64,000 nucleotides of DNA, from NCBI RefSeq assembly GCF_031085375.1, contig NZ_JAVCWF010000001.1, forward strand, positions 930,001 to 994,000. The letters are read 5' to 3'. Below, piece by piece: positions 1 through 64,000 of the stretch. The position numbers were made by a program, and so were the translations under genes. Positions within the stretch are counted from its first letter, which is position 1. Every line of letters starts with the position of its first letter. The notes beneath the pieces are model-generated. The model did not search any database, had not been told where the DNA came from, and saw only the letters and a list, made by a program, of their open reading frames with translations. The stretch is from Lactiplantibacillus brownii (lineage in GTDB: Bacteria > Bacillota > Bacilli > Lactobacillales > Lactobacillaceae).

Positions 1-139
1 GTAAGTCGGCATCGGTAAATTCTCGGTAGCCGGAGTCATTACGGCTGACAAAGGGCAAGAGTCCTTGCTTGTCGTAGAAGCGCAAGGTATAGATGGATAG
101 ATGCGTTTTTTCAGCGACTGTTTTGATGGTATAAGTCAA
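1..139 (-). CDS. MerR family regulator, N-terminal part (cut by window edge)
   Basis: The reverse strand reads from a TTG start at 139 into a MerR winged-helix domain: TYTIKTVAEKTHLSIYTLRF, then YDKQGLLPF and GYREFTDADL, the usual order of the first helix-turn-helix and wing. An AGGAGG site lies 6-8 bases upstream of the TTG. Only about 46 residues are inside the window, so the effector domain is unseen. It is divergent from the reductase gene at 239, whose promoter has the stretched spacer typical of MerR targets, so this protein probably regulates that gene. That link is inference; the MerR call is direct. Confidence 0.88.
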   Translation of the reverse strand, partial: MTYTIKTVAEKTHLSIYTLRFYDKQGLLPFVSRNDSGYREFTDADL

Positions 140-156
140 AAATTTTCCTCCTGAGC

Positions 157-187
157 TTGCCCTAGAGTGTTGTCGAGGGTTTATGAT
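157..187 (+). promoter_or_regulatory. MerR-type promoter with 19-bp spacer
   Basis: TTGCCC at 157-162 and TATGAT at 182-187 are separated by 19 bp, not 17. The spacer and its edges hold an imperfect dyad with outer arms CCCT and AGGG. This geometry is the hallmark of promoters activated by DNA-twisting MerR regulators. It drives the reductase gene at 239 and lies next to the divergent merR gene. Confidence 0.65.
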
Positions 188-238
188 ATGACCAGTTTAA
201 AAGAATTAAACTTAAAATACAAGTAAACAGGAGATATC

Positions 239-1249
239 ATGATGAAAAAAACAGTATTGGTGACTGGTGGCAACGGTTTCTTAGCCCTATGGTTGATTAA
301 AGGATTATTGCGACAAGGTTATGCGGTCCGCGCAACGTTACGGTCAGAATCAAAGGCAGCCGAAGTGACCGCAGCTTTGACGAGTCAAGGACTCACGTCG
401 TTAACTGATTTGCATTTTGTCGAAGCCAATTTAACTAAGGATGCTGGGTGGGCAGCGGCAATGCAAGATGTCGAAACGGTGATGAGTGTGGCAGCGCCAG
501 TGTTCGTCAATGGTGAGTCTGTGGCTGATCAAGTTGTTCAAACCGCTAAGCAGGGAACTTTGCGGATCTTAAAAGCTGCTGAGCAAGCTGGGGTCAAACG
601 AGTCGTCATGACGGCAAATTTAGGCGCGGTTGGTTTTAGTCGCTTAGATCATCAGGGCGTGGTCACCGAACAAGATTGGACCAATCCTGATCAACCCGGG
701 CTGTCCTTATATGAAAAGTCTAAACTATTGGCTGAACAGGCGGCTTGGAACTTTTCACAAAATTCAAAATTAGACTTGGTAACCGTCAATGCCGGGGCCA
801 TGTTAGGCGCGGCGATGGGACAACACGTCTCTGGAAGCTTTGGCTTGGTACAACGTCTATTGACTGGACAAGTCACTCCTAACTTTAAGGTGAACGTGGT
901 GGCTGCTCAGGACGTTGCTGCAATGCACATTTTAGCGATGCAAACACCGAATGCGGCTGGACAACGATTTTTGGCGGTCGCAGATCAGGCCATTACGGCT
1001 AAAGAAATCATGACTTTGATCAAAACTCAGCGTCCAGCACAAGCGACACAGTTACCCAAGTTGCTCTTACCGACTCCAATCGTGCGATTATTAGCACCGG
1101 TAATGCCACAAATCAAAGAAGTTAATCTGATGATGCGTGTGAATCACCAAGTCAGTAACCGTAAAGCTCGCACGATTTTGGGGTGGCAACCAAAAAGTTC
1201 AGCGGCCGAGACCGTATTAGCTGCAGTTGACTCACTGACTACCAAGTAA
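239..1249 (+). CDS. NAD(P)-dependent extended SDR reductase/epimerase
   Basis: 336 residues, a usual length for the extended short-chain dehydrogenase group related to dihydroflavonol-4-reductase and aldehyde reductases. The N-terminal Rossmann motif TGGNGFLA is at residues 9-16 and the catalytic YEKSK (Tyr158, Lys162) is present. It probably reduces a carbonyl group with NADPH in the cytoplasm; the substrate cannot be read from sequence. AGGAG at 229-233 is 5 bases from the first ATG and 8 from the second ATG at 242, so the second may be the true start. Single-gene unit controlled by the MerR-type promoter and ended by the terminator at 1270. Confidence 0.87.
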   Translation: MMKKTVLVTGGNGFLALWLIKGLLRQGYAVRATLRSESKAAEVTAALTSQGLTSLTDLHFVEANLTKDAGWAAAMQDVETVMSVAAPVFVNGESVADQVVQTAKQGTLRILKAAEQAGVKRVVMTANLGAVGFSRLDHQGVVTEQDWTNPDQPGLSLYEKSKLLAEQAAWNFSQNSKLDLVTVNAGAMLGAAMGQHVSGSFGLVQRLLTGQVTPNFKVNVVAAQDVAAMHILAMQTPNAAGQRFLAVADQAITAKEIMTLIKTQRPAQATQLPKLLLPTPIVRLLAPVMPQIKEVNLMMRVNHQVSNRKARTILGWQPKSSAAETVLAAVDSLTTK

Positions 1250-1269
1250 AAGTCCGTTATTGGTTAAAT

Positions 1270-1311
1270 AAAAGCACTCAGCAGTTGGATTAACAGTTGC
1301 TGAGTGCTTTT
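1270..1311. terminator. Bidirectional terminator between reductase and azlD
   Basis: A 14-bp perfect stem (AAAAGCACTCAGCA with its complement) is flanked by A and T runs. It can serve both the plus-strand reductase gene and the minus-strand azlCD pair. Confidence 0.85.
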
Positions 1312-1320
1312 AAACGATCA

Positions 1321-1647
1321 TTAACCCCAGCCAACTAAGCGAAGTAGCGCCATGGCGATTACACCAGTAATGACGACGGCTAGCAAGCTCTTGGTTAAGA
1401 CGCCAGCGAGGATCGCGGGAATTGAGGCATAGATGTTTTCGAGATTAAAGCCAGGCCATTGTCCAGCGTGATAGACGAGTAGACTTTCAACAAAAATAGC
1501 GGTCATGATGGCGACTGGCACAAAAGAAAGAAAATCGATCAGCCATTTGGGAACCGTTAAATTTTTGATGATGGCAAAGGGAACCACACGAGAGAGCCAT
1601 GTGACCAAGCCAGAGAGTAAGATGGTGACGAGCACATAATTAGTCAT
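1321..1647 (-). CDS. azlD: AzlD family branched-chain amino acid transport subunit
   Basis: 108 residues, very hydrophobic, with three to four membrane segments. The N-terminal pattern YVLVTILLSGLVTWLSRVVP and the later VPVAIMTAIF match the AzlD family, the small subunit of AzlCD exporters of leucine, isoleucine, valine and analogues. It overlaps the end of azlC by eight bases (ATGACTAA), so translation is probably coupled. It is the second gene of a two-gene operon ending at the bidirectional terminator at 1270. Family assignment is firm; the exact substrate is inferred. Confidence 0.88.
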   Translation of the reverse strand: MTNYVLVTILLSGLVTWLSRVVPFAIIKNLTVPKWLIDFLSFVPVAIMTAIFVESLLVYHAGQWPGFNLENIYASIPAILAGVLTKSLLAVVITGVIAMALLRLVGWG

Positions 1648-2344
1648 GAGCGGTCACCGCCATTCCAAAACCGCAACCGAGTAACGTAGCAATCAGAAGC
1701 GCAATATTGCCTGGGAAAAAACGCATGAGAAAATACATGGCAATGGCGACGAACAGGACGACCAACAGCTGTGTTTTGAGAGTCTTACTGCGGTCGGTAA
1801 TAATTTGCAGATAAAGTAGACCAATAAACATGCCAACAACGGCAAAATCCAGGCCAAATTGATTCGGGTCAGCGATTAAATGTCCCAGTAAACAGCCGAC
1901 GACGGTGGCGGCTGCCCAGACCAAATAAGCAATAATATTGGCAGCGTGAAGCCACCGTGGTCGTAGCTGATGATCGGTTTGATTGATTTTGTTCATGCTC
2001 AGTGCAAATGTTTCATCTGTTAGTAGTGACCCCAGTGCCAGATTTTGCCACAAAGAATCTTTCTTAAAATATTGAGCAATCGACATACTCATGAGAATCA
2101 TTCTTGAATTAATGAGAAAGGTTGAGAGAACGATGGCAGAGATGGGACTGCCGGCCAGTAGCATACTAATGATGATGAATTGTGCCGAACCAGCATAGAC
2201 AATGAGCGACATGAGTAGGACGGCCAAGACCGACAAATGGCTGGTGTTAGCGACAATGCCCATAGCTAAGCCAACGCCGATGTAGCCGAATAAAGTCGGG
2301 ATAACGTCTTTAAAACCACTTTTAAATGTTAAACTTGCATCCAT
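1640..2344 (-). CDS. azlC: AzlC family branched-chain amino acid exporter
   Basis: 234 residues starting MDASLTFKSGFKDVIPTLFG, followed by GVGLAMGIVA and the conserved SLIVYAGSAQF, typical of the AzlC large subunit with about six membrane helices. I chose the ATG at 2344 because the homologous region begins there and an AGGAGG lies upstream at 2359-2364, though its 14-base spacing is long. The frame stays open upstream to 2425 but that extension looks unlike the family. With AzlD it should form an inner-membrane exporter of branched-chain amino acids. Confidence 0.87.
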   Translation of the reverse strand: MDASLTFKSGFKDVIPTLFGYIGVGLAMGIVANTSHLSVLAVLLMSLIVYAGSAQFIIISMLLAGSPISAIVLSTFLINSRMILMSMSIAQYFKKDSLWQNLALGSLLTDETFALSMNKINQTDHQLRPRWLHAANIIAYLVWAAATVVGCLLGHLIADPNQFGLDFAVVGMFIGLLYLQIITDRSKTLKTQLLVVLFVAIAMYFLMRFFPGNIALLIATLLGCGFGMAVTAHD

Positions 2345-2525
2345 ATGTATTCGTGAAACCTCCTGATTGAAGATGGGACCGAAATTGGGTGATGGCACGG
2401 TTAAGCCGCGTCTGGTCAGGGACAATTATCGGGTCAGCGTTAATAATTTCTAGTGTACACTTTTTGGTGAAAATAATGAAGAACTTTATCATTACATTTT
2501 AATGCTGCAGTCACGAAATTATTAC

Positions 2526-2554
2526 TTGCATTTGGTACTGGCTGGGCGTAACAT
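2526..2554 (+). promoter_or_regulatory. Promoter for small MerR-like gene
   Basis: TTGCAT at 2526-2531 and TAACAT at 2549-2554 with a 17-bp spacer, about 40 bases upstream of the start at 2595. Reasonable sigma-A fit, seen by eye only. Confidence 0.45.
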
Positions 2555-2594
2555 AAGCTCATTGATTTTTTGAAAGGACAAATGGTGAGAGAAA

Positions 2595-2813
2595 ATGACT
2601 CTGGAACAATTAGCAGCCCGTAGTGGGGTCGCTGCTGATAAAATCGTTGCTTATACACAAGCTGGGTTGTTGCCATGTAAAGATGCGCGGGCAACCTTTA
2701 GCGCCGACGATCAATATTGGCTAGATATGGTCAATTGCTTCTTAGAAAATGGCTCATCCGTTGAGGACTTAAAAGATTTGATGCCACTATGTGAACAATG
2801 TGCCACCAATTAG
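2595..2813 (+). CDS. Small MerR-like helix-turn-helix protein (72 aa)
   Basis: The protein is only 72 residues. Its first 40 resemble a MerR DNA-binding domain (LEQLAARSGVAADKIVAYTQAGLLP), followed by a helical stretch and a CEQC pair at the end. It lacks the long dimerisation coil and effector domain of normal MerR proteins. The ribosome site is weak (GAGAG before ATG), but a promoter at 2526 and a terminator at 2844 frame it as a gene. It is divergent from azlC and could regulate it. Function unknown; it may be a shortened relative of a longer regulator. Confidence 0.62.
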   Translation: MTLEQLAARSGVAADKIVAYTQAGLLPCKDARATFSADDQYWLDMVNCFLENGSSVEDLKDLMPLCEQCATN

Positions 2814-2843
2814 GCCGAAATTAGGATACTGCAATGATATGAG

Positions 2844-2874
2844 CGAGTCTGAGTCAAATCAGGCTCGTTTTTTG
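2844..2874 (+). terminator. Terminator after small MerR-like gene
   Basis: CGAGTCTGA at 2844-2852 pairs with TCAGGCTCG at 2859-2867 (one G-T pair) and is followed by a T run. Confidence 0.8.
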
Positions 2875-3004
2875 TTGCAATTTTGTCAGAGTGAGCGGAC
2901 GCCCAACTTCACCCGGGAAATAATTGTGCCTGCCAAGTGCCAATCTCTTGGTGACCTTTCAGCTTGGTTAACCCGTATTTCAGCGGTGGAAAAAATATGA
3001 ACAA

Positions 3005-3058
3005 AAACAATAGTCGCCGACATTAGTGATGATTAACTAATGTCGACGACTATTGTTT
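3005..3058 (-). terminator. Long hairpin terminator after DUF4811 gene
   Basis: A 23-bp stem with one mismatch (AAACAATAGTCG and its complement at the base) and an 8-base loop. On the minus strand it is followed by a T run just after the stop at 3071, so it ends the efflux operon. Confidence 0.85.
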
Positions 3059-3070
3059 GTCAGAGTGAGC

Positions 3071-3790
3071 TTATTTCGATTGTTTAACGGTTTTAATCAT
3101 ATTTTGCATGGCTTTAGCTTGATATTGTGCAGCAGCCTGTTTTTCAAGGGTTGCCATTTGGGCTTGCGTCATTGCTGGATTCTTCACCATTGCGGTTTTG
3201 ACAGCATTTTGAACGTAGACCTTGGCTTGTGCCTTTAAAGTTGTGGACTGTTGCTTAGCAAGCTTGCTAAGCTGTTTTGCTTGCGACGTGCTGAGCACGA
3301 CCCAAGTCTTTTGAATATAGAACGTATTGGTCCGTTTAATCAATTGATTGTCGTTATTGGCAATTCCAAACCAGAACTTGGCAGCGTTGCTCTGATACAT
3401 CCAACGAGTGGTCTTGGTGACCAACTTGGTCGAGCCAGTGGTGGTCTTCACGTGATTAGCCGTATTGACGTTAGCTTTAGTCGTGCTGACCTTTTTCTGA
3501 TCTGTCATGGTTTTATAAATGTAAACGCGGTTTTTGTCCGCGGTGCCAATCGATTGATACAGGAGCATGTCCATCTGGCTACTACCGGCGGACTTTAGTG
3601 GCACGGTTTTAGTCGTGGTGACCTTTGTCATTCCCAGGTGTTGGCTATCATTTTCAATGACTAAGACGAGTGAAGCGACTAGGGCGATACCGAAGATGGT
3701 CGTTAAAATGAGACGAGTAGCGTTTTGATGCATGTACACGAAGGTCAAGAATAACGCAATCGCGCTGAATACTAAAACAACGAGAATCAT
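3071..3790 (-). CDS. DUF4811 membrane-anchored protein, efflux operon partner
   Basis: 239 residues. Two membrane helices near the N terminus (about 1-20 and 28-47) precede a Lys/Thr-rich region predicted outside or at the membrane, and an Ala/Gln-rich helical C terminus with the repeated motif AQAK. This layout matches the DUF4811 proteins that follow DHA2 drug exporters in lactobacilli. Its stop-start junction with the upstream transporter gene touches at 3790, so the two are co-translated. It may assist the transporter; no enzyme motif is visible. Confidence 0.75.
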   Translation of the reverse strand: MILVVLVFSAIALFLTFVYMHQNATRLILTTIFGIALVASLVLVIENDSQHLGMTKVTTTKTVPLKSAGSSQMDMLLYQSIGTADKNRVYIYKTMTDQKKVSTTKANVNTANHVKTTTGSTKLVTKTTRWMYQSNAAKFWFGIANNDNQLIKRTNTFYIQKTWVVLSTSQAKQLSKLAKQQSTTLKAQAKVYVQNAVKTAMVKNPAMTQAQMATLEKQAAAQYQAKAMQNMIKTVKQSK

Positions 3791-5262
3791 TAGTCATCAA
3801 CCTCCTTTGTAGTTGGTTTAATGGAATGTTGTTTGTCTTGCATGAAGAATGCGACGACTAAACCAACGACACAGAAAGCGACGGCAACATAGAAAGCTGC
3901 ATGATAACCACTTAAAGTTGCATTGAAATACTTATCTTGATAGGCCAATGGTTGGCTCTTGAGTAAGCTTTTAGCAGGGGCTTGTGACGTGGTAACATTG
4001 GACAATACTGAAGTTAAAATGGCCGTCCCGATTGAACTAGCAATTTGACGAACCGTGTTGTTAACCGCTGTTCCATGACCCATCATGTCGAGTGGTAAAG
4101 CATTCATGCCGGCAGTTGTTGCGGGCATCATAACCATCGAAATCCCAAACATCCGTACAGCGTACAAAATAACGATGTAAATCGTTGCTGTAGTCCGAGT
4201 AATGAACATAAATGGAATCGTCCCGGCAGTTAATAGGAACATACCTAAGATGGCTAAGCGTTTGGCCCCAAAGCGGTCAAACGCTTGACCAGTAATTGGA
4301 CTCATGATCCCCATCATTAAGGCACCAGCCAATAAAGTTAAGCCGGAATCAAAGGCAGAGAACCCATGGATGATCTGCAAATAAAGCGGAATAACCATTT
4401 CGGCGCCGACCATCGCCATGTTGGTGACTGAACTTAAAACGGCGGCGACGGTAAAGCGAACGTGTTTGAAGACGCGGAAGTCTAGGAATGGTTTTGCCAT
4501 CGTTAATTGGCGCCAAACGAATAGTACGATCCCGATGACCCCAATGACTAGAGTTGTTAATACTTTGGCAGAAGTCCAGCCATCATCACCAACGGATGAG
4601 AACCCATAAAGTAGGCTCCCAAAGCCTAAGGTGGATAACGCTAAGGATAGGAAATCAAGTTTAGGATCAGAAGTTTCGAGCACGTTGGCCATGAAGAAGA
4701 AGCCAGCGATTAAGACAACGGCAACGATTGGAATAATCATGCCAAATAAATCGCGCCAGCTCATGTTGTCAATCACCCAGCCAGAAAGGGTCGGGCCAAT
4801 CGCAGGCGCCAGGCCAATAACGATCCCGGCCATCCCCATTGCGGCCCCACGTTTATCAGCAGGGAAAATGGTGAGCATAATGGTTTGTAAAAGTGGCATC
4901 GTTACACCGACGCCGACCGCTTGAATCAAACGGCCAGTCAGTAAGAATTGAAAATTAGGTGCGGTAAAACAAATAATCGTTCCAATTTCAAAAATTGTCA
5001 TGGCTGATAAGTACAACCATTTGGTACTAAAACGGGTACTTAACCAGGCACTGACCGGAATCATGATCCCGTTGACCAGTAAGAAACCGGTGGTCAACCA
5101 TTGAACGGTGGAAGTTGTAATATCGAAAGCCTTCATCAAAGTTGGAAAGGCGGTCGTTAAAATCGTTTGGTTCAGGACGGTACAGAACGTCCCAATTAAT
5201 AGTATGGCAATGAGTAAACCGCGATTATACGGTTTCCCATTGTTATCAACAGCAGTTGACAA
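3790..5262 (-). CDS. DHA2 family MFS multidrug efflux transporter
   Basis: 490 residues with about 14 membrane helices. The region near residue 65 (STRFSTKWLYLSAMTIFEIG) and the motif C segment GIVIGLAPAIGPTLSGWV in helix 5 mark a drug-proton antiporter of the EmrB/QacA/LmrB type. It should pump hydrophobic cations or drugs out of the cell using the proton gradient. It leads an operon with the DUF4811 gene and is divergent from a MerR regulator at 5392, the usual arrangement for inducible efflux. Its promoter is TTGACA/TATATT on the minus strand. Confidence 0.92.
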   Translation of the reverse strand: MSTAVDNNGKPYNRGLLIAILLIGTFCTVLNQTILTTAFPTLMKAFDITTSTVQWLTTGFLLVNGIMIPVSAWLSTRFSTKWLYLSAMTIFEIGTIICFTAPNFQFLLTGRLIQAVGVGVTMPLLQTIMLTIFPADKRGAAMGMAGIVIGLAPAIGPTLSGWVIDNMSWRDLFGMIIPIVAVVLIAGFFFMANVLETSDPKLDFLSLALSTLGFGSLLYGFSSVGDDGWTSAKVLTTLVIGVIGIVLFVWRQLTMAKPFLDFRVFKHVRFTVAAVLSSVTNMAMVGAEMVIPLYLQIIHGFSAFDSGLTLLAGALMMGIMSPITGQAFDRFGAKRLAILGMFLLTAGTIPFMFITRTTATIYIVILYAVRMFGISMVMMPATTAGMNALPLDMMGHGTAVNNTVRQIASSIGTAILTSVLSNVTTSQAPAKSLLKSQPLAYQDKYFNATLSGYHAAFYVAVAFCVVGLVVAFFMQDKQHSIKPTTKEVDD

Positions 5263-5296
5263 GTAAATCCCTTCTCTCTAAAAAACTACGTTGTCT

Positions 5297-5325
5297 AATA
5301 TAAGCGGATTTTATGTATTTGTCAA
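5297..5325 (-). promoter_or_regulatory. Promoter of the efflux operon
   Basis: On the minus strand TTGACA (5325-5320) and TATATT (5302-5297) are 17 bp apart, upstream of the transporter start at 5262. It lies back to back with the promoter of the MerR gene, so one regulator can cover both. Confidence 0.75.
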
Positions 5326-5330
5326 CAAAC

Positions 5331-5358
5331 TTGACATTAATATCAAAAATTATATACT
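5331..5358 (+). promoter_or_regulatory. Promoter of the divergent MerR gene
   Basis: TTGACA at 5331-5336 and TATACT at 5353-5358 with a 16-bp spacer, about 34 bases before the GTG start. Confidence 0.75.
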
Positions 5359-5391
5359 TAGTATTGGAAATTTAAGAAAAGAGGTCGTTTC

Positions 5392-5844
5392 GTGAACAAT
5401 CAGAATACAGAATTTTTAAAAAATTTGAAAGCACAAATTAATAAGCACAAATTTACCGTCGGCATTAGTGACCTCGCTAAGACCACGGGCGTCTCACAAA
5501 CGCAACTTCGCTATTGGGAACAAAAGGGTTACATTCATAGTCAAAAGGTGACCGAGAAAAATACGACCCATCGATTTTCCTATGGTACCTTGATGCGGGT
5601 TCATTTCATCAAAGCGATGTTGGATGAAGGATTTACCTTAGCGTCGGCTGCACAACGGGCAACTGAACAAAGTACGCAGATGGAAATGATGCGAATTTTT
5701 GTCACGAATGCGTTTCAAGGCGTGGAAGAGCGTGAGGGTCATCATATGATTAATCTGGGTTATTTTGATGAAGCCCATACGCAAAATTTATACGTTTATA
5801 TTGTGGATAATGAGGCACATTACCGGGTCTATCCGAAAAAATAA
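5392..5844 (+). CDS. MerR family regulator of the efflux operon
   Basis: 150 residues from a GTG start preceded by AAGAAAAGAGG. The helix-turn-helix GISDLAKTTGVSQTQLRYWEQKGYI at about residues 24-48 is MerR-like, and the C-terminal part is short and of unknown ligand specificity (VEEREGHHMINLGYFDEAHTQNLYVYIVDNEA). Similar regulators stand divergent to LmrB/QacA-like pumps in lactobacilli. I infer that it represses or activates the neighbouring efflux genes; the inducing compound is unknown. Confidence 0.85.
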   Translation: MNNQNTEFLKNLKAQINKHKFTVGISDLAKTTGVSQTQLRYWEQKGYIHSQKVTEKNTTHRFSYGTLMRVHFIKAMLDEGFTLASAAQRATEQSTQMEMMRIFVTNAFQGVEEREGHHMINLGYFDEAHTQNLYVYIVDNEAHYRVYPKK

Positions 5845-6180
5845 TCGCATCGTGCCGGCTTCTAGCTTGTGAAACCGTTTGATTAATGGTAGATTTAAGT
5901 CGGTAAGTATCGGTAAGTCATGCGGACAACAAGTTTCCCACTCGTCAATCGATCTTATGGCTGGATTGACCGTTGTCATGTTGGTCGTGTTTTGAAGTTT
6001 AACTTTGCGAAGAGATTTACAACAGAGCGCGAAAGAAGCGCTGAGAGATGCCTGGGCCATTCCAGGTAGTGATCGTGCATAAAACAACGTGTAATTGAAT
6101 CTAGAAGTAGTTTTCAATTGTCCGGTGATGATACTTACTAGTAGGGCCCAAGTGCTGTGGGAAAGCTTGGGTCTTTTTTA
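5845..6180 (+). other. Non-coding stretch with hairpins and a terminator; possible RNA gene
   Basis: No credible gene. From about 6030 there are two clear hairpins (AGCGC/GCGCT and CCTGG/CCAGG), and the stretch ends in a strong terminator at 6145-6180. The distance from the MerR stop (300 bases) is too long for a simple 3' end, so a small structured RNA is possible. I see no convincing promoter and no match to a known RNA family. Confidence 0.3.
6145..6180 (+). terminator. Terminator of the 5.9-6.2 kb non-coding stretch
   Basis: GGCCCAAG at 6145-6152 pairs with CTTGGGTC at 6166-6173 (one wobble), followed by seven T. Confidence 0.8.
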
Positions 6181-6192
6181 TTAAGAAAAAGA

Positions 6193-6310
6193 GTGCAAAC
6201 AACAGCGGGTTGCTTCCGAGCATAGCCTAGTCAGCGGTATCATGCGGGTTTAGCATGGTGCCGTTGACGTAGCTAAGCGGAGGACGCAGCTGTGGTTTGC
6301 ACGTTTCGAC
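6193..6310 (+). repeat. Hairpin module A, copy 1 (inverted-repeat ends)
   Basis: GTGCAAAC at 6193-6200 and GTTTGCAC at 6295-6302 are perfect complements. Inside, GTCAGCGG (6230-6237) pairs with CCGTTGAC (6261-6268) and CATGC with GCATG at the tip. The right end is followed by GTTTCGA. The module at 12096-12209 has the same layout with different but still paired stems, so the fold is conserved. It contains no gene. Confidence 0.6.
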
Positions 6311-6410
6311 TATTGAGGTAGGAACCAATTGCTCGGTGGTTTTCCGAGTGGTTGCTTAACCGGGATAAGCGGAGCCCGCAGTCGAATTTTGCACGTTTCG
6401 GCTATTCATA
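6311..6410 (+). repeat. Hairpin module A, partial second copy
   Basis: Directly after copy 1. The core CTCGG (6332-6336) with CCGAG (6344-6348), then GTGGTTGC and AAGCGGAG, is nearly identical to the core of the 12-kb copy. The right end again reads TTGCACGTTTCG. The left terminal arm is missing. Confidence 0.5.
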
Positions 6411-6474
6411 TCGTGAGAATGGTATACAACCAAGCTCATAACCGTGTTTCACACGATAAAAGTTCCCAGCAAAA

Positions 6475-6506
6475 AGGCGTCGGACTTTTTATCAAGCCAG
6501 ACGCCT
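6475..6506 (-). terminator. Terminator after the 6523 gene
   Basis: AGGCGTC and GACGCCT form a 7-bp stem that on the minus strand is followed by TTTTT, just past the stop at 6523. Confidence 0.75.
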
Positions 6507-6522
6507 CAAAGTTTTAAGTTGA

Positions 6523-6867
6523 TTATGAATTAGACAGTTGTGCGAAATGGCTTGCATACCATTCGTCCCAAGTCATTGCCGGATTACCACTTTCAAAGTA
6601 TTTTTGATCGAGGTTGTCAATGAGATGTAGATAGTCTTGATAAGAGAAGTCAATACTATCCTTTAAACGTTGGGCTTTGGTCATGAAGCGGGCTAAGTTC
6701 AAATGTTCATTGATATCAGTCATATTGTTAACGACTGGGTAGTTGGACATTAATTCAAGATTGTTAGCATCATAGAGACGTTGATAAAATTTAGCAAAGT
6801 CTTCAACTGCTTTATGTTGTAAGCTATCATTAAGTTGGGTAATGGATAATTGAGCATCATCATTCAC
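6523..6867 (-). CDS. Hypothetical protein, 114 aa
   Basis: A 114-residue soluble, acidic, mainly helical protein with no signal peptide, membrane segment or motif I recognise. It is rich in Asn, Asp, Leu and Tyr and ends with a Trp-containing segment (MTWDEWYASHF). A good GGAGGAAC ribosome site precedes the ATG and a terminator follows, so it is a real single-gene unit. It is divergent from the metal-regulator gene at 7111. Probably a lactobacillus-specific cytoplasmic protein; function unknown. Confidence 0.7.
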   Translation of the reverse strand: MNDDAQLSITQLNDSLQHKAVEDFAKFYQRLYDANNLELMSNYPVVNNMTDINEHLNLARFMTKAQRLKDSIDFSYQDYLHLIDNLDQKYFESGNPAMTWDEWYASHFAQLSNS

Positions 6868-7110
6868 GATGCGGTTCCTCCTTAGATTTGAAGCACGATC
6901 CGAAAAAATAAAATTTTTACAACGGCTGTAACCCGAAAGTCACAGTTTTGCGCTACAATTTAATTATGGCACGATTGCTGTGGCTTTTCAAAGGATTGTC
7001 AAAATTGCGACGCTTAATTAACTAGTAGCAAAAAGATGGTAATTGGTGTACGATACACTAACTAAGCAGGTTAAACGGCAAGATAAATTTAGTTGAGGTG
7101 AAGTAAATTC

Positions 7111-7758
7111 ATGACCCCCATGAAGGAAGATTACTTAAAAATTATTTTCGAACTTGGTGGTACGAAGAAAAAGGTGTCGAATAAGCAAATTGCATTAAGC
7201 TTAGACATCGCGGCCGGCTCTGTAACAGAAATGGTCGGTAAATTAGTACAAGATGGGTTAGCCAAGCATACCCCGTATGCGGGTATCTCATTAACAAAGC
7301 AAGGTATTCGATATGCGGAAACCTTGGTTCGGAAGCATCGTATCTGGGAAGACTTTTTAGTTGATAAATTAAATTATGATCTACCAGATGTGCATTCGGA
7401 AGCTGAAGTTTTGGAACATGTTACCAGTGAACGGTTGGTCGATTCCTTGGAATCTTTCCTTGGACATCCAACCCATTGTCCACATGGCGGCGCAATTCCA
7501 GATAAGAATGGGCACTACACGGAAGACAGTCATACGGCACTTGCCGATACCGAAGATGGGACAGTTGTTTCCATTGAACGGTTTATTGACAATCATGATT
7601 TGTTAGTTTACTTGCATGACATCGCCTTGAAGATTGGGCAAGCCGTGAAAGTCATCAAGCATGATCCGTTTGAAGGCCCCGTGACGATCGAAGTCCAAGC
7701 CACGGGCCAACAGATTCCAGTGAGTTACAAAGCTGCGCACAATATTTTTGTAAAGTAG
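7111..7758 (+). CDS. DtxR/MntR family metal-dependent regulator
   Basis: 215 residues with the DtxR layout: a winged helix (MKEDYLKIIFELGG, then NKQIALSLDIAAGSVTEMVGKLVQDGL), a metal-binding dimer domain with HSEAEVLEHVTSERLVDSLESFLGHPTHCPHGGAIP, and a C-terminal SH3-like FeoA domain. The Glu/His residues in the central region are the usual metal ligands. In lactic acid bacteria this family mostly senses manganese and represses Mn importers, so MntR is the likely role. GAGGTGA precedes the ATG. No metal transporter is adjacent, so its targets must lie elsewhere. Confidence 0.88.
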   Translation: MTPMKEDYLKIIFELGGTKKKVSNKQIALSLDIAAGSVTEMVGKLVQDGLAKHTPYAGISLTKQGIRYAETLVRKHRIWEDFLVDKLNYDLPDVHSEAEVLEHVTSERLVDSLESFLGHPTHCPHGGAIPDKNGHYTEDSHTALADTEDGTVVSIERFIDNHDLLVYLHDIALKIGQAVKVIKHDPFEGPVTIEVQATGQQIPVSYKAAHNIFVK

Positions 7759-7885
7759 CTGGAATCTTCGCATCATCCTGAACAAAGCGGAGCATTAATC
7801 GCCTAGATATTCTGAATTTTTAATGGCTTAATAAAAGAATTTAGGAAATACGCTTGATTCGCTATCCTTTTCGAAAACAATATGC

Positions 7886-7891
7886 TACAAT
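7886..7891 (+). promoter_or_regulatory. Candidate -10 box of the cold-shock gene
   Basis: TACAAT about 120 bases upstream of the start, with no good -35 box. It overlaps an inverted repeat GCTACAA/TTGTAGC. A long untranslated leader is usual for cold-shock genes, where it helps translation in the cold. Confidence 0.4.
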
Positions 7892-8013
7892 TACTCTTGT
7901 AGCTTGGTTAGGTAATTTTGGTCAGATCGTTTCAATAAACTATCCCCATTTGCACCGAATCATGATTTACATTAATTTATATGTGCAAAAAAGCACTAGG
8001 AGGATTTTTTATT

Positions 8014-8214
8014 ATGGAACATGGAACAGTTAAATGGTTTAACGCCGACAAAGGTTTTGGTTTTATCACTCGCGAAAACGGTAGCGATGTATTCGTACAT
8101 TTCTCAGCTATCCAAGAAGACGGCTTCAAGACTCTTGAAGAAGGCCAAGCTGTATCATTCGACGTTGAAGAAAGCGATCGTGGCCCACAAGCAGTTAACG
8201 TTACTAAAGACTAA
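8014..8214 (+). CDS. Cold-shock protein (CspA family)
   Basis: 66 residues, the full CspA size, with both RNA-binding motifs: KGFGFI (RNP1) and VFVHF (RNP2). It binds single-stranded RNA and DNA and acts as an RNA chaperone in the cytoplasm. I chose the ATG at 8014 because AGGAGG at 7998-8003 is 10 bases upstream and the protein then begins [10 protein letters not shown] like the family; an in-frame ATG at 7981 would add an unlikely extension over the ribosome site. L. plantarum has three paralogues; this resembles CspP, but I am not certain of the symbol. Two hairpins follow. Confidence 0.95.
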
Positions 8215-8233
8215 TTAACGGCTTAAACGGCTT

Positions 8234-8300
8234 CTCTCTAACTTGTTAGAGAGACTTCAAAAACCGGTTATGAAGGGAAACCCTCATGACCGGTTTTTTT
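8234..8300 (+). terminator. Tandem hairpins ending the cold-shock transcript
   Basis: A small hairpin (CTCTCTAA/TTAGAGAG, 8234-8253) is followed by a strong one at 8259-8298 (AAAACCGGTTATGA with its complement, one mismatch) and a T run. The second is the terminator; the first may protect the 3' end. Confidence 0.85.
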
Positions 8301-8385
8301 CTGGACTTTTTTTCATTTAATGGTGGTCGTGGCAACAAAATTGGCTTAAAGTTAGGCTATCAAGAAATTGTGAGGTGTGGGCAGC

Positions 8386-9129
8386 ATGACGACAGATGAA
8401 TTAATTATCGCGACTTGTCTGAAAGCGGGCAAGATTATGGTTGAAAATGGCTCTGAAATTTCACGGGTCGATGATACGATGACGCGAATTGCACAGAATG
8501 CTGGCGTCGTTCAGGCCAATACTTATGTGACAATCACCGGTGTCATGATGTCGATTCAGGGTCGTAATGCGACTCAGATTGCTTCGGTGACCAAGCGGAC
8601 GATAGATTTGGAAAAAGTCGCGCAAGTTAATCAGCTGTCACGTGAATTTGCCGCCCAACAAATTGACCTGCCAACTTTACATACGCGTCTGGGTCAGTTA
8701 GATCAAGCGTCACGGTCGTTTCCACTCTGGTTGCAACTCGTTGGTGCAGCACTGGTTAGTGGTCCGTTAATGATTATGTTTCGCCAAGAAACGATCAATA
8801 CTTGGCCAACCGTCGTCATTGGAACGTTAGGCTATTTGGTCTTTTATTTGTTGAATCGTTATTTAAAAATTAAATTTTTGAGTGAATTAGTGGCTGCGCT
8901 ATTTATTGGCTTCGCAGCTGAATGGGCGTACCAGGTCGGTTGGGGCACTAATATCAATGACATTATTATTGGGGCATTGATGCCATTAGTTCCAGGAGTG
9001 CCGTTGACGAACGCGGTCCGTGACATTTTGGCCGGCAACTTTGTGAGTGGGCCGGCACGCGCGGTCGAGGCGTTGATTAGTGCGGCTGCGTTGGGGTTTG
9101 GCATTGCGGTCGTGATTACACTGTTTTGA
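8386..9129 (+). CDS. ThrE-like threonine/serine exporter, large subunit (DUF1212)
   Basis: 247 residues. The N-terminal soluble part (LKAGKIMVENGSEISRVDDTM, then TYVTITGVMMSI) and five later membrane helices with GALMPLVPGVPLTNAVRDIL match the DUF1212 half of ThrE-type amino acid exporters. The small DUF3815 half is the next gene, 12 bases away, so the two act as a split transporter. GAGGTG lies 9 bases before the chosen ATG; an upstream GTG at 8377 overlaps that site. Substrate specificity is inferred from the family. Confidence 0.88.
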   Translation: MTTDELIIATCLKAGKIMVENGSEISRVDDTMTRIAQNAGVVQANTYVTITGVMMSIQGRNATQIASVTKRTIDLEKVAQVNQLSREFAAQQIDLPTLHTRLGQLDQASRSFPLWLQLVGAALVSGPLMIMFRQETINTWPTVVIGTLGYLVFYLLNRYLKIKFLSELVAALFIGFAAEWAYQVGWGTNINDIIIGALMPLVPGVPLTNAVRDILAGNFVSGPARAVEALISAAALGFGIAVVITLF

Positions 9130-9141
9130 GGGGGCGTACGG

Positions 9142-9594
9142 ATGGGTATCGTTGGACAACTTATTTTAGCGTATTTAGCCGTTTTAGGCTTTGGCTTGAT
9201 TATCAATATTCCCCGACATGCGCTAAATCTGGCCGGTTGGATTGGCACGTTGACTTGGGGCTTTTATTTAATTGTTCAGGCTTTTGATGGTGGCATCGTA
9301 CTCGGCAGTTTCATTGGTTCCGTGGGGATTGGCGTTTTGAGTAGTTTAGCGGCGCGCTATAAGAAAATGCCCTCAATTATTTTTAATATTCCGAGTCTCG
9401 TTTCATTTGTACCAGGAAGTCAGGCTTACCAGATGGTTCGAAATTTTGCCTTAGGAAAATATGATCAAGCGGTTGGCTTCATGCTGCAAGTGGTTGTGAT
9501 CACCGGGGCAATTGCACTAGGCTTTCTAGTTGCAGAATTATTAAATCAGTTGATCGCATTTTGCCGTCTACGCTGGCAACAAGTGCGTTCATAA
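9142..9594 (+). CDS. ThrE-like threonine/serine exporter, small subunit (DUF3815)
   Basis: 150 residues, four membrane helices, with the conserved PSIIFNIPSLVSFVPGSQAYQMV-type segment (residues about 92-114) that matches the PLVPG motif region in the partner. This is the DUF3815 half of a two-part ThrE exporter. A GAGGGGG site ends right after the stop of the partner gene, and a terminator follows at 9602, so the pair form a two-gene operon. Confidence 0.88.
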   Translation: MGIVGQLILAYLAVLGFGLIINIPRHALNLAGWIGTLTWGFYLIVQAFDGGIVLGSFIGSVGIGVLSSLAARYKKMPSIIFNIPSLVSFVPGSQAYQMVRNFALGKYDQAVGFMLQVVVITGAIALGFLVAELLNQLIAFCRLRWQQVRS

Positions 9595-9601
9595 TTAAGC
9601 G

Positions 9602-9638
9602 GTGGTCTTCACGAAAATAGTGATGACCATTTTTTTGT
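9602..9638 (+). terminator. Terminator after the ThrE-like pair
   Basis: TGGTCTTCAC pairs with GTGATGACCA (one mismatch), followed by seven T. Confidence 0.8.
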
Positions 9639-9647
9639 ACTGATGAC

Positions 9648-9678
9648 TTGCCTTCTAGCTACTCGAAGCTAGTATGAT
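9648..9678 (+). promoter_or_regulatory. Second MerR-type promoter, 19-bp spacer with dyad
   Basis: TTGCCT at 9648-9653 and TATGAT at 9673-9678 are 19 bp apart. The spacer contains CTAGCT and AGCTAG as perfect complementary arms around ACTCGA. It closely resembles the promoter at 157 in both boxes and spacing and lies 33 bases before the hydrolase start. No merR gene is adjacent. Confidence 0.5.
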
Positions 9679-9710
9679 AATGGTACATTAAAAAAATGGG
9701 GGATTAACAG

Positions 9711-10562
9711 ATGTCACGAAAATTTATGACCGTATTAATTAGTTTAGGTTTGGCGCTGACGGTTGGTTTGGCCGGTTGTGCACAACACGTTAAAGCAAAC
9801 AAGTATGTTCAGAGCACCACACCAACGTTGTTTTTTCACGGCGGTGGTAGTAGTTACCATGCAGAAGAGCATATGGCGGATGCGGCTAAGCAAGCTGGCG
9901 TCACTAACACGATTATTCGTGCAATGGTCAGTAAAACGGGTCACGTTAAGTTGGTGGGTAAGCTTAAAACTGGCGCTATCAATCCGATTGTGGAAGTGAA
10001 CTATGCTAATAATCGAGAATTGAATTATCGCAAGCATGGTCAATGGGCGACCAATGTGGTTGTGGCGCTGCAAAAGCAGTATCACTTCAAATCAATTAAT
10101 ATGGTCGGCCACTCATTGGGGAATATTTCGTTGATTTATTATTCGTTAGCCAATGCCGGGAATCATAAGTTACCGAAGTTGCGTAAGCAGGTAGATATTG
10201 CTGGTCACTTTGCTGGTCTAGATTTTAAAGGGATGCCAGCTAGTGTCACTCAGCCAGCCGGGTTGAAATTGAATGCCGCTGGCAAACCGAATCAGATGAA
10301 TGCGACTTATCGCGAAATGACTAAATTGCGTCAAGTACTGCCAAAGAATCAAGTTAAGGTATTGAATATCTATGGCAATATCGGCGGGCATACGGATGGT
10401 ACGGTACCAAACGTTGCCAGCTTATCCTTGAAATATTTAGTCACACCACGGGCTAAATCTTATCAGGAAAAAGAATTTACAGGAAAACTTGCCCGGCATT
10501 CGAAATTACATGAAAATCCACAAGTAGATCGTACTTTGATTAAATTTTTGTGGGGGAAATAG
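9711..10562 (+). CDS. DUF915 alpha/beta hydrolase, surface lipoprotein
   Basis: 283 residues. A lipoprotein signal ends in LAGC with the lipid-bearing Cys23. The hydrolase fold follows: FFHGGGSSYHAEEHM near residue 42 (oxyanion region), GHSLG with nucleophile Ser135, and a likely acid and His in DGTVPN and KLHENPQV near the end. This is the DUF915 family of cell-surface hydrolases common in lactobacilli; substrate unknown, perhaps esters. It is a single gene between a MerR-type promoter and a bidirectional terminator. Confidence 0.87.
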   Translation: MSRKFMTVLISLGLALTVGLAGCAQHVKANKYVQSTTPTLFFHGGGSSYHAEEHMADAAKQAGVTNTIIRAMVSKTGHVKLVGKLKTGAINPIVEVNYANNRELNYRKHGQWATNVVVALQKQYHFKSINMVGHSLGNISLIYYSLANAGNHKLPKLRKQVDIAGHFAGLDFKGMPASVTQPAGLKLNAAGKPNQMNATYREMTKLRQVLPKNQVKVLNIYGNIGGHTDGTVPNVASLSLKYLVTPRAKSYQEKEFTGKLARHSKLHENPQVDRTLIKFLWGK

Positions 10563-10567
10563 ATCGT

Positions 10568-10605
10568 AAAAAGACACCAGCCATTGGATTTGCTGGTGCC
10601 TTTTT
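10568..10605. terminator. Bidirectional terminator, hydrolase / Tim44-like gene
   Basis: AAAAAG-CACCAGC pairs with GCTGGTG-CTTTTT around one mismatch; convergent genes end on both sides. Confidence 0.82.
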
Positions 10606-10611
10606 ATAACC

Positions 10612-11343
10612 TTATTGTCGAATTCGAGTGAGCACTAGCGGTTGATGAGGGTCACGCGTCAGTTCCCAAACTTCGGTAAAGCGTTCAATATAAGTTTTAT
10701 CATAGCTATTTTGATTATAAGCGGCGGACTGGTCACTGTAGACAAAGTAATCGCGGGCTTGAGCGGTGACGACCACATTTAGATGCGTTGGCGCCGACGT
10801 GATTTCTTGTGCTAAATCAATAATAACTAGTCCCTCTAATTGATCAGTTTTATGTTGTTGCCGATAGTTGTTTAGAATTCGCCGTTGTTTGGCAAAATAG
10901 CGGGGAGCCATTAATTTGCTGAGGGTGTCGAGGTCATTTTTGGTCCAGGCAGCCTCAACTTGATAGAAAAAGGGTTCAAATTCAGCACGCAACTCGTCAG
11001 GTAATGGCACGGTATTTTGAGGCTCAAGTCGTTGGGATTGACGGCGTTGCCAAACGCGGCGTAGTCCCGGCGCAAAGAACAATAAGCCAAAGCCACCAAA
11101 AATAATGACATCAAAAATGTTTGTCCGATGATAGTAACCGCCGCCATAATAACCACCACCATGATAGTAGCCACCGTTGTCATAATCGTTATGATTAGAA
11201 GTTGTGGTCCCACCACTGGGACTCCCGCCAGTGCTGCCGCCACCCCCAGTACTACCGCCGGCGCGAGCCATGGCAGTCAGTGGATTTAATAATAGTGCCA
11301 GTGTCAAGACAAGTATCAGTAGGAATTTTTTCAAGGTTGGCAT
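10612..11343 (-). CDS. Tim44-like domain protein with Gly/Tyr-rich spacer
   Basis: 243 residues. A signal peptide (residues 1-27, ending TAMARA) is followed by a low-complexity Gly/Ser/Tyr/His stretch (about 28-72), one membrane helix (about 75-95), then a soluble Tim44-like domain with EFEPFFYQVEAAWTKNDLDTLSKLM and LEGLVIIDLAQEITSAPTHLNVVV. Bacterial Tim44-like proteins are membrane anchored and of unclear role. The N terminus should face outside and the Tim44 domain inside, or the reverse if the leader is not cleaved. Single gene, terminator downstream at 10568. Confidence 0.8.
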   Translation of the reverse strand: MPTLKKFLLILVLTLALLLNPLTAMARAGGSTGGGGSTGGSPSGGTTTSNHNDYDNGGYYHGGGYYGGGYYHRTNIFDVIIFGGFGLLFFAPGLRRVWQRRQSQRLEPQNTVPLPDELRAEFEPFFYQVEAAWTKNDLDTLSKLMAPRYFAKQRRILNNYRQQHKTDQLEGLVIIDLAQEITSAPTHLNVVVTAQARDYFVYSDQSAAYNQNSYDKTYIERFTEVWELTRDPHQPLVLTRIRQ

Positions 11344-11407
11344 CCTTCCGTTAGAAAATTAGTAAGTTAAGCTTACCATATCCGTTGGTCGTTAAAGTGA
11401 GACTGAC

Positions 11408-11450
11408 AAAAAAGCCATCAAACTATCATAAAAAACAGTTTGATGGTTTT
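11408..11450 (-). terminator. Terminator after the 82-aa gene
   Basis: A 13-bp stem (AAACCATCAAACT on the minus strand) followed by six T on that strand, just past the stop at 11473. Confidence 0.82.
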
Positions 11451-11472
11451 GGGTTATCGAAATGAGTTGCCG

Positions 11473-11721
11473 TTAGTTTGATAATGGGGTGGATTCAGCG
11501 GCATTAAAGACCCAGTGTGCGTTAGCAGATTTTTGGTAAGCCATTTCAGTGACTTTGCCCGTTTTTATCGCGGTAAAGATAAATTTAATTTCATCGTTAT
11601 TGCGAGTCGCATAACGAACACTCAAGCCATTGCTTGGATCATCTTTGATTTTTTCAACGGCGGCACCCAAAGCGGGACCGTTAATATAGTCACTGGCCAG
11701 TTCAAATTTTGGTTTTGACAT
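11473..11721 (-). CDS. Hypothetical protein, 82 aa
   Basis: An 82-residue soluble protein without signal or membrane segment. Its alternating pattern (VRYATRNNDEIKFIFTAIKTGKVTEMAYQKSANAHWVFN) suggests a small beta-rich fold. GGAGCTGAAATGACATG places a fair ribosome site before the start, and a strong terminator follows, which supports a real gene. I do not recognise the family. Confidence 0.62.
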   Translation of the reverse strand: MSKPKFELASDYINGPALGAAVEKIKDDPSNGLSVRYATRNNDEIKFIFTAIKTGKVTEMAYQKSANAHWVFNAAESTPLSN

Positions 11722-11809
11722 GTCATTTCAGCTCCAAATTAAAGAATGTCTCATTATAACACGCGGCTTTACCGGGTTAATACCGTGTTGCGTTCATAAA
11801 TAGATCTGT
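11722..11809. other. Upstream region of the 82-aa gene
   Basis: Short AT-rich stretch upstream of the minus-strand gene, reaching to the repeat element at 11810. No clear promoter by eye. Confidence 0.3.
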
Positions 11810-12325
11810 CCGTCTCTGGAAGCCAGCTCGTTTGCTGTGGACTACCTGCGTCTGTGCGGCGTTTCCGAGCCAAAAGTAACATCTTAAAAGTCGGTCAAAC
11901 ACTAACCTGGGAAAACTCGCTCACTCAGCTTAATGTTTCAATACGGCAAACGTATTGGTTCACACCGATGTTAAATAGTGGTTGTAATCAAAGCATGGAA
12001 AATTAGAACATGCTAATAACCAATTAATATTAGAATTGCTGATTAGTGTAGGGCGGGCTGGATGATGCTCAGTGGTGAAATTTCTCAGAGTGTGAGGTCC
12101 AACGGGTGCTTCTGAGCATTGCCTAGCCATCACAATGACTCGGTGTTTTTTCCGAGTGGTTGCGATGGCGTAGCAAGCGGAGGGAGCTGTTGGACCGAAC
12201 ACGTTTCGAGCTGGTGAACTTCCAGCTTAGAGAAAGCCCGGCGTGTAAGACCGCACTTTGGCTCACAAACGTGGCCACCACGTTCCAGCATCAGTCCAGA
12301 CCAACCGAAACGGCAATTAAAGTAG
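11810..12325 (+). repeat. Large structured non-coding repeat B, copy 1 (with module A inserted)
   Basis: This region aligns over its whole length with 20159-20566 but is about 110 bases longer. It contains no credible gene. Shared paired elements: an outer stem CGTTTGC/GCAAACG, an AAACACT/AATGTTT hairpin, and a three-way domain closed by CTGGATGATGCT (12058-12069) with AGCATC..TCCAG (12287-12299). Between TTTCTC (12081-12086) and GCTGG it carries module A (about 12087-12209), absent from copy 2. It could be a structured RNA or a mobile repeat; direction is assigned by alignment only. Confidence 0.7.
12087..12209 (+). repeat. Hairpin module A nested in repeat B
   Basis: GGTCCAAC (12096-12103) and GTTGGACC (12189-12196) are perfect complements. 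Inside, GCCATC (12126-12131) pairs with GATGGC (12164-12169), and ACTCGG (12138-12143) with CCGAGT (12152-12157). The right end reads CACGTTTCGA as in the copy at 6.3 kb. Confidence 0.6.
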
Positions 12326-12369
12326 AACTTACAAAACAACCACACCGTTTTCATGAATGGGTGTTAGAA

Positions 12370-12412
12370 CGCAAAAAAAAAGTCTGAGAAATTTTCCCCA
12401 GACTGTTTTGTG
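12370..12412 (-). terminator. Terminator of the LCP gene
   Basis: AGTCTG/CAGACT stem with a partly paired interior, followed on the minus strand by nine T (the A run at 12373-12381). Confidence 0.78.
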
Positions 12413-12422
12413 TTTAACTATA

Positions 12423-13433
12423 TTATTTACCGTACAATGAGCCAGTTGTGGCTGATTTCAGATCTAATGATTTCCGTAAAACATTGGTGACCCGTTGCTT
12501 TTCAGTTTGTGGTACCACTTCAAAGGATTGACCACTGATCATCTTACCGGAACCTTGAGCATGATCCGAAACGATATTCTTGGTTGAAGCACGATAGTTC
12601 GAAACGATGCTGGTTAAGTTACTGAACGTTAAATCGGTTCGAGTTTCTTTGGCTAAGGACTTCAAGAAGTCTTGTTTCATCAAGTTAGTGGCATTGGTGC
12701 TTTCACTAATGATGGCAGTGATTAATTGCCGTTGGCGTTGTTGCCGACCGTAGTCACCTAAAGGATCATCATAACGCATCCGTGAATAGGCCAATGCTTT
12801 GGCACCGTTCATATGCGTCTTAGCACCCTTGGTAAAGGTGTAGCCTTCATAAGTAAAGGTCCGGATTGGTGTAATATCCACGCCGCCGACTTCATTGACA
12901 ACTTTCTTCATACCACCCATGTTGATCAAGGCGTAATAGTCAATTGGCACGTTTAACCATTTTTCAACCGTTTTAATGGTTGTCCCAGCACTACCGTAAG
13001 CGTAAGCAGCGTTTAGTTTTGATGGAAAATCCTGCTCAAAGCCAGAGACAGCGACTTCGGAGTCCCGTGGGATACTCATTAAAGTGGTTGTTTTGGTTTT
13101 GGGATTGATGGTTGCCAAGATAATTGTATCGGTCCGGCCTTTGTAGTCACGGCCCAATGCCCCGGTATCGGTTCCGAGTAACAAAATCGATACTGGCTTT
13201 TTACCACTTAAAATGGCGTCGGTGTTACGTGACTTTTTGATGCCACTGCTCTGGTACACAATCTTAGCCGCGTTCCGTGCATTGAAATAAGTTCGTGCCG
13301 CAAAGGCCCCAATCCCAACCAGTAAGACTGCTAGGATAATTAAAAGCGCGTTACGAACTGGATGCTTTTTCTTGGGACCTTTACCCCCAGAATTATCTTG
13401 ATGCATCTGTGAACGACTTGGCATTTCTTCCAT
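12423..13433 (-). CDS. LytR-CpsA-Psr (LCP) family cell-wall ligase
   Basis: 336 residues: a short cytoplasmic, Lys-rich head, one membrane helix (about 30-50), then an extracellular LCP domain with LLLGTDTGALGRDYKGRTDTIILATINP, MSIPRDSEVAV and the Arg-rich ALAYSRMRYDDPLGDYGRQQRQR. These carry the conserved Asp and Arg residues that bind polyprenyl phosphate. LCP enzymes transfer wall teichoic acid or other glycopolymers to peptidoglycan. GGAGGAAAA is eight bases from the ATG at 13433; a TTG further upstream overlaps that site and is rejected. Single-gene unit. Confidence 0.93.
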   Translation of the reverse strand: MEEMPSRSQMHQDNSGGKGPKKKHPVRNALLIILAVLLVGIGAFAARTYFNARNAAKIVYQSSGIKKSRNTDAILSGKKPVSILLLGTDTGALGRDYKGRTDTIILATINPKTKTTTLMSIPRDSEVAVSGFEQDFPSKLNAAYAYGSAGTTIKTVEKWLNVPIDYYALINMGGMKKVVNEVGGVDITPIRTFTYEGYTFTKGAKTHMNGAKALAYSRMRYDDPLGDYGRQQRQRQLITAIISESTNATNLMKQDFLKSLAKETRTDLTFSNLTSIVSNYRASTKNIVSDHAQGSGKMISGQSFEVVPQTEKQRVTNVLRKSLDLKSATTGSLYGK

Positions 13434-13634
13434 GAATTTTTCCTCCAATAGTTATGTAAAAACTATACATAGTTTAGCATCTTTTGGGGTTATCGGAAAC
13501 AAATTTCAAACAACCCCTAAGAATCTTAAGAACCCGAATCCCGAATTCCATCATAACCGTTTTTGGACGGGAAAGGGTTGGATTTAAATTTTCTTGGTGA
13601 TTTTTTAAGGTTCCGTAAACAAGATTGCGTCTAT

Positions 13635-13663
13635 TTTAGTCATTCAGAGCCTTATGGTATAAT
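13635..13663 (+). promoter_or_regulatory. Promoter of the PAP2 gene
   Basis: TATAAT at 13658-13663 with a weak TTTAGT at 13635-13640, 17 bp apart. Confidence 0.5.
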
Positions 13664-13701
13664 TTTATTAATCGATAATATTAATGGGGGTTCTAATTTT
13701 G

Positions 13702-14364
13702 ATGATCGATAAGTCGCGTAGTCGGCCGGTCAAGTTTGTCATTGCAGTCATTTTATTTGCGTATTTAAGCTATTTTATTCAGACTGGCGCAGTGGGGATT
13801 GATTTATTTGACGCTGGTTTGGCCTCGCTTGCCACGATTAAGGTGAATGGCTTCTTTACACTAGTTTTTAAAACGATCAGCTGGTTGGCATCACCCGGCC
13901 GTGATGTGTTTTGGATGGTCCTGTTGGCATTTTTGCTATATGGGTTTAAGTATAAAATTCAAGCGTTGTGGGCAGTCGTATTGATGGCGGGTGGCATGGT
14001 CTTAGAGACGTTTTTCAAGCACTTGATTGCCCGTGCTCGGCCGATTGGTCACTTGGCTACGGACGATGGTTATAGTTTTCCAAGTGGACACACCTTAGGA
14101 ACATTTTTGCTAGTTGCTACGATTATTATAATTATTGTTCCGGAAATAGATAATTATCGCATCGCACAAACAGTTAAATGGATCAGTATTGTTTGGTTGT
14201 TACTGGTGATGGTTGCGCGGGTTTACATGCAAGCTCATTATCCAACTGACACAATTGGTGCGGTTTTACTAGGTTGGCTCTGGCTTGAAATCATGGAGTG
14301 GGTGTATGTAATCTACGCCCCACACTTACTGAAGTGGCGACTATGTTACCGATCCTATTTGTAA
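13702..14364 (+). CDS. PAP2 family membrane phosphatase
   Basis: About 220 residues, six membrane helices, and all three PAP2 signatures: KHLIARARP (K-X6-RP), PSGH in YSFPSGHTLG, and ARVYMQAHYPTD (SR-X5-H-X3-D type). These bind phosphate and form the catalytic His pair. Relatives dephosphorylate undecaprenyl pyrophosphate or phosphatidic acid at the outer membrane face; which one is not readable here. I chose the ATG at 13702 because GGGGG lies 11 bases before it; the frame is open to an ATG at 13684 without a ribosome site. Confidence 0.9.
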   Translation: MIDKSRSRPVKFVIAVILFAYLSYFIQTGAVGIDLFDAGLASLATIKVNGFFTLVFKTISWLASPGRDVFWMVLLAFLLYGFKYKIQALWAVVLMAGGMVLETFFKHLIARARPIGHLATDDGYSFPSGHTLGTFLLVATIIIIIVPEIDNYRIAQTVKWISIVWLLLVMVARVYMQAHYPTDTIGAVLLGWLWLEIMEWVYVIYAPHLLKWRLCYRSYL

Positions 14365-14381
14365 GCTGACTGAACCAAGTC

Positions 14382-14415
14382 AAAAACGATCTCCGAATTG
14401 GAGGTCGTTTTTTTG
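14382..14415. terminator. Bidirectional terminator, PAP2 / esterase
   Basis: AAAAACGATCTCC pairs with GGAG-TCGTTTTT (one bulge), with A and T runs on both sides, between convergent genes. Confidence 0.82.
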
Positions 14416-14432
14416 TTTTGACTTATTTTAAG

Positions 14433-15230
14433 TTAATTAGCGTGTGCTTGCAGCCAGGCTAACGCTAAATTGAACCAATGTGCCGCGTGAGGCTGATTGG
14501 CATCTGGTTTCCAAGCCGTTTGCGAATTGGCTAATGCTAAACCGTGTGGGCCGTGTTCAAAAACGTGTAATTCGTAAGGACGCTTGGCTTTGGCGAGTGC
14601 GGTTGCGTAGGCCAAAGCATTGGTGGCGGGAACTAACGGATCATCCGCGGTCACCCAAATAAAGGTTGGCCGATTATGCTGATTGACCAGTTGATCTGCT
14701 GCCATTTCAGTCGAATTAGCCGTCCATTTGGACAGGGTCGCGGCGTCTTTTGGATATCCCAGACTTGGGTTGATGACGGGGTAACTCAAAATCACGGTTG
14801 CAACGGCTAAATTTTCAGCGGTCGTTTTAAGCAACGCTGGAAGTTGATTTTGCCAATAATCGTTGTAGAGTGCGACGATGTGGCCGCCAACGCTAAAGCC
14901 AACCGGCGTGAGTTGCGTGGTGTCAATATGCCAAGCATCGGCATGTTGCCGTAATAATAAGACCGCGCGTGCGAGGTCTAAAACGGGCGCTAAACCCAGC
15001 GGTTGCTGGTCACCCAACAAAGTGTATTCCAAATAAAAGGCCTGATAACCGTGACCGGCAAAGGCAAGCGCGAGTGTTTCGGCCTGACCAACCGGAATGT
15101 GTGTATAGCCACCACCAGGGACAATAATAATGGCGGGTAACTTAGTTTGATGGGCATTTGGATCTGGTGTGTGTAGTAGTCCTGTCAATTGCGCGGGACT
15201 GTTGGTTAATTTTTGCTGAATCACTTGCAT
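14433..15230 (-). CDS. Alpha/beta hydrolase, esterase (BD-FAE / acetylesterase type)
   Basis: 265 residues. The oxyanion segment VPGGGYTH is at residues 38-44, the nucleophile elbow GFSVGGH places Ser113, the acid is Asp196 or 197 in TADDPLVP, and the His lies in FEHGPHGLAL (226-229). This matches the family that includes acetylxylan and bacterial feruloyl esterases and prolyl-oligopeptidase-like esterases. It probably cleaves short-chain esters in the cytoplasm; no signal peptide. GAGGTGATTGC precedes the ATG at 15230. The GNAT gene at 15292 is divergent. Confidence 0.88.
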   Translation of the reverse strand: MQVIQQKLTNSPAQLTGLLHTPDPNAHQTKLPAIIIVPGGGYTHIPVGQAETLALAFAGHGYQAFYLEYTLLGDQQPLGLAPVLDLARAVLLLRQHADAWHIDTTQLTPVGFSVGGHIVALYNDYWQNQLPALLKTTAENLAVATVILSYPVINPSLGYPKDAATLSKWTANSTEMAADQLVNQHNRPTFIWVTADDPLVPATNALAYATALAKAKRPYELHVFEHGPHGLALANSQTAWKPDANQPHAAHWFNLALAWLQAHAN

Positions 15231-15291
15231 GCAATCACCTCTATTGATATGGTTAACATAACTATTATAACGCAAGCGAGGTGGCACGGTG

Positions 15292-15858
15292 ATGCTGAAG
15301 GCAACGTCAAATTTACAAAATGAACAGCTTAAATTGCGCCCATTTGTTGCGGCAGATGCTGCTGCCTATTTTGAAATGGTGCGCGATCCGAAAGTGGCTG
15401 TTAATGCTGGTTTTACGCCCGCTAACAGTTTGGTTGAGGCTGAATATTTACTAAGCCGCCAGTCAAAGCTATCAGAAGTGTACGCAATCGTATTAATGTC
15501 CACGGCCGAAGTCATTGGCAGCATTGGGTTGTATGAGCGAATGAACTCGCAAGGTGAACCTGCGCCACAACAGATGGACCTAGGCTATATGTTGACACAA
15601 ATGGCTTGGGGGCATGGCTACATGACAAGTGCGGTGCATTTGATTGTCAATTATGCGTTCCAAGATTTAAACTTACGACGATTAACCGCAAGCTGTTTAG
15701 CGCCGAATACGGCTTCGCGACTGATTTTAGAACATGCGGGCTTTCGACAATACGATCAAGTCACGCATCCGGCTTATGCTCAGTTTGGTGCGGGCCAAAC
15801 TGAATTGTTTTTTGAGTGTTTACCCGCAAATGGAGATGACACAAATGCAACTCGCTAA
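15292..15858 (+). CDS. GNAT N-acetyltransferase (RimJ/RimL type)
   Basis: 188 residues. LKLRPFVAADAAAYFEMVRDP at the N terminus, DLGYMLTQMAWGHGYMTSAV in the acetyl-CoA motif, and LRRLTASCLAPNTASRLILEHAGFRQ at the end match the RimJ/RimL GNAT subfamily, which acetylates protein N termini or small amines. GAGGTGG stands 7 bases before the ATG; a GTG three bases earlier is possible. Its last 14 bases overlap the start of the Rrf2 gene, so the two are co-translated. Confidence 0.88.
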   Translation: MLKATSNLQNEQLKLRPFVAADAAAYFEMVRDPKVAVNAGFTPANSLVEAEYLLSRQSKLSEVYAIVLMSTAEVIGSIGLYERMNSQGEPAPQQMDLGYMLTQMAWGHGYMTSAVHLIVNYAFQDLNLRRLTASCLAPNTASRLILEHAGFRQYDQVTHPAYAQFGAGQTELFFECLPANGDDTNATR

Positions 15859-16369
15859 ATCATTCGAACAAGCTGCGTGCGTCGTCGTGTTATTAGCGAC
15901 GCAGCGACCCGATATTCCGCTCACATCGGATGTGATTCATGAACGGATTGGTGGTTCGGCTTCTTATATTCGCAAAATTATTCGAAAATTGGTCGTGGCG
16001 GATTTAGTGGCTTCAACTAGTGGTAACAATGGTGGGGTTCAATTGGCGCGCTCGCCGGAAGCCATCTCGATTAAGGATGTGGTGCTCGCCATCGAGGGAC
16101 CATTGCATACTTTTCCAGATCGTGGTTATTTTGACCAAGTCTTTAAAGATGTGGAACCCGTGGCGGATGAAGGGACTAAAGTCGTTAACGCGATCTTTTC
16201 GCAGGCCGACCAACAGTGGCTTGCTTTTTTGAGTCACCAAAAAATTGCCGCGCTGATTAAGGATTTATTAGCGGTCAGTCAGATTCCAGTCTTGAATTGG
16301 AACAACCAATCTGAAGACAAAATGGGGCAATTAAATCAAATTTTAACGCGGATGCGCGCCGCCAAGTGA
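15845..16369 (+). CDS. Rrf2 family transcriptional regulator
   Basis: 174 residues. MQLAKSFEQAACVVVLLATQ, the helix-turn-helix LTSDVIHERIGGSASYIRKIIRKLVVADLV and the wing NNGGVQLARSPEAISIKDVVLAIEGP are Rrf2. It contains no cysteine after the first helix, so it does not carry the Fe-S cluster of IscR or NsrR and belongs to the YwnA-like cluster-free group. The start at 15845 has GGAG nine bases upstream. It lies just before alsS on the same strand and might control it, but a 186-base gap separates them. Confidence 0.87.
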   Translation: MQLAKSFEQAACVVVLLATQRPDIPLTSDVIHERIGGSASYIRKIIRKLVVADLVASTSGNNGGVQLARSPEAISIKDVVLAIEGPLHTFPDRGYFDQVFKDVEPVADEGTKVVNAIFSQADQQWLAFLSHQKIAALIKDLLAVSQIPVLNWNNQSEDKMGQLNQILTRMRAAK

Positions 16370-16473
16370 GTTAATCTACAAACAGCCTGAAAATGTATGC
16401 GGTTTCGATTATTTAATTGCTGAAAACTGCAGTCTGACGTGCTTAGCTTAAAAAAATGGCTCAGAAACTTTTT

Positions 16474-16485
16474 TTCACAAGTGAA
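16474..16485 (+). promoter_or_regulatory. Candidate operator upstream of alsS
   Basis: TTCACAAGTGAA has perfect 5-bp arms around AA and lies 70 bases before the alsS start, close to a possible promoter. It could be the site of the neighbouring Rrf2 regulator. Seen by eye; no motif model was used. Confidence 0.3.
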
Positions 16486-16555
16486 CAATCGCTGTTATTA
16501 CAAGGCTATCTATGGTATTCTAACAATAATTTTCACAATAGGAGCGAGCAAAAAA

Positions 16556-18238
16556 ATGGCAGATAAAAAGTATTATGGTGCTGACGCAATCGTTGACAGT
16601 TTGGTCAATCATGACGTCAAGTATGTATTCGGGATTCCTGGGGCAAAGATTGATCGGGTTTTCGAACGTTTAGAACATCCGGTAAATGCTAAGAGTCCCA
16701 AGTTGATCGTGACGCGGCACGAACAAAATGCGGCATTCATTGCAGCTGGGATTGGCCGCATTACCGGTAAACCAGGGGTTGTCATGACGACTTCTGGTCC
16801 CGGTGCCAGTAATTTAGCCACTGGACTAGTGACTGCGACGGCTGAAGGGGACCCAGTTTTGGCCATTTCTGGTCAAGTTCAGCGGGCCGATTTATTGCGA
16901 CTGACTCATCAAAGCATGGATAACGCTGCATTATTTGAACCCATCACGAAGTATAGTGCTGAAGTTCAAGAGCCAGAAAATGTTTCTGAAGTGATTGCGA
17001 ATGCTTATCAATCTGCAGTTGCAGCCAAGCAAGGCGCTAGTTTCGTCAGCATTCCACAAGATGTGACGGATTCAATCGTGCGCACGCCAGTCATTAATCC
17101 GTTGCAGGCGCCTAAACTTGGGCCAGCTAGCCCAGTTGAAGCCACTTTATTAGCAAAAAAAATCAAAGCAGCCAAATTACCAGTATTGTTAGTGGGGATG
17201 CGGGCTTCTTCACCAGAAGTGACCCAAGCAATTCGGAATTTAGTGACAGCGGCAAACTTGCCCGTTGTTGAAACGTTCCAAGCTGCCGGCGTTATTTCAC
17301 GCGATTTGGAAGCTGAACACTTCTTTGGTCGGGTTGGGTTATTCCGAAACCAACCTGGTGACATGTTATTGAAGAAGTCAGATTTAGTGATTGCCGTTGG
17401 CTATGATCCAATCGAATACGAACCACGTAACTGGAACGCCGAAGGTAAGTCTCGGATTGTGGTTATTGACGCCATGCGGGCAGAAATTGATCACAACTTC
17501 CAACCAGAAACTGAATTAGTGGGTGATATTGCCCAGACGTTAGACTTCTTATTGCCTTATATGAAGGGCTACGATATTAGTGATGACGCCAAAACTTATT
17601 TGAGTGAATTACAAGAAAAGCTGAAGACACGTGACTTTGTACCCAACATTGATGCGGATTCAACATTGAGTCATCCGCTATCCGTGATTGCCGCGTTACA
17701 ACAACGTGTGACGGATGATATGACGGTGACGGTTGATGTCGGAAGCTTCTACATTTGGATGGCGCGGCATTTCCGTAGCTATGAACCGCGGCACTTGTTA
17801 TTCAGTAATGGGATGCAAACACTTGGGGTTGCCTTACCATGGGCAATTGCCGCAGCGTTAGTCCGGCCTAAGACACAGATCGTTTCGGTCTCAGGTGATG
17901 GTGGGTTCCTATTTTCTAGTCAGGAACTCGAAACGGCCGTTCGTTTGAATTTGAATATCGTGCATCTGATTTGGGATGACGGTAATTATGACATGGTCAA
18001 GTTCCAAGAAGAAATGAAATATGGTGAAGATGCTGCGGTCAGCTTTGGCCCAGTTGATTTCGTCAAATATGCTGAAAGCTTTGGCGCTAAGGGGTTACGG
18101 GTGAATAAGCCTAGTGAACTAGAAGCCGTGCTAGATAAAGCTTTCAAGACGACTGGTCCGGTCGTAGTCGATATTCCAATTGATTACTCCGACAACCAAG
18201 CATTAGGTAAAACGATGTTGCCAGATCAATTCTATTAA
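16556..18238 (+). CDS. alsS: Catabolic acetolactate synthase
   Basis: 560 residues with the three thiamine-diphosphate enzyme domains. The catalytic Glu56 lies in TRHEQNAAF, the FAD-independent AlsS pattern continues with [10 protein letters not shown] and [20 protein letters not shown], and the ThDP motif begins at GDGG (447-450). It joins two pyruvates to acetolactate, the first step to diacetyl, acetoin and 2,3-butanediol, relieving acid and pyruvate stress. The ATG at 16556 has AGGAGCGAG upstream; the frame is open earlier but without homology. No alsD follows. Pyruvate oxidase was considered, but the sequence follows AlsS closely. Confidence 0.93.
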
Positions 18239-18257
18239 ACCGTCGTGTGAATCGCGG

Positions 18258-18286
18258 TTGTCAAATTGAAATGACTTTTGTATAAT
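18258..18286 (+). promoter_or_regulatory. Promoter of the lysine riboswitch-lysP transcript
   Basis: TTGTCA at 18258-18263 and TATAAT at 18281-18286 with a 17-bp spacer, about 12 bases before the riboswitch begins. Confidence 0.8.
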
Positions 18287-18297
18287 GATTGAGTATA

Positions 18298-18480
18298 TCG
18301 AAAGAAGAGGACGCGATTAACAAGAGTAGCTGATTCGAGTCGGGTAGCCGATGATGATGATCAGTGAAAGGGGCAATCGCCGAAATGAACCTGACTGTTA
18401 CCGTCAAGTTTGTTGGGCTTTGGTTGAATAAATCAAGGACTGTCGCAACTGGGAAACAGTTGCGGGGCGCTATCGACGAT
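18298..18480 (+). ncRNA. Lysine riboswitch (L box)
   Basis: The conserved L-box segments occur in order: AGAGGACGCGATT near 18305, GTGAAAGGGGCAATCGCCGA near 18364-18383, ATCAAGGACTGTCGCAACTG near 18430, and TGCGGGGCGCTATC at the 3' side. Together they give the five-helix lysine-binding aptamer. It sits directly upstream of an APC permease, which supports naming that gene lysP. The terminator at 18511 completes the switch: high lysine should stop transcription early. Confidence 0.93.
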
Positions 18481-18510
18481 GAAATCAGCATTTAACATGA
18501 CCATCTGATT

Positions 18511-18548
18511 AAGTCTTTTTGCGCACTTTGCAGAAAGACTTTTTATTT
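18511..18548 (+). terminator. Riboswitch-controlled terminator
   Basis: AAGTCTTT (18511-18518) pairs with AAAGACTT (about 18533-18540), followed by TTTATTTT. It is the expression platform of the lysine riboswitch. Confidence 0.8.
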
Positions 18549-18686
18549 TGGTCAAAACGGATGCCAGAATCGGTGGAAACACTTTTAGATATAAATTTAG
18601 GACGGCGGTTAGTGTTCGATTGATGGACAATGGTGTCGATCAATTGTTGCCAACTTTGACGTCAAACTATTTTTGGAGGTTTCTGC

Positions 18687-20135
18687 ATGGCAGAAGAACA
18701 ACAGCATGAAGTGAAGCGCTCGTTACAGACGCGGCATCTCTCCATGATTGCATTAGGCGGTAGTATTGGGACTGGACTGTTTGTGGCGTCTGGTTCCGCA
18801 ATCTCAACAGCTGGACCAGGTGGGGCCTTATTGGCCTATGTTGGGATTGGGATCATGGTCTATTTCTTAATGACCAGTTTAGGTGAAATGGCGACTTATC
18901 TACCGGTTTCTGGGTCATTTTCGACTTATTCGACCCGATTTGTTGATCCGGCCTTAGGGTTTGCGATGGGCTGGAACTATTGGTTTAACTGGGCGATTAC
19001 GTTAGCGGTCGATATTAGTACGGCGGCAATCGTGATGCAGTTTTGGTTACCACATGTTCCTGGGTGGATCTTTAGCTTGATTGCATTGATTTTGATCTTC
19101 ACAATTAATGCCCTTTCCGTACGGTCATTTGGTGAGACCGAATATTGGTTATCTTTAATCAAAGTGATTACGGTATTGATTTTCTTAGTCGTTGGGGTCT
19201 TAACGATTTTTGGTATCATGGGCAGTAATGCGACTGATCTCAGCAACTTCACGTATAAAAAAGCGCCATTCGTCGGCGGTATTCCAACAATTTTAAGTGT
19301 CTTCGTCGTGGCTGGGTTTTCATTTCAAGGAACCGAATTGATTGGGATTACGGCTGGTGAATCTGCGACACCGGAAAAGAGTATTCCAGCGGCCATTAAA
19401 CAAGTTTTCTGGCGTATCTTACTTTTTTATATTCTAGCGATCTTTGTGATTGCGGCAATTATTCCTTATACTTCGAAAGATTTGTTAGGGTCATCTGCGA
19501 GCGATATCGCCATCAGTCCGTTTACTTTGGTCTTCAAAAAGGCCGGTTTAGCAGCGGCGGCGAGTGTGATGAATGCGGTCATTTTGACTTCCGTTTTGTC
19601 GGCAGCCAACTCTGGAATGTATGCTTCCACACGGATGCTCTATTCATTGTCTAAGCAAGGTTATGCGCCTAAAACGTTCGGTCGCGTCAATGGTCGAGGA
19701 ATTCCGATTATGGCGTTATTTGGGACGACTTTCATTGGGTTACTGACCTTCTTGTCGAGTCTATTTGGTGATCGGATCTACATTTTCTTAGTGTCTGCTA
19801 GTGGGTTGACCGGGTTTATTGCCTGGTTGGGGATTGCTATCTCACATCTTCGTTTCCGGCAAGCCTTTGTTAAACAGGGCCATGATCTGAGCGAGTTGCG
19901 TTATCATGCCAAATTATTTCCATTTGGCCCATTGTTTGCATTCTTCCTCTGTATGATCGTCATTATTGGTCAAGACTTGCATTCGTTTGCGACCATGGAT
20001 TGGCAAGCTATTGGGGTCACCTATATGAGTATCCCGCTGTTTATTGTGCTATTTTGCTACTATAAGATTCGTTACCATACGAAGCTGATTCCACTAGATA
20101 AAGTGGATCTTAGCAAACATCATTTGGACGATTAG
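18687..20135 (+). CDS. lysP: Lysine-specific APC family permease
   Basis: 482 residues, 12 membrane helices. SLQTRHLSMIALGGSIGTGLFVASG near the start and FSFQGTELIGITAGE in helix 6 are signatures of the amino acid/polyamine/cation superfamily, AAT subfamily, as in LysP. It imports lysine with protons. The lysine riboswitch upstream makes lysine the likely substrate, which sequence alone would not fix. GGAGG is eight bases before the ATG. Single-gene transcript. Confidence 0.92.
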   Translation: MAEEQQHEVKRSLQTRHLSMIALGGSIGTGLFVASGSAISTAGPGGALLAYVGIGIMVYFLMTSLGEMATYLPVSGSFSTYSTRFVDPALGFAMGWNYWFNWAITLAVDISTAAIVMQFWLPHVPGWIFSLIALILIFTINALSVRSFGETEYWLSLIKVITVLIFLVVGVLTIFGIMGSNATDLSNFTYKKAPFVGGIPTILSVFVVAGFSFQGTELIGITAGESATPEKSIPAAIKQVFWRILLFYILAIFVIAAIIPYTSKDLLGSSASDIAISPFTLVFKKAGLAAAASVMNAVILTSVLSAANSGMYASTRMLYSLSKQGYAPKTFGRVNGRGIPIMALFGTTFIGLLTFLSSLFGDRIYIFLVSASGLTGFIAWLGIAISHLRFRQAFVKQGHDLSELRYHAKLFPFGPLFAFFLCMIVIIGQDLHSFATMDWQAIGVTYMSIPLFIVLFCYYKIRYHTKLIPLDKVDLSKHHLDD

Positions 20136-20158
20136 TATTGCTTGACGGTATTTTGTAG

Positions 20159-20566
20159 CCGTCTCCGTGGACCAGCTCGTTCACTGTGAGGCAGACTTGC
20201 AGCCAAAGAGCGGTCGGCAAGGCGTTTTCAAGCCGAAAATCATGTCTTAAAAGTCGGCCCAGACACTGACCTGGGTAAAATCACCCAGCTAAGTGTCTCG
20301 ACACGACGAACGAGCTGGTCCGCTCCGATGTTAAATAGTGATTGTAATCAAAGTATTGGTAATCTTAATATCTCCAAAATTCAATTGATATTGAGGCTAC
20401 TGATTAGTGCAGGGCGGGCTGGATGATGCTCAGTGGTGAAATTTCTCTTGGCTGGTGGTTTTCCAGCTTAGAGAAAGCCCGGCTTGTGAGACCGCCCTTT
20501 GGCTCACAAACGTGGCCACCACGTTCCAGCATCGATCCAGACCAACCGGAGCGGCAAGCAAAGTAG
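20159..20566 (+). repeat. Large structured non-coding repeat B, copy 2
   Basis: Aligns with 11810-12325 without the inserted module. No gene. Paired elements: GGACCAGCTCGTTC (20169-20182) with GAACGAGCTGGTCC (20308-20321), 14 bp perfect; AGACACT (20262-20268) with AGTGTCT (20292-20298); CTGGGT with ACCCAG inside it; then a domain closed by CTGGATGATGCT (20419-20430) with AGCATCGATCCAG (20528-20540), next GTGGTG/CACCAC, and two arms TTTCTC..GCTGG/CCAGC..GAGAAA and TTGTGAG/CTCACAA. Confidence 0.7.
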
Positions 20567-20617
20567 ATAGTTGTAAATAGGATAGCGATGATGTGCAGGC
20601 TTCAATAAAGTATAAAA

Positions 20618-20668
20618 CAAAACGACCGTTGATTTGGCTGATGCCAAAATCGACGGTCGTTTTGTTGT
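20618..20668 (+). terminator. Terminator after repeat B copy 2
   Basis: A stem of about 20 bp (CAAAACGACCGT at its base, one mismatch) followed by TTGTTGTC. It may end lysP read-through or a transcript of the repeat. With A and T on both sides it could work both ways. Confidence 0.72.
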
Positions 20669-20794
20669 CTTCGTTTAGCTGTTGTTAGTAAAAAAAGCTA
20701 CCGATAAATTAAGATGTTGCCAAAAAATGTTCTCAGCGAATACAAATTCACAAAATCATGCTAGGCTGTGGAACAAGAAAGGCAGCGAGTAAAT

Positions 20795-21559
20795 TTGAAA
20801 AAAACAATCGTAACTAGCATGGTATTGATTGCACTGACGAGCTTATTAGGTGGTTGTTCGACCAATTTAAGCTCAAGCAGTACGCTGTCTCACTCTTCCA
20901 AGACAGCCAAAACGCAAACCAAACGCCAAAAACTAATTAGTGCCTTGCCCAAGGGCGTGCGCTCGACAGACAGTGATTTGATTGTCGTTAATAAATGGCA
21001 TCAGCATAATGAATTAAACTTTAGTAAAGCAACGGTGAAGGACATTCCGGTTCGTGAAACAATCGTAAAGCCGTTGACGGCATTTTTAAAAGGGGCGCAA
21101 GCGGCTGGCTACCCAGCGACCCTAGTTTCCGGTTATCGTTCCGTCGATTATCAAGAAACGGTTTGGAATCAGTCGATCAAGACTTATGAGGCTAAAGGTA
21201 AATCTGCCAAGCAGGCCTTGAAATTGACCAAAGAATTTGTGGCCGTTCCACGGGGGAGCGAACACCAAACTGGGCTGGCCGTCGACGTCATGAATACTAA
21301 ATGGTATGATGCCAACGATAGTCAGTTGTTGTCAAAATCAGATCAAACTGCTGGGCAACAATGGCTCATTAAACATGCACCAGAATATGGCTTCGTTTTA
21401 CGTTTCACGAAGACAGGTAAGGCCTCAACCGGTATTGGTTATGAATCCTGGCATTTCCGGTATGTGGGCAAAAAGAGTGCGGCCTTTATGACGAAGCACA
21501 ACTTAACGTTGGAACAATATGTGTCTTTGCTAAAGGCGCGTGAAAAAGTGGCCAAGTAA
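20795..21559 (+). CDS. D-alanyl-D-alanine carboxypeptidase, VanY type, lipoprotein
   Basis: 254 residues from a TTG start. The signal LKKTIVTSMVLIALTSLLGG ends at Cys21 (lipobox LGGC). The peptidase domain has SGYRSVDYQ, the zinc-binding SEHQTGLAVDV (His and Asp) and ESWHFRYVG (Glu and His). It should trim the terminal D-Ala of peptidoglycan stem peptides at the outer membrane face. The TTG at 20795 gives a normal lipoprotein leader; the frame is open to a GTG at 20768, which would add nine charged residues. The ribosome site is weak either way. Confidence 0.88.
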   Translation: MKKTIVTSMVLIALTSLLGGCSTNLSSSSTLSHSSKTAKTQTKRQKLISALPKGVRSTDSDLIVVNKWHQHNELNFSKATVKDIPVRETIVKPLTAFLKGAQAAGYPATLVSGYRSVDYQETVWNQSIKTYEAKGKSAKQALKLTKEFVAVPRGSEHQTGLAVDVMNTKWYDANDSQLLSKSDQTAGQQWLIKHAPEYGFVLRFTKTGKASTGIGYESWHFRYVGKKSAAFMTKHNLTLEQYVSLLKAREKVAK

Positions 21560-21574
21560 TCTTGCAACCAGATA

Positions 21575-21603
21575 TTGCATTTTGACGAGGGTGTGCGTAC
21601 AAT
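21575..21603 (+). promoter_or_regulatory. Promoter of the deoxynucleoside kinase gene
   Basis: TTGCAT at 21575-21580 and TACAAT at 21598-21603, 17-bp spacer. Confidence 0.65.
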
Positions 21604-21662
21604 ATGTAGTGTTGCTTTAATAAACAGACGAAATATTGTACATGAATAAAGGAGAGAACCCC

Positions 21663-22298
21663 ATGCTTGTAATGTCAGGAACAATCGGTGCCGGCAAGAC
21701 CAGTTTGACGCAATTAGTTGCCGATCACTTCGGCTCAAAAGCGTTTTACGAATCCGTCGATGACAATCCTATTTTGCCATTATTTTATAAGGACCCTAAA
21801 AAATATGCGTTTTTACTACAAATTTATTTTTTAAATAAACGACTAGGTAGTATCAAATCTGCTTTTGCCAACGACTTAGATGTTTTGGATCGTTCAATTT
21901 TTGAAGATTCACTACTCTTCCATTTGAATGGTGACTTAGGTCGAGCAACTAGCACAGAAGTTGATATCTATGATTCCTTATTAAAAAATATGATGCAAGA
22001 GTTGCCAGAAGCACCGCACCAAAAGAGTCCTGATTTATTGATCCATATTAATATTTCGTTTGATACGATGTTAAAACGGATTCAAAAGCGGGGACGTTCC
22101 TACGAACAAATTGATCAAGATCCCGCCTTATATCAATACTATGAGACCTTGAATGATCGGTATACGCAGTGGTATGCCAACTATGATCATAGTCCTAAGA
22201 TGCAAATTGATGGGGACCAACTCGATTTTGTTGCGGACGCTGATGCCCGACAACAAGTCATTAAATTAATTGATGATAAGGTTGCTAGTTTGGCTTAG
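21663..22298 (+). CDS. Deoxynucleoside kinase (dAK/dGK family)
   Basis: 211 residues. The P-loop GTIGAGKTS is at residues 6-14, DRSIFEDSLLF carries the DRS motif, and the Arg-rich lid KRIQKRGRSYE follows. This is the deoxyadenosine/deoxyguanosine kinase family of lactobacilli, which phosphorylates salvaged deoxynucleosides. Lactobacilli usually encode two such subunits in tandem; only one is here. AAAGGAGAGAACCCC precedes the ATG at 21663. It has its own promoter and is followed by the serS leader. Confidence 0.9.
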   Translation: MLVMSGTIGAGKTSLTQLVADHFGSKAFYESVDDNPILPLFYKDPKKYAFLLQIYFLNKRLGSIKSAFANDLDVLDRSIFEDSLLFHLNGDLGRATSTEVDIYDSLLKNMMQELPEAPHQKSPDLLIHINISFDTMLKRIQKRGRSYEQIDQDPALYQYYETLNDRYTQWYANYDHSPKMQIDGDQLDFVADADARQQVIKLIDDKVASLA

Positions 22299-22310
22299 TT
22301 GCCTTATAGT
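22282..22310 (+). promoter_or_regulatory. Promoter of the T-box-serS transcript
   Basis: TTGCTA at 22282-22287 and TATAGT at 22305-22310 with a 17-bp spacer; it overlaps the end of the kinase gene. Confidence 0.65.
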
Positions 22311-22324
22311 TATACCAGAATATT

Positions 22325-22531
22325 AAACACGACGCGTTTTAAGTAGACAGTCAGAGAGCCGGTGGTTGGTGTGAACCGGATGTCGAAACTCCGACGCGAC
22401 AAAGTGGGCAGGTAATACTGCACGGCAGAGCCGTTATCCGTTTAAGGGTGGGATTCTTAGCAATCCTGAACTTGGGTGGTACCGCGAATCGCAGTCTCTT
22501 CGTCCCAATCTGGGAGAGAGACTGTTTTTTT
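22325..22531 (+). ncRNA. T-box leader of serS
   Basis: The T-box sequence GGGTGGTACCGCG is at 22474-22486, preceded by a long Stem I region (AGAGAGCCGGTGGTTGGTGT) and followed by a terminator hairpin. A TCC triplet at 22390-22392 lies in the expected specifier loop context (GAAACTCCGACG) and would read as serine, matching the gene downstream. Uncharged tRNA-Ser should stabilise the antiterminator and raise serS expression. The specifier assignment is tentative. Confidence 0.93.
22493..22531 (+). terminator. T-box terminator hairpin
   Basis: AGTCTCTTCGTCCCA pairs with TGGGAGAGAGACT (with internal bulges), followed by seven T; its 5' half competes with the T-box antiterminator. Confidence 0.88.
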
Positions 22532-22557
22532 ATCGAAAATTTAAGGAGGATTTTAAG

Positions 22558-23832
22558 ATGTTAGATGTCAAACAAATTCGTCAAAAACCAGATTTCTTTA
22601 AAGAACAACTCGGCCACCGGGGTGTTCCCGCAGAACAGATCGATGCGTTGATCAAAGCCGATGCTGATCGTCGCGATTTAATTGCCAAGAGTGAACAATT
22701 GAAGTCCACCCGGAACCAAGTTTCTGGTGAAATTTCACAATTAAAGCGTAACAAGCAAGATGCTAGTGCCCAAATTGCCGAAATGCAAAAGGTCAGTGCT
22801 GAGATTAAAAGCTTGGATGATCAGCGTCGGACTGCCGATGGTCAAGTACAAGATATGGCTGCGCATTTGCCAAATGTGCCACATCCAGATGTGCCAATCA
22901 GCTTAAATGAAGACGACTCAGTGGAGTTACGTCGAATCGGGACGCCTCGTCAATTTGACTTCGAACCCAAAGCCCACTGGGAACTCGGTGAAGCCTTGCA
23001 TATCTTAGATTTCGAACGTGGGGCTAAAGTTTCAGGTAGCCGCTTCCTCTATTATATGGGCGATGGCGCTAAACTTGAACGAGCCGTCTACAACTTCTTC
23101 TTGGACCAACACGAAGCGGAAGGGTATACCGAAGTCTTGCCACCTTATTTGGTCACGGATGAATCAATGTACGGTACCGGCCAATTTCCTAAGTTTAAGA
23201 ATGATGCTTTCCGAATCACGACGCAAGATTTGAGCTTGATTCCAACGGCGGAAGTGCCGTTAGTGAACTATTACCGTGATGAAGTGATTCCTGCCGAAAA
23301 GTTACCGGTCTACTTTACAGCGTTAACACCAGCTTTCCGCGAAGAAGCGGGGAGTGCTGGTCGAGATACTAAAGGGTTAATTCGTTTACATCAATTTAAC
23401 AAGGTCGAAATGGTTAAGTTCACCAAGCCAGAAGACTCATGGGATGAGCTTGAAAAGTTGACGCATAATGCGGAATCGTTATTGAAGAAGCTAGGCTTAC
23501 CATATCACGTTATTACGTTGACTACTGGCGATATGAGCTTTACCGCGGCGATGACGCATGACTTGGAAGTTTGGTTCCCAGAACAAAATAAGTACCGCGA
23601 AATCTCAAGTTGCTCAAACTGTACTGATTTCCAAGCACGCCGAGCACACATCCAGTATCGTGATGATGACGGCAAGCTCCAATTTGTCCACACTTTAAAT
23701 GGGAGTGGCTTAGCTGTTGGTCGGACGGTCGCTGCAATTATGGAAAATTATCAAAATGCGGATGGCTCAATTACCATTCCTGACGTCTTAGTACCATACA
23801 TGCATGGCAAAACTAAGATCACTAACAATTAG
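22558..23832 (+). CDS. serS: Seryl-tRNA synthetase
   Basis: 424 residues, the normal bacterial length. The N-terminal coiled-coil arm (about 1-105) binds tRNA-Ser; the class II core holds motif 2 ([21 protein letters not shown]) and motif 3 ([20 protein letters not shown]). It charges tRNA-Ser with serine and prepares tRNA-Sec only if present, which is not expected here. AAGGAGGA is upstream of the ATG. Expression is controlled by the T-box leader, and a strong terminator follows. Confidence 0.97.
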
Positions 23833-23842
23833 TTGAAATATA

Positions 23843-23898
23843 AAAACGACCCAAGCCGATTTAGCAAGAAATTGCTGAGTCAGCTTGGGTCGCTTTTT
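23843..23898 (+). terminator. Terminator of serS
   Basis: AACGACCCAAGC pairs with GCTTGGGTCG, with a second small stem inside, then TTTTTG. Confidence 0.85.
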
Positions 23899-24211
23899 GT
23901 CAGGCCAGGTCGTTAGACTAAAATTTGTCTCTGGGATTAGGGACGTTTCTGATGAGGACCATCTTTTAGAAAACGGTCAGACGCATGTTTACCAATAATT
24001 TTTGAATATATTCAATGGTTGCGATAATCGCCCAAAATTGGGATTTGTGAGGGATTGTCGTTGGTTCTCCGCAAATTGATCCCTAGAAAAAGTCAGCGGT
24101 AAGGGGCCATCACCCGCAAAATGTTGAATCTTTTACCGAGTGATAATGCCGGTATATCAAGGATTGTTGCTCGTTATATTATCAAAATGTAAAAAAAGTG
24201 TATTTAGGGGT

Positions 24212-24239
24212 TTGCTAAATTTAAAACCAGTGCTATAAT
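24212..24239 (+). promoter_or_regulatory. Upstream promoter of the tRNA cluster
   Basis: TTGCTA at 24212-24217 and TATAAT at 24234-24239 with a 16-bp spacer. Confidence 0.6.
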
Positions 24240-24299
24240 ATTTCTTGTCGGAAAATATGCGTCCAAAAAGTATATTTATCCATTAAAGTTAAAAATATG

Positions 24300-24328
24300 T
24301 TGACAATTATTCAACATGATGATAAAGT
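24300..24328 (+). promoter_or_regulatory. Proximal promoter of the tRNA cluster
   Basis: TTGACA at 24300-24305 and TAAAGT at 24323-24328 with a 17-bp spacer, 70 bases before the first tRNA. Confidence 0.65.
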
Positions 24329-24399
24329 TAAATAGTTGTCAAGGCTTACCAGTAAGTACTGCTTGGAACGACAACAAGGCATGATTACTTATTAATCAT

Positions 24400-24481
24400 G
24401 CGGGTGTGGCGGAACTGGCAGACGCGCTAGATTTAGGTTCTAGTGTCTTACGACGTGGGGGTTCGAGTCCCTTCACCCGCA
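24400..24481 (+). tRNA. tRNA-Leu (anticodon TAG)
   Basis: Acceptor GCGGGTG/CACCCGC, long variable arm typical of class II tRNAs, loop TTTAGGT giving anticodon TAG, T arm GGGTTCGAGTCCC. CCA is not encoded. Confidence 0.95.
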
Positions 24482-24483
24482 CA

Positions 24484-24558
24484 TGCCGACTTAGCTCAGT
24501 TGGCAGAGCATCTCACTAGTAATGAGGAGGTCGGAGGTTCGAATCCTCTAGTCGGCAT
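24484..24558 (+). tRNA. tRNA-Thr (anticodon AGT)
   Basis: Acceptor TGCCGAC/GTCGGCA; anticodon stem TCTCA/TGAGG with seven-base loop CTAGTAA, so the anticodon is AGT. An A at the wobble position is unusual for a bacterial tRNA-Thr and implies inosine modification or direct superwobble reading. CCA is not encoded. Confidence 0.92.
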
Positions 24559-24582
24559 TTTCCATAATTTAATATTTTTTTT

Positions 24583-24654
24583 GCGGAAGTAGTTCAGTGG
24601 TAGAACATCACCTTGCCATGGTGGGGGTCGCGAGTTCGAATCTCGTCTTCCGCT
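24583..24654 (+). tRNA. tRNA-Gly (anticodon GCC)
   Basis: Acceptor GCGGAAG/CTTCCGC, loop TTGCCAT with anticodon GCC, T arm GAGTTCGAATCTC. CCA is not encoded. Confidence 0.95.
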
Positions 24655-24662
24655 TTTAATTT

Positions 24663-24748
24663 GCCGGGGTGGCGGAATTGGCAGACGCACAGGACTTAAA
24701 ATCCTGCGGTTAGTGATAACCGTACCGGTTCGATCCCGGTCCTCGGCA
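24663..24748 (+). tRNA. tRNA-Leu (anticodon TAA)
   Basis: Acceptor GCCGGGG/CCTCGGC, anticodon stem CAGGA/TCCTG with loop CTTAAAA giving TAA, long variable arm, T arm CCGGTTCGATCCCGG. Confidence 0.95.
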
Positions 24749-24758
24749 TTTTAAATAT

Positions 24759-24832
24759 GCACCCATAGCGCAATTGGATAGAGTGTCTGACTACGAATCA
24801 GAAGGTTGTAGGTTCGACTCCTACTGGGTGCA
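24759..24832 (+). tRNA. tRNA-Arg (anticodon ACG)
   Basis: Acceptor GCACCCA/TGGGTGC, anticodon stem TCTGA/TCAGA with loop CTACGAA giving ACG, the standard TadA substrate that becomes ICG. Confidence 0.95.
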
Positions 24833-24840
24833 TTTAGTAT

Positions 24841-24914
24841 CGGGAAATAGCTCAGCTTGGTAGAGCACCTGGTTTGGGACCAGGGGGTCGCAGGTTCGAA
24901 TCCTGTTTTCCCGA
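24841..24914 (+). tRNA. tRNA-Pro (anticodon TGG)
   Basis: Acceptor CGGGAAA/TTTCCCG, anticodon stem CCTGG/CCAGG with loop TTTGGGA giving TGG. Its acceptor and D arms are nearly identical to the second tRNA-Pro at 24970. Confidence 0.95.
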
Positions 24915-24924
24915 TCGATCAAAA

Positions 24925-24955
24925 CAGTCTTAGTTATTGTAACTAGGGCTTTTTA
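24925..24955 (+). terminator. Weak terminator between the two tRNA-Pro genes
   Basis: AGTCTTAGTT pairs with AACTAGGGCT (8 of 10, counting wobble), followed by TTTTTAT. The last tRNA may depend on read-through or a promoter I cannot see. Confidence 0.55.
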
Positions 24956-24969
24956 TTTAAATTTTTTAA

Positions 24970-25043
24970 CGGGAAGTAGCTCAGCTTGGTAGAGCACTAC
25001 GTTCGGGACGTAGGGGTCGCAGGTTCAAATCCTGTTTTCCCGA
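24970..25043 (+). tRNA. tRNA-Pro (anticodon CGG)
   Basis: Acceptor CGGGAAG/TTTCCCG with one G-T pair, anticodon stem CTACG/CGTAG with loop TTCGGGA giving CGG. It looks like a duplicated and diverged copy of the TGG gene upstream. Confidence 0.94.
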
Positions 25044-25063
25044 TGAGGACTAAACCACAGAAG

Positions 25064-25091
25064 GATCCAGTCAATTAGGCTGGATTTTTTT
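25064..25091 (+). terminator. Terminator of the tRNA cluster
   Basis: ATCCAG (25065-25070) pairs with CTGGAT (25080-25085), followed by seven T. Confidence 0.75.
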
Positions 25092-25357
25092 GTGCCCAAA
25101 GCTTGTTTAACGTCGTACTCATCGTTACAATTATCCATTTAACTTGCCAATTCGGTTGGCCTGAACTGATGCTGGAGCGTGCTGAGCAACAGAGACAGAC
25201 AAGCGATAGAGTAGCTACAATATCTTAACCACCAGCTCGCCATAATTTTTGGCCGCTAAGGCAATTTTCAGTCCAATCAATTGAATGCAGGTCAGGGGCG
25301 TGCTATGCTGTAACAACCGTGAGAGGCCTATCTGTACCGCCCTTTAGGTGAAATTCT
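25092..25357. other. Intergenic region before ctsR, with a reversed repeat B fragment
   Basis: No gene. Positions 25142-25185, read on the minus strand, match the 3' end of repeat B (TCCAGCATCAGT and CCAACCGAA are shared). The rest holds nothing I can name. Confidence 0.5.
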
Positions 25358-25405
25358 TTGCAATTTCTGGTTATCCTCGTATAATGAAAGTCAATATTAG
25401 TCAAA
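25358..25405 (+). promoter_or_regulatory. ctsR-clpC promoter with CtsR operator
   Basis: TTGCAA at 25358-25363 and TATAAT at 25380-25385 (16-bp spacer). Just downstream AGTCAAT-ATT-AGTCAAA (25389-25405) fits the CtsR heptad tandem repeat (RGTCAAA, three bases, RGTCAAA) with one change. CtsR would block its own operon here until heat stress. Confidence 0.85.
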
Positions 25406-25427
25406 GATAATGTAAAGGGTGAAGCAG

Positions 25428-25895
25428 ATGCAAAGTCAAAATATCTCCGATATCATCGAAAAATATTTAAAAAGTATTTTGGCGGACGCTGAGCATGTTG
25501 AAATTCGGCGGTCAGAAATTGCTGACTTGTTCAATGTGGTCCCTTCTCAAATCAATTATGTGATTAAGACTCGTTTTACCATTCAAAACGGTTACTTAGT
25601 AGAAAGCAAACGTGGCGGTGGTGGTTACATTCGAATCGAGAAGGTTAACCTCTTGGATGACGCTGACGTTTTGGACACCCTGATTCAAGTGATTGGGGAT
25701 TCAATAACGCAACGGGATGCCTACGCGGTCGTCCAAAGCCTCTATGAGGATGATGTATTGAATCGCAGGGAAGCCCAATTAATTTTAGTCGCGACTGATC
25801 GGAATACGCTAGGCGTTGATGATCATGACTTGGAAAACAGTTTACGAGCGCGCATCATTATTGGAATCTTGAACCACCTGCGTTACGAAAGTTAA
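25428..25895 (+). CDS. ctsR: Class III stress gene repressor CtsR
   Basis: 155 residues with the CtsR layout: winged helix (ISDIIEKYLKSILADAEHVEIRRSEIADLFNVVPSQINYVIKTRF) and the glycine-rich wing tip SKRGGGGYIRIE that senses heat. It represses clp and other heat-shock genes. The ATG at 25428 has AAAGGG eight bases upstream; the GTG at 25419 overlaps that site. clpC follows after 18 bases. The mcsA and mcsB arginine-kinase genes found between them in Bacillus are absent, as is usual in lactobacilli. Confidence 0.95.
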   Translation: MQSQNISDIIEKYLKSILADAEHVEIRRSEIADLFNVVPSQINYVIKTRFTIQNGYLVESKRGGGGYIRIEKVNLLDDADVLDTLIQVIGDSITQRDAYAVVQSLYEDDVLNRREAQLILVATDRNTLGVDDHDLENSLRARIIIGILNHLRYES

Positions 25896-25913
25896 AGAAA
25901 GCGAGGAATCGCA

Positions 25914-28418
25914 ATGGATAACCTATTTACCCCGAGTGCCAAGAGTGTCTTAGTTTTAGCGCAAGAACAGGCTAAGTATTTTAAACACCAAGCAGTGGGA
26001 ACGGAACATTTATTATTAGCATTGGCCATCGAGAAAAATGGGATTGCTAACAAAGTCTTACAACAATATGCGGTTACGGAAGATGATATTCGTGAAGAGA
26101 TCGAACGTTTCACGGGTTATGGCACCTTAAGTAATGTCGGCAAAGAGACCTATTTACCTTATTCACCAAAAGCAAAGGAAATTTTGTCTGTGGCGGGTGA
26201 TGAGGCCAAACGTTTGGGTGCCAACAAGATTGGGACTGAACATCTCCTATTAGCGATGTTGTCTGATGAAAGTATCCTGTCCTCGCGTATCTTAATGAAC
26301 TTAAACTTAGATTTAGGACAAACACGCAAAGTAGTGTTACGAAAACTTGGTGTCAGTGATGCCATGGGTAAGCGTAAAACTAATGGTCAAACGCGTGGTG
26401 GCAAAAAAGCTGAAGGCACCCCAACCCTAGATTCGTTAGCACGTGATTTAACACAATTAGCTAGTGAACAAAAGATGGACCCTGTGGTTGGACGTTCAAA
26501 AGAAGTCAAACGGGTCATCCAGATCTTGTCACGGCGAACGAAGAATAACCCTGTTTTGATTGGGGAACCTGGTGTTGGTAAGACGGCGATTGCTGAGGGT
26601 TTGGCCCAAAAGATCGTTGCCGGTGATGTTCCAAGTGATATGGCAGATAAGCGGTTAATGATGCTCGATATGGGGTCATTAGTTGCTGGGACCAAGTATC
26701 GTGGTGAATTTGAAGACCGTTTGAAGAAGGTCATCGATGAAATTTACAACGATGGACATGTCATTCTCTTCATTGATGAATTGCATACGTTAATTGGTGC
26801 CGGTGGTGCTGAAGGGGCAATTGATGCGTCAAATATCTTGAAACCTGCCTTGGCTCGTGGTGAATTACAAACCATTGGTGCGACGACTTTAAATGAATAT
26901 CAAAAGTATATTGAATCTGATGCAGCGTTGGAACGACGTTTTGCGACAGTGATGGTTGATGAACCAACGCCTGACGAAGCGGTCGAGATTTTAACCGGTT
27001 TACGGCCACGTTATGAAGAACATCATCATGTCAATATTACGGATGAAGCCGTGGAACAAGCAGTTAAGCTTTCTAGTCGTTACATCAGTGATCGTTTCTT
27101 ACCAGATAAGGCCATTGATTTAATGGATGAAGCTGCGGCTAAAGTTCGTATCGATCAAATGGACAAGCCGACAAAATTATCCAAGAATCAAGATAAGTTG
27201 GCTGATCTGCGGCAACAAAAAGAAACGGCAATTGAAGATCAAGATTTCGAACAAGCTGCGGATATTCGTAAAAAAGAAATGAAACTTAAAGATCGGTTGG
27301 ATACTTTAGCGGCAGCCCAAGCAGTTGCGGCTGAAGACGGTGATGAACCTAAGTATGCTTTGGATGTCACTGGCGAAGATATTGCCCAAGTGGTTGCTGA
27401 ATGGACAGGCGTGCCGTTGACACAGTTACAAAAGACTGAAAGTGAACGGCTGGTCAATTTGGAAAAAATCCTGCATAAACGAGTCATTGGCCAACCGGAA
27501 GCTGTTTCAGCGGTTGCACGTGCTATTCGGCGTGCACGAAGTGGGCTAAAAGACCCTAGCCGGCCAATTGGTTCTTTCATGTTCTTAGGCCCAACTGGGG
27601 TTGGGAAGACTGAACTTGCGAAGGCCTTGGCTGAAGCGATGTTTGGCTCTGAAGACAACATGATTCGGATTGATATGTCTGAGTATATGGAACGTTACTC
27701 AACGAGTCGTTTGATTGGTTCTGCACCTGGTTATGTCGGTTACGACGAAGGGGGCCAATTAACAGAAAAGGTTCGGCAAAAGCCATACTCAGTCGTCTTG
27801 TTTGACGAAGTTGAAAAAGCCCATCCAGATGTCTTCAACATTTTGTTGCAAGTTTTGGATGACGGCTACTTGACTGATTCGAAGGGACGTAAAGTCGATT
27901 TCCGGAATACTATTTTAATCATGACATCTAACTTAGGAGCCACGACCTTACGGGATGAAAAATCCGTTGGGTTTGGTGCCGAAGATAAGGCTAATGATTA
28001 CAAGGCGGTTTCAGCGACAATTCGCGAAGAACTTCGAAAAGCGTTCCGTCCTGAATTCTTGAACCGAATTGATGAAACGATTGTCTTCCATTCATTGAAT
28101 CGCGAAGAATTGCATGAAATTGTGAAATTGATGGCCAACGAGATTGTTGAACGAGTGGCGCAACAAGGCATCAAGATTAAGATGACCCCAGCTGCGATTG
28201 ACGTGGTTGCCAAGGCCGGTTTTGATCCTGAATACGGTGCGCGACCAATTCGACGGGCTTTACAGACCGAAGTTGAAGATCGGTTAAGTGAATCATTGTT
28301 AACCGGTGAAATCAAAGTTAATGATCAAGTAACAATTGGTGCCAGTCGTGGTGCCATCACCATTAATGTGAAGTCTCAACCGAAGTCGGATGGCCGTTCA
28401 ACGGTTTCCTCTAAATAA
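25914..28418 (+). CDS. clpC: ATP-dependent Clp protease ATPase subunit ClpC
   Basis: 834 residues: two N-terminal Clp repeats (about 1-145), first AAA+ domain with Walker A GEPGVGKT (217-224), a UVR-like linker ([19 protein letters not shown]), and a second AAA+ domain with GPTGVGKT (559-566) and the sensor region. The linker and length identify ClpC rather than ClpE or ClpB. It unfolds proteins for ClpP in the cytoplasm under heat and general stress. It is in one operon with ctsR and is therefore CtsR controlled. Confidence 0.96.
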
Positions 28419-28436
28419 AAATCATGAGATAAGTTT

Positions 28437-28470
28437 AAAAAGCTCAGGCGCTTCATTCTGAGCTTTTTTG
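28437..28470 (+). terminator. Terminator of ctsR-clpC
   Basis: AAAAAGCTCAG pairs with CTGAGCTTTTT, ten-base loop, T run after. Confidence 0.87.
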
Positions 28471-28614
28471 CTATCAATAAATTAGCAACGGTCCCGGTAG
28501 TAATCAGTAAAAAAATGGTGTAGATTATAAGGTGACTGTGAAACTTTGACGATGATGTTAGCAGTGAGTCATGACAGACCCAAAAGATTTAAGAAGAGAA
28601 AGGTGCTGATTTGA

Positions 28615-29220
28615 ATGGTCACGCGTGCGGAACAACTGGCTAAAACGCATCAGGCAATTTTAGATGCCGCACGAACGTTATTCCTGAAGCATGGCTATGC
28701 CGCAACCAGTACTCGCGACATTGCTAATGCGATTGGAATTACCCAGCCAGCTTTGTATCATCATTTTAAAGACAAAGAAGTTATTTTCCTAGCCGTGATT
28801 ACCACGGTTGGTGGCGAGATCAAAACTGGTTTGGACCAGATTTTATCACAGCCCAACCAAGTGCCACTGGAACAGTTGACGGATGTCTCACTGTTACTCA
28901 CGCACAAACACCCTGCCGATATCTTTACGCTGATTCATACGAGCTTTAAAGATTTATCCCGTGAGCATATTGGTCAATTGGCCGGCATCTTTCGAAATGA
29001 TTACGTACAACCGTTGCAAGTGTTCTTTGCGCAACCTAATATTCAGTTGCAGGCGGGCGTGACACCAGCCATGGCCGCCAACTTTTATCTCACGAGTTTG
29101 AGTCCGCTGTTTAATAGTTTTCATCGTATTGGTGATCCCGATGCGGATGAACGGACTCAGATACAAACCTTATTAAAAATGATTATGTTTGGCGTTGCTA
29201 CCGCGCCAACGACGCACTAA
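28615..29220 (+). CDS. TetR/AcrR family regulator
   Basis: 201 residues. The N-terminal helix-turn-helix reads ILDAARTLFLKHGYAATSTRDIANAIGITQPALYHHFKDKEVIF, a clear TetR domain, followed by an all-helical ligand domain without recognisable specificity. AGAAAGGTG precedes the start. It stands alone between clpC and rpoB with no adjacent transporter or enzyme gene, so its target is not evident. Confidence 0.9.
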   Translation: MVTRAEQLAKTHQAILDAARTLFLKHGYAATSTRDIANAIGITQPALYHHFKDKEVIFLAVITTVGGEIKTGLDQILSQPNQVPLEQLTDVSLLLTHKHPADIFTLIHTSFKDLSREHIGQLAGIFRNDYVQPLQVFFAQPNIQLQAGVTPAMAANFYLTSLSPLFNSFHRIGDPDADERTQIQTLLKMIMFGVATAPTTH

Positions 29221-29238
29221 GAATATCGAGTCGTTTGG

Positions 29239-29267
29239 TTGACACACCATCGGTTTCGATGTATATT
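29239..29267 (+). promoter_or_regulatory. rpoBC promoter
   Basis: TTGACA at 29239-29244 and TATATT at 29262-29267 with a 17-bp spacer, about 200 bases upstream of rpoB. Confidence 0.85.
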
Positions 29268-29274
29268 ATAACTT

Positions 29275-29460
29275 GTCTGTAACCGTGAACTTGAACAAAG
29301 GCGCAATCTATTGTCTGCGCGCTTTGTTAATATAAGCCCAAAAATAGTCCAACTTAAATGACTATTTTTGGTTTTTTTATGCCCAAAATTCGGTTTTTAG
29401 TGCATTTGTAACACAAATGTAATATTTGCTGAGAGGGCCGAGTCACGGAATAATAAGAAG
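29275..29460 (+). ncRNA. rpoB leader RNA (Lacto-rpoB-like) with internal terminator
   Basis: The 5' leader of rpoB holds a stable hairpin AACAAAGGCGC / GCGCGCTTTGTT (29295-29328), then a strong terminator-like hairpin (29338-29378). A structured leader upstream of rpoB is a described feature of lactic acid bacteria (the Lacto-rpoB motif); I place this region there by position and hairpin content, without a covariance search. It could set RNA polymerase level by attenuation. Confidence 0.6.
29338..29378 (+). terminator. Attenuator-like terminator in the rpoB leader
   Basis: CCAAAAATAGTC pairs perfectly with GACTATTTTTGG and is followed by seven T, yet lies between the promoter and rpoB. The TetR gene upstream has already ended at 29220, before the promoter, so this hairpin most simply acts on the rpoB transcript. 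Confidence 0.8.
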
Positions 29461-29471
29461 GGGTGAACAAC

Positions 29472-32400
29472 TTGGCCGGACATTTAGTTAAATACGGTAA
29501 ACACCGTACCCGTAGAAGTTATGCACGTATCAAGGAAGTTCTTGATTTGCCTAACTTGATCGAAATCCAAACTGATTCATATCAGTGGTTCTTGGATGAA
29601 GGTCTCCGGGAAATGTTTGAAGATATTTTGCCAATCGACGATTTTGCAGGAAAACTTTCACTTGAATTTGTCGACTATCAACTATTAGAACCAAAGTACA
29701 CCGTCGATGAAGCACGTGAACATGATGCGAACTATTCAGCACCACTGCATGTGACTTTACGACTGACTAACCATGAAACTGGCGAAATCAAGTCGCAAGA
29801 TGTATTCTTTGGCGATTTCCCATTGATGACTGAACAAGGGACTTTTATTATTAATGGTGCCGAACGGGTCATTGTTTCACAATTGGTTCGTTCACCCGGT
29901 GTTTACTTTAATGAAGAATTAGATAAAAATGGTCGTCCTAGCTATGGCACAACGGTTATTCCTAACCGTGGGGCTTGGTTAGAACTTGAAACGGATGCTA
30001 AGAATATTTCTTATGTTCGGATTGACCGGACACGGAAGATTCCATTAACGGAATTGGTTCGGGCCTTAGGTTATGGTTCTGATGACGATATCATCGATAT
30101 GTTAGGTGAAACTGACAGTTTGTTGAATACCTTGGAAAAAGATGTTCATAAGAACACCGATGATTCACGTGTTGAAGAATCTTTGAAAGATATCTACGAA
30201 CGGCTACGTCCTGGTGAACCTAAGACCGCTGACAGCTCACGGAGTCTTTTAACCGCACGCTTCTTTGATCCTAAACGTTATGACTTTGCTCCAGTTGGCC
30301 GTTACAAGGTCAACAAGAAGTTAAGCATGAAGACGCGTTTAATGGGTCAAACCTTAGCTGAAACTTTAGCTGATCCAGATACTGGTGAAGTGATTGCACA
30401 AAAAGGCGACGTCATCGATAAAAATGTGATGGCGAAGTTGGGAAGTTATTTGGAACGTGACGACTTTAAGACGGTGACTTATACGCCATCCGACGAAGCG
30501 GTTGTAACGAATCCAATGGTCTTACAAGTTGTGAAAGTTTACTCACAAAACGATCCTGAAAAGGTTGTTAACGTGATTGGCAATGGCAACATTGACCTTA
30601 AGTTCAAACACATTTTACCTGCTGATATCATTGCTTCCATTAATTACTTCTTTAACTTGCAAGAAGGTTTAGGCACGACTGATGATATTGATCACTTGGG
30701 TAACCGACGGATTCGTTCCGTGGGTGAATTGTTACAAAACCAATTCCGGATCGGGTTATCTCGAATGGAACGGGTTGTACGTGAACGGATGTCAATTCAA
30801 GACGCCGCCACGGTAACACCACAACAATTGATCAATATTCGACCAGTTGTGGCTTCAATTAAGGAATTCTTTGGGTCATCACAATTGTCTCAATTCATGG
30901 ATCAAACTAACCCCTTAGGTGAATTAACGCATAAGCGGCGTTTATCAGCCTTAGGACCTGGTGGTTTGACGCGTGATCGGGCCGGTTATGAAGTTCGAGA
31001 TGTGCACTATACCCACTACGGTCGGATGTGCCCAATTGAAACGCCTGAAGGGCCTAACATTGGTTTGATCAACAGTTTGTCATCTTATGCCAAAGTTAAC
31101 CGTTATGGGTTCATCGAAACGCCTTATCGTCGTGTCGATTGGACGACTCATAAAGTTACTGACAAGATTGACTACTTGGCCGCCGATGAAGAAGACCAAT
31201 TTGTCATTGCCCAAGCGAACTCGCCATTAAATGACGATGGTTCTTTCGTTGAAGATACTGTTTTAGCCCGTAAAAAGGAAGAAAACTTGGAAATCTCCAT
31301 CGAAGACGTCGATTACATGGACGTTTCGCCTAAGCAAGTTGTTGCTGTTGCCACCGCATGTATTCCTTTCTTGGAAAACGATGACTCAAATCGTGCCTTA
31401 ATGGGTGCGAACATGCAACGACAAGCGGTTCCTTTGGTTGATCCACATGCCCCATTAATTGGGACTGGGATTGAATACAAAGCGGCCCATGACTCCGGGA
31501 TTGCCTTGATTAACCGGCATGAAGGAACGGTCGAATATGTCGATGCACGTGAAATTCGTGTTCGGCGTGATGATGGTTCTTTAGATACCTACAAATTAAT
31601 GAAGTTCCGTCGTTCAAATGGTGGTAAGAACTATAACCAACGCCCAATCGTCAAAACTGGCGATCACGTTGATAACGACGAAGTCTTAGCCGATGGTCCA
31701 GCAATGGAAGGCGGGGAATTAGCTTTAGGGCAAAACCCATTAGTCGCCTTCATGACTTGGAACGGTTATAACTTCGAAGATGCCATCATTATTAATGAAC
31801 GTTTGGTTCGTGAAGATGTTTATACTTCAATCCATATTGAAGAATATGAATCAGAAGCTCGTGACACCAAACTTGGACCTGAAGAAATGACGCGTGAAAT
31901 TCCTAATGTTGGGGAAGACGCTTTGCGTAACCTTGATGAAGATGGAATTATCCGTGTCGGTGCCGAAGTTAAAGATGGTGACATTTTAGTTGGTAAGGTA
32001 ACGCCTAAGGGAGTTACAGAATTATCAGCTGAAGAACGTTTGTTACATGCCATTTTCGGTGAAAAAGCACGTGAAGTTCGGGATACCTCCCTCCGAGTAC
32101 CACATGGTGGTGGCGGGATCATCCAAGATGTTAAAATCTTTACTCGTGAAAACGGGGACGAATTATCACCTGGTGTGAACATGATGGTCCGCGTTTACAT
32201 TGCACAAAAGCGGAAGATTCAAGTTGGTGACAAGATGGCTGGACGGCATGGGAATAAAGGGACCGTTTCAATCGTGGTTCCTCAAGAAGATATGCCGTAC
32301 ATGCCTGATGGGACACCAATCGATATCATGTTGAGCCCAATGGGTGTGCCTTCACGTATGAACATCGGACAAGTTTTGGAATTGCATTTAGGTATGGCTG

Positions 32401-33077
32401 CTCGTAAATTGGGTATTCATATGGCAACGCCTGTCTTTGATGGGGCGCGTGATTCTGATATTTGGAAGGCTGTGCGTGAAGCCGGGATCGATGCCGATGG
32501 GAAGTCAATCGTCTATGATGGCCGAACTGGTGAACCATTCGACAAACGTATCGCCGTTGGGGTTATGCATTATATGAAGCTTAGCCACATGGTCGATGAT
32601 AAGATCCATGCACGTTCAATCGGACCTTACTCTTTAGTTACGCAACAACCACTTGGTGGGAAAGCGCAATTTGGGGGTCAACGTTTTGGTGAAATGGAAG
32701 TTTGGGCCTTGGAAGCTTATGGGGCTGCTTATACATTACAAGAAATCTTGACTTACAAGTCTGATGACGTGGTTGGTCGGGTTAAGACCTACGAAGCCAT
32801 TGTCAAGGGCGAACCAATTCCTAAGCCAGGTGTACCGGAATCATTCCGTGTGTTGGTTAAGGAATTACAAGCATTAGGACTGGATATGAAGGTCTTGGAT
32901 GCTGAAGATAAAGAAATTGAATTGCGGGATATGGATGACGATGACGACGATGTCGTTAACGTGGATGCCTTGAGCAAGATCCAGCAAGAAAACGAAAAGA
33001 AAGCTGCTGACAAGCCAGCCAAAACTGACAAACCAGCTGCTACTGAAACAACAAACGCTCACCAGGATAATCAATAA
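29472..33077 (+). CDS. rpoB: DNA-directed RNA polymerase subunit beta
   Basis: 1201 residues. It has the standard beta segments, including the rifampicin region ([34 protein letters not shown]) and the highly conserved [12 protein letters not shown] and [25 protein letters not shown]. The C-terminal tail is acidic then Lys/Ala-rich. The TTG at 29472 is chosen because the protein then begins (M)[19 protein letters not shown] like other Firmicutes and AAGGGGTGA is seven bases upstream. rplK/A/J/L are not adjacent. rpoC follows after 17 bases. Confidence 0.97.
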
Positions 33078-33094
33078 AAAGGGAGGTCGGTCCT

Positions 33095-36000
33095 TTGATC
33101 GATGTCAACAAGTTTGAAAGCATGCAAATCGGTCTGGCATCCCCAGACAAGATTCGCAGCTGGTCATATGGCGAAGTCAAAAAGCCTGAAACCATTAACT
33201 ACCGGACATTGAAACCTGAAAAAGACGGTCTGTTTGATGAACGTATCTTCGGTCCTACTAAGGATTGGGAATGTGCGTGTGGTAAATACAAACGGATCCG
33301 TTATAAGGGTATCGTCTGTGACCGTTGTGGTGTCGAAGTTACCCGTAGTAAAGTCCGTCGTGAACGGATGGGGCATATCGAACTCGCCGCACCAGTTACT
33401 CACATCTGGTATTTTAAGGGTATTCCTAGCCGGATGGGCTTAGTCTTAGACATGAGCCCACGGGCACTTGAAGAAATCATTTACTTCGCTTCATACGTCG
33501 TTATCGAACCTGGTAACACGCCACTTGAAAAGAAGCAATTGCTTTCAGAACGTGAATACCGTGAAAAGAAAGCCCAATACGGCAAAGAATTTGATGCTGA
33601 AATGGGTGCCGAAGCCATCAAGCGCTTATTGAATAACGTGGATCTTGAAAAAGAAGCACGTGATTTAAAGGAAGCCTTGAAGGATGCGTCTGGTCAAAAG
33701 CGGACGCGGGCCGTTCGCCGTTTGGATATCATCGAAGCTTTCGTGACTTCTGGTAACGAACCAGCTTGGATGGTAATGGACGCGATTCCGGTCATTCCCC
33801 CGGACTTACGACCAATGGTTCAATTGGAAGGTGGGCGTTTTGCCACTTCTGACTTGAATGATTTGTATCGTCGTGTTATCAACCGTAACAACCGGTTGAA
33901 GCGTTTGTTGGACTTAAACGCCCCTGGGATTATCGTTCAAAACGAAAAGCGGATGTTACAAGAAGCCGTTGATGCGTTGATCGATAATGGTCGTCGTGGC
34001 CGTCCAGTCGCTGGTCCCGGTAATCGTCCTTTGAAGTCTCTTTCACATATGTTGAAAGGGAAGCAAGGTCGGTTCCGTCAAAACTTACTTGGTAAGCGGG
34101 TTGACTATTCTGGTCGTTCCGTTATCGATGTTGGTCCATTCTTGAAGATGAATCAAATGGGGTTACCTCGTCAAATGGCGTTGGAACTCTTCAAGCCATT
34201 CATCATGAAAGAATTGGTTAAACGTGAATTAGCTTCTAATATTAAGAACGCTAAGCGGAAGATCGAACGGGCTGATGATGATGTTTGGGGCGTCTTAGAA
34301 GACGTCATCAAAGAACATCCCGTGTTATTAAACCGGGCCCCTACGCTTCACCGTTTAGGGATTCAAGCTTTTGAACCCGTTTTGGTTAGTGGTAAAGCGA
34401 TGCGGTTACATCCATTGGCTTGTGAAGCTTACAATGCCGATTTCGATGGGGACCAAATGGCCATTCATTTGCCTTTGTCAGATGAAGCCCAAGCTGAAGC
34501 CCGTTTGTTAATGTTAGCAGCCCATCATATCTTAGCGCCTAAGGACGGGAAGCCCGTTGTAACGCCTTCTCAAGATATGGTTATCGGTAACTACTACTTG
34601 ACGACTGAAGAAGTTGGTCGTGAAGGCGAAGGCATGATCTTCAAAGACTTGAATGAAGCACAAAAAGCTTATCAAGCTGGTTATGTGCACATGCATAGCC
34701 GGGTTGGGGTTCAAGCCTCATCAATGCCTGACAAGCCATTTACGGACGAAGAAAAGCAAGAAGTCTTGGTTACGACGGTTGGTAAAGCAATCTTCAACAA
34801 TATCTTACCTGGTAAGTTCCCATATTTGAACGAACCAACGAATGATAACTTGATTGATGGTACGCCGGACAAGTATTTCTTGAAGCCAGGTGAAAACATT
34901 CATGACTTCTTAGATGGTCAAGAATTGATTATGCCATTCAAGAAAGGCTTCTTAGCGGATATTATCGCCGAAGTTTACAAGCAATATCATGTGACGGCAA
35001 CGTCACTCTTGCTTGACCGGATGAAAGACTTAGGTTACAACATTTCAACTAAGTCTGGTTTGACGGTCGGGGTTGCCGATATTACTGACTTGAAGGAAAA
35101 GCCAGCGATTATTGACGAAGCCCATAAGCAAGTTAATACGATTTCAAAACAGTTCCGTCGTGGGTTAATTACCGACGATGAACGTTATGAACGGGTCATT
35201 GGTGTTTGGAACGACGCCAAGGATCAAATTCAACAAAAACTGATTGAAAGCTTCAGTCCAGATAACCCAATTTACATGATGAGTGATTCTGGTGCTCGTG
35301 GTAACATTTCTAACTTTACGCAGTTAGCTGGGATGCGTGGTTTGATGGCCGCTCCTAATGGGAAGATCATGGAATTGCCGATCCTTTCTAACTTCCGTGA
35401 AGGACTCTCAGTCTTGGAAATGTTTATTTCAACCCATGGGGCTCGTAAAGGGATGACCGATACGGCCTTGAAGACTGCCAACTCAGGTTACTTGACACGT
35501 CGACTTGTCGATGTTGCGCAAGATGTCATTGTGCGTGAAAAGGATTGTGGGACCGACCGTGGGTTACGGATCAGTGCCATCATGGAAGGTAACGAAGTCA
35601 TCGAACCATTGTACGACCGGATTCTTGGTCGTTACACGATGAAGACGATCTTTGATCCTGAAACACATGAAGAAATCATTGGTAACAACGTTATGATCGA
35701 TGAAGACTTGGCTCAAAAGATTGTTGACGCTGGGGTTACCGAAGTAACGATTCGTTCAGCATTCACTTGCAACACTAAACATGGGGTTTGTGAACACTGT
35801 TATGGTCGTAACATGGCTACCGGTGACGAAGTTGAAGTCGGTGAAGCGGTTGGGACCGTTGCGGCTCAATCAATCGGTGAACCAGGGACGCAGTTAACTA
35901 TGCGGACTTTCCATACTGGTGGGGTTGCCGGAGACGATATTACCCAAGGGTTACCTCGGGTTCAAGAAATCGTTGAATCACGGAATCCTAAAGGTCGTGC

Positions 36001-36736
36001 GGAAATTACCGAAGTTACTGGGACGGTTGAATCGATCGAAGAAAACCCAGCTGAACGGACAAAGGAAGTTACGGTTAAGGGCGAAACTGATACCCGGACT
36101 TATACTTTACCGCTGACAGCGCGGATGGCGGTTAGTGAAGGCGACTTTATTCACCGTGGTGCAGCGTTGAACGTTGGGTCAATTGATCCTAAACAATTAA
36201 TCCAAGTGCGTGATGTTTTATCAACTGAAAACTACTTGCTCCGTGAAGTCCAACGGGTTTATCGGATGCAAGGGGTTGAAATTGGTGATAAGCACGTTGA
36301 AATCATGATTCGTCAGATGCTTCGTAAGGTCCGGATCATGGATCCAGGTGACACTGATGTCTTACCTGGGACTTTGATGGATATTGCTGACTTCAAGGAT
36401 GAAAACTACAAGACATTGATTGCTGGTGGGATTCCAGCAACGTCACGTCCAGTTATTCTTGGGATTACGAAAGCTGCCTTGGAAACTAATAGTTTCTTAT
36501 CAGCGGCTTCATTCCAGGAAACAACACGGGTCTTAACTGATGCGGCTATTCGTGGTAAGAACGATCCATTGATCGGTCTGAAAGAAAATGTCATCATTGG
36601 TAAGATTATTCCTGCCGGGACTGGTATGCCGATCTATCGTCATATCAAGCCTAAGGAAGTTGGTAACGTGGCTGATGGGGTTTACTCGATCAGTGATCTT
36701 GAAAAACAAATGCAAGAACAAGACGCTAGCAAGTAA
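33095..36736 (+). CDS. rpoC: DNA-directed RNA polymerase subunit beta prime
   Basis: 1213 residues. The N-terminal zinc site is [20 protein letters not shown], the catalytic magnesium loop NADFDGD is at residues 447-453, and the trigger-loop segment and second zinc site (CGTDRG to CEHCYGR) are present. The TTG start at 33095 gives [20 protein letters not shown], the normal beginning, with GGGAGG ten bases upstream. It is cotranscribed with rpoB; a strong terminator follows at 36752. Confidence 0.97.
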
Positions 36737-36751
36737 TTGCTACTGAGCTTG

Positions 36752-36786
36752 AAAAGGGGCGACCAGTCAAATGGTCGTCCCTTTTT
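36752..36786 (+). terminator. Terminator of rpoBC
   Basis: AAAGGGGCGACCA pairs with TGGTCG-CCCTTT (one mismatch), followed by T5. Confidence 0.87.
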
Positions 36787-36876
36787 GTATCCATTGCTTT
36801 GATTAGCGTCTTGCAGATTGCCGACAGACTTGCCACACCAATGAGTCTGAAATGAGGTTGGCACGTGCTGGTCAAG

Positions 36877-36898
36877 GGCGACAGAAAAATTTGTCGCC
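36877..36898 (+). other. Small perfect hairpin upstream of nth
   Basis: GGCGACA and TGTCGCC form a 7-bp stem over an AT loop, followed by ACTTTT. It is too weak for a confident terminator and may be a regulatory hairpin. Confidence 0.35.
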
Positions 36899-36970
36899 AC
36901 TTTTCAGATGATTTCGAGTATGATAAGACTGAAGGCACAATTAAACTTAGTGAAAGTGGTGGTTAAGCTC

Positions 36971-37621
36971 ATGTTAAAAGATAACCAAATTGTTTGGGCA
37001 ATTCATCAAATGGAAGCCGACATCGGGCCAGTGGGTCCTTCCTTGGATTCAAGAACACCATTTCAGTATTTGATCTCGGTGATTTTGAGTGCGCAAGCGA
37101 CGGATGTCTCGGTCAACAAAGTGACCCCCATCTTGTTCGAAAAGTATCCAGCACCTAAAGATTTGATGGTAGCGGATGTGGCAGTTGTTGAGAGCATCAT
37201 TAAAAGTGTCGGATTGTTTCATAACAAGGCTAAAAATATTATCAAGACGGCCCGCATCGTTCATGAAGAGTTAAATGACGTTGTGCCGACTGACCGTAAA
37301 GGCATCATGGCCTTACCCGGTGCCGGGAGAAAAACGGCCAATGTGGTGTTGAGTGATGTTTTTGATCAGAATACGTTTGCAGTAGATACGCATGTCTCGG
37401 CGATTTCTAAACGGTTGTATTTTGTTCCGCAATCCGCAACACCGCTACAAGTGGAGCAAAAAATCGTGTCTGTTTTACCACCAGCTGAATTACATCAGGC
37501 CCATCATACGATGATTGAATATGGTCGCAAATATTCAATGAAGTTGGCTCCTGATAAAGAAGTCTGTCCGTTGATTCGTGCCTGCGATAAATTGAACGAA
37601 GAAAACGAAGCTGAAGTGTGA
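36971..37621 (+). CDS. nth: Endonuclease III-like DNA glycosylase with degenerate Fe-S site
   Basis: 216 residues. The helix-hairpin-helix LPGAGRKTANVVL with catalytic Lys121 and the Asp139 of VDTHV are intact, so it should remove oxidised pyrimidines and nick abasic sites. The family's [4Fe-4S] ligands (C-X6-C-X2-C-X5-C) are half lost: Ser189 and Lys196 replace the first two Cys, while Cys199 and Cys205 remain. The cluster almost surely does not form. The ATG at 36971 is chosen because homology begins there; the ribosome site (GTGGTGG) is modest. Single gene with a good terminator. Confidence 0.92.
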   Translation: MLKDNQIVWAIHQMEADIGPVGPSLDSRTPFQYLISVILSAQATDVSVNKVTPILFEKYPAPKDLMVADVAVVESIIKSVGLFHNKAKNIIKTARIVHEELNDVVPTDRKGIMALPGAGRKTANVVLSDVFDQNTFAVDTHVSAISKRLYFVPQSATPLQVEQKIVSVLPPAELHQAHHTMIEYGRKYSMKLAPDKEVCPLIRACDKLNEENEAEV

Positions 37622-37633
37622 GCTAATGTTCAG

Positions 37634-37671
37634 TCAAAAAAGGTTTGGGGAAATTCCTAAACCTTTTTTGA
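37634..37671 (+). terminator. Terminator between nth and the prepilin peptidase
   Basis: TCAAAAAAGGTTT pairs with TAAACCTTTTTTGA across a GGGGAAATTCC centre; A and T runs on both sides make it bidirectional between convergent genes. Confidence 0.82.
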
Positions 37672-37685
37672 TTGCCCAAAAGCAT

Positions 37686-38366
37686 TCAGCTTAATTGCGT
37701 GACGATGATAAAGGCCCAAGTCAAATAGGGGACGAAGGGTAATTTGGCTTGTTTCGGTGGCAATGAGAAAATGATCAGCGCCGCAACACAAGCCAGGACT
37801 AAACTATTTAAAACTAAATTTGGCTCGACTAAGCAAGCTAGTAACACTAAAACGTCAACATCTCCCAGACCGAATTGATGCGTTTTCCAAGCAATCCCAT
37901 AGAGCACGACTAATAAGCTAACGATGATTAATAACGGGATTGAAAAAGTGAGTGGTCGTAGCCACAAGCCGATGATTCCCGGAATAACTAAAGTGAGTGG
38001 AAAGACACTGAAATTTAGTTGGTCGGTTAGACTGTTAAAAATTAGTACAGCATAACCTAGTAAAAGTGGGACACTGGTTATCGGTGGCATTTGCCAGTTG
38101 AGAACTAATAAGCTACCACAGATGAATTCAATCCAAGTAGACTGCAATTTGATGCGAGCGTGGCAATCGAAACAGGTCCCACGCTGGATCAAAACGCCGA
38201 ATATGGGAATCAACTGCCAAAATCTTAATTGATGTTGGCAATTTGGACAAATCGAACGCTGATTAGTGTATAATGATTGCATGTCGCTCAAACGTTCGGC
38301 CATACAAGTAATGAATGAGCCGCAACAGGCGCCGCTGATAAAGATGAAACTATTGAGGAGTAACAT
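37686..38366 (-). CDS. Prepilin peptidase (ComC/PilD family, A24)
   Basis: 226 residues. An N-terminal membrane segment with GSFITCMAERL is followed by the cytoplasmic zinc domain CPNCQHQ to CFDCHAR, then several helices with the catalytic Asp motif GLGDVD and an earlier Asp in NSLTDQLN. It cleaves and methylates type IV prepilin-like proteins; in lactobacilli the likely clients are the ComGC-type competence pseudopilins, coded elsewhere. AAAGGTGG precedes the ATG at 38366. Opposite in direction to rpsL. Confidence 0.9.
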   Translation of the reverse strand: MLLLNSFIFISGACCGSFITCMAERLSDMQSLYTNQRSICPNCQHQLRFWQLIPIFGVLIQRGTCFDCHARIKLQSTWIEFICGSLLVLNWQMPPITSVPLLLGYAVLIFNSLTDQLNFSVFPLTLVIPGIIGLWLRPLTFSIPLLIIVSLLVVLYGIAWKTHQFGLGDVDVLVLLACLVEPNLVLNSLVLACVAALIIFSLPPKQAKLPFVPYLTWAFIIVTQLS

Positions 38367-38418
38367 TGAGAACCACCTTTCTATGACGTAAATACGTAAA
38401 GAAATCGTTGTGGCTTTA

Positions 38419-38447
38419 TTGACACACCTCAAACATCATGTTAATCT
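38419..38447 (+). promoter_or_regulatory. rpsL-rpsG promoter
   Basis: TTGACA at 38419-38424 and TAATCT at 38442-38447, 17-bp spacer. It leaves an untranslated leader of about 165 bases. Confidence 0.7.
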
Positions 38448-38619
38448 AGTGAAGGTGCTTTTTGCAGACAGATTCCTGTATCAGGAATACAGACATGCTG
38501 ACTGGTCGGCTGAGCGCACAATCGCCATCATCCAAGGGTTATTTTTTTAGTTAAAAAAGAACCACCTGGATGTGTGGACTTAAAAATCAGACATTTTTGG
38601 AAGGAGGACACTTTAGAAC

Positions 38620-39033
38620 ATGCCAACAATTAACCAATTAATTCGTAAAGGTCGTAAATCTAAAGTATCAAAATCAAATGCCCCAGCTTTGAACTTCGGG
38701 TATAACAGCTACAAGAAGGTTGCTACTAACAACCCTGCACCACAAAAACGGGGTGTTGCAACTCGTGTCGGCACAATGACTCCTAAGAAGCCTAACTCAG
38801 CTTTACGGAAGTATGCTCGTGTCCGTTTATCTAACTTAATCGAAGTTACCGCTTATATTCCTGGTATTGGTCACAACCTCCAAGAACATAGTGTTGTTTT
38901 GATTCGTGGTGGACGTGTAAAGGATTTACCTGGTGTACGTTATCACGTTATCCGTGGTACTTTAGATACGGCCGGCGTCGAAGATCGTCGTCAAAGTCGT
39001 TCTAAGTATGGTACCAAGAAGCCAAAGGAATAA
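38620..39033 (+). CDS. rpsL: 30S ribosomal protein S12
   Basis: 137 residues. It has the decoding-centre loops [11 protein letters not shown] and [12 protein letters not shown] that set translational accuracy and streptomycin response; both are wild-type in form. AAGGAGGACAC precedes the ATG by a normal distance. It opens the str gene group, with rpsG 13 bases downstream. Confidence 0.97.
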
Positions 39034-39046
39034 GGAGGTAAATTAA

Positions 39047-39517
39047 ATGCCAAGAAGAGGACATGTAGCAAAGCGCGAAGTTTTGCCTGATCCAATGTAC
39101 GATTCAAAATTAGTAACGCGTTTAATCAACCACTTAATGTTGGATGGTAAGCGTGGGACTGCATCTACAATCTTGTACGATGCGTTCGATCAAATTAAAG
39201 AACAAACTGGTAACGAACCTTTAGAAGTCTTCGAAGAAGCTATGAAGAACGTTATGCCAGTACTTGAAGTTAAGGCTCGCCGTGTTGGTGGTTCTAACTA
39301 TCAAGTTCCTATCGAAGTTCGTCCAGATCGTAAGACGACCTTAGCACTTCGTTGGATCGTTCAATATGCTCGTTTACGTGGTGAACACACCATGTCAGAC
39401 CGGTTAGCACGTGAAATCATGGATGCCGCTAACAATACTGGTGCCTCAGTTAAGAAGCGTGAAGATACGCACAGAATGGCTGAAGCCAACCGTGCCTTTG
39501 CGCATTATCGTTGGTAG
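39047..39517 (+). CDS. rpsG: 30S ribosomal protein S7
   Basis: 156 residues, the standard length. Segments [15 protein letters not shown] and [38 protein letters not shown] are those of S7, the assembly starter of the 30S head that contacts the E-site. AAGGAGGTAAATTAA precedes the ATG. A terminator-like hairpin follows at 39569, so fusA may be made partly from its own promoter. Confidence 0.97.
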
Positions 39518-39568
39518 GATTTCTATGGTTTGGTTGAAGCTTAACTTTAACTAAACGTAACAACAAGG

Positions 39569-39606
39569 TGGCTATTATATGTGAGCATATAGTAGTCATT
39601 TTTTGA
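39569..39606 (+). terminator. Hairpin terminator between rpsG and fusA
   Basis: TGGCTAT-ATATG pairs with CATAT-GTAG-CA around the loop GTGAG, followed by six T. Confidence 0.7.
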
Positions 39607-39625
39607 AAAAAGCTTTATAATTTTT

Positions 39626-39649
39626 CCTACTATATTAATAGTAGGTTTT
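39626..39649 (+). other. Second hairpin in the fusA leader
   Basis: CCTACTAT (39626-39633) and ATAGTAGG (39638-39645) are perfect 8-bp arms with a 4-base loop, followed by TTTTG. It lies 48 bases before fusA and may act as an attenuator or an operator. Confidence 0.5.
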
Positions 39650-39692
39650 GACTGTTAATTCCATTTAATTGAGAGGAGTAACACATTTTCTA

Positions 39693-41792
39693 ATGGCTAA
39701 TACAAGAGAATTTTCACTCGATAAGACTCGTAACATTGGTATTATGGCCCATATCGATGCTGGTAAGACTACTACTACCGAACGTATCTTGTACTACACT
39801 GGTAAAATCCATAAAATTGGTGAAACCCATGATGGGGCTTCACAAATGGACTGGATGGCCCAAGAACAAGAACGTGGGATCACCATTACTTCTGCTGCGA
39901 CAACTGCTCAGTGGAAGGACCACCGGATTAACATTATCGATACCCCAGGACACGTTGACTTCACTGTTGAAGTTGAACGGTCACTTCGGGTCTTAGATGG
40001 TGCAATTACCGTCTTAGATGCCCAAGCTGGTGTTGAACCTCAAACTGAAACTGTTTGGCGTCAAGCATCAACTTACAACGTTCCTCGTATCGTTTTCGTT
40101 AACAAGATGGATAAGATTGGTGCGGACTTTAAGTACTCTGTAAGCACGATCCATGATCGTTTACAAGCTAATGCCCATGCCATCCAATTACCAATCGGTG
40201 CCGAAGATGATTTCGAAGGGGTTATTGACTTAATCGAAATGAAAGCTGATCTTTATGATGAAGATAAGCTCGGTACGGAATGGGATACTGTTGACGTTCC
40301 TGAAGAATACAAAGCAGACGCCCAAGCTGCTCGTGATGACTTGATTGAAGCTTTAGCTGATATCGATGATGGCATCATGGAAAAATACCTTAATGGTGAA
40401 GAAATTTCTAAAAATGAAATCAAGGCAGCTATCCGTAAGGGGACGTTGGCACTTGAATTCTTCCCAGTTTTAGCTGGCTCAGCCTTCAAAAACAAGGGTG
40501 TTCAAATGTTGATGGATGCGGTTGTTGACTACTTACCATCACCACTTGATGTTAAGCCTTATAAAGCAACTGATCCTGAAACTGACGAAAACGTCGACTT
40601 GATTGCTGGTGATGACAAGCCTTTCGCTGCTTTAGCGTTTAAGGTTGCCACCGACCCATTCGTTGGTCGTTTGACATTTATCCGGGTTTACCAAGGTACC
40701 TTGGAATCTGGATCATATGTTTTGAACGCAACCAAAGACAAGCGTGAACGTGTCGGTCGTTTACTTCAAATGCATTCTAACCAACGGAAAGAAATCCCAG
40801 AAGTCTTCTCTGGTGATATCGCCGCTGCGATTGGTTTGAAGAACACGACTACTGGTGATTCATTGACTTCTATTGAACATCCATATCATTTGGAATCAAT
40901 GGAATTCCCTGATCCCGTTATCCAGGTTGCTGTTGAACCTAAGACTAAGGCTGACCAAGATAAGATGAACGTTGCCTTACAAAAGCTTTCTGAAGAAGAT
41001 CCTACTTTCAAGGCTGAAACTAACCCTGAAACTGGTGAAACTTTAATCGCTGGGATGGGTGAATTGCATTTGGACATCATCGTTGACCGGATGCGTCGTG
41101 AATTCAACGTTGACGCCACTGTTGGTGCACCTCAAGTTTCTTATCGTGAAACCTTTACTAAGAGCACTAAGGTTCAAGGTAAGTTCGTTCACCAATCTGG
41201 TGGTAAAGGTCAATATGGGGATGTTTGGGTTGAATTTACACCTAACGAAGAAGGTAAAGGCTTCGAATTCGAAGATGCCATCGTCGGTGGGGTTGTTCCT
41301 CGCGAATACATTCCTTCAGTTGAACAAGGCTTGAAGGAATCAATGGCTAACGGTGTGTTAGCTGGTTATCCTTTAGTTGACGTTAAGGCTAAATTGTATG
41401 ATGGTTCTTACCATGATGTCGATTCTAGTGAAGCAGCCTTCAAGATTGCCGCTTCATTGGCCTTACGGAATGCTGCTAAATCAGCTGGTCCTGTTATCCT
41501 TGAACCTATCATGAAGGTTGATATCGTTGCCCCAGAAGATTACTTAGGTGATGTTATGGGTCATGTTACCGCTCGTCGTGGTACTATCGATGGGATGGAA
41601 GAACGTGGGAACGCGCAAGAAGTTCATGCGTTTGTTCCTTTAGCTGAAATGTTTGGTTATGCAACCACATTACGTTCAGCTACCCAAGGCCGTGGGACTT
41701 TCACAATGGCATTTGATCATTACGAAAAGGTACCTAAGTCTGTTCAAGCAGAAATCATCAAGAAAAATGGCGGCACTCCTGCCGAAGATTAA
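39693..41792 (+). CDS. fusA: Translation elongation factor G
   Basis: 699 residues. The GTPase motifs are AHIDAGKTT (residues 19-27), [17 protein letters not shown] and NKMD, followed by the usual four further domains and the domain IV tip ([10 protein letters not shown]). It drives translocation of the ribosome. The ATG at 39693 is the family start; its GAGAGGAG site is about 14 bases away, longer than usual. In Bacillus tuf follows directly; here no tuf is present and a terminator follows. Confidence 0.97.
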
Positions 41793-41802
41793 TCTTTGAT
41801 GT

Positions 41803-41842
41803 TAAAAAGTCGTTAAGCAATTTTGCTTAGCGGCTTTTTTTT
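41803..41842 (+). terminator. Terminator of fusA
   Basis: AAAAAGTCGTTAAGCA pairs with TGCTTAGCGGCTTTTT (wobbles), then more T. It ends the str group before the S10 operon. Confidence 0.86.
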
Positions 41843-42445
41843 ACACAATTTTTTTTGAGTGTGGGCATCGCATTTTAATAGAATTGGGGTGATTGCTTAT
41901 ATGAAGCGTCGATTACTTGGTGTTCGAAAAAATTTAGATGTCACAGGGATTAATCATTGGAATGGTTGTTAAGGCTTTTCAATAATGATGGTTGGAAAAT
42001 CATGAGTGACAAATAAATAGACGTTGGCTATGTGGTGCGTAAGCCTTGCGTATTGTCGCAGTGTCCTGTGACGGTGTTAGTTGATGGAGAACAGCGCTAG
42101 TCTCAAAATTGAAATCGTGTGATGTTTAGGATCATCTTGGTAGAAAGCCTGATGAATTTTGAACAAAAGGTGTGCAACGACTTGAAATCAAAACAAAACG
42201 CGCGTATGATGCTAAATAACGTCGTGCTTGAATTACTAATTCGTTTTAAGCCAATTGGTCAATGGTGATCACAGTAGGTTAAAACAAAAATGACTAGCAA
42301 CACTCATGTGACAACGAAATGCTTGGTTCGTGAATAAAAGTTTAAAAAGACTACTATTTTCAACGAATTTATGTTACATTTATTGGTGCTGGTTCAAAAA
42401 AGGTAACACGGTTTACAACGATGGTTTAAAAAAGTGCGTCAGCAC
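41843..42445. other. Large non-coding gap between fusA and the S10 operon
   Basis: About 600 bases without a credible gene. A 23-codon reading frame with a good ribosome site (GGGGTGA, ATG at 41901, stop at 41970-41972) is present but too short to judge. At 42170-42220 one frame reads GVQRLEIKTKRAYDAK then a stop, which looks a little like the start of a DUF488 protein, so a decayed gene is possible. I see no repeat of elements A or B. Confidence 0.45.
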
Positions 42446-42474
42446 TTGCTATTACAAAGCTTTTCAGTTATTAT
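42446..42474 (+). promoter_or_regulatory. S10 operon promoter
   Basis: TTGCTA at 42446-42451 and TATTAT at 42469-42474, 17-bp spacer, giving a leader of about 165 bases before rpsJ. Confidence 0.7.
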
Positions 42475-42496
42475 AGATTGTGCTTGGTATTTAGAA

Positions 42497-42515
42497 GGGG
42501 TGTACTGTACACCCC
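42497..42515 (+). promoter_or_regulatory. Perfect palindrome at the start of the S10 leader
   Basis: GGGGTGTAC-T-GTACACCCC: nine-base arms with a single central base, 22 bases after the -10 box. As RNA it is a very stable hairpin at the 5' end; as DNA it could be a repressor site. Confidence 0.5.
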
Positions 42516-42608
42516 GGCATCAAGTAGTCGTAGTTAGCTTTGATGTGAAAGGTTGCGACACGCCCGGCCACATTGTCATGGGACGTGGCGGTAATTTTCA
42601 CGGAGCTA

Positions 42609-42630
42609 GTCTTATTTTCAAAATAGACGA
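42609..42630 (+). other. Hairpin just upstream of the rpsJ ribosome site
   Basis: AGTCTTATTTT and AAAATAGAC pair with one bulge, ending at GAAGGAGG. It could influence translation start of rpsJ, the first gene of the S10 operon. Confidence 0.35.
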
Positions 42631-42644
42631 AGGAGGTCACAACA

Positions 42645-42953
42645 ATGGCAAAGCAAAAAATTCGTATCCGTTTAAAGGCATACGAACACCGTATTCTTGA
42701 TCAGTCTGCTGACAAGATTGTTGAAACGGCAAAGAGAACTGGTGCTACTATTTCTGGTCCAATTCCATTGCCTACTGATCGGACCGTTTACACGGTTCTC
42801 CGGTCACCACATAAGTTCAAGAAGTCACGCGAACAATTCGAAATGCGGACTCACAAGCGGTTAATCGATATCGTTAACCCAACGCCTAAGACAGTCGACT
42901 CATTAATGAAGTTAGACTTGCCTAGCGGTGTAGATATTGAAATCAAGCTTTAA
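42645..42953 (+). CDS. rpsJ: 30S ribosomal protein S10
   Basis: 102 residues; [30 protein letters not shown] and [23 protein letters not shown] are diagnostic. Besides its role in the 30S head, S10 (NusE) joins the antitermination complex with NusB. First gene of the S10-spc-alpha series that runs to rplQ at 56604. AAGGAGG precedes the ATG. Confidence 0.97.
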
Positions 42954-42989
42954 TTTTTAAACTAAAATCAATTAATTGGAGGTGTACTC

Positions 42990-43619
42990 ATGACCACTAA
43001 AGGAATCTTAGGGAAAAAGGTAGGAATGACGCAAGTCTTCACCGAAGCTGGGGAATTAATCCCAGTAACAGTTATCGAAACTGAACCTAACGTTGTGTTG
43101 CAAGTTAAAACCATCGAAAACGACGGTTACGAAGCAATTCAATTAGGTATCGATGACAAACGTGAAGTCTTAAGCAACAAACCTGCTCAAGGTCATGCAG
43201 CAAAAGCAAAAACGGCTCCTAAGCGCTTCATTCGTGAAATTCGTAATGTTGAGCTTGGAGATTACACAGTAGGTGACGAAGTCAAGGCTGATATTTTCGC
43301 AGCCGGTGACGCAGTTGACGTTACGGGTATCACTAAAGGTCATGGTTACCAAGGTAACATCCACAAAGACGGACAAAGTCGTGGACCAATGGCTCATGGT
43401 TCTCGTTACCATCGTCGTCCTGGTTCATTGGGTGCCATTATCAACCGGGTCTTCAAAGGTAAGAAATTACCAGGCCGGATGGGTAATCACCAACGGACGA
43501 TGCAAAACTTAACGGTGGTTCGCGCTGACGTTGATAACAACGTTTTACTTATTAAGGGTAATGTCCCTGGCGTAAACAAATCATTCGTTACGATTAAAAC
43601 ATCTGTAAAGAGTAAATAA
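42990..43619 (+). CDS. rplC: 50S ribosomal protein L3
   Basis: 209 residues. [18 protein letters not shown] at the N terminus and the loop [14 protein letters not shown] reaching toward the peptidyl transferase centre are typical of L3, an early 50S assembly protein. TTGGAGGTG precedes the ATG. Second gene of the S10 operon. Confidence 0.97.
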
Positions 43620-43637
43620 GAAAGGAGGACATAATAC

Positions 43638-44261
43638 ATGACTAGCGTAGCATTATATAAACAAGACGGTACGCAAAATGGTGACGTCACATTAAACGAC
43701 GCAGTGTTCGGTGTTGAACCTAACGAAAACGTGGTTTTTGATGCCATCTTGATGCAACGTGCATCTTTGCGTCAAGGAACTCACGCTGTTAAGAACCGTA
43801 GTGCTCGTCGCGGTGGTGGTCGTAAACCATGGCGTCAAAAGGGTACTGGTCGGGCTCGTCAAGGTTCTATCCGTTCGCCACAATGGCGTAAAGGTGGGAT
43901 TGTCTTCGGACCTACACCACGTTCATACAGCTACAAATTACCTAAGAAGGTTATGCGCTTAGCTTTGAAGTCTGTCCTTTCTCAAAAGGTCTTAGACAAC
44001 AGCTTAGTTGCAGTTGAAGGCTTAGCTTTCGACGCACCAAAGACTAAGGAATTTGCTAACGTATTAAACAACCTCAATGTAGACACCAAGACTCTTGTTT
44101 TGGTTGAAGAGGACAATGAAAAGGCTGCTTTGGCAGGTCGTAACTTACCAAATGTTAAGATCCTAAAAGCCAAAGGTGTTAACGTCTTAGATGTCGCAAA
44201 TAGTGACAAATTAGTCGTTACCCAAAAAGCCCTCGATCAATTAGGGGAGGCGCTCGCATAA
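43638..44261 (+). CDS. rplD: 50S ribosomal protein L4
   Basis: 207 residues. The extended loop [29 protein letters not shown] lines the exit tunnel and is a site of macrolide-resistance changes; here it is standard. In E. coli L4 represses its own operon through the S10 leader; whether it does so here cannot be read. Its stop shares a base with the rplW start. Confidence 0.97.
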
Positions 44262-44554
44262 TGGAAGCACGCGATGTAATTTTACGCCCTGTCGTTACTG
44301 AAGCATCAATGGCTGGCTTGGATGACAAGCGCTATACTTTCGATGTCAACGTACAGGCTACTAAAACTCAAGTTAAAAAGGCTATCGAAGAAATCTTCGA
44401 TGTCAAAGTTGTTAAAGTTAACGTCATGAACGTTAAAGGGAAGTTCAAGCGTCAAGGTCGTTTCGCTGGTTACACTAAGAAGCGGCGTAAGGCTATTGTG
44501 ACCTTAACTCCTGATTCAAACGAAATTAAGTTGTTCAACGACGCTCAACAATAA
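44261..44554 (+). CDS. rplW: 50S ribosomal protein L23
   Basis: 97 residues; [13 protein letters not shown] and [26 protein letters not shown] are the L23 core. It sits at the tunnel exit and docks the signal recognition particle and trigger factor. It overlaps the rplD stop by one base, so translation is coupled. Confidence 0.97.
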
Positions 44555-44577
44555 ATCTAATTTAGGAGGTTACTCTA

Positions 44578-45417
44578 GTGGGTATTAGAAAGTATAAACC
44601 AACCACTAACGGCCGTCGTAATATGACTGGTTCTGATTTTGCTGAAATCACTAAAACAAAACCAGAAAAGTCATTATTAGACTCACAAAGCCATACAGCT
44701 GGTCGTAACAGTTATGGTCACATCACTGTTCGTCATCGTGGTGGCGGTCATAAACAACAATACCGTTTAGTTGACTTCAAACGTATCAAAGATGAAGTTC
44801 CTGCAACGGTTAAAGCAATCGAATATGATCCAAACCGGACTGCTAACATTGCCTTATTGGTATATGCTGACGGTGTGAAATCATATATCTTAGCACCAAA
44901 GGGTTTGGAAGTTGGCATGCAAGTACAATCTGGTGTCGAAGCTGATATCAAGGTTGGTAATGCATTACCATTAAACAACATCCCAGTTGGTACTATCGTG
45001 CACAACATCGAATTGAAGCCTGGTAAAGGTGGTCAATTAGCTCGTTCAGCTGGTGCTTCCGCACAATTACTTGGTAAGGAAGGCAAATATGCGATTGTAC
45101 GTTTGTCATCTGGTGAAGTTCGTTTAGTTCTATTAACTGCTCGTGCCACTATTGGTACTGTTGGTAATGAACAACATGAATTGATCAACTCAGGTAAAGC
45201 CGGTCGTACTCGTTGGCAAGGTAAACGTCCAACAGTTCGTGGTTCTGTCATGAACCCTAACGATCACCCTCATGGTGGTGGTGAAGGTAAAGCACCAATC
45301 GGTCATCCATCTCCTATGTCACCATGGGGTAAGAAGACTCTTGGTAAGAAGACCCGGAACAAGAAGGCTCGTTCGAACAAGTTAATCGTTCGTGGTCGTC
45401 GCCCAGGCAAACACTAA
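44578..45417 (+). CDS. rplB: 50S ribosomal protein L2
   Basis: 279 residues from a GTG start. [19 protein letters not shown] and the conserved C-terminal [23 protein letters not shown] include the His close to the peptidyl transferase centre. TTAGGAGGTTACTCTA is upstream. It lies in the standard order between rplW and rpsS. Confidence 0.97.
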
Positions 45418-45456
45418 AATTTGAAATTACTGTAGTTCTCGAGAGGAGGTCACACG

Positions 45457-45732
45457 ATGGGTCGTAGTTTAAAGAAGGGACCTTTCGCAGATTCGCATCT
45501 ATTGAAAAAAATCGATGCTCAATCTGATTCTGACAAGAAATCTGTCATCAAGACGTGGTCACGTCGTTCAACAATTTTCCCAAGTTTCATTGGGTACACT
45601 ATCGCTGTTTATGATGGGCGCAAGCATGTCCCTGTTTACATCCAAGACGATATGGTCGGTCATAAGTTAGGTGAATTTGTACCTACACGGACATTCCATG
45701 GTCATGGTACAGACGATAAGACAACGAAGTAA
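45457..45732 (+). CDS. rpsS: 30S ribosomal protein S19
   Basis: 91 residues, beginning [18 protein letters not shown] and ending with [18 protein letters not shown], the S19 signature. It binds the 30S head next to S13 and contacts the A-site tRNA. GAGAGGAGGTC precedes the ATG. Confidence 0.97.
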
Positions 45733-45751
45733 TAGTTAGGAGGATAAAAGA

Positions 45752-46099
45752 ATGGCTGAACAAGTAACATCTGCAAATGCAACTGCAAAAACTGTTCGTA
45801 TCGCCGCTCGTAAGGTCCGCCTAGTTGTCGATCTTATCAGAGGTAAAAGTGTTGCTGAAGCATTAGCAATTTTGAAGTTCACTCCACGGGGTGGCTCGCC
45901 AGTAGTTGAAAAAGTACTACTCTCAGCGGTCGCTAACGCTGAAAATAACTTTGACTTAGATCGTGAAGATTTGGTCGTAAGTGAAGCCTTCGTCAACGAA
46001 GGACCAACCTTAAAACGGTTCCGTCCTCGTGCCAAAGGTTCTGCTTCACCAATCAACAAGCGGACAAGCCACATTACGATCACAGTTACTGAAAAATAG
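45752..46099 (+). CDS. rplV: 50S ribosomal protein L22
   Basis: 115 residues. [26 protein letters not shown] and the beta-hairpin [19 protein letters not shown], which narrows the exit tunnel, are typical. TTAGGAGGATAAAAG is upstream. Confidence 0.97.
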
Positions 46100-46111
46100 G
46101 AGGGATAACGC

Positions 46112-46768
46112 GTGGGTCAAAAAGTAAATCCAACCGGATTACGTGTAGGAATCATTCGCGACTGGGAAGCAAAATGGTATGCTGAAAAAGATTTTGCGAC
46201 TTATTTGAACGAAGATTTACGCATCCGTAAGTATATCGAACAACGACTTGCCGACGCTTCCGTCTCCACCGTTGAAATCGAACGCGCTGCAAATCGCGTG
46301 AATATTTCAATCCATACCGCTAAACCAGGGATGGTTATTGGTAAGGGTGGTTCTGAAGTTGAAGCACTTCGTAAAGAATTAAACAATTTAACTGGTAAAC
46401 GAGTACACATCAACATCATCGAAATTAAGAAACCTGATTTAGATGCTAAATTAGTTGGTGAAAGTATTGCGCGTCAATTGGAAGGCCGTGTTGCTTTCCG
46501 TCGTGCAATGCGTGGTGCTATGCAACGTACTATGCGTTCAGGCGCTAAAGGGATCAAGACACAAGTCGCTGGCCGTTTAAACGGTGCCGACATGTCACGT
46601 GTTGAAACCTACTCAGACGGTACTGTTCCATTGCATACGCTCCGTGCTGACATTGATTATGCATGGGTCGAAGCTGCTACCACTTATGGTAAGCTTGGCG
46701 TTAAGACATGGATCTACCGTGGCGAAATCTTGCCAGAAAAGAAATCTGCAGATAAAGGAGGAAAATAA
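46112..46768 (+). CDS. rpsC: 30S ribosomal protein S3
   Basis: 218 residues from a GTG start. The KH domain carries [17 protein letters not shown] (GKGG loop) and the C domain AVSEGT-like region [17 protein letters not shown]. It forms the mRNA entry site with S4 and S5 and has helicase activity. TAGGAGGGATAACGC is upstream. rplP follows after two bases. Confidence 0.97.
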
Positions 46769-46770
46769 AC

Positions 46771-47205
46771 ATGCTAGTACCTAAACGGGTTAAATTCCGT
46801 CGTGTTCACCGTGGTAAGATGCGCGGTGAAGCTAAAGGCGGTAAATCAGTTGCTTTTGGTGATTATGGTTTACAAACACTAGAATCACACTGGATTAGTA
46901 ACCGGCAGATTGAAGCTGCTCGTGTTGCTATGAACCGTTACATGAAGCGTGGCGGTAAAGTATGGATTAAGATTTTCCCTCACAAGTCCTACACTGAAAA
47001 AGGTGTCGGCGTGCGGATGGGTAATGGGAAAGGTACTCCTGCAGGTTGGGTTGCCCCAGTAAAACGTAACAAGGTTATGTTTGAAGTCGGTGGCGTATCT
47101 GAAGAAGTTGCTCGCGAAGCTTTACGCTTAGCCGGCACTAAGTTACCTGTGAAAACAAAGATTATTAAGCGCGAGGAAGTAGGTGGCGAATCAGATGAAG
47201 GCTAA
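46771..47205 (+). CDS. rplP: 50S ribosomal protein L16
   Basis: 144 residues. [24 protein letters not shown] and [24 protein letters not shown] are diagnostic; it supports A-site tRNA on the 50S. It starts two bases after rpsC and overlaps rpmC by 11 bases, so the three are translated together. Confidence 0.97.
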
Positions 47206-47389
47206 GGAAATTAAAGCATTGTCCACTACTGAAATGCTCGAAAAAGAAAAGTCTTACAAAGACGAACTCTTCAACTTGCGTTTTCAATTGGCCACTGGTC
47301 AGCTAGAAAACACCGCTCGTTTAAAGCAAGTTCGTAAGAATATCGCGCGTATTAAAACTGCGTTGCGTGAACAAGAATTAAACAAGTAG
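47195..47389 (+). CDS. rpmC: 50S ribosomal protein L29
   Basis: 64 residues from the ATG at 47195: [20 protein letters not shown], a two-helix protein near the tunnel exit beside L23. AGGTGG at 47181-47186 is eight bases upstream, inside rplP. An in-frame GTG at 47183 overlaps that site and is less likely. Confidence 0.95.
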
Positions 47390-47413
47390 CCTATAAAAGG
47401 AGGCAATCAACGA

Positions 47414-47683
47414 ATGAGTGAAGATACTCGTAATAGCCGCAAGGTTATCCAAGGACGCGTTGTTTCAGATAAGATGGATAAAACCATCGTTGTTGTCCGT
47501 GAAACATACAAGAATCATCCTGTATACGGCAAACGTGTTCGTTATTCAAAGAAATACAAAGCTCATGATGAAAATAATGAAGCTCATATTGGCGATATCG
47601 TCCGGATCATGGAAACTCGTCCTCTGTCAGCTACAAAGCGTTTCCGCTTACTTGACGTCGTTCAAAAAGCTGTTATTATCTAG
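47414..47683 (+). CDS. rpsQ: 30S ribosomal protein S17
   Basis: 89 residues. [29 protein letters not shown] is the S17 OB-fold core, and [19 protein letters not shown] the second half. It binds 16S rRNA early in assembly. AAAGGAGGCAATCAACGA is upstream. Confidence 0.97.
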
Positions 47684-47725
47684 TTTATTAGCTGAAGAAA
47701 ATTAAATGAAGGGAGGACACTTACT

Positions 47726-48094
47726 GTGATCCAACAAGAAAGTCGTTTAAAAGTTGCTGATAACTCCGGTGCCCGTGAAATCCTGACTATCAAGGTTTTA
47801 GGTGGCTCAGGTCGTAAGACTGCTAACATTGGTGATATTATCGTTGCTACGGTCAAACAAGCAACACCCGGTGGTGTTGTCAAAGCTCATGACGTTGTTA
47901 AGGCGGTAATCGTCCGGACGAAGTCTGGTGTTCACCGTACTGACGGTTCATACATCAAGTTTGACGAAAATGCTGCAGTTATCATCCGCGATGACAAGAC
48001 TCCTCAAGGTACTCGTATCTTCGGACCTGTCGCTCGTGAATTACGTGATAAAGACTTCATGCGTATTGTTTCATTAGCGCCAGAAGTTCTGTAA
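47726..48094 (+). CDS. rplN: 50S ribosomal protein L14
   Basis: 122 residues from a GTG start ([19 protein letters not shown]). [19 protein letters not shown] and [24 protein letters not shown] are the L14 signatures; it forms an inter-subunit bridge and binds the silencing factor RsfS. GGGAGGACACTTACT is upstream. Confidence 0.97.
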
Positions 48095-48127
48095 TCACAC
48101 ACCGTAAATAAGGAGGTGCGCAACCTA

Positions 48128-48439
48128 ATGTTGATTAAAACAGGTGATAAAGTTCGTGTCATCAGTGGCAAGGATCGTGGCCAAGAAGGTACTGTTAAAT
48201 CAGTAATCAAAGCTAAGAACCGTGTCGTTGTTGAAGGTGTTAACAAGATTAAAAAACATCAAAAACCAACGAACGTTAACCCACAAGGCGGTATCGTTGA
48301 TGTTGAAGCAGCTTTAGATGCTTCAAACGTTATGGTCCTTGACCCATCTACTAACGAACCTACTCGTTTAGGTGTTCGTCGTGAAGACGGGAAGCGTGTC
48401 CGCTACGCTAAAAAGAGCGGCAAAGATTTAGAAAACTAA
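48128..48439 (+). CDS. rplX: 50S ribosomal protein L24
   Basis: 103 residues. The KOW motif [18 protein letters not shown] is near the N terminus; L24 starts 50S assembly. The ATG at 48128 has AAGGAGG well spaced upstream; a GTG at 48116 would lie within the ribosome site. Confidence 0.96.
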
Positions 48440-48469
48440 AACACTGACTGAAAGGAGGAAGCAAGTTTC

Positions 48470-49012
48470 ATGGAAAACCGTTTAAAAGCTCAATATGAAA
48501 AAGAAATCGTGCCAGCATTAGTTGACAAGTTCAACTACACTTCAGTAATGCAAGTGCCAAAGATGGCAAAGATTGTTTTGAACATGGGTGTTGGTGATGC
48601 AGTTACTAACGCTAAGAACTTAGACGAAGCAGTTGAAGAATTGACTTTGATCTCCGGCCAAAAACCTTTGGTTACCCGAGCAAAGAAATCTATCGCTGGT
48701 TTCCGTCTTCGTGAAGGCATGGCCATTGGTGCCAAAGTTGACTTACGTGGCGAACGTATGTATGACTTCTTGGACAAGTTGATCAATGTTTCATTACCAC
48801 GTGTTCGTGACTTCCATGGTGTTAGCACGCGTTCATTTGATGGTCGCGGTAACTACACATTGGGTGTCCGTGAACAATTGATCTTCCCAGAAATCAACTA
48901 TGATAATGTTAACCGTGTACGCGGTTTAGACATTGTAATCGTCACAACAGCTGATAGTGATGAAGAATCACGTGAGTTGTTAACTCAATTTGGCATGCCA
49001 TTTGCTAAATAA
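48470..49012 (+). CDS. rplE: 50S ribosomal protein L5
   Basis: 180 residues. [22 protein letters not shown] and [22 protein letters not shown] are typical; L5 carries 5S rRNA into the 50S and contacts the P-site tRNA. AAAGGAGG is upstream. Confidence 0.97.
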
Positions 49013-49032
49013 TCGAAGGGAGTTTATCTAAG

Positions 49033-49218
49033 TTGGCTAAAAAATCACAAATTGTTAGACAACAACGCGGTGCGAAGTTTGCAGTTCAAAACTACACACG
49101 TTGCGAACGTTGCGGTCGTCCACATTCAGTTTACCGTAAATTCCACTTGTGCCGTATCTGCCTCCGCGAATTGGCTCACAAAGGTCAAATTCCTGGCATG
49201 AAAAAGGCTAGCTGGTAA
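49033..49218 (+). CDS. rpsZ: 30S ribosomal protein S14, zinc-binding type
   Basis: 61 residues from a TTG start. The short form has CERC and CRIC (two CxxC pairs), the zinc ribbon of the Z-type S14, as opposed to the longer zinc-free paralogue that many Firmicutes keep for zinc shortage. GAAGGGAG lies upstream. Confidence 0.95.
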
Positions 49219-49251
49219 AAACAAACCCAAGTTAAAGGAGGTTAAACTTTC

Positions 49252-49647
49252 ATGATGACTGATCCAATCGCAGATTTCTTGACTCGTATCCGTAACGCTA
49301 ACATGGTACGCCACGACTCATTAGAAGTTCCTGCATCAAAAATCAAACGCAACATTGCCGAAATTTTAAAGAATGAAGGTTTTGTTCGCGACGTTGAATA
49401 TATCGATGATGACAAACAGGGCATCATCCGTGTCTTCTTGAAGTATGGTAAAGACAACGAACGCGTTATCTCTGGTTTGAAGCGTATTTCAAAGCCAGGT
49501 TTACGTTCATACGTCAAAGCTGATGCTGTTCCTAAGGTTTTAAACGGTCTAGGGATTGCTATCATCTCAACTTCAGAAGGTGTAATTACTGATAAAGAAG
49601 CTCGCGCTAAGAAGCTTGGCGGCGAAGTTTTAGCTTACGTTTGGTAA
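49252..49647 (+). CDS. rpsH: 30S ribosomal protein S8
   Basis: 131 residues. [20 protein letters not shown] and the C-terminal [26 protein letters not shown] are S8. Two ATG codons stand together at 49252 and 49255; either could start. AAAGGAGG is upstream. In E. coli S8 represses the spc operon; not testable here. Confidence 0.97.
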
Positions 49648-49676
49648 TAAATAATTAAGACGGGAGGTGCAAGTAA

Positions 49677-50213
49677 GTGAGTCGTATTGGTTATAAAACA
49701 ATTAATATCCCCGCTGGGGTAGAAGTATCACAAGCTGGCGAAGTCGTTACGGTTAAAGGCCCTAAAGGTATCTTAACTCGGAACATTGCTAGTGATATTA
49801 CGATGTCAGTTGAAGGCAGCGAAGTTAAATTCACGCGCCCAACTGATGACTTTAAGATGAAGGCATTACACGGTACTACCCGTGCTAATGTTAACAACAT
49901 GGTTGAAGGGGTCACTAAAGGCTTTACTAAGAATCTTCAATTGGTCGGTGTTGGTTACCGTGCCCAATTGCAAGGGACTAAATTAGTATTAAGCGTTGGT
50001 TACTCACATCCTGTTGAATTCGCAACGCCTGAAAACTTAACAGTTGAAGTTCCTGACAACACGCATATCAATATCTCTGGTATTGGTAAGCAAGCTGTTG
50101 GTGATTTTGCTGCTGAAGTCCGGGCTGTTCGTTCACCTGAACCTTACAAGGGTAAAGGGATTCGTTACGTCGATGAATATGTTCGTCGTAAGGAAGGTAA
50201 AACTGGTAAATAA
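49677..50213 (+). CDS. rplF: 50S ribosomal protein L6
   Basis: 178 residues from a GTG start. [16 protein letters not shown] opens the first of two duplicated domains; the C-terminal [22 protein letters not shown] binds 23S rRNA near the sarcin-ricin loop. GGGAGGTG precedes it. Confidence 0.97.
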
Positions 50214-50257
50214 AGCAGCTTAGTGCTGTCCATAACTATATATAAGAGGTGACTATT

Positions 50258-50614
50258 GTGATTTCAAAACCAGATAAAAATAAGACACGCCAACGTCGTC
50301 ACGCCCGTGTCCGTGGTAAGATTTCTGGTACTGCTGAGCGCCCACGCTTAAATGTTTATCGTTCAAACAAAAACATCTACGCTCAAATTATTGATGATGT
50401 AGAGGGTGTAACGCTAGCAAGTGCCTCAACATTAGATAGCGAAGTAACAGGCAACACCAAGTCTGAAAAGGCTGCTTCTGTTGGTGAAGTTGTTGCAAAA
50501 CGTGCTGCCGAAAAGAAGATTGCTGAAGTAGTCTTTGATCGTGGCGGTTACTTATATCACGGCCGGGTTCAAGCTTTAGCTGAAGCTGCTCGTGAAAACG
50601 GACTTAAATTCTAA
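50258..50614 (+). CDS. rplR: 50S ribosomal protein L18
   Basis: 118 residues from the GTG at 50258 ([20 protein letters not shown]), the usual length. It binds 5S rRNA. GAGGTGA lies seven bases upstream; the in-frame GTG at 50249 overlaps that site, so I chose the downstream start. [25 protein letters not shown] is the conserved end. Confidence 0.95.
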
Positions 50615-50634
50615 TAAAGGAGGAATAATACCAC

Positions 50635-51135
50635 ATGACTTTCATTGATCCATCAAAATTAGATCTTGACGATAACGTTGTTGCCATTAACCGGATTACC
50701 AAAGTTGTTAAAGGTGGTCGTCGTCTACGTTTTGCCGCATTGGTAATCGTTGGTGACCACAAAGGACACGTTGGTTTCGGTACTGGTAAGGCTCAAGAAG
50801 TTCCAGAAGCAATTCGGAAAGCCTCCGAAGCTGCTAAAAAAAACTTGATCACTGTACCAATGGTCGGTACAACCATTCCTCATGAAACTCTCGGTGTATT
50901 CGGTGGTGGCCGCATTATGCTTAAGCCTGCCGTTGAAGGTTCTGGTGTTGCCGCTGGTGGCGCCGTCCGTGCCGTCATGGAATTGGCTGGTATTGATGAT
51001 GTTACAAGTAAGCGTCTTGGCTCAAACACCCCAGTGAACGTTGTTCGCGCAACATTCGAAGGCTTGAAGAGCTTACGAAAAGCAGACCAAATTGCTGCTT
51101 TACGTGGCGTTTCAGTTGAACATTTAGCTGAATAG
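50635..51135 (+). CDS. rpsE: 30S ribosomal protein S5
   Basis: 166 residues. [23 protein letters not shown] is the S5 N-terminal double-stranded-RNA-binding domain, and [19 protein letters not shown] the second domain. It affects decoding accuracy and spectinomycin binding; the VKGG loop is intact. AAAGGAGG upstream. Confidence 0.97.
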
Positions 51136-51149
51136 GGAGGACAAACAAC

Positions 51150-51332
51150 ATGGCTCAATTAAAGATCACTTTAGTGCGCAGTGCGGCTCATCGTCTTCCT
51201 AAGCAACGTAAAATTGTTAAGGAATTAGGTTTAGGCCGAGTTAACAGCTCTGTTCTTAAACCTGATGACGCAGCAACTCGCGGTCAAATCTTCCTCATTG
51301 CTCATTTGATCGATGTTGAAGTAATTAAGTAA
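51150..51332 (+). CDS. rpmD: 50S ribosomal protein L30
   Basis: 60 residues: [32 protein letters not shown], the complete L30. GGGAGGACAAACAAC precedes the ATG. Normal position between rpsE and rplO. Confidence 0.96.
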
Positions 51333-51363
51333 TTAAAATTTTTAAAGAGGAGGTGCCTACTAG

Positions 51364-51795
51364 ATGAAGTTACATGAATTAACTCCAAGTGAAGGTTCAC
51401 GTTTTTCACGCCGTCGCATTGGTCGTGGCGACTCAAGTGGCCAAGGTAAAACTTCTGGTCGTGGTCAAAAAGGTCAAAAGGCGCGTGGGAAAGTTCGTGT
51501 AGGGTTCGAAGGTGGCCAAATGCCATTGTATCGTCGGATTCCAAAACGTGGATTTACTAATATCAACCGTAAAGAATATGCGGTTGTCAACCTTGATGGC
51601 TTGAACCGTTTTGACGATGGTGCCGAAGTAACACCAGAATCATTGAAAGAAGCTGGCTTGGTTAAGAAGAGTGCTGCCGTTAAGATCCTTGGTAACGGTA
51701 AACTCGACAAAAAGTTAACAGTTAAGGCAAACAAGTTCTCCGAAACTGCCGTAAAGGCAATCGAAGCTGCTGGCGGTAAAACTGAGGTGATCTAA
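51364..51795 (+). CDS. rplO: 50S ribosomal protein L15
   Basis: 143 residues. [45 protein letters not shown] N-terminal Gly/Arg tail threads into 23S rRNA; a folded C domain follows. Its stop is one base before the secY start, and the secY ribosome site lies in its last codons. Confidence 0.96.
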
Positions 51796-51796
51796 C

Positions 51797-53092
51797 TTGC
51801 TGACTACCATGAAGGACGCTCTGAAAGTTAAGGATATTCGGAATAAAATTCTGTTCACGTTGGGCGTTTTGATTGTATTTCGTCTTGGCTCTTATATCAC
51901 AGTCCCAGGGGTTAATGCACAAGCGCTGCAATCCGTTGCATCCTCTGGGCTGATAAGTATGTTGAATACATTCAGTGGTGGCGGTTTAACTAATTATTCC
52001 ATCCTTGCTATGGGGGTATCCCCTTACATTACTGCACAAATCATTGTTCAGCTGTTACAAATGGACATTGTTCCGAAGTTTGTTGAATGGGGCAAACAAG
52101 GTGAAGTTGGTCGACGTAAGCTTAATCAAGCGACGCGTTGGTTGACGATTATCTTGGCCTTTGTTCAATCAATTGGGATTACGGCTGGTTTTAACTCTTT
52201 AAGTTCACTTAAACTTGTTAATAACCCAAGCGTGTCGACTTATCTAACGATTGGGGTCATCTTAACTGGTGGCGCCATGTTGACTACTTGGATGGGTGAT
52301 ATGATCACTGATCGTGGGATGGGTAATGGTGTTTCCATCATTATCTTTGCTGGGATCATTGCTCGGACACCAACCTCGTTATACCAAATTTACCAAGAAC
52401 AATTTGTCAATGTTTCAAAGAGTCAATGGTGGCAGAGTGGTTTGTTTGTCTTGGGTCTGTTATTAATTGTTTTGATTATCGTCATGTTTGTGACGTGGGT
52501 CGAACAAGCTAATGACCGGATTCCAATTCAATACACTCGGCGTGCAGCTGGTGCACCTGATAGTAGTTATCTACCATTAAAGGTGAACGTTGCTGGGGTT
52601 ATTCCTGTTATCTTCGCGAGTTCATTCATTGCAACACCACAAACGATTTTGCTTGGTTTCCAATCCAGTCATGGTGACGAAACTTGGTACACAGTCATGA
52701 GTAACATCTTTAACATGCAGTCAACGACCGGAGCAATATTGTATACTGTTCTGATTGTGCTTTTCACTTTCTTCTATGCGTTTGTTCAGGTCAATCCTGA
52801 AAAACTGTCGAAGAACTTACAAAAGCAAGGCAGCTATATCCCAGGCGTCTGGCCTGGTAAAGATACCCAAGACTGGGTTTCAAAATTGTTGATGCGACTA
52901 AGTACGGTCGGAGCCCTTTACCTTGGATTAATTTCCTTGATTCCATTGTTAGCCTCAGATATCTTTGGCTTAGATGAATCAATTGGTTTAGGTGGGACGA
53001 GTTTACTAATCGTTGTTGGGGTTGCCCTTGAAACAATTCGTCAAATTAAAGGGTTAATGATGAAGCGAGATTACGTCGGTTTTATTCGTTAA
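51797..53092 (+). CDS. secY: Protein translocase subunit SecY
   Basis: 431 residues, ten membrane helices. FRLGSYITVPGVN near helix 1, SVASSGLISMLNTFSGGGL (plug region) and SPYITAQIIVQLLQMDIVPKF are SecY signatures. It forms the protein-conducting channel with SecE and SecG. GAGGTGA is six bases before the TTG at 51797, giving MLTTMKDALKVKDIRNKI, the usual beginning. Confidence 0.96.
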   Translation: MLTTMKDALKVKDIRNKILFTLGVLIVFRLGSYITVPGVNAQALQSVASSGLISMLNTFSGGGLTNYSILAMGVSPYITAQIIVQLLQMDIVPKFVEWGKQGEVGRRKLNQATRWLTIILAFVQSIGITAGFNSLSSLKLVNNPSVSTYLTIGVILTGGAMLTTWMGDMITDRGMGNGVSIIIFAGIIARTPTSLYQIYQEQFVNVSKSQWWQSGLFVLGLLLIVLIIVMFVTWVEQANDRIPIQYTRRAAGAPDSSYLPLKVNVAGVIPVIFASSFIATPQTILLGFQSSHGDETWYTVMSNIFNMQSTTGAILYTVLIVLFTFFYAFVQVNPEKLSKNLQKQGSYIPGVWPGKDTQDWVSKLLMRLSTVGALYLGLISLIPLLASDIFGLDESIGLGGTSLLIVVGVALETIRQIKGLMMKRDYVGFIR

Positions 53093-53148
53093 TCAGCGAG
53101 TGTGTTGGGGAGACTCAGCACATTTGTGCATTATAGGAGGAAATTACG

Positions 53149-53808
53149 ATGTCAACAATGAACCTGATTTTAATGGGTTTACCAGGTGCCGGTAAGGGTA
53201 CTCAAGCACAGAAGATCCTTGAAGATTTTGATATTCCTCATATTTCAACGGGTGATATCTTCCGGGCAGCAATTAAGAACGAAACCAAGATGGGTTTGGA
53301 AGCTAAAAAGTATATTGACCAAGGCAACTTGGTCCCAGACGAAGTCACTAACGGCATCGTCAAGGATCGTTTGGCCGAAGCTGATACGGCTAATGGTTTT
53401 CTCTTGGACGGTTATCCTCGAAATATTGATCAAGCTCATGCGCTCGATCAAATCGGAAAAGATTTGAACAAGCCATTGGACGGTGTCATTAATATTCACG
53501 TTGAACCTGCAGTGTTAGTGGAACGGCTTTCGGGTCGTTTCATTTGCCGGACTTGTGGCGCAACTTATCATAAGTTGTACAAAATGCCAAAAGTTGAGGG
53601 GACTTGTGATGTTTGTGGCGGTCATGATTTCTATCAACGGGATGATGACAAACCTGCGACTGTTAAGAATCGTTTGGATGTCAACGTTAAGTTGAACACA
53701 CCATTAATTGATTTTTATGGTCAAGAAAAATTGCTTTACAATGTCGATGGTGATCGCGACATTGATGACGTTTATAAAGACATCAAGTCAATTCTTGATA
53801 ACCTTTAG
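53149..53808 (+). CDS. adk: Adenylate kinase
   Basis: 219 residues. The P-loop [10 protein letters not shown] is at residues 10-19 and the lid carries four Cys (CRTC and CDVC), the zinc-binding Gram-positive form. It balances ATP, ADP and AMP. AGGAGG stands eight bases before the ATG. Usual place between secY and infA; map is absent, as in many lactobacilli. Confidence 0.97.
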
Positions 53809-53882
53809 TCTCGTAAGCCCGCTAACTCGCGTGGTATTTGCTTTTAAAGTACTGTTGTGATAAACTTATTCAGGTTTAGCCG

Positions 53883-53912
53883 TTGAATAATTTTAATGTT
53901 TTTAAACATAAT
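53883..53912 (+). promoter_or_regulatory. Candidate internal promoter before infA
   Basis: TTGAAT at 53883-53888 and CATAAT at 53907-53912, 18-bp spacer, in the 179-base gap after adk, the widest gap within the spc-alpha series. Confidence 0.4.
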
Positions 53913-53987
53913 TTAGATAACGACTGGTTCAAAAGTGGACCATCAACGTGGCAACACGAAACCATATAATAAGGGAGGGACTCATAC

Positions 53988-54206
53988 TTGGCAAAGGAAG
54001 ACGTCATCGAAATTCAAGGCACCATTAAAGAAACATTGCCAAATGCAATGTTTAAGGTTGAACTTGAAAACGGCGCTGAAATCTTGGCACACGTCTCAGG
54101 TAAAATTCGGATGCATTACATTCGGATCTTGCCTGGTGACAAGGTTACAGTCGAAATGTCACCTTATGATTTAACTAAGGGCCGGATTACCTACCGTTTC
54201 AAGTAG
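53988..54206 (+). CDS. infA: Translation initiation factor IF-1
   Basis: 72 residues from a TTG start: (M)[28 protein letters not shown], a single S1-like OB fold that blocks the ribosomal A site during initiation. AAGGGAGGG lies upstream. Confidence 0.96.
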
Positions 54207-54241
54207 GCCGACGCTTTGTACCTTATAGGAGGTAAATATTC

Positions 54242-54361
54242 ATGAAAGTAAGACCATCTGTAAAGCCTATGTGCGAACACTGCAAAGTTATTCGTCGTAA
54301 AGGCCGTGTGATGATTATCTGCTCTGCTAATCCAAAGCATAAGCAACGCCAAGGTAAATAA
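54242..54361 (+). CDS. rpmJ: 50S ribosomal protein L36
   Basis: 39 residues, too short for most gene callers: [20 protein letters not shown] then [19 protein letters not shown]. Cys11, Cys14, Cys27 and His33 form the zinc site of the C+ type. TAGGAGGTAAATATTC is upstream of the ATG. Standard place between infA and rpsM. Confidence 0.96.
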
Positions 54362-54388
54362 TTTAACTAAGTCGGAGGTGAAAAATTA

Positions 54389-54754
54389 ATGGCTCGTATT
54401 GAAGGAATTGACTTACCACGTGACAAGCGTATTGTCATCGGTTTGACTTACATTTTCGGTATCGGTAATACTTCTGCTCAGAAGATTCTTGCTGAAGCCG
54501 GTGTTTCAGAAGACGTACGTGTACGCGACTTAACTCCTGAACAAGAAGATAAGATCCGTGCCGTCGTTGACGGTTACAAAACTGAAGGTGACTTACGTCG
54601 TGAAGTTAGCTTGAACATCAAGTTACTTCAAGAAATTGGCTCATACCGTGGGATGCGTCATCGTCGTGGCTTACCAGTTCGTGGTCAACACACGAAGAAC
54701 AACGCTCGTACTCGTAAGGGTAAAAAAGTCAGCATTGCTGGACGTAAAAAATAA
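54389..54754 (+). CDS. rpsM: 30S ribosomal protein S13
   Basis: 121 residues. [25 protein letters not shown] and the basic C-terminal tail [21 protein letters not shown] contact P-site tRNA and bridge to the 50S. GTCGGAGGTG precedes the ATG. Confidence 0.97.
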
Positions 54755-54778
54755 TTATAAGGGAGGTTTTCGAATTTT

Positions 54779-55168
54779 ATGGCAACTAGAAAGACAACCC
54801 GTCGTCGTCGGGTAAAGAAGAACATTGAATCCGGTGTGGCTCACATCCATTCAACGTTTAACAACACGCTTGTTATGATCACTGATATGCAAGGTAATGC
54901 AATTGCCTGGTCATCAGCTGGTTCATTAGGTTTCAAGGGTAGTCGTAAGTCAACACCTTTTGCTGCCCAAATGGCCGCAGAATCTGCTGCTAAGGCATCA
55001 ATGGAACATGGCATGAAGACTGTTGAAGTCGCTGTTAAAGGACCTGGTTCAGGTCGTGAAGCTGCTATCCGTGCTTTACAAGCCACTGGTTTGGAAGTTA
55101 GTGCAATTCGCGATGTTACGCCAGTTCCTCATAATGGTTCTCGTCCTCCAAAGCGCCGTCGTGTTTAA
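54779..55168 (+). CDS. rpsK: 30S ribosomal protein S11
   Basis: 129 residues. [22 protein letters not shown] and the end [18 protein letters not shown] are S11, part of the 30S platform near the E-site codon. AGGGAGGTTTTCGAATTTT is upstream of the ATG. Confidence 0.97.
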
Positions 55169-55254
55169 TCTGTGACGTTCATTTTGAGGGCTAACTTCAT
55201 TTTGTACGCACAACTACTAAACACCACGCGTTTTGAAAGGGGTAAAAGATAAGA

Positions 55255-56199
55255 ATGATTGAATTTGAAAAACCTAACATTCATAAAATTGATGAAAACG
55301 ACAACTATGGTAAGTTTGTTGTAGAACCACTTGAACGTGGTTATGGTACAACTTTAGGGAATTCACTTCGTCGGATTCTTCTTTCTTCTTTACCTGGCGC
55401 TGCTGTTACCAGTATTCAAATTGATGGTGTGCTTCATGAATTTTCAACGGTTGAAGGGGTAACGGAAGACGTTACGGCCATCATCTTGAATGTGAAGAAG
55501 ATCGCACTTAAGTTGGAATCAGACGAAACTAAGACATTGGAAATCGATGTTAAGGGTCCTGCGAACGTTACTGCCGGTGATATCATTGGTGATGCGGACG
55601 TTGAAGTCTTGAATCCAGACTTGGCAATTTGTACGGTAGCAGACGGGGCACACTTCCATATGCGTATGACCGCTAATACTGGTCGTGGTTATGTTTCCGC
55701 TGAGGATAACAAACATCGTGAAGATGATATGCCAATTGGCGTTTTGCCTGTTGATTCATTGTATTCTCCAATCGAACGTGTCAACTACCAAGTTGAAAAT
55801 ACGCGGGTTGGTCAACGTGATGATTTCGATAAGTTAACCTTAGACGTTTGGACAAATGGTTCAATCACTCCAAGTGAAGCCATTAGTCTATCAGCCAAAA
55901 TCCTGACTGATCACCTTTCAATCTTCGTAAATCTCACTGATGAAGCTAAAAATACTGACGTGATGGTTGAGAAGGAAGAAACGCATAAGGAAAAGATGTT
56001 AGAAATGACGATTGAAGAGTTAGATCTCTCCGTTCGTTCATACAATTGTTTGAAACGTGCTGGTATCAACACGGTTCAAGAATTAACTAACAAAACTGAA
56101 GCTGATATGATGAAGGTTCGCAACCTTGGACGCAAGTCACTTGAGGAAGTTAAAGCAAAATTAGCTGACCTTGGGTTATCATTACGCAAAGAAGACTAA
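55255..56199 (+). CDS. rpoA: DNA-directed RNA polymerase subunit alpha
   Basis: 314 residues. The N-terminal assembly domain includes [21 protein letters not shown]; a linker leads to the C-terminal domain [44 protein letters not shown], which binds UP elements and activators. AAAGGGGTAAAAGATAAG precedes the ATG. Confidence 0.97.
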
Positions 56200-56220
56200 T
56201 ACAAGGGAGGATATCCGTTC

Positions 56221-56604
56221 ATGAGTTACCGTAAATTACAACGTACAAGTTCACAACGTCGTGCCTTACTTCGCGATTTAACAAGTGCATTGGTCGTAAA
56301 CGGCCGTATCGAAACAACTGAAGCTCGCGCTAAAGAAGTTCGTTCAACGACTGATAAGATGATTTCATTGGCTAAGAAGGGCGATTTACATGCTCGTCGT
56401 CAAGCTGCTGCTTTCATGCGCGACATTGTTGCTGATGTTAAAGAAGAAGACGACAACGTCACTGTACAAACTGCATTGCAAAAGCTATTTAGTGACTTAG
56501 CTCCTAAATATGCTGATCGCAATGGTGGTTACACACGAATTTACAAGACTATGCCTCGTCGTGGCGACGGTGCACAAATGGTTGTCTTGGAACTCGTTGA
56601 CTAA
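56221..56604 (+). CDS. rplQ: 50S ribosomal protein L17
   Basis: 127 residues. [23 protein letters not shown] and the conserved [26 protein letters not shown] are L17, at the tunnel exit. It is the last gene of the series; AAGGGAGGATATCCGTTC precedes the ATG. In most Firmicutes ecfA1 follows; here the EET locus does. Confidence 0.97.
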
Positions 56605-56760
56605 TTAAATTATTTTACGGATCACTGGGATTGATGGTTGACGGACGCTATGATGTTGGTTACTGCAATAGGTAACTTTAGTCTAGTTCGGAAGTTGTTT
56701 ATGTTATACATAGATGGCATATCGCAATCTTAAGTGATTTTTTTTGGCGCCAGCCAACGG

Positions 56761-56806
56761 AAGCCTCAGCTTTGTAAGTTAACTAACTTACGAGCTGAGG
56801 CTTTTT
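56761..56806 (+). terminator. Terminator of the S10-spc-alpha series
   Basis: AAGCCTCAGCT pairs with AGCTGAGGCTT, with a second TAAGTT/AACTTA stem inside, followed by TTTG. Confidence 0.85.
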
Positions 56807-56933
56807 GTCTTGGACTTTTTTGGCTAATAAACCGAAATTATTGGCGAATTTCCAGAGGTAAGGTGGGTCTACAGCGTCAACTTCAGTCTAACGATCCGTT
56901 GCAGCCGAGTCCGTACGGGATTTATTGTGAGAC

Positions 56934-56970
56934 AAAAAAAGGGCCCTGATTCAGCGACGAATCAAGGCCC
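56934..56970 (-). terminator. Terminator of the dmkB-ndh2 operon
   Basis: On the minus strand GGGCC-TGATTC pairs with GAATCA-GGCCC and is followed by seven T, just after the dmkB stop. Confidence 0.85.
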
Positions 56971-56983
56971 AATTGAGTTTTGA

Positions 56984-57973
56984 TTAATTATGGCGTGTGA
57001 GTAACTGTTGTGTTAGACGAATCAAGTTATCACGCGCTGGAACAGCTGGTAACTTGTTTAAGAGTTTGAGTGCGTCATTGGTGTACTTGGTGGCAAGCGC
57101 TTGTGCTTGTGTCACACCACCAGCGTCAATGACGAGCTGCTGAACACGTTCTAAGTCAGTTTGGCTAATATTACCTTGTAAACGTAGTAAGGGTAATAAC
57201 TCGCGTCGAGCATCTGTCTGTAATGCGAAGATCAATGGTGAGGTGTACACCCCTTCGACGACATCTTCCAAAATTGGTTTGCCAATTTCGTGACTAGTTT
57301 CTTGATAGTCGAGAATATCATCGAGAATCTGAAAAGCCATCCCAATCGCCATCCCGGCTTTTTGGGCCCGCGCAGCGAAACGATCGCTAGTGCCAGATTC
57401 GAAGGCCCCTAAGAAACAGCTGAGCGCAAATAATTCGGCTGTTTTCCCTTGGATCTGTTCCTGATACTGTGCCATGGTGATATCAATATGATAATGTCGA
57501 TCTTTTTGCTGGACCTCGCCGACTAAAATTTTTTCCATTTTTGAAGAGTTCAATTGAATACTCTTAAAACTACTAGAATAATGAGACAAAATCTTGAAAA
57601 CAACAACGAACAAGTAATCGCCAGCATAAACGGCGACATCTTTCCCAAATTGGGCCTGAATGCTCGTCGTATGGCGTCGGAGCGTAGCATCGTCAATAAT
57701 ATCATCATGGATCAGGGTGGCCGTGTGCAGTGTTTCTAGGGAAGCTGCCAACGCGATCATTCGCTGCCGATCTGTGGACTTAAATTGCGAAAATAATAAA
57801 CAATAAGCGGGGCGTAACAGCTTACCACCACTATGAATCATTTCCAAAATGGCTTCGGTAATGGCCGTATCCGAAATATTGATATTGTCGTTCATCAACT
57901 GCATGACCTGTTTTAGTTCCGGCTGAAGTGTCGGGTAATCGTGCCAGATTGGATGTAATTGCGTTGCTTGCAT
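56984..57973 (-). CDS. dmkB: Polyprenyl diphosphate synthase, EET/menaquinone tail (DmkB)
   Basis: 329 residues. Both Asp-rich motifs of trans-prenyl synthases are present: DDIIDD in TLIHDDIIDDATLRRH and DDILD in FQILDDILDY. It makes the long isoprenoid chain that is attached to a demethylmenaquinone-type quinone. The ATG at 57973 has AAAGGA 12 bases upstream; a further ATG at 58003 overlaps eetB and lacks a site. Its place next to eetB, eetA and ndh2 points to the EET quinone pool rather than to undecaprenyl synthesis. The partner prenyltransferase DmkA is not in this window. Confidence 0.88.
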   Translation of the reverse strand: MQATQLHPIWHDYPTLQPELKQVMQLMNDNINISDTAITEAILEMIHSGGKLLRPAYCLLFSQFKSTDRQRMIALAASLETLHTATLIHDDIIDDATLRRHTTSIQAQFGKDVAVYAGDYLFVVVFKILSHYSSSFKSIQLNSSKMEKILVGEVQQKDRHYHIDITMAQYQEQIQGKTAELFALSCFLGAFESGTSDRFAARAQKAGMAIGMAFQILDDILDYQETSHEIGKPILEDVVEGVYTSPLIFALQTDARRELLPLLRLQGNISQTDLERVQQLVIDAGGVTQAQALATKYTNDALKLLNKLPAVPARDNLIRLTQQLLTRHN

Positions 57974-57980
57974 GGTAGCG

Positions 57981-58541
57981 TTAGTCCTTTCTTGATTTTT
58001 CATGGTTAAAACGTAGGTACTTTAAGATGGTCACATGAGTAAATAAATAATTGGCGGCAATCCCCAAGGCGCCACCGGCTGCTAAACCGATGATCGATAG
58101 GACTGGTAAGTAAAGCATGACGGTCCAAGTCTGCGCAATTAAGCTGGCAACTAACAATTGGCCAACGTTGTGCATCACCCCACCAGTGGCGGAAATACCA
58201 ATCAAACTGACACGCTTAGGCCCAAGTTGCTTCACTAAAATCATTGAAAACAAACTCAGAAAGGCGCCGCCAAAACTATATAAGAACGTGGAGAGTGTCC
58301 CACCTAGCAAAGCCGTCAAAATGAGTCGTAGCCAGGTGAGGGTGATTACATCTCGAAAAGATAAGGTGAAGATTGCCACGATGGTGATCAAGTTGGCTAG
58401 GCCGAGCTTGGCGCCGGGGGCGAAGGCGAACGGGAAAGGAATCATCCGTTCCAGAATGCCAATGATTACCCCTTGGGCAACGAGTAGGGCAATATAAATA
58501 TTGCGATGCGTTTTATTAGATTGTTCATACGAATTATTCAC
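57981..58541 (-). CDS. eetB: Gx-transporter family membrane protein EetB
   Basis: 186 residues, five to six membrane helices, GTG start. ERMIPFPFAFAPGAKLGLANLITI and GGTLSTFLYSFGGAFLSLFSMILVKQL match the Gx transporter (heptaprenyl synthase component I) family that includes EetB. In the Listeria EET model EetA and EetB help pass electrons from the membrane quinone to the extracellular side; the exact role is unproven. GGAG lies nine bases before the start, overlapping the end of eetA. dmkB begins within eight bases downstream. Confidence 0.85.
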   Translation of the reverse strand: MNNSYEQSNKTHRNIYIALLVAQGVIIGILERMIPFPFAFAPGAKLGLANLITIVAIFTLSFRDVITLTWLRLILTALLGGTLSTFLYSFGGAFLSLFSMILVKQLGPKRVSLIGISATGGVMHNVGQLLVASLIAQTWTVMLYLPVLSIIGLAAGGALGIAANYLFTHVTILKYLRFNHEKSRKD

Positions 58542-58547
58542 TAGTTT

Positions 58548-59039
58548 TTACTCCGTAACCAGCCCATTACCGCCGGATTGAACTTTCCCGGTACTGGACT
58601 TGATTTCAACCAAAAGTTTGTGTGGTAAACAAACGATGGTTTGGCCGGGTTTGTGAATCCAACCCCGGCGGACGCAAACTTGGTCCGTACAATTAGCTTT
58701 AGTAATAGCGACCCGTTTCGGTTCAAAGGTGACACGGTTGTAATGGCCACCTGCATCGCGGTAAGTATAATGTTGTGTTTTGGTGAGCGTCGTCAAATTG
58801 ACCCGTTTCAAAACTTTACCATCATGTGACACGACCGCGGTCAAGCTGTGACGTTTCTTCTGCGCTGTTTTCTTAGCCACTTGAGCTTCACGAATTGCCT
58901 GTTGCCGCTGTTGATATGAGAACACGGCCAGCGGTGCAAAGGATAAGATCAGTAAGCCGACAATGAGGACAATGTCGAATGGCCGGATCATATCGCCGTA
59001 GCGCTTGAGCACGTGCCATGTTGAACGTAATCGTTGCAT
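58548..59039 (-). CDS. eetA: NusG-domain-II lipoprotein-like EET protein EetA
   Basis: 163 residues. One membrane helix (about 22-42) anchors an extracellular NusG_II domain, with Cys117 and Cys122 in NCTDQVC and Cys137 in TIVCLPHKL. This is the EetA family. AGGAGG eight bases before the ATG at 59039 fixes the start. The three Cys could bind a cofactor or form a disulfide. It is translated with eetB and lies just downstream of ndh2. Confidence 0.86.
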   Translation of the reverse strand: MQRLRSTWHVLKRYGDMIRPFDIVLIVGLLILSFAPLAVFSYQQRQQAIREAQVAKKTAQKKRHSLTAVVSHDGKVLKRVNLTTLTKTQHYTYRDAGGHYNRVTFEPKRVAITKANCTDQVCVRRGWIHKPGQTIVCLPHKLLVEIKSSTGKVQSGGNGLVTE

Positions 59040-59131
59040 TGCCGGGCCTCCTTTTAGATTGAATAAAAAATGGTTCAAGGTAAAAGCTACCCTTGAACCA
59101 TCGGGAAACTATTTAATTAATTATAACGCAT

Positions 59132-61000
59132 CTAGCGGGTTTTGACAGCATCGTAATGTGAGCTGACGTTGCCATACCACCAATGACCGAGGTGTTTTTG
59201 CATCCACGGAACAACCCAGAAGTCCAAACCAAATGTCCGGCCGGAACCGTTCATCAAGGCGAGGGCCGCAAAGACCATCCAGAGGTTGACCCAGTAGAAC
59301 ATCCCTGATAGGCAGAAGACCACAACCAAACCAATGGTGATGGCGTTTGCTAACCAAGTGAAGAGGCCAAAGAAGATACATAATGCCACGGCGATTTCCA
59401 CACAAGTCATCAACTTCTGGAAGAAGAAGGCCATTTGCATGTTTGGAATGAAGACCTTGGTTACGGATTCGAACCAAGCAGGCATCTTGTCAAAGACAAG
59501 CAATGGATCTTTACCATACATGTATGACAAACTGAAAATCCCTTTAGCAGCCTTAGTGGTTGATTCACTGGCACCACTGGTTGCGGAAACTTGTAACCAA
59601 GAGAAGGAAGTCAATCGAAGTTTGTCAACAAACCATGATTCTTTCCCTTGTACCTTGGTCCAGCAATCCCAAAGCCACATGGCACCATAGAAGAAGCGTA
59701 ACGGCACACTCCACAAGACGTTACCCATCCGTGACGTCCAACCGCGGAAGACATTCCGACGATTACGTGTCCGGAAGAATTCATGCATGAAGTACTGGAA
59801 TAAATAATAGCCAGAGAAAATCTGAACATAATAGAGCCAGTTGATCGCATGTTTTAATAAGACCGCGATGAAACCGGAAACGTTCCAGTTATCAAGCACT
59901 TGTGCAACGGCATACTTAGAACCAATCGAGTCAACTGAGGCTTGATAGGCACCATGGAATGGCTTAACTTTCGTATCCGTATGGTCCACGTTTTTGATAA
60001 TACCTTGAACCGCTGTGGCAGCTGTTTCTTCAGCACCTTGAACGATTTGTGGTACTGGCCGTGGTTGACCAGGTTCTTGATAGCTAGTGGAATCCCCAGC
60101 TAAGAAGATGTTTTTGGCATCTTTAGCTTGCATAAATTCGTTAGCGACCAAACGGCCACCACGAGGCGCAGTTTCGATACCAAAGTTCTTAACGACACTG
60201 TTGGCACGAACCCCAGCCGTCCAGATTAAGGTATAGGTTGGAATTGGTTCCTTGTCTTTCAAGGTGACATGATCTTCAAAGACTTCAGTGATCATGGAGT
60301 TGGTTAAAATATCTACCCCATGTTTGGTCATATATTTAGCCGCTTTACCGGCTTGCGTCCGATTTAACATGTTGATAATCGTTGGCGCTGCTTCAACCAA
60401 TTGAATGGTGATTTCGCTAGGATCAAGCTTGTTGTCCTTAGCTAAAATGTCACGATATTCAATTAATTCACCAACTAATTCGGAACCCGTAAAGCCAGAA
60501 CCACAGACGGTGAAAGTCAGCATTGCTTTACGTTTAGCTGGATCAAGTTCAGCCGCCCCGCGACGGATGATGTCTGCCAAATGAGCCCGTAAACTCATTG
60601 CTTGTTCAAATGACCACAATTCGTAGCCATGTTCTTTAACGCCCGGTGTCCCGAAGTCGTTAGATTCGCCACCTAAACTAATTAACAGTTGATCATATTG
60701 ATAACTGCCGTGTTCAGTCGTGACGGTTTGTTGATCCTTGTCGATTCCCGTAACCGTGTCGGTAACGAGGCGGACGTTTTTGCGACGAGAGAATAACCGT
60801 TGCAAATCATATTGAATATGCTCTGGTTCAACTCGTTCAGTCGCAACTTCATGTAATTCGGTCATATACGTGAAGTATGAATGCCGGTCAATCAGCGTGA
60901 TTTCGACGTCAGCATTCTTTTTGAAATGCTTAGCCAATTTCTTCGTCGCATAAACTCCGGCAAAACCCGCGCCGACAACGACAATATTTTTCTTTGCCAT
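59132..61000 (-). CDS. ndh2: EET type II NADH dehydrogenase Ndh2
   Basis: 622 residues, about 200 longer than ordinary NDH-2. The first 400 are a flavin NADH dehydrogenase with GAGFAG (residues 10-15), a second nucleotide motif in VCGSGFTGSELVGEL, and LAGDSTS. The C-terminal 200 residues add several membrane helices, the DoxX-like extension seen in EET Ndh2. It passes electrons from NADH to a membrane quinone. GGGAG is upstream of the ATG. First gene of the minus-strand operon ndh2-eetA-eetB-dmkB; divergent from pplA. Confidence 0.93.
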   Translation of the reverse strand: MAKKNIVVVGAGFAGVYATKKLAKHFKKNADVEITLIDRHSYFTYMTELHEVATERVEPEHIQYDLQRLFSRRKNVRLVTDTVTGIDKDQQTVTTEHGSYQYDQLLISLGGESNDFGTPGVKEHGYELWSFEQAMSLRAHLADIIRRGAAELDPAKRKAMLTFTVCGSGFTGSELVGELIEYRDILAKDNKLDPSEITIQLVEAAPTIINMLNRTQAGKAAKYMTKHGVDILTNSMITEVFEDHVTLKDKEPIPTYTLIWTAGVRANSVVKNFGIETAPRGGRLVANEFMQAKDAKNIFLAGDSTSYQEPGQPRPVPQIVQGAEETAATAVQGIIKNVDHTDTKVKPFHGAYQASVDSIGSKYAVAQVLDNWNVSGFIAVLLKHAINWLYYVQIFSGYYLFQYFMHEFFRTRNRRNVFRGWTSRMGNVLWSVPLRFFYGAMWLWDCWTKVQGKESWFVDKLRLTSFSWLQVSATSGASESTTKAAKGIFSLSYMYGKDPLLVFDKMPAWFESVTKVFIPNMQMAFFFQKLMTCVEIAVALCIFFGLFTWLANAITIGLVVVFCLSGMFYWVNLWMVFAALALMNGSGRTFGLDFWVVPWMQKHLGHWWYGNVSSHYDAVKTR

Positions 61001-61285
61001 TGCGTAACAACTCCCTTGAATAAATAATGTAAAAAAATAATAATTCCACTTACAATTATATAAGTAATGTAAACGTTTGTCTATGAATTATTGATTAGAA
61101 TGCATAATAAATCACATTATACCAAACTGGAATTTTTGCGTTATAATAAATGAATAGTTAAGCGTAACCAACGTTAGTACCATAGCATTTATTACTAATA
61201 TTTTTATAATTACGATTGACTAACTTGAGAATTAACGTTAAGATTAATGTGAATTTTCATACAAAAAGGTTAGGAGTGGGAAATT
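61001..61285. other. Divergent control region between ndh2 and pplA
   Basis: 285 AT-rich bases. The plus-strand promoter is at 61216. TGTAAACGTTTG at 61068-61079 is centred on AAACGTTT and partly resembles a CcpA cre site, though its right half fits poorly. It lies 70 bases before ndh2. Confidence 0.45.
61216..61244 (+). promoter_or_regulatory. pplA promoter
   Basis: TTGACT at 61216-61221 and TAAGAT at 61239-61244, 17-bp spacer. Confidence 0.6.
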
Positions 61286-62212
61286 ATGAAGTTTAAGTCA
61301 GTTATTACAGGTGCGTCAGTTGTTGCCATTTCAGCATTAGCTTTGGCAGGTTGTGGGAGCAGCTCATCAAGTTCTAGTTCGTCATCATCAAAGAAGAGTT
61401 CATCATCATCTTCTTCAGCAAAAACGACCAAGGTCGCTAAAATGACCGCTGGGAGTAAAATGAAGGCGGGAACTTATAAACTCGCTGAACAAAATTATTC
61501 ACATGGTTATAAGACAACGTTTAGTATTACCGTTAACAATAAAGGTAAGATTACGAAGTCAAATTATGACCAAATCAACAAGAAGGGCAAGTCCAAGGTC
61601 GATGATGCTTCATATAACAAGCAAATGAAGAAGATCTCAAAGACTAACCCTAAGACTTACGAACCTAAGTTGAACAAAGCCTTAGAAGGTGCGGCTGCTA
61701 CTGGTAACGTTGGCAAGATCGACGTTGTTTCCGGTGCTACTGAATCATCAAAGAGCTTCCAAAACTATGCACAACAATTGATTCAAGCTGCCCAAGCCGG
61801 CAACACTAGCACTATCAAGATTAACAATGGCGCTAAGATGAAAGACGGCACCTACACCTTGAACGAAAAGAACTATTCACATGGTTACAAGGTAACGTTT
61901 GCTATGACAGTTAAGGACAACAAGATCACTGAATCTAAGTATGACCAAGTGAACAAAGATGGTAAGTCCAAGACTAACGATGCTTCATACAACAAGCAAA
62001 TGAAGAAGATTGCTAAGACTGATCCAAAGACTTATACCCCAGCTTTGAACAAGTCATTGGTTAAGAATAGTGACCCAACTAAAGTTGACGTTGTTACGGG
62101 TGCCACTGAATCATCCAATACCTTCGTATTGTATGCTGAACAACTACAAAATGCTGCTCAAAATGGCGACACAAAGACAATCACGGTTGACAACATGGTC
62201 TTCTCTGACTAG
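61286..62212 (+). CDS. pplA: Extracellular flavin-binding lipoprotein PplA
   Basis: 308 residues. The lipoprotein signal ends at Cys23 (LAGC) and is followed by a Ser/Lys spacer (about 24-47). Two tandem FMN-binding domains share YSHGYKTTFS/YSHGYKVTFA and end in SGATESS and TGATESS; Thr152 and Thr274 are the predicted sites for covalent FMN. It takes electrons from the membrane EET complex and gives them to external iron or other acceptors. AGGAG precedes the ATG. The transferase that would load FMN (apbE) is next. Confidence 0.93.
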   Translation: MKFKSVITGASVVAISALALAGCGSSSSSSSSSSSKKSSSSSSSAKTTKVAKMTAGSKMKAGTYKLAEQNYSHGYKTTFSITVNNKGKITKSNYDQINKKGKSKVDDASYNKQMKKISKTNPKTYEPKLNKALEGAAATGNVGKIDVVSGATESSKSFQNYAQQLIQAAQAGNTSTIKINNGAKMKDGTYTLNEKNYSHGYKVTFAMTVKDNKITESKYDQVNKDGKSKTNDASYNKQMKKIAKTDPKTYTPALNKSLVKNSDPTKVDVVTGATESSNTFVLYAEQLQNAAQNGDTKTITVDNMVFSD

Positions 62213-62238
62213 CACTTATTACATTTAATTATTTTTTG

Positions 62239-62270
62239 AGGCCTGAGGCGTATCTGTCTCGGGTCTTTTA
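62239..62270 (+). terminator. Terminator after pplA
   Basis: GGCCTGAG pairs with CTCGGGTC using two G-T pairs, followed by TTTATTTT. Moderately strong, so some read-through into apbE is likely. Confidence 0.65.
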
Positions 62271-62358
62271 TTTTCGGTTCTGACCGATAAAAGTGGCAGT
62301 CATGGTTGAGAAACTTTGTTATAATTACGATTGAAAATATTTAAGGGGAAGTCACGTT

Positions 62359-63468
62359 ATGAAACTGAGAAAATGGATTCAGTTAGGATTAGTGCTGTCA
62401 TTAATTGTGCCACTAGCAGCCTGCAGTCAAAATAAGGCAAAGAAGCAAGCGAGCAACCGGCCCAAACCGACCAAAGTGATTCAAACGCCGATTGAGGACA
62501 CCCAATTTATGATGGGGACCGTGGTGACGTTACGGGTCTACAATAAAGGTAAGGATAAAGTGGTCGATGGGGCTTTCAAGCTTCTGAAAAAAGAAGCCAA
62601 GGAAGTCACGACTAATGCCAAAGAGTCGGAAATCGACAAGGTCAACGATGCGGCTGGCAAACATCCGGTCGTTGTTAGCAAGGACGTTTATCCGATTTTG
62701 AAGAAAGCTTATTACTATAGTAAGAATTCGGATGAATCGTTTGATATGGCGATTGGGTCGATCACGCAACTCTGGCGGATCGGTTTCTCGGATGCGCGGG
62801 TGCCAAGCCAAGCTGAGATTGCGTCGAACGTTAAGTTAGTTGACTATACAAAAGTCAAATTAAATGATAAAAAGCACTCGGTTTATTTAGCCCAAAAAGG
62901 CATGAAACTAGATCTTGGTGGGATTGCTAAAGGTTACATGACAGATCAAGTTCGCAATTACTTTTTGGATCATGGGGTTTCAACGGCCATTATTGACTTG
63001 GGTGGGAACATCTTTGTTATGGGTGATAGCCCTAAAGGAACCAAATCTGGTAATTGGACGGTTGGGATTCAAGATCCAAAACAGTCACGTGGGACCTCGA
63101 TTGGCTCACTGCCGGCTAAGAATATGTCGATCGTGACTTCTGGGATCTATGAACGTTTTCTCAGAAAGAATGGTAAAGTTTATAGTCATTTAATGGACCC
63201 GAAGACCGGGGCACCTTTCCAGAATAATCTGATGGGTGTGTCGATCATCTCGAAGAAATCAACCGATGGTGATGGCTTATCCACGGCGACCTTTGACAAA
63301 GGGTTAAAGGGCGGCATGAAATATATCAACGGTAAGGCTGACCAAGGTGTCGGGGCGATCTTTATTACCAAAGATAAAAAAGTTTATGTTTCCAATAATT
63401 TAAAAAAGAAGTTCTCACTCTTTAGTGATACTGGCTACAAGTATGGTCCCGCCAGTGATTTGAAATAG
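62359..63468 (+). CDS. apbE: FAD:protein FMN transferase (ApbE/FmnB), lipoprotein
   Basis: 369 residues. Lipobox LAAC with Cys22. ApbE signatures: MMGTVVTLRVYN, LDLGGIAKGYMTDQV, and the catalytic HLMDPKTGAPF. It moves FMN from FAD to threonine in D-x-x-(S/T)-G-A-T motifs, which PplA has twice. It acts outside the membrane, so FAD must be exported. AAGGGGAAG is upstream of the ATG. In Listeria the same gene is called fmnB. Confidence 0.93.
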   Translation: MKLRKWIQLGLVLSLIVPLAACSQNKAKKQASNRPKPTKVIQTPIEDTQFMMGTVVTLRVYNKGKDKVVDGAFKLLKKEAKEVTTNAKESEIDKVNDAAGKHPVVVSKDVYPILKKAYYYSKNSDESFDMAIGSITQLWRIGFSDARVPSQAEIASNVKLVDYTKVKLNDKKHSVYLAQKGMKLDLGGIAKGYMTDQVRNYFLDHGVSTAIIDLGGNIFVMGDSPKGTKSGNWTVGIQDPKQSRGTSIGSLPAKNMSIVTSGIYERFLRKNGKVYSHLMDPKTGAPFQNNLMGVSIISKKSTDGDGLSTATFDKGLKGGMKYINGKADQGVGAIFITKDKKVYVSNNLKKKFSLFSDTGYKYGPASDLK

Positions 63469-63537
63469 TCAAAAACCAATCCTGTCGGTGAATGTGATAT
63501 GATTAGAACCATAAAATGATGGAAATGAGGGACGACG

Positions 63538-64000
63538 GTGAGTCAGATTATTGACGTTGCACATTTAAATTATCGTTACCCGCAACAGTCGGCGGATGAC
63601 TTAACGTTAAAAGATATATCGTTTTCAGTCGCGGATGGCGAATGGGTCGCTATTGTCGGCCATAACGGTTCCGGTAAATCGACATTAGCTAAAAACTTAA
63701 ATGGGTTACTTGCCCCCGTTTCCGGTACCGTGACGGTCGATGGCCAAGTCCTATCAGAAACGACCGTTTGGGACATTCGGAAGAAAATTGGGATGGTCTT
63801 TCAAAATCCTGACAACCAATTTGTGGGCGCAACGGTCGAAGATGACGTGGCGTTCAGCTTAGAAAACCAAGGCATTCCGCGCGATGAAATGCTTGAACGG
63901 GTTCATGCCGCACTTAAACAGGTCGACATGGCTGATTTTGCGACTCGTGAACCCGCCCGGTTATCCGGTGGTCAGAAGCAACGTGTGGCTTTGGCGGGGA
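63538..64000 (+). CDS. ecfA1: ECF transporter ATP-binding protein A1 (cut by window edge)
   Basis: The first 154 residues are present, from a GTG start with GAGGGA upstream. Walker A is GHNGSGKST, the Q loop [20 protein letters not shown], and the signature LSGGQKQR near the cut. The QNPDNQ form marks EcfA (CbiO) proteins. It powers vitamin-uptake ECF transporters through EcfT; the rest of the module should follow outside the window. In Listeria an ECF component also serves FAD export for EET. Confidence 0.92.

Follow-up and report, generated by a model that had tools for sequence, protein, structure and literature searches.

The window analysed here is a stretch of 64,000 nt from Lactiplantibacillus brownii (assembly GCF_031085375.1, contig NZ_JAVCWF010000001.1, positions 930,001-994,000, forward strand). 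It contains two long non-coding repeats, copy 1 and copy 2 (Table 1), which align over their whole length, as the preliminary description stated. The paired changes it pointed out were found again by eye: the stem closing the 5′ domain reads CGTTC/GAACG in copy 2 and CGTTTGC/GCAAACG in copy 1, the hairpin pairs AGACACT/AGTGTCT and AAACACT/AATGTTT are present, and CTGGATGATGCT with AGCATC..CCAG occurs in both copies. Copy 2 sits between the stop codon of lysP and a hairpin which, by eye, looks like a terminator (a simple scan at copy 2 lists no terminator), and judging from this position it may therefore be transcribed with lysP.

Table 1. Features of the two repeats (window coordinates).
Feature	Positions	Strand	Basis or remark
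Copy 1 (repeat)	11810-12325		
Copy 1, 5′ module	11818-11963	-	nhmmer 5′ profile match, window 11810-11980
Copy 1, AT-rich spacer	11964-12051	.	sequence
Copy 1, 3′ module, subtype B; enlarged first arm splits the module	12052-12313	+	nhmmer and model R1
Copy 1, extra structured arm, subtype B	12088-12208	+	missing from copy 2
Copy 2 (repeat)	20159-20566		
Copy 2, 5′ module: three hairpins, long closing stem	20167-20323	-	model R1 and L. brownii structure counts
Copy 2, AT-rich spacer between inverted modules	20324-20411	.	sequence
Copy 2, 3′ module (three-helix fold)	20412-20555	+	model R1, 159.0 bits, E 1.6e-37
Copy 2, right terminal inverted repeat remnant	20571-20598	-	by-eye likeness to family consensus TTATAAATATGATAGCTACGATGCACTAG

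The 5′ module of copy 2, read on the minus strand, is a homologue of the 3′ module, and model R1 matches it on that strand at 20213-20307 (E 2.3e-7). The corresponding match in copy 1 (11825-11967, minus strand) is weak, with an E of 0.13. The 3′ module of copy 1 is matched by the nhmmer 3′ profile in two parts, at 12052-12087 and 12209-12313, and by model R1 at 12188-12314 (E 2.4e-12). The extra arm, a stretch of about 120 bases in the 3′ domain, is present in copy 1 only; a subtype B-like arm was found in 16 L. brownii copies, and copy 1 qualifies under the same criterion. The spacer is the less conserved part of the family consensus. Copy 2 folds with a z-score of -9.06 as RNA and -6.33 as DNA, and copy 1 with -5.35 as RNA; none of 100 shuffles equalled the natural sequence in any of these tests. 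The element extends beyond the two aligned segments to terminal inverted repeats, defined by a consensus of 30 L. brownii copies, which are largely decayed in both copy 1 and copy 2.

The full element consists of two homologous inverted modules that flank the AT-rich spacer. Its terminal inverted repeats are imperfect and it carries no recognised gene; its core is one or two modules of about 145 bases, and it is intergenic. All counts of copies and genomes are lower bounds. DNA searches of the L. brownii genome gave at least 46 and at least 69 matching pieces, the examined parts of this genome hold 69 clusters of core matches (fragments counted), and the three-helix module of about 145 bases has at least 130 matches. 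It occurs in at least 19 of 21 genomes of the genus, those without a match being G001 and G002, and, with stricter filters than in the genus search, in at least 37 of 151 genomes and 12 of 40 genera of the family; three genomes carry at least 150 matches each. Plain DNA comparison gave none, among the matches listed, in 23 genomes from outside the family but within the order, and copy 2 used as a DNA query had no match in plasmids or phages at an E-value of 1e-5. Short exact matches in viral contigs (one pattern gave 0, another 10 stretches) and in a MAG from a gammaproteobacterium (L063) were discarded, with no model match at E 0.1.

The balance of copy orientations does not differ from one half of the main contig to the other (+21/-15 vs +19/-14). 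Sixty-seven of the 69 clusters could be classified relative to the neighbouring genes: 42 lie between tandem genes (20 in the same orientation as the genes, 22 in the opposite one), 17 between convergent and 8 between divergent genes. The constant orientation and position of a cis-regulatory leader RNA is not seen among these 67 clusters.

The gap between lysP and dacB is 635 bp in L. brownii, but only 121-157 bp, with no profile match, in 8 of 19 relatives; the profiles were built from L. brownii copies and distant modules can escape them, and G002 was excluded from this comparison owing to a partial match. Such empty sites in relatives argue that the element is mobile. Together with insertion at new sites and dozens of copies, they make mobility almost certain. 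The site of copy 1 may be older or re-used, since the small gene downstream was found in just 4 of the 21 genomes, while a module match lies less than 700 bp away in four others (G018, G008, G016 and G020).

The terminal inverted repeats are imperfect in single copies and vary between species; in G003, G005 and G020 the copies carry another end, about 45 bp long. Within one element, the left and right ends are scarcely more alike than ends taken from different elements (permutation P = 0.044), and the flanks inspected by eye show no clear target-site duplication. In L. brownii, all 12 end matches with at most 3 mismatches are no further than 150 bp from a module match. Twenty of 24 elements span 656-913 bp between inner ends, the other four being not measurable, and the open reading frames inside one G003 element (L038) do not exceed 85 aa. 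An autonomous partner sharing the ends was found neither in L. brownii nor, as a longer facing pair, in G003, although a diverged partner could escape; the facing end pairs that could be matched by eye in G003 are separated by 0.26-0.99 kb, and some ends there stay unpaired. One candidate autonomous element, between inverted modules 1.3 kb apart (L117), turned out to be two separate copies, with a gene between them that encodes, by eye, a VOC-family protein.

The fold that the preliminary description proposed from two copies is borne out by very strong covariation in the family. Two-sided changes are seen in 41 of 45 pairs and none of 500 shuffles matches the alignment on any of the five measures; a separate run gave 36 of 45 pairs changed on both sides, again with 0/500 shuffles on all five. 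One step used 73 of the collected loci. A T·T mismatch inside a covarying helix is kept in 51 of 51 sequences of alignment A2 (the 53 representatives minus L075 2233-2366 and L099 1028-1159) and in 111 of 115 sequences of A3, an alignment guided by the model and biased toward its structure. Unpaired letters are nearly invariant across species. The fold has thus very probably been kept by selection, through compensatory change. Conservation of the fold beyond that of the exact letters suggests that a factor recognises the folded strand.

Wobble pairs show which strand is constrained. In 52 representatives the ratio of G·T to A·C is 72:14, which rejects Watson-Crick-only pairing free of wobble bias, and the RNase P control gives 53:7; the ratio depends on the pairs chosen. 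The L. brownii 5′ module, whose pairs were assigned manually on the L. brownii consensus, gives 63:37 in its own, opposite orientation, and the 3′ module of this species gives 13:11, i.e., no bias. The 3′ modules of 70 relatives give 83:23 with the plus-strand fold and 35:18 with the minus-strand fold, while the 5′ modules of ten relatives give only 10:7 in module orientation. From this tolerance of wobble it follows that the constraint lies on a single strand of each module, the one that reads outward. The ratio fits RNA as well as single-stranded DNA. Pairs in which G·T is the majority are not significantly rarer than in RNA controls (1/45 vs 20/169, P = 0.086; 3/45 in 21 sequences of other genera, P = 0.42); the lysine riboswitch has 6/55.

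The element can be read as a non-autonomous mobile DNA of intergenic regions. In each module, movement or replication of the element would expose a single strand, the one read outward from the middle, which would fold, and a protein acting in trans would read the invariant loops and the T·T mismatch. Loss of the fold would end the spread of an element, so that selection would act on the spreading lineage, while single copies would decay once inserted. This whole chain, in which folded single-stranded DNA is recognised by a trans-acting protein, is given a probability of about 0.5.

A structured RNA is the first alternative: each module would be transcribed outward and function as RNA, perhaps as a guide, a scaffold or a decoy that the mobile element carries. 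The wobble ratio, close to that of RNase P, is consistent with it, as are the covariation, which is of the kind used in RNA discovery, and the placement of copy 2 behind lysP. Of 46 L. brownii spacers, 10 have a promoter-like site that points toward the 5′ module (5.9 expected, P = 0.063, from shuffles preserving base content only), 8 of these sites being at one place, but only 6 have one toward the 3′ module (5.5 expected), and no clear promoter was found for the modules. No single transcript carries both modules in the constrained orientation, because they are inverted. Besides, A makes up 19-25% of unpaired bases in the modules, against 40-41% in the lysine riboswitch and RNase P, the orientation to genes is random, and Rfam 15 gives no match over cut-off at either repeat, in agreement with the preliminary description, which recognised no named RNA family (permissive settings return only mir-955 at copy 1, E 3.6). 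The unpaired bases, the random orientation and the lack of a clear promoter thus favour, slightly and not decisively, a module that acts as folded single-stranded DNA, and the RNA alternative appears rather unlikely.

The preliminary description had allowed for the decay of a mobile repeat and for a match to a MITE. The repeat is mobile, as its terminal inverted repeats and empty sites indicate, but its covarying fold is not decaying noise. Like bacterial MITEs, it is shorter than about 1 kb, intergenic, without a recognised gene and bounded by terminal inverted repeats; unlike them, it is conserved across species in its folded interior rather than at its ends, and no autonomous relative with the same ends was found. 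Template-switch repair can copy one arm of a palindrome onto the other, and could in this way mimic compensatory change in an ordinary decaying MITE whose fold has no function. Such repair would, however, erase the T·T mismatch, and it would explain neither the near-invariance of unpaired letters between species nor the excess of G·T over A·C. This explanation is improbable.

REP and REPIN elements are built on one short hairpin, and share with the present repeat inverted folded modules, high copy number and imperfect hairpins; they differ from its modules of about 145 bases with three helices. Bacterial non-coding single-stranded segments with T·T mismatches are reportedly REPs. The available part of one source (PMC7709200) describes T·T mismatches for DNA that is related to single-stranded non-coding segments of bacteria. 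A REP/REPIN-like repeat, intergenic and with two inverted modules around a spacer, that is moved by a genome-encoded Y1 transposase (TnpA-REP or IS200-type, as with RAYT) is nevertheless very improbable, as PF01797 has no match in L. brownii, which leaves no Y1 transposase within Pfam's reach in this genome, or in the carriers G008, G003, G005, G014, G019, G004 and G017, and it does match in G001 and G002, both without a module (13 of 21 genomes have it).

No description of the repeat was recognised among the papers listed in searches of an open-access library. MRSC-65-2, a mobile/repeat sequence candidate (MRSC), is a single long stem found in diverse phyla (PMC11109978). The present repeat is, like MRSCs, multi-copy, covarying in structure and without consistent orientation to genes, but it has a three-helix module, sought and found in Lactobacillaceae. 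It is large, structured, non-coding and found in Lactobacillales, like the ornate RNAs GOLLD and ROOL as the accessible part of the source presents them (PMC12286853), and differs from them, on that same partial basis, by the absence of an Rfam match, by dozens of copies in one genome and by unpaired bases that are not A-rich.

Tentatively, the element may represent a transposition substrate of a new class, in which single-stranded DNA takes up a large three-helix fold, read outward in either half of the element, and is recognised by a factor outside the known Y1 transposases; it would have spread through Lactobacillaceae. The family of the carriers includes much-studied food species, yet this abundant repeat has no Rfam family. 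A fold that acts as DNA would amount to a folded DNA signal of unusual size, clearly under selection, and would implicate a new enzyme of mobilisation; a fold that acts as RNA would mean that an abundant RNA family has so far been overlooked. Either reading bears on annotation and on the interpretation of intergenic transcription in Lactobacillaceae.

The two gene-less repeats of the window align end to end, as the preliminary description had stated, and the stems quoted there are present in both sequences. No reading frame of at least 60 aa overlaps copy 2, and three of 74–80 aa overlap copy 1. Compared with their own shuffles, copy 2 folds with z = -9.06 as RNA and -6.33 as DNA, and copy 1 with z = -5.35 as RNA. 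An enlarged arm in the 3' domain sets copy 1 apart from copy 2. Upstream of an amino-acid permease gene lies a lysine riboswitch; copy 2 is downstream of that gene. No Rfam 15 family matches the repeat, in which the preliminary description had recognized no named RNA family either. Elsewhere in the window, the S10-Clostridia ribosomal leader family has a match barely above the cut-off, in a Lactobacillaceae genome.

The fold of the 3' module is very probably under strong selection. In A2, an alignment of 51 representative 3' modules, two-sided changes occur in 36 of 45 pairs, and 96.5% of the cells are paired, compared to 80.7% in shuffles and 33–47% with the partners slid; none of 500 shuffles attains any of five measures. 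A3, in which 115 distinct matches, some from other genera, were aligned to the module's model, also beats all 500 shuffles, with 41 of 45 pairs changing on both sides. Single pairs take all four Watson–Crick types (e.g., UA 16, CG 14, GC 11 and AU 8 in one column pair). A T·T mismatch inside the first arm is kept in 51/51 sequences of A2 and 111/115 of A3, and the pairs around it covary. The shuffle and sliding controls remove relatedness only in part, but descent alone is unlikely to explain the covariation because the pair types vary across species and genera.

The consensus of 30 oriented copies shows, in order, an imperfect terminal inverted repeat (about TAGTGYATCGTAGCNATCATATTTAT), a 5' module, an AT-rich spacer, a 3' module and the inverted repeat. 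Both modules share the three-hairpin fold, and the 5' module is an inverted homologue of the 3' module. This homology is based on a minus-strand match in copy 2 (E 2.3e-7) of R1, the covariance model of the 3' module built from the 51 representatives; the corresponding match in copy 1 is weak (E 0.13). The elements of three comparison genomes (G003, G005 and G020) have two inverted modules, with 656–913 bp between the inner ends in the 20 of 24 that could be measured, and an end of about 45 bp unlike that of the own genome. In G091, modules occur singly, within repeats of about 200–270 bp. In G086, an inverted module pair flanks a stretch in which a terminator-like hairpin and a short open frame are recognized by eye, and which might be a toxin–antitoxin-like unit.

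The copies fall into two subtypes: sixteen of the own genome, including copy 1, carry the extra arm of subtype B (126–145 bases as cut, one only 65). Its profile also matches, mostly inverted, the longer elements of the G003/G005 type and several further sites, which suggests that the arm is a second structured module, added more than once. By these profile matches, this arm appears to be a structured mobile module of about 125 bases, also found in other places and species.

Coordinates of features in the window and in other loci (L numbers)
Feature	Sequence	Positions	Basis
Subtype B arm (~125 bases)	window	12088-12208	absent from copy 2
Subtype B arm (~125 bases)	L173	1970-2090	profile match
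Subtype B arm (~125 bases)	L249	1379-1501	profile match
Subtype B arm (~125 bases)	L264	219-555	profile match
Subtype B arm (~125 bases)	L062	6139-6258	profile match
Match within the 5' module of copy 2	window	20213-20307, minus strand	R1 match
Weak module match	window	25146-25278, minus strand	R1 match, E 0.061
Lysine riboswitch	window	18297-18480	
S10-Clostridia ribosomal leader	window	42532-42634	family match
Inverted module pair of G086	L224	1535-2200	

In the own genome, copy 2 as query finds at least 46 matching pieces including itself (the others with 78–92% identity), and copy 1 at least 69, with 40 candidates scored in either search. Half-element profiles, applied to the own-genome loci examined, match 83 times for the 3' half and 63 times for the 5' half. 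These matches form 69 clusters, of which 50 have both core ends and some are pieces of the same element. R1 has 130 matches in this genome. The weak match listed for the window, directly after a tRNA cluster, is possibly a decayed copy or chance. Within the genus, R1 finds the module in 19 of 21 genomes, and within the family in 37 of 151 (12 of 40 genera). Plain DNA comparison finds 16 of 60 genomes including the own, all within Lactiplantibacillus. An exact 19-base core occurs in named records including L. nangangensis, songbeiensis, dongliensis, daoliensis, fabifermentans and 'plantarum EGD-AQ4'. No R1 match was found in G001 and G002, 2.6-Mb genomes of the same genus that are 99–100% complete and make useful negative controls.

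The preliminary description had offered a decaying mobile DNA repeat as the alternative to a conserved fold. The strong covariation argues against decay, and short gaps without a match in relatives support mobility, to which we give a probability of about 95%. In the own genome, 635 bp separate lysP from the next gene (names assigned in this analysis); in 8 of 19 relatives, including G014, whose LysP is 98% identical, this gap measures 121–157 bp and has no profile match. G015 has profile matches of its own in this gap, and the remaining ten have 203–706 bp without a match. At the copy 1 site, the small downstream gene is detected in only 4 of 21 genomes; the gap is 107 bp in G009, and four other genomes have a module match less than 700 bp from the neighbouring gene. 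The neighbouring genes of the 67 classifiable clusters are tandem for 42, convergent for 17 and divergent for 8, and the orientation relative to tandem genes is the same in 20 cases and opposite in 22. None of the clusters lies inside a reading frame of at least 90 aa; two overlap a frame end, one by 134 bases and the other by 108.

A Y1 transposase within the reach of Pfam is rejected as the mobilizing enzyme: neither the own genome nor seven other carriers have a match, and both module-free genomes, G001 and G002, do. Neither the own genome nor G003 shows a longer element bearing these ends, and the flanks inspected by eye show no clear target-site duplication.

G·T is a standard pair where a strand folds, and the same position on the complementary strand reads A·C; the G·T:A·C ratio therefore reveals which strand is constrained. 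Read in module orientation (outward from the middle of the element), this ratio is 72:14 in a set of 52 representatives with identities below 80%, and 21 sequences of other genera give 24:7; in A2 it is 59:16, or 45:16 with the pairs chosen on the other strand. For the own genome, the ratio is 13:11 in 3' modules and 63:37 in 5' modules, which have the opposite orientation; the 5' modules of ten relatives give 10:7. Of the RNA controls, collected by a similar search and put through the same pipeline, RNase P gives 53:7 (20 sequences) and, within the genus, 38:6 (12 sequences), and the lysine riboswitch 67:24 (25 sequences) and, within the genus, 43:4 (13 sequences). In each module, the constraint thus falls on one strand, which flips with the module; therefore, no single transcript holds the two modules in their constrained orientation. 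A G·T majority is seen in 1 of 45 pairs of the modules and in 20 of 169 pairs of the two controls restricted to the genus, a difference that is not significant (P = 0.086). Unpaired bases are 19–25% A and 25–31% T in the modules, and 40–41% A in both RNA controls. Among 46 own spacers, 6 have a promoter-like site directed at the 3' module, against 5.5 expected, and 10 have one directed at the 5' module, against 5.9 expected (P = 0.063); eight of these 10 sites are at one place. On balance, the evidence leans slightly toward folded single-stranded DNA as the acting molecule.

REPINs consist of two inverted folded modules, as does this element, which differs from them by the lack of a Y1 transposase match in its own genome. 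It resembles MITEs in size and ends, but no partner element was found. The closest published category found is that of the mobile/repeat sequence candidates of PMC11109978, whose example is a single long stem, whereas the modules here have three hairpins. The passages of PMC2864571 examined do not describe such a repeat. No description was found in literature searches that covered mainly open-access papers, which is weak evidence of novelty. The element is real, a structured mobile repeat of a known kind, present in many genera of Lactobacillaceae.
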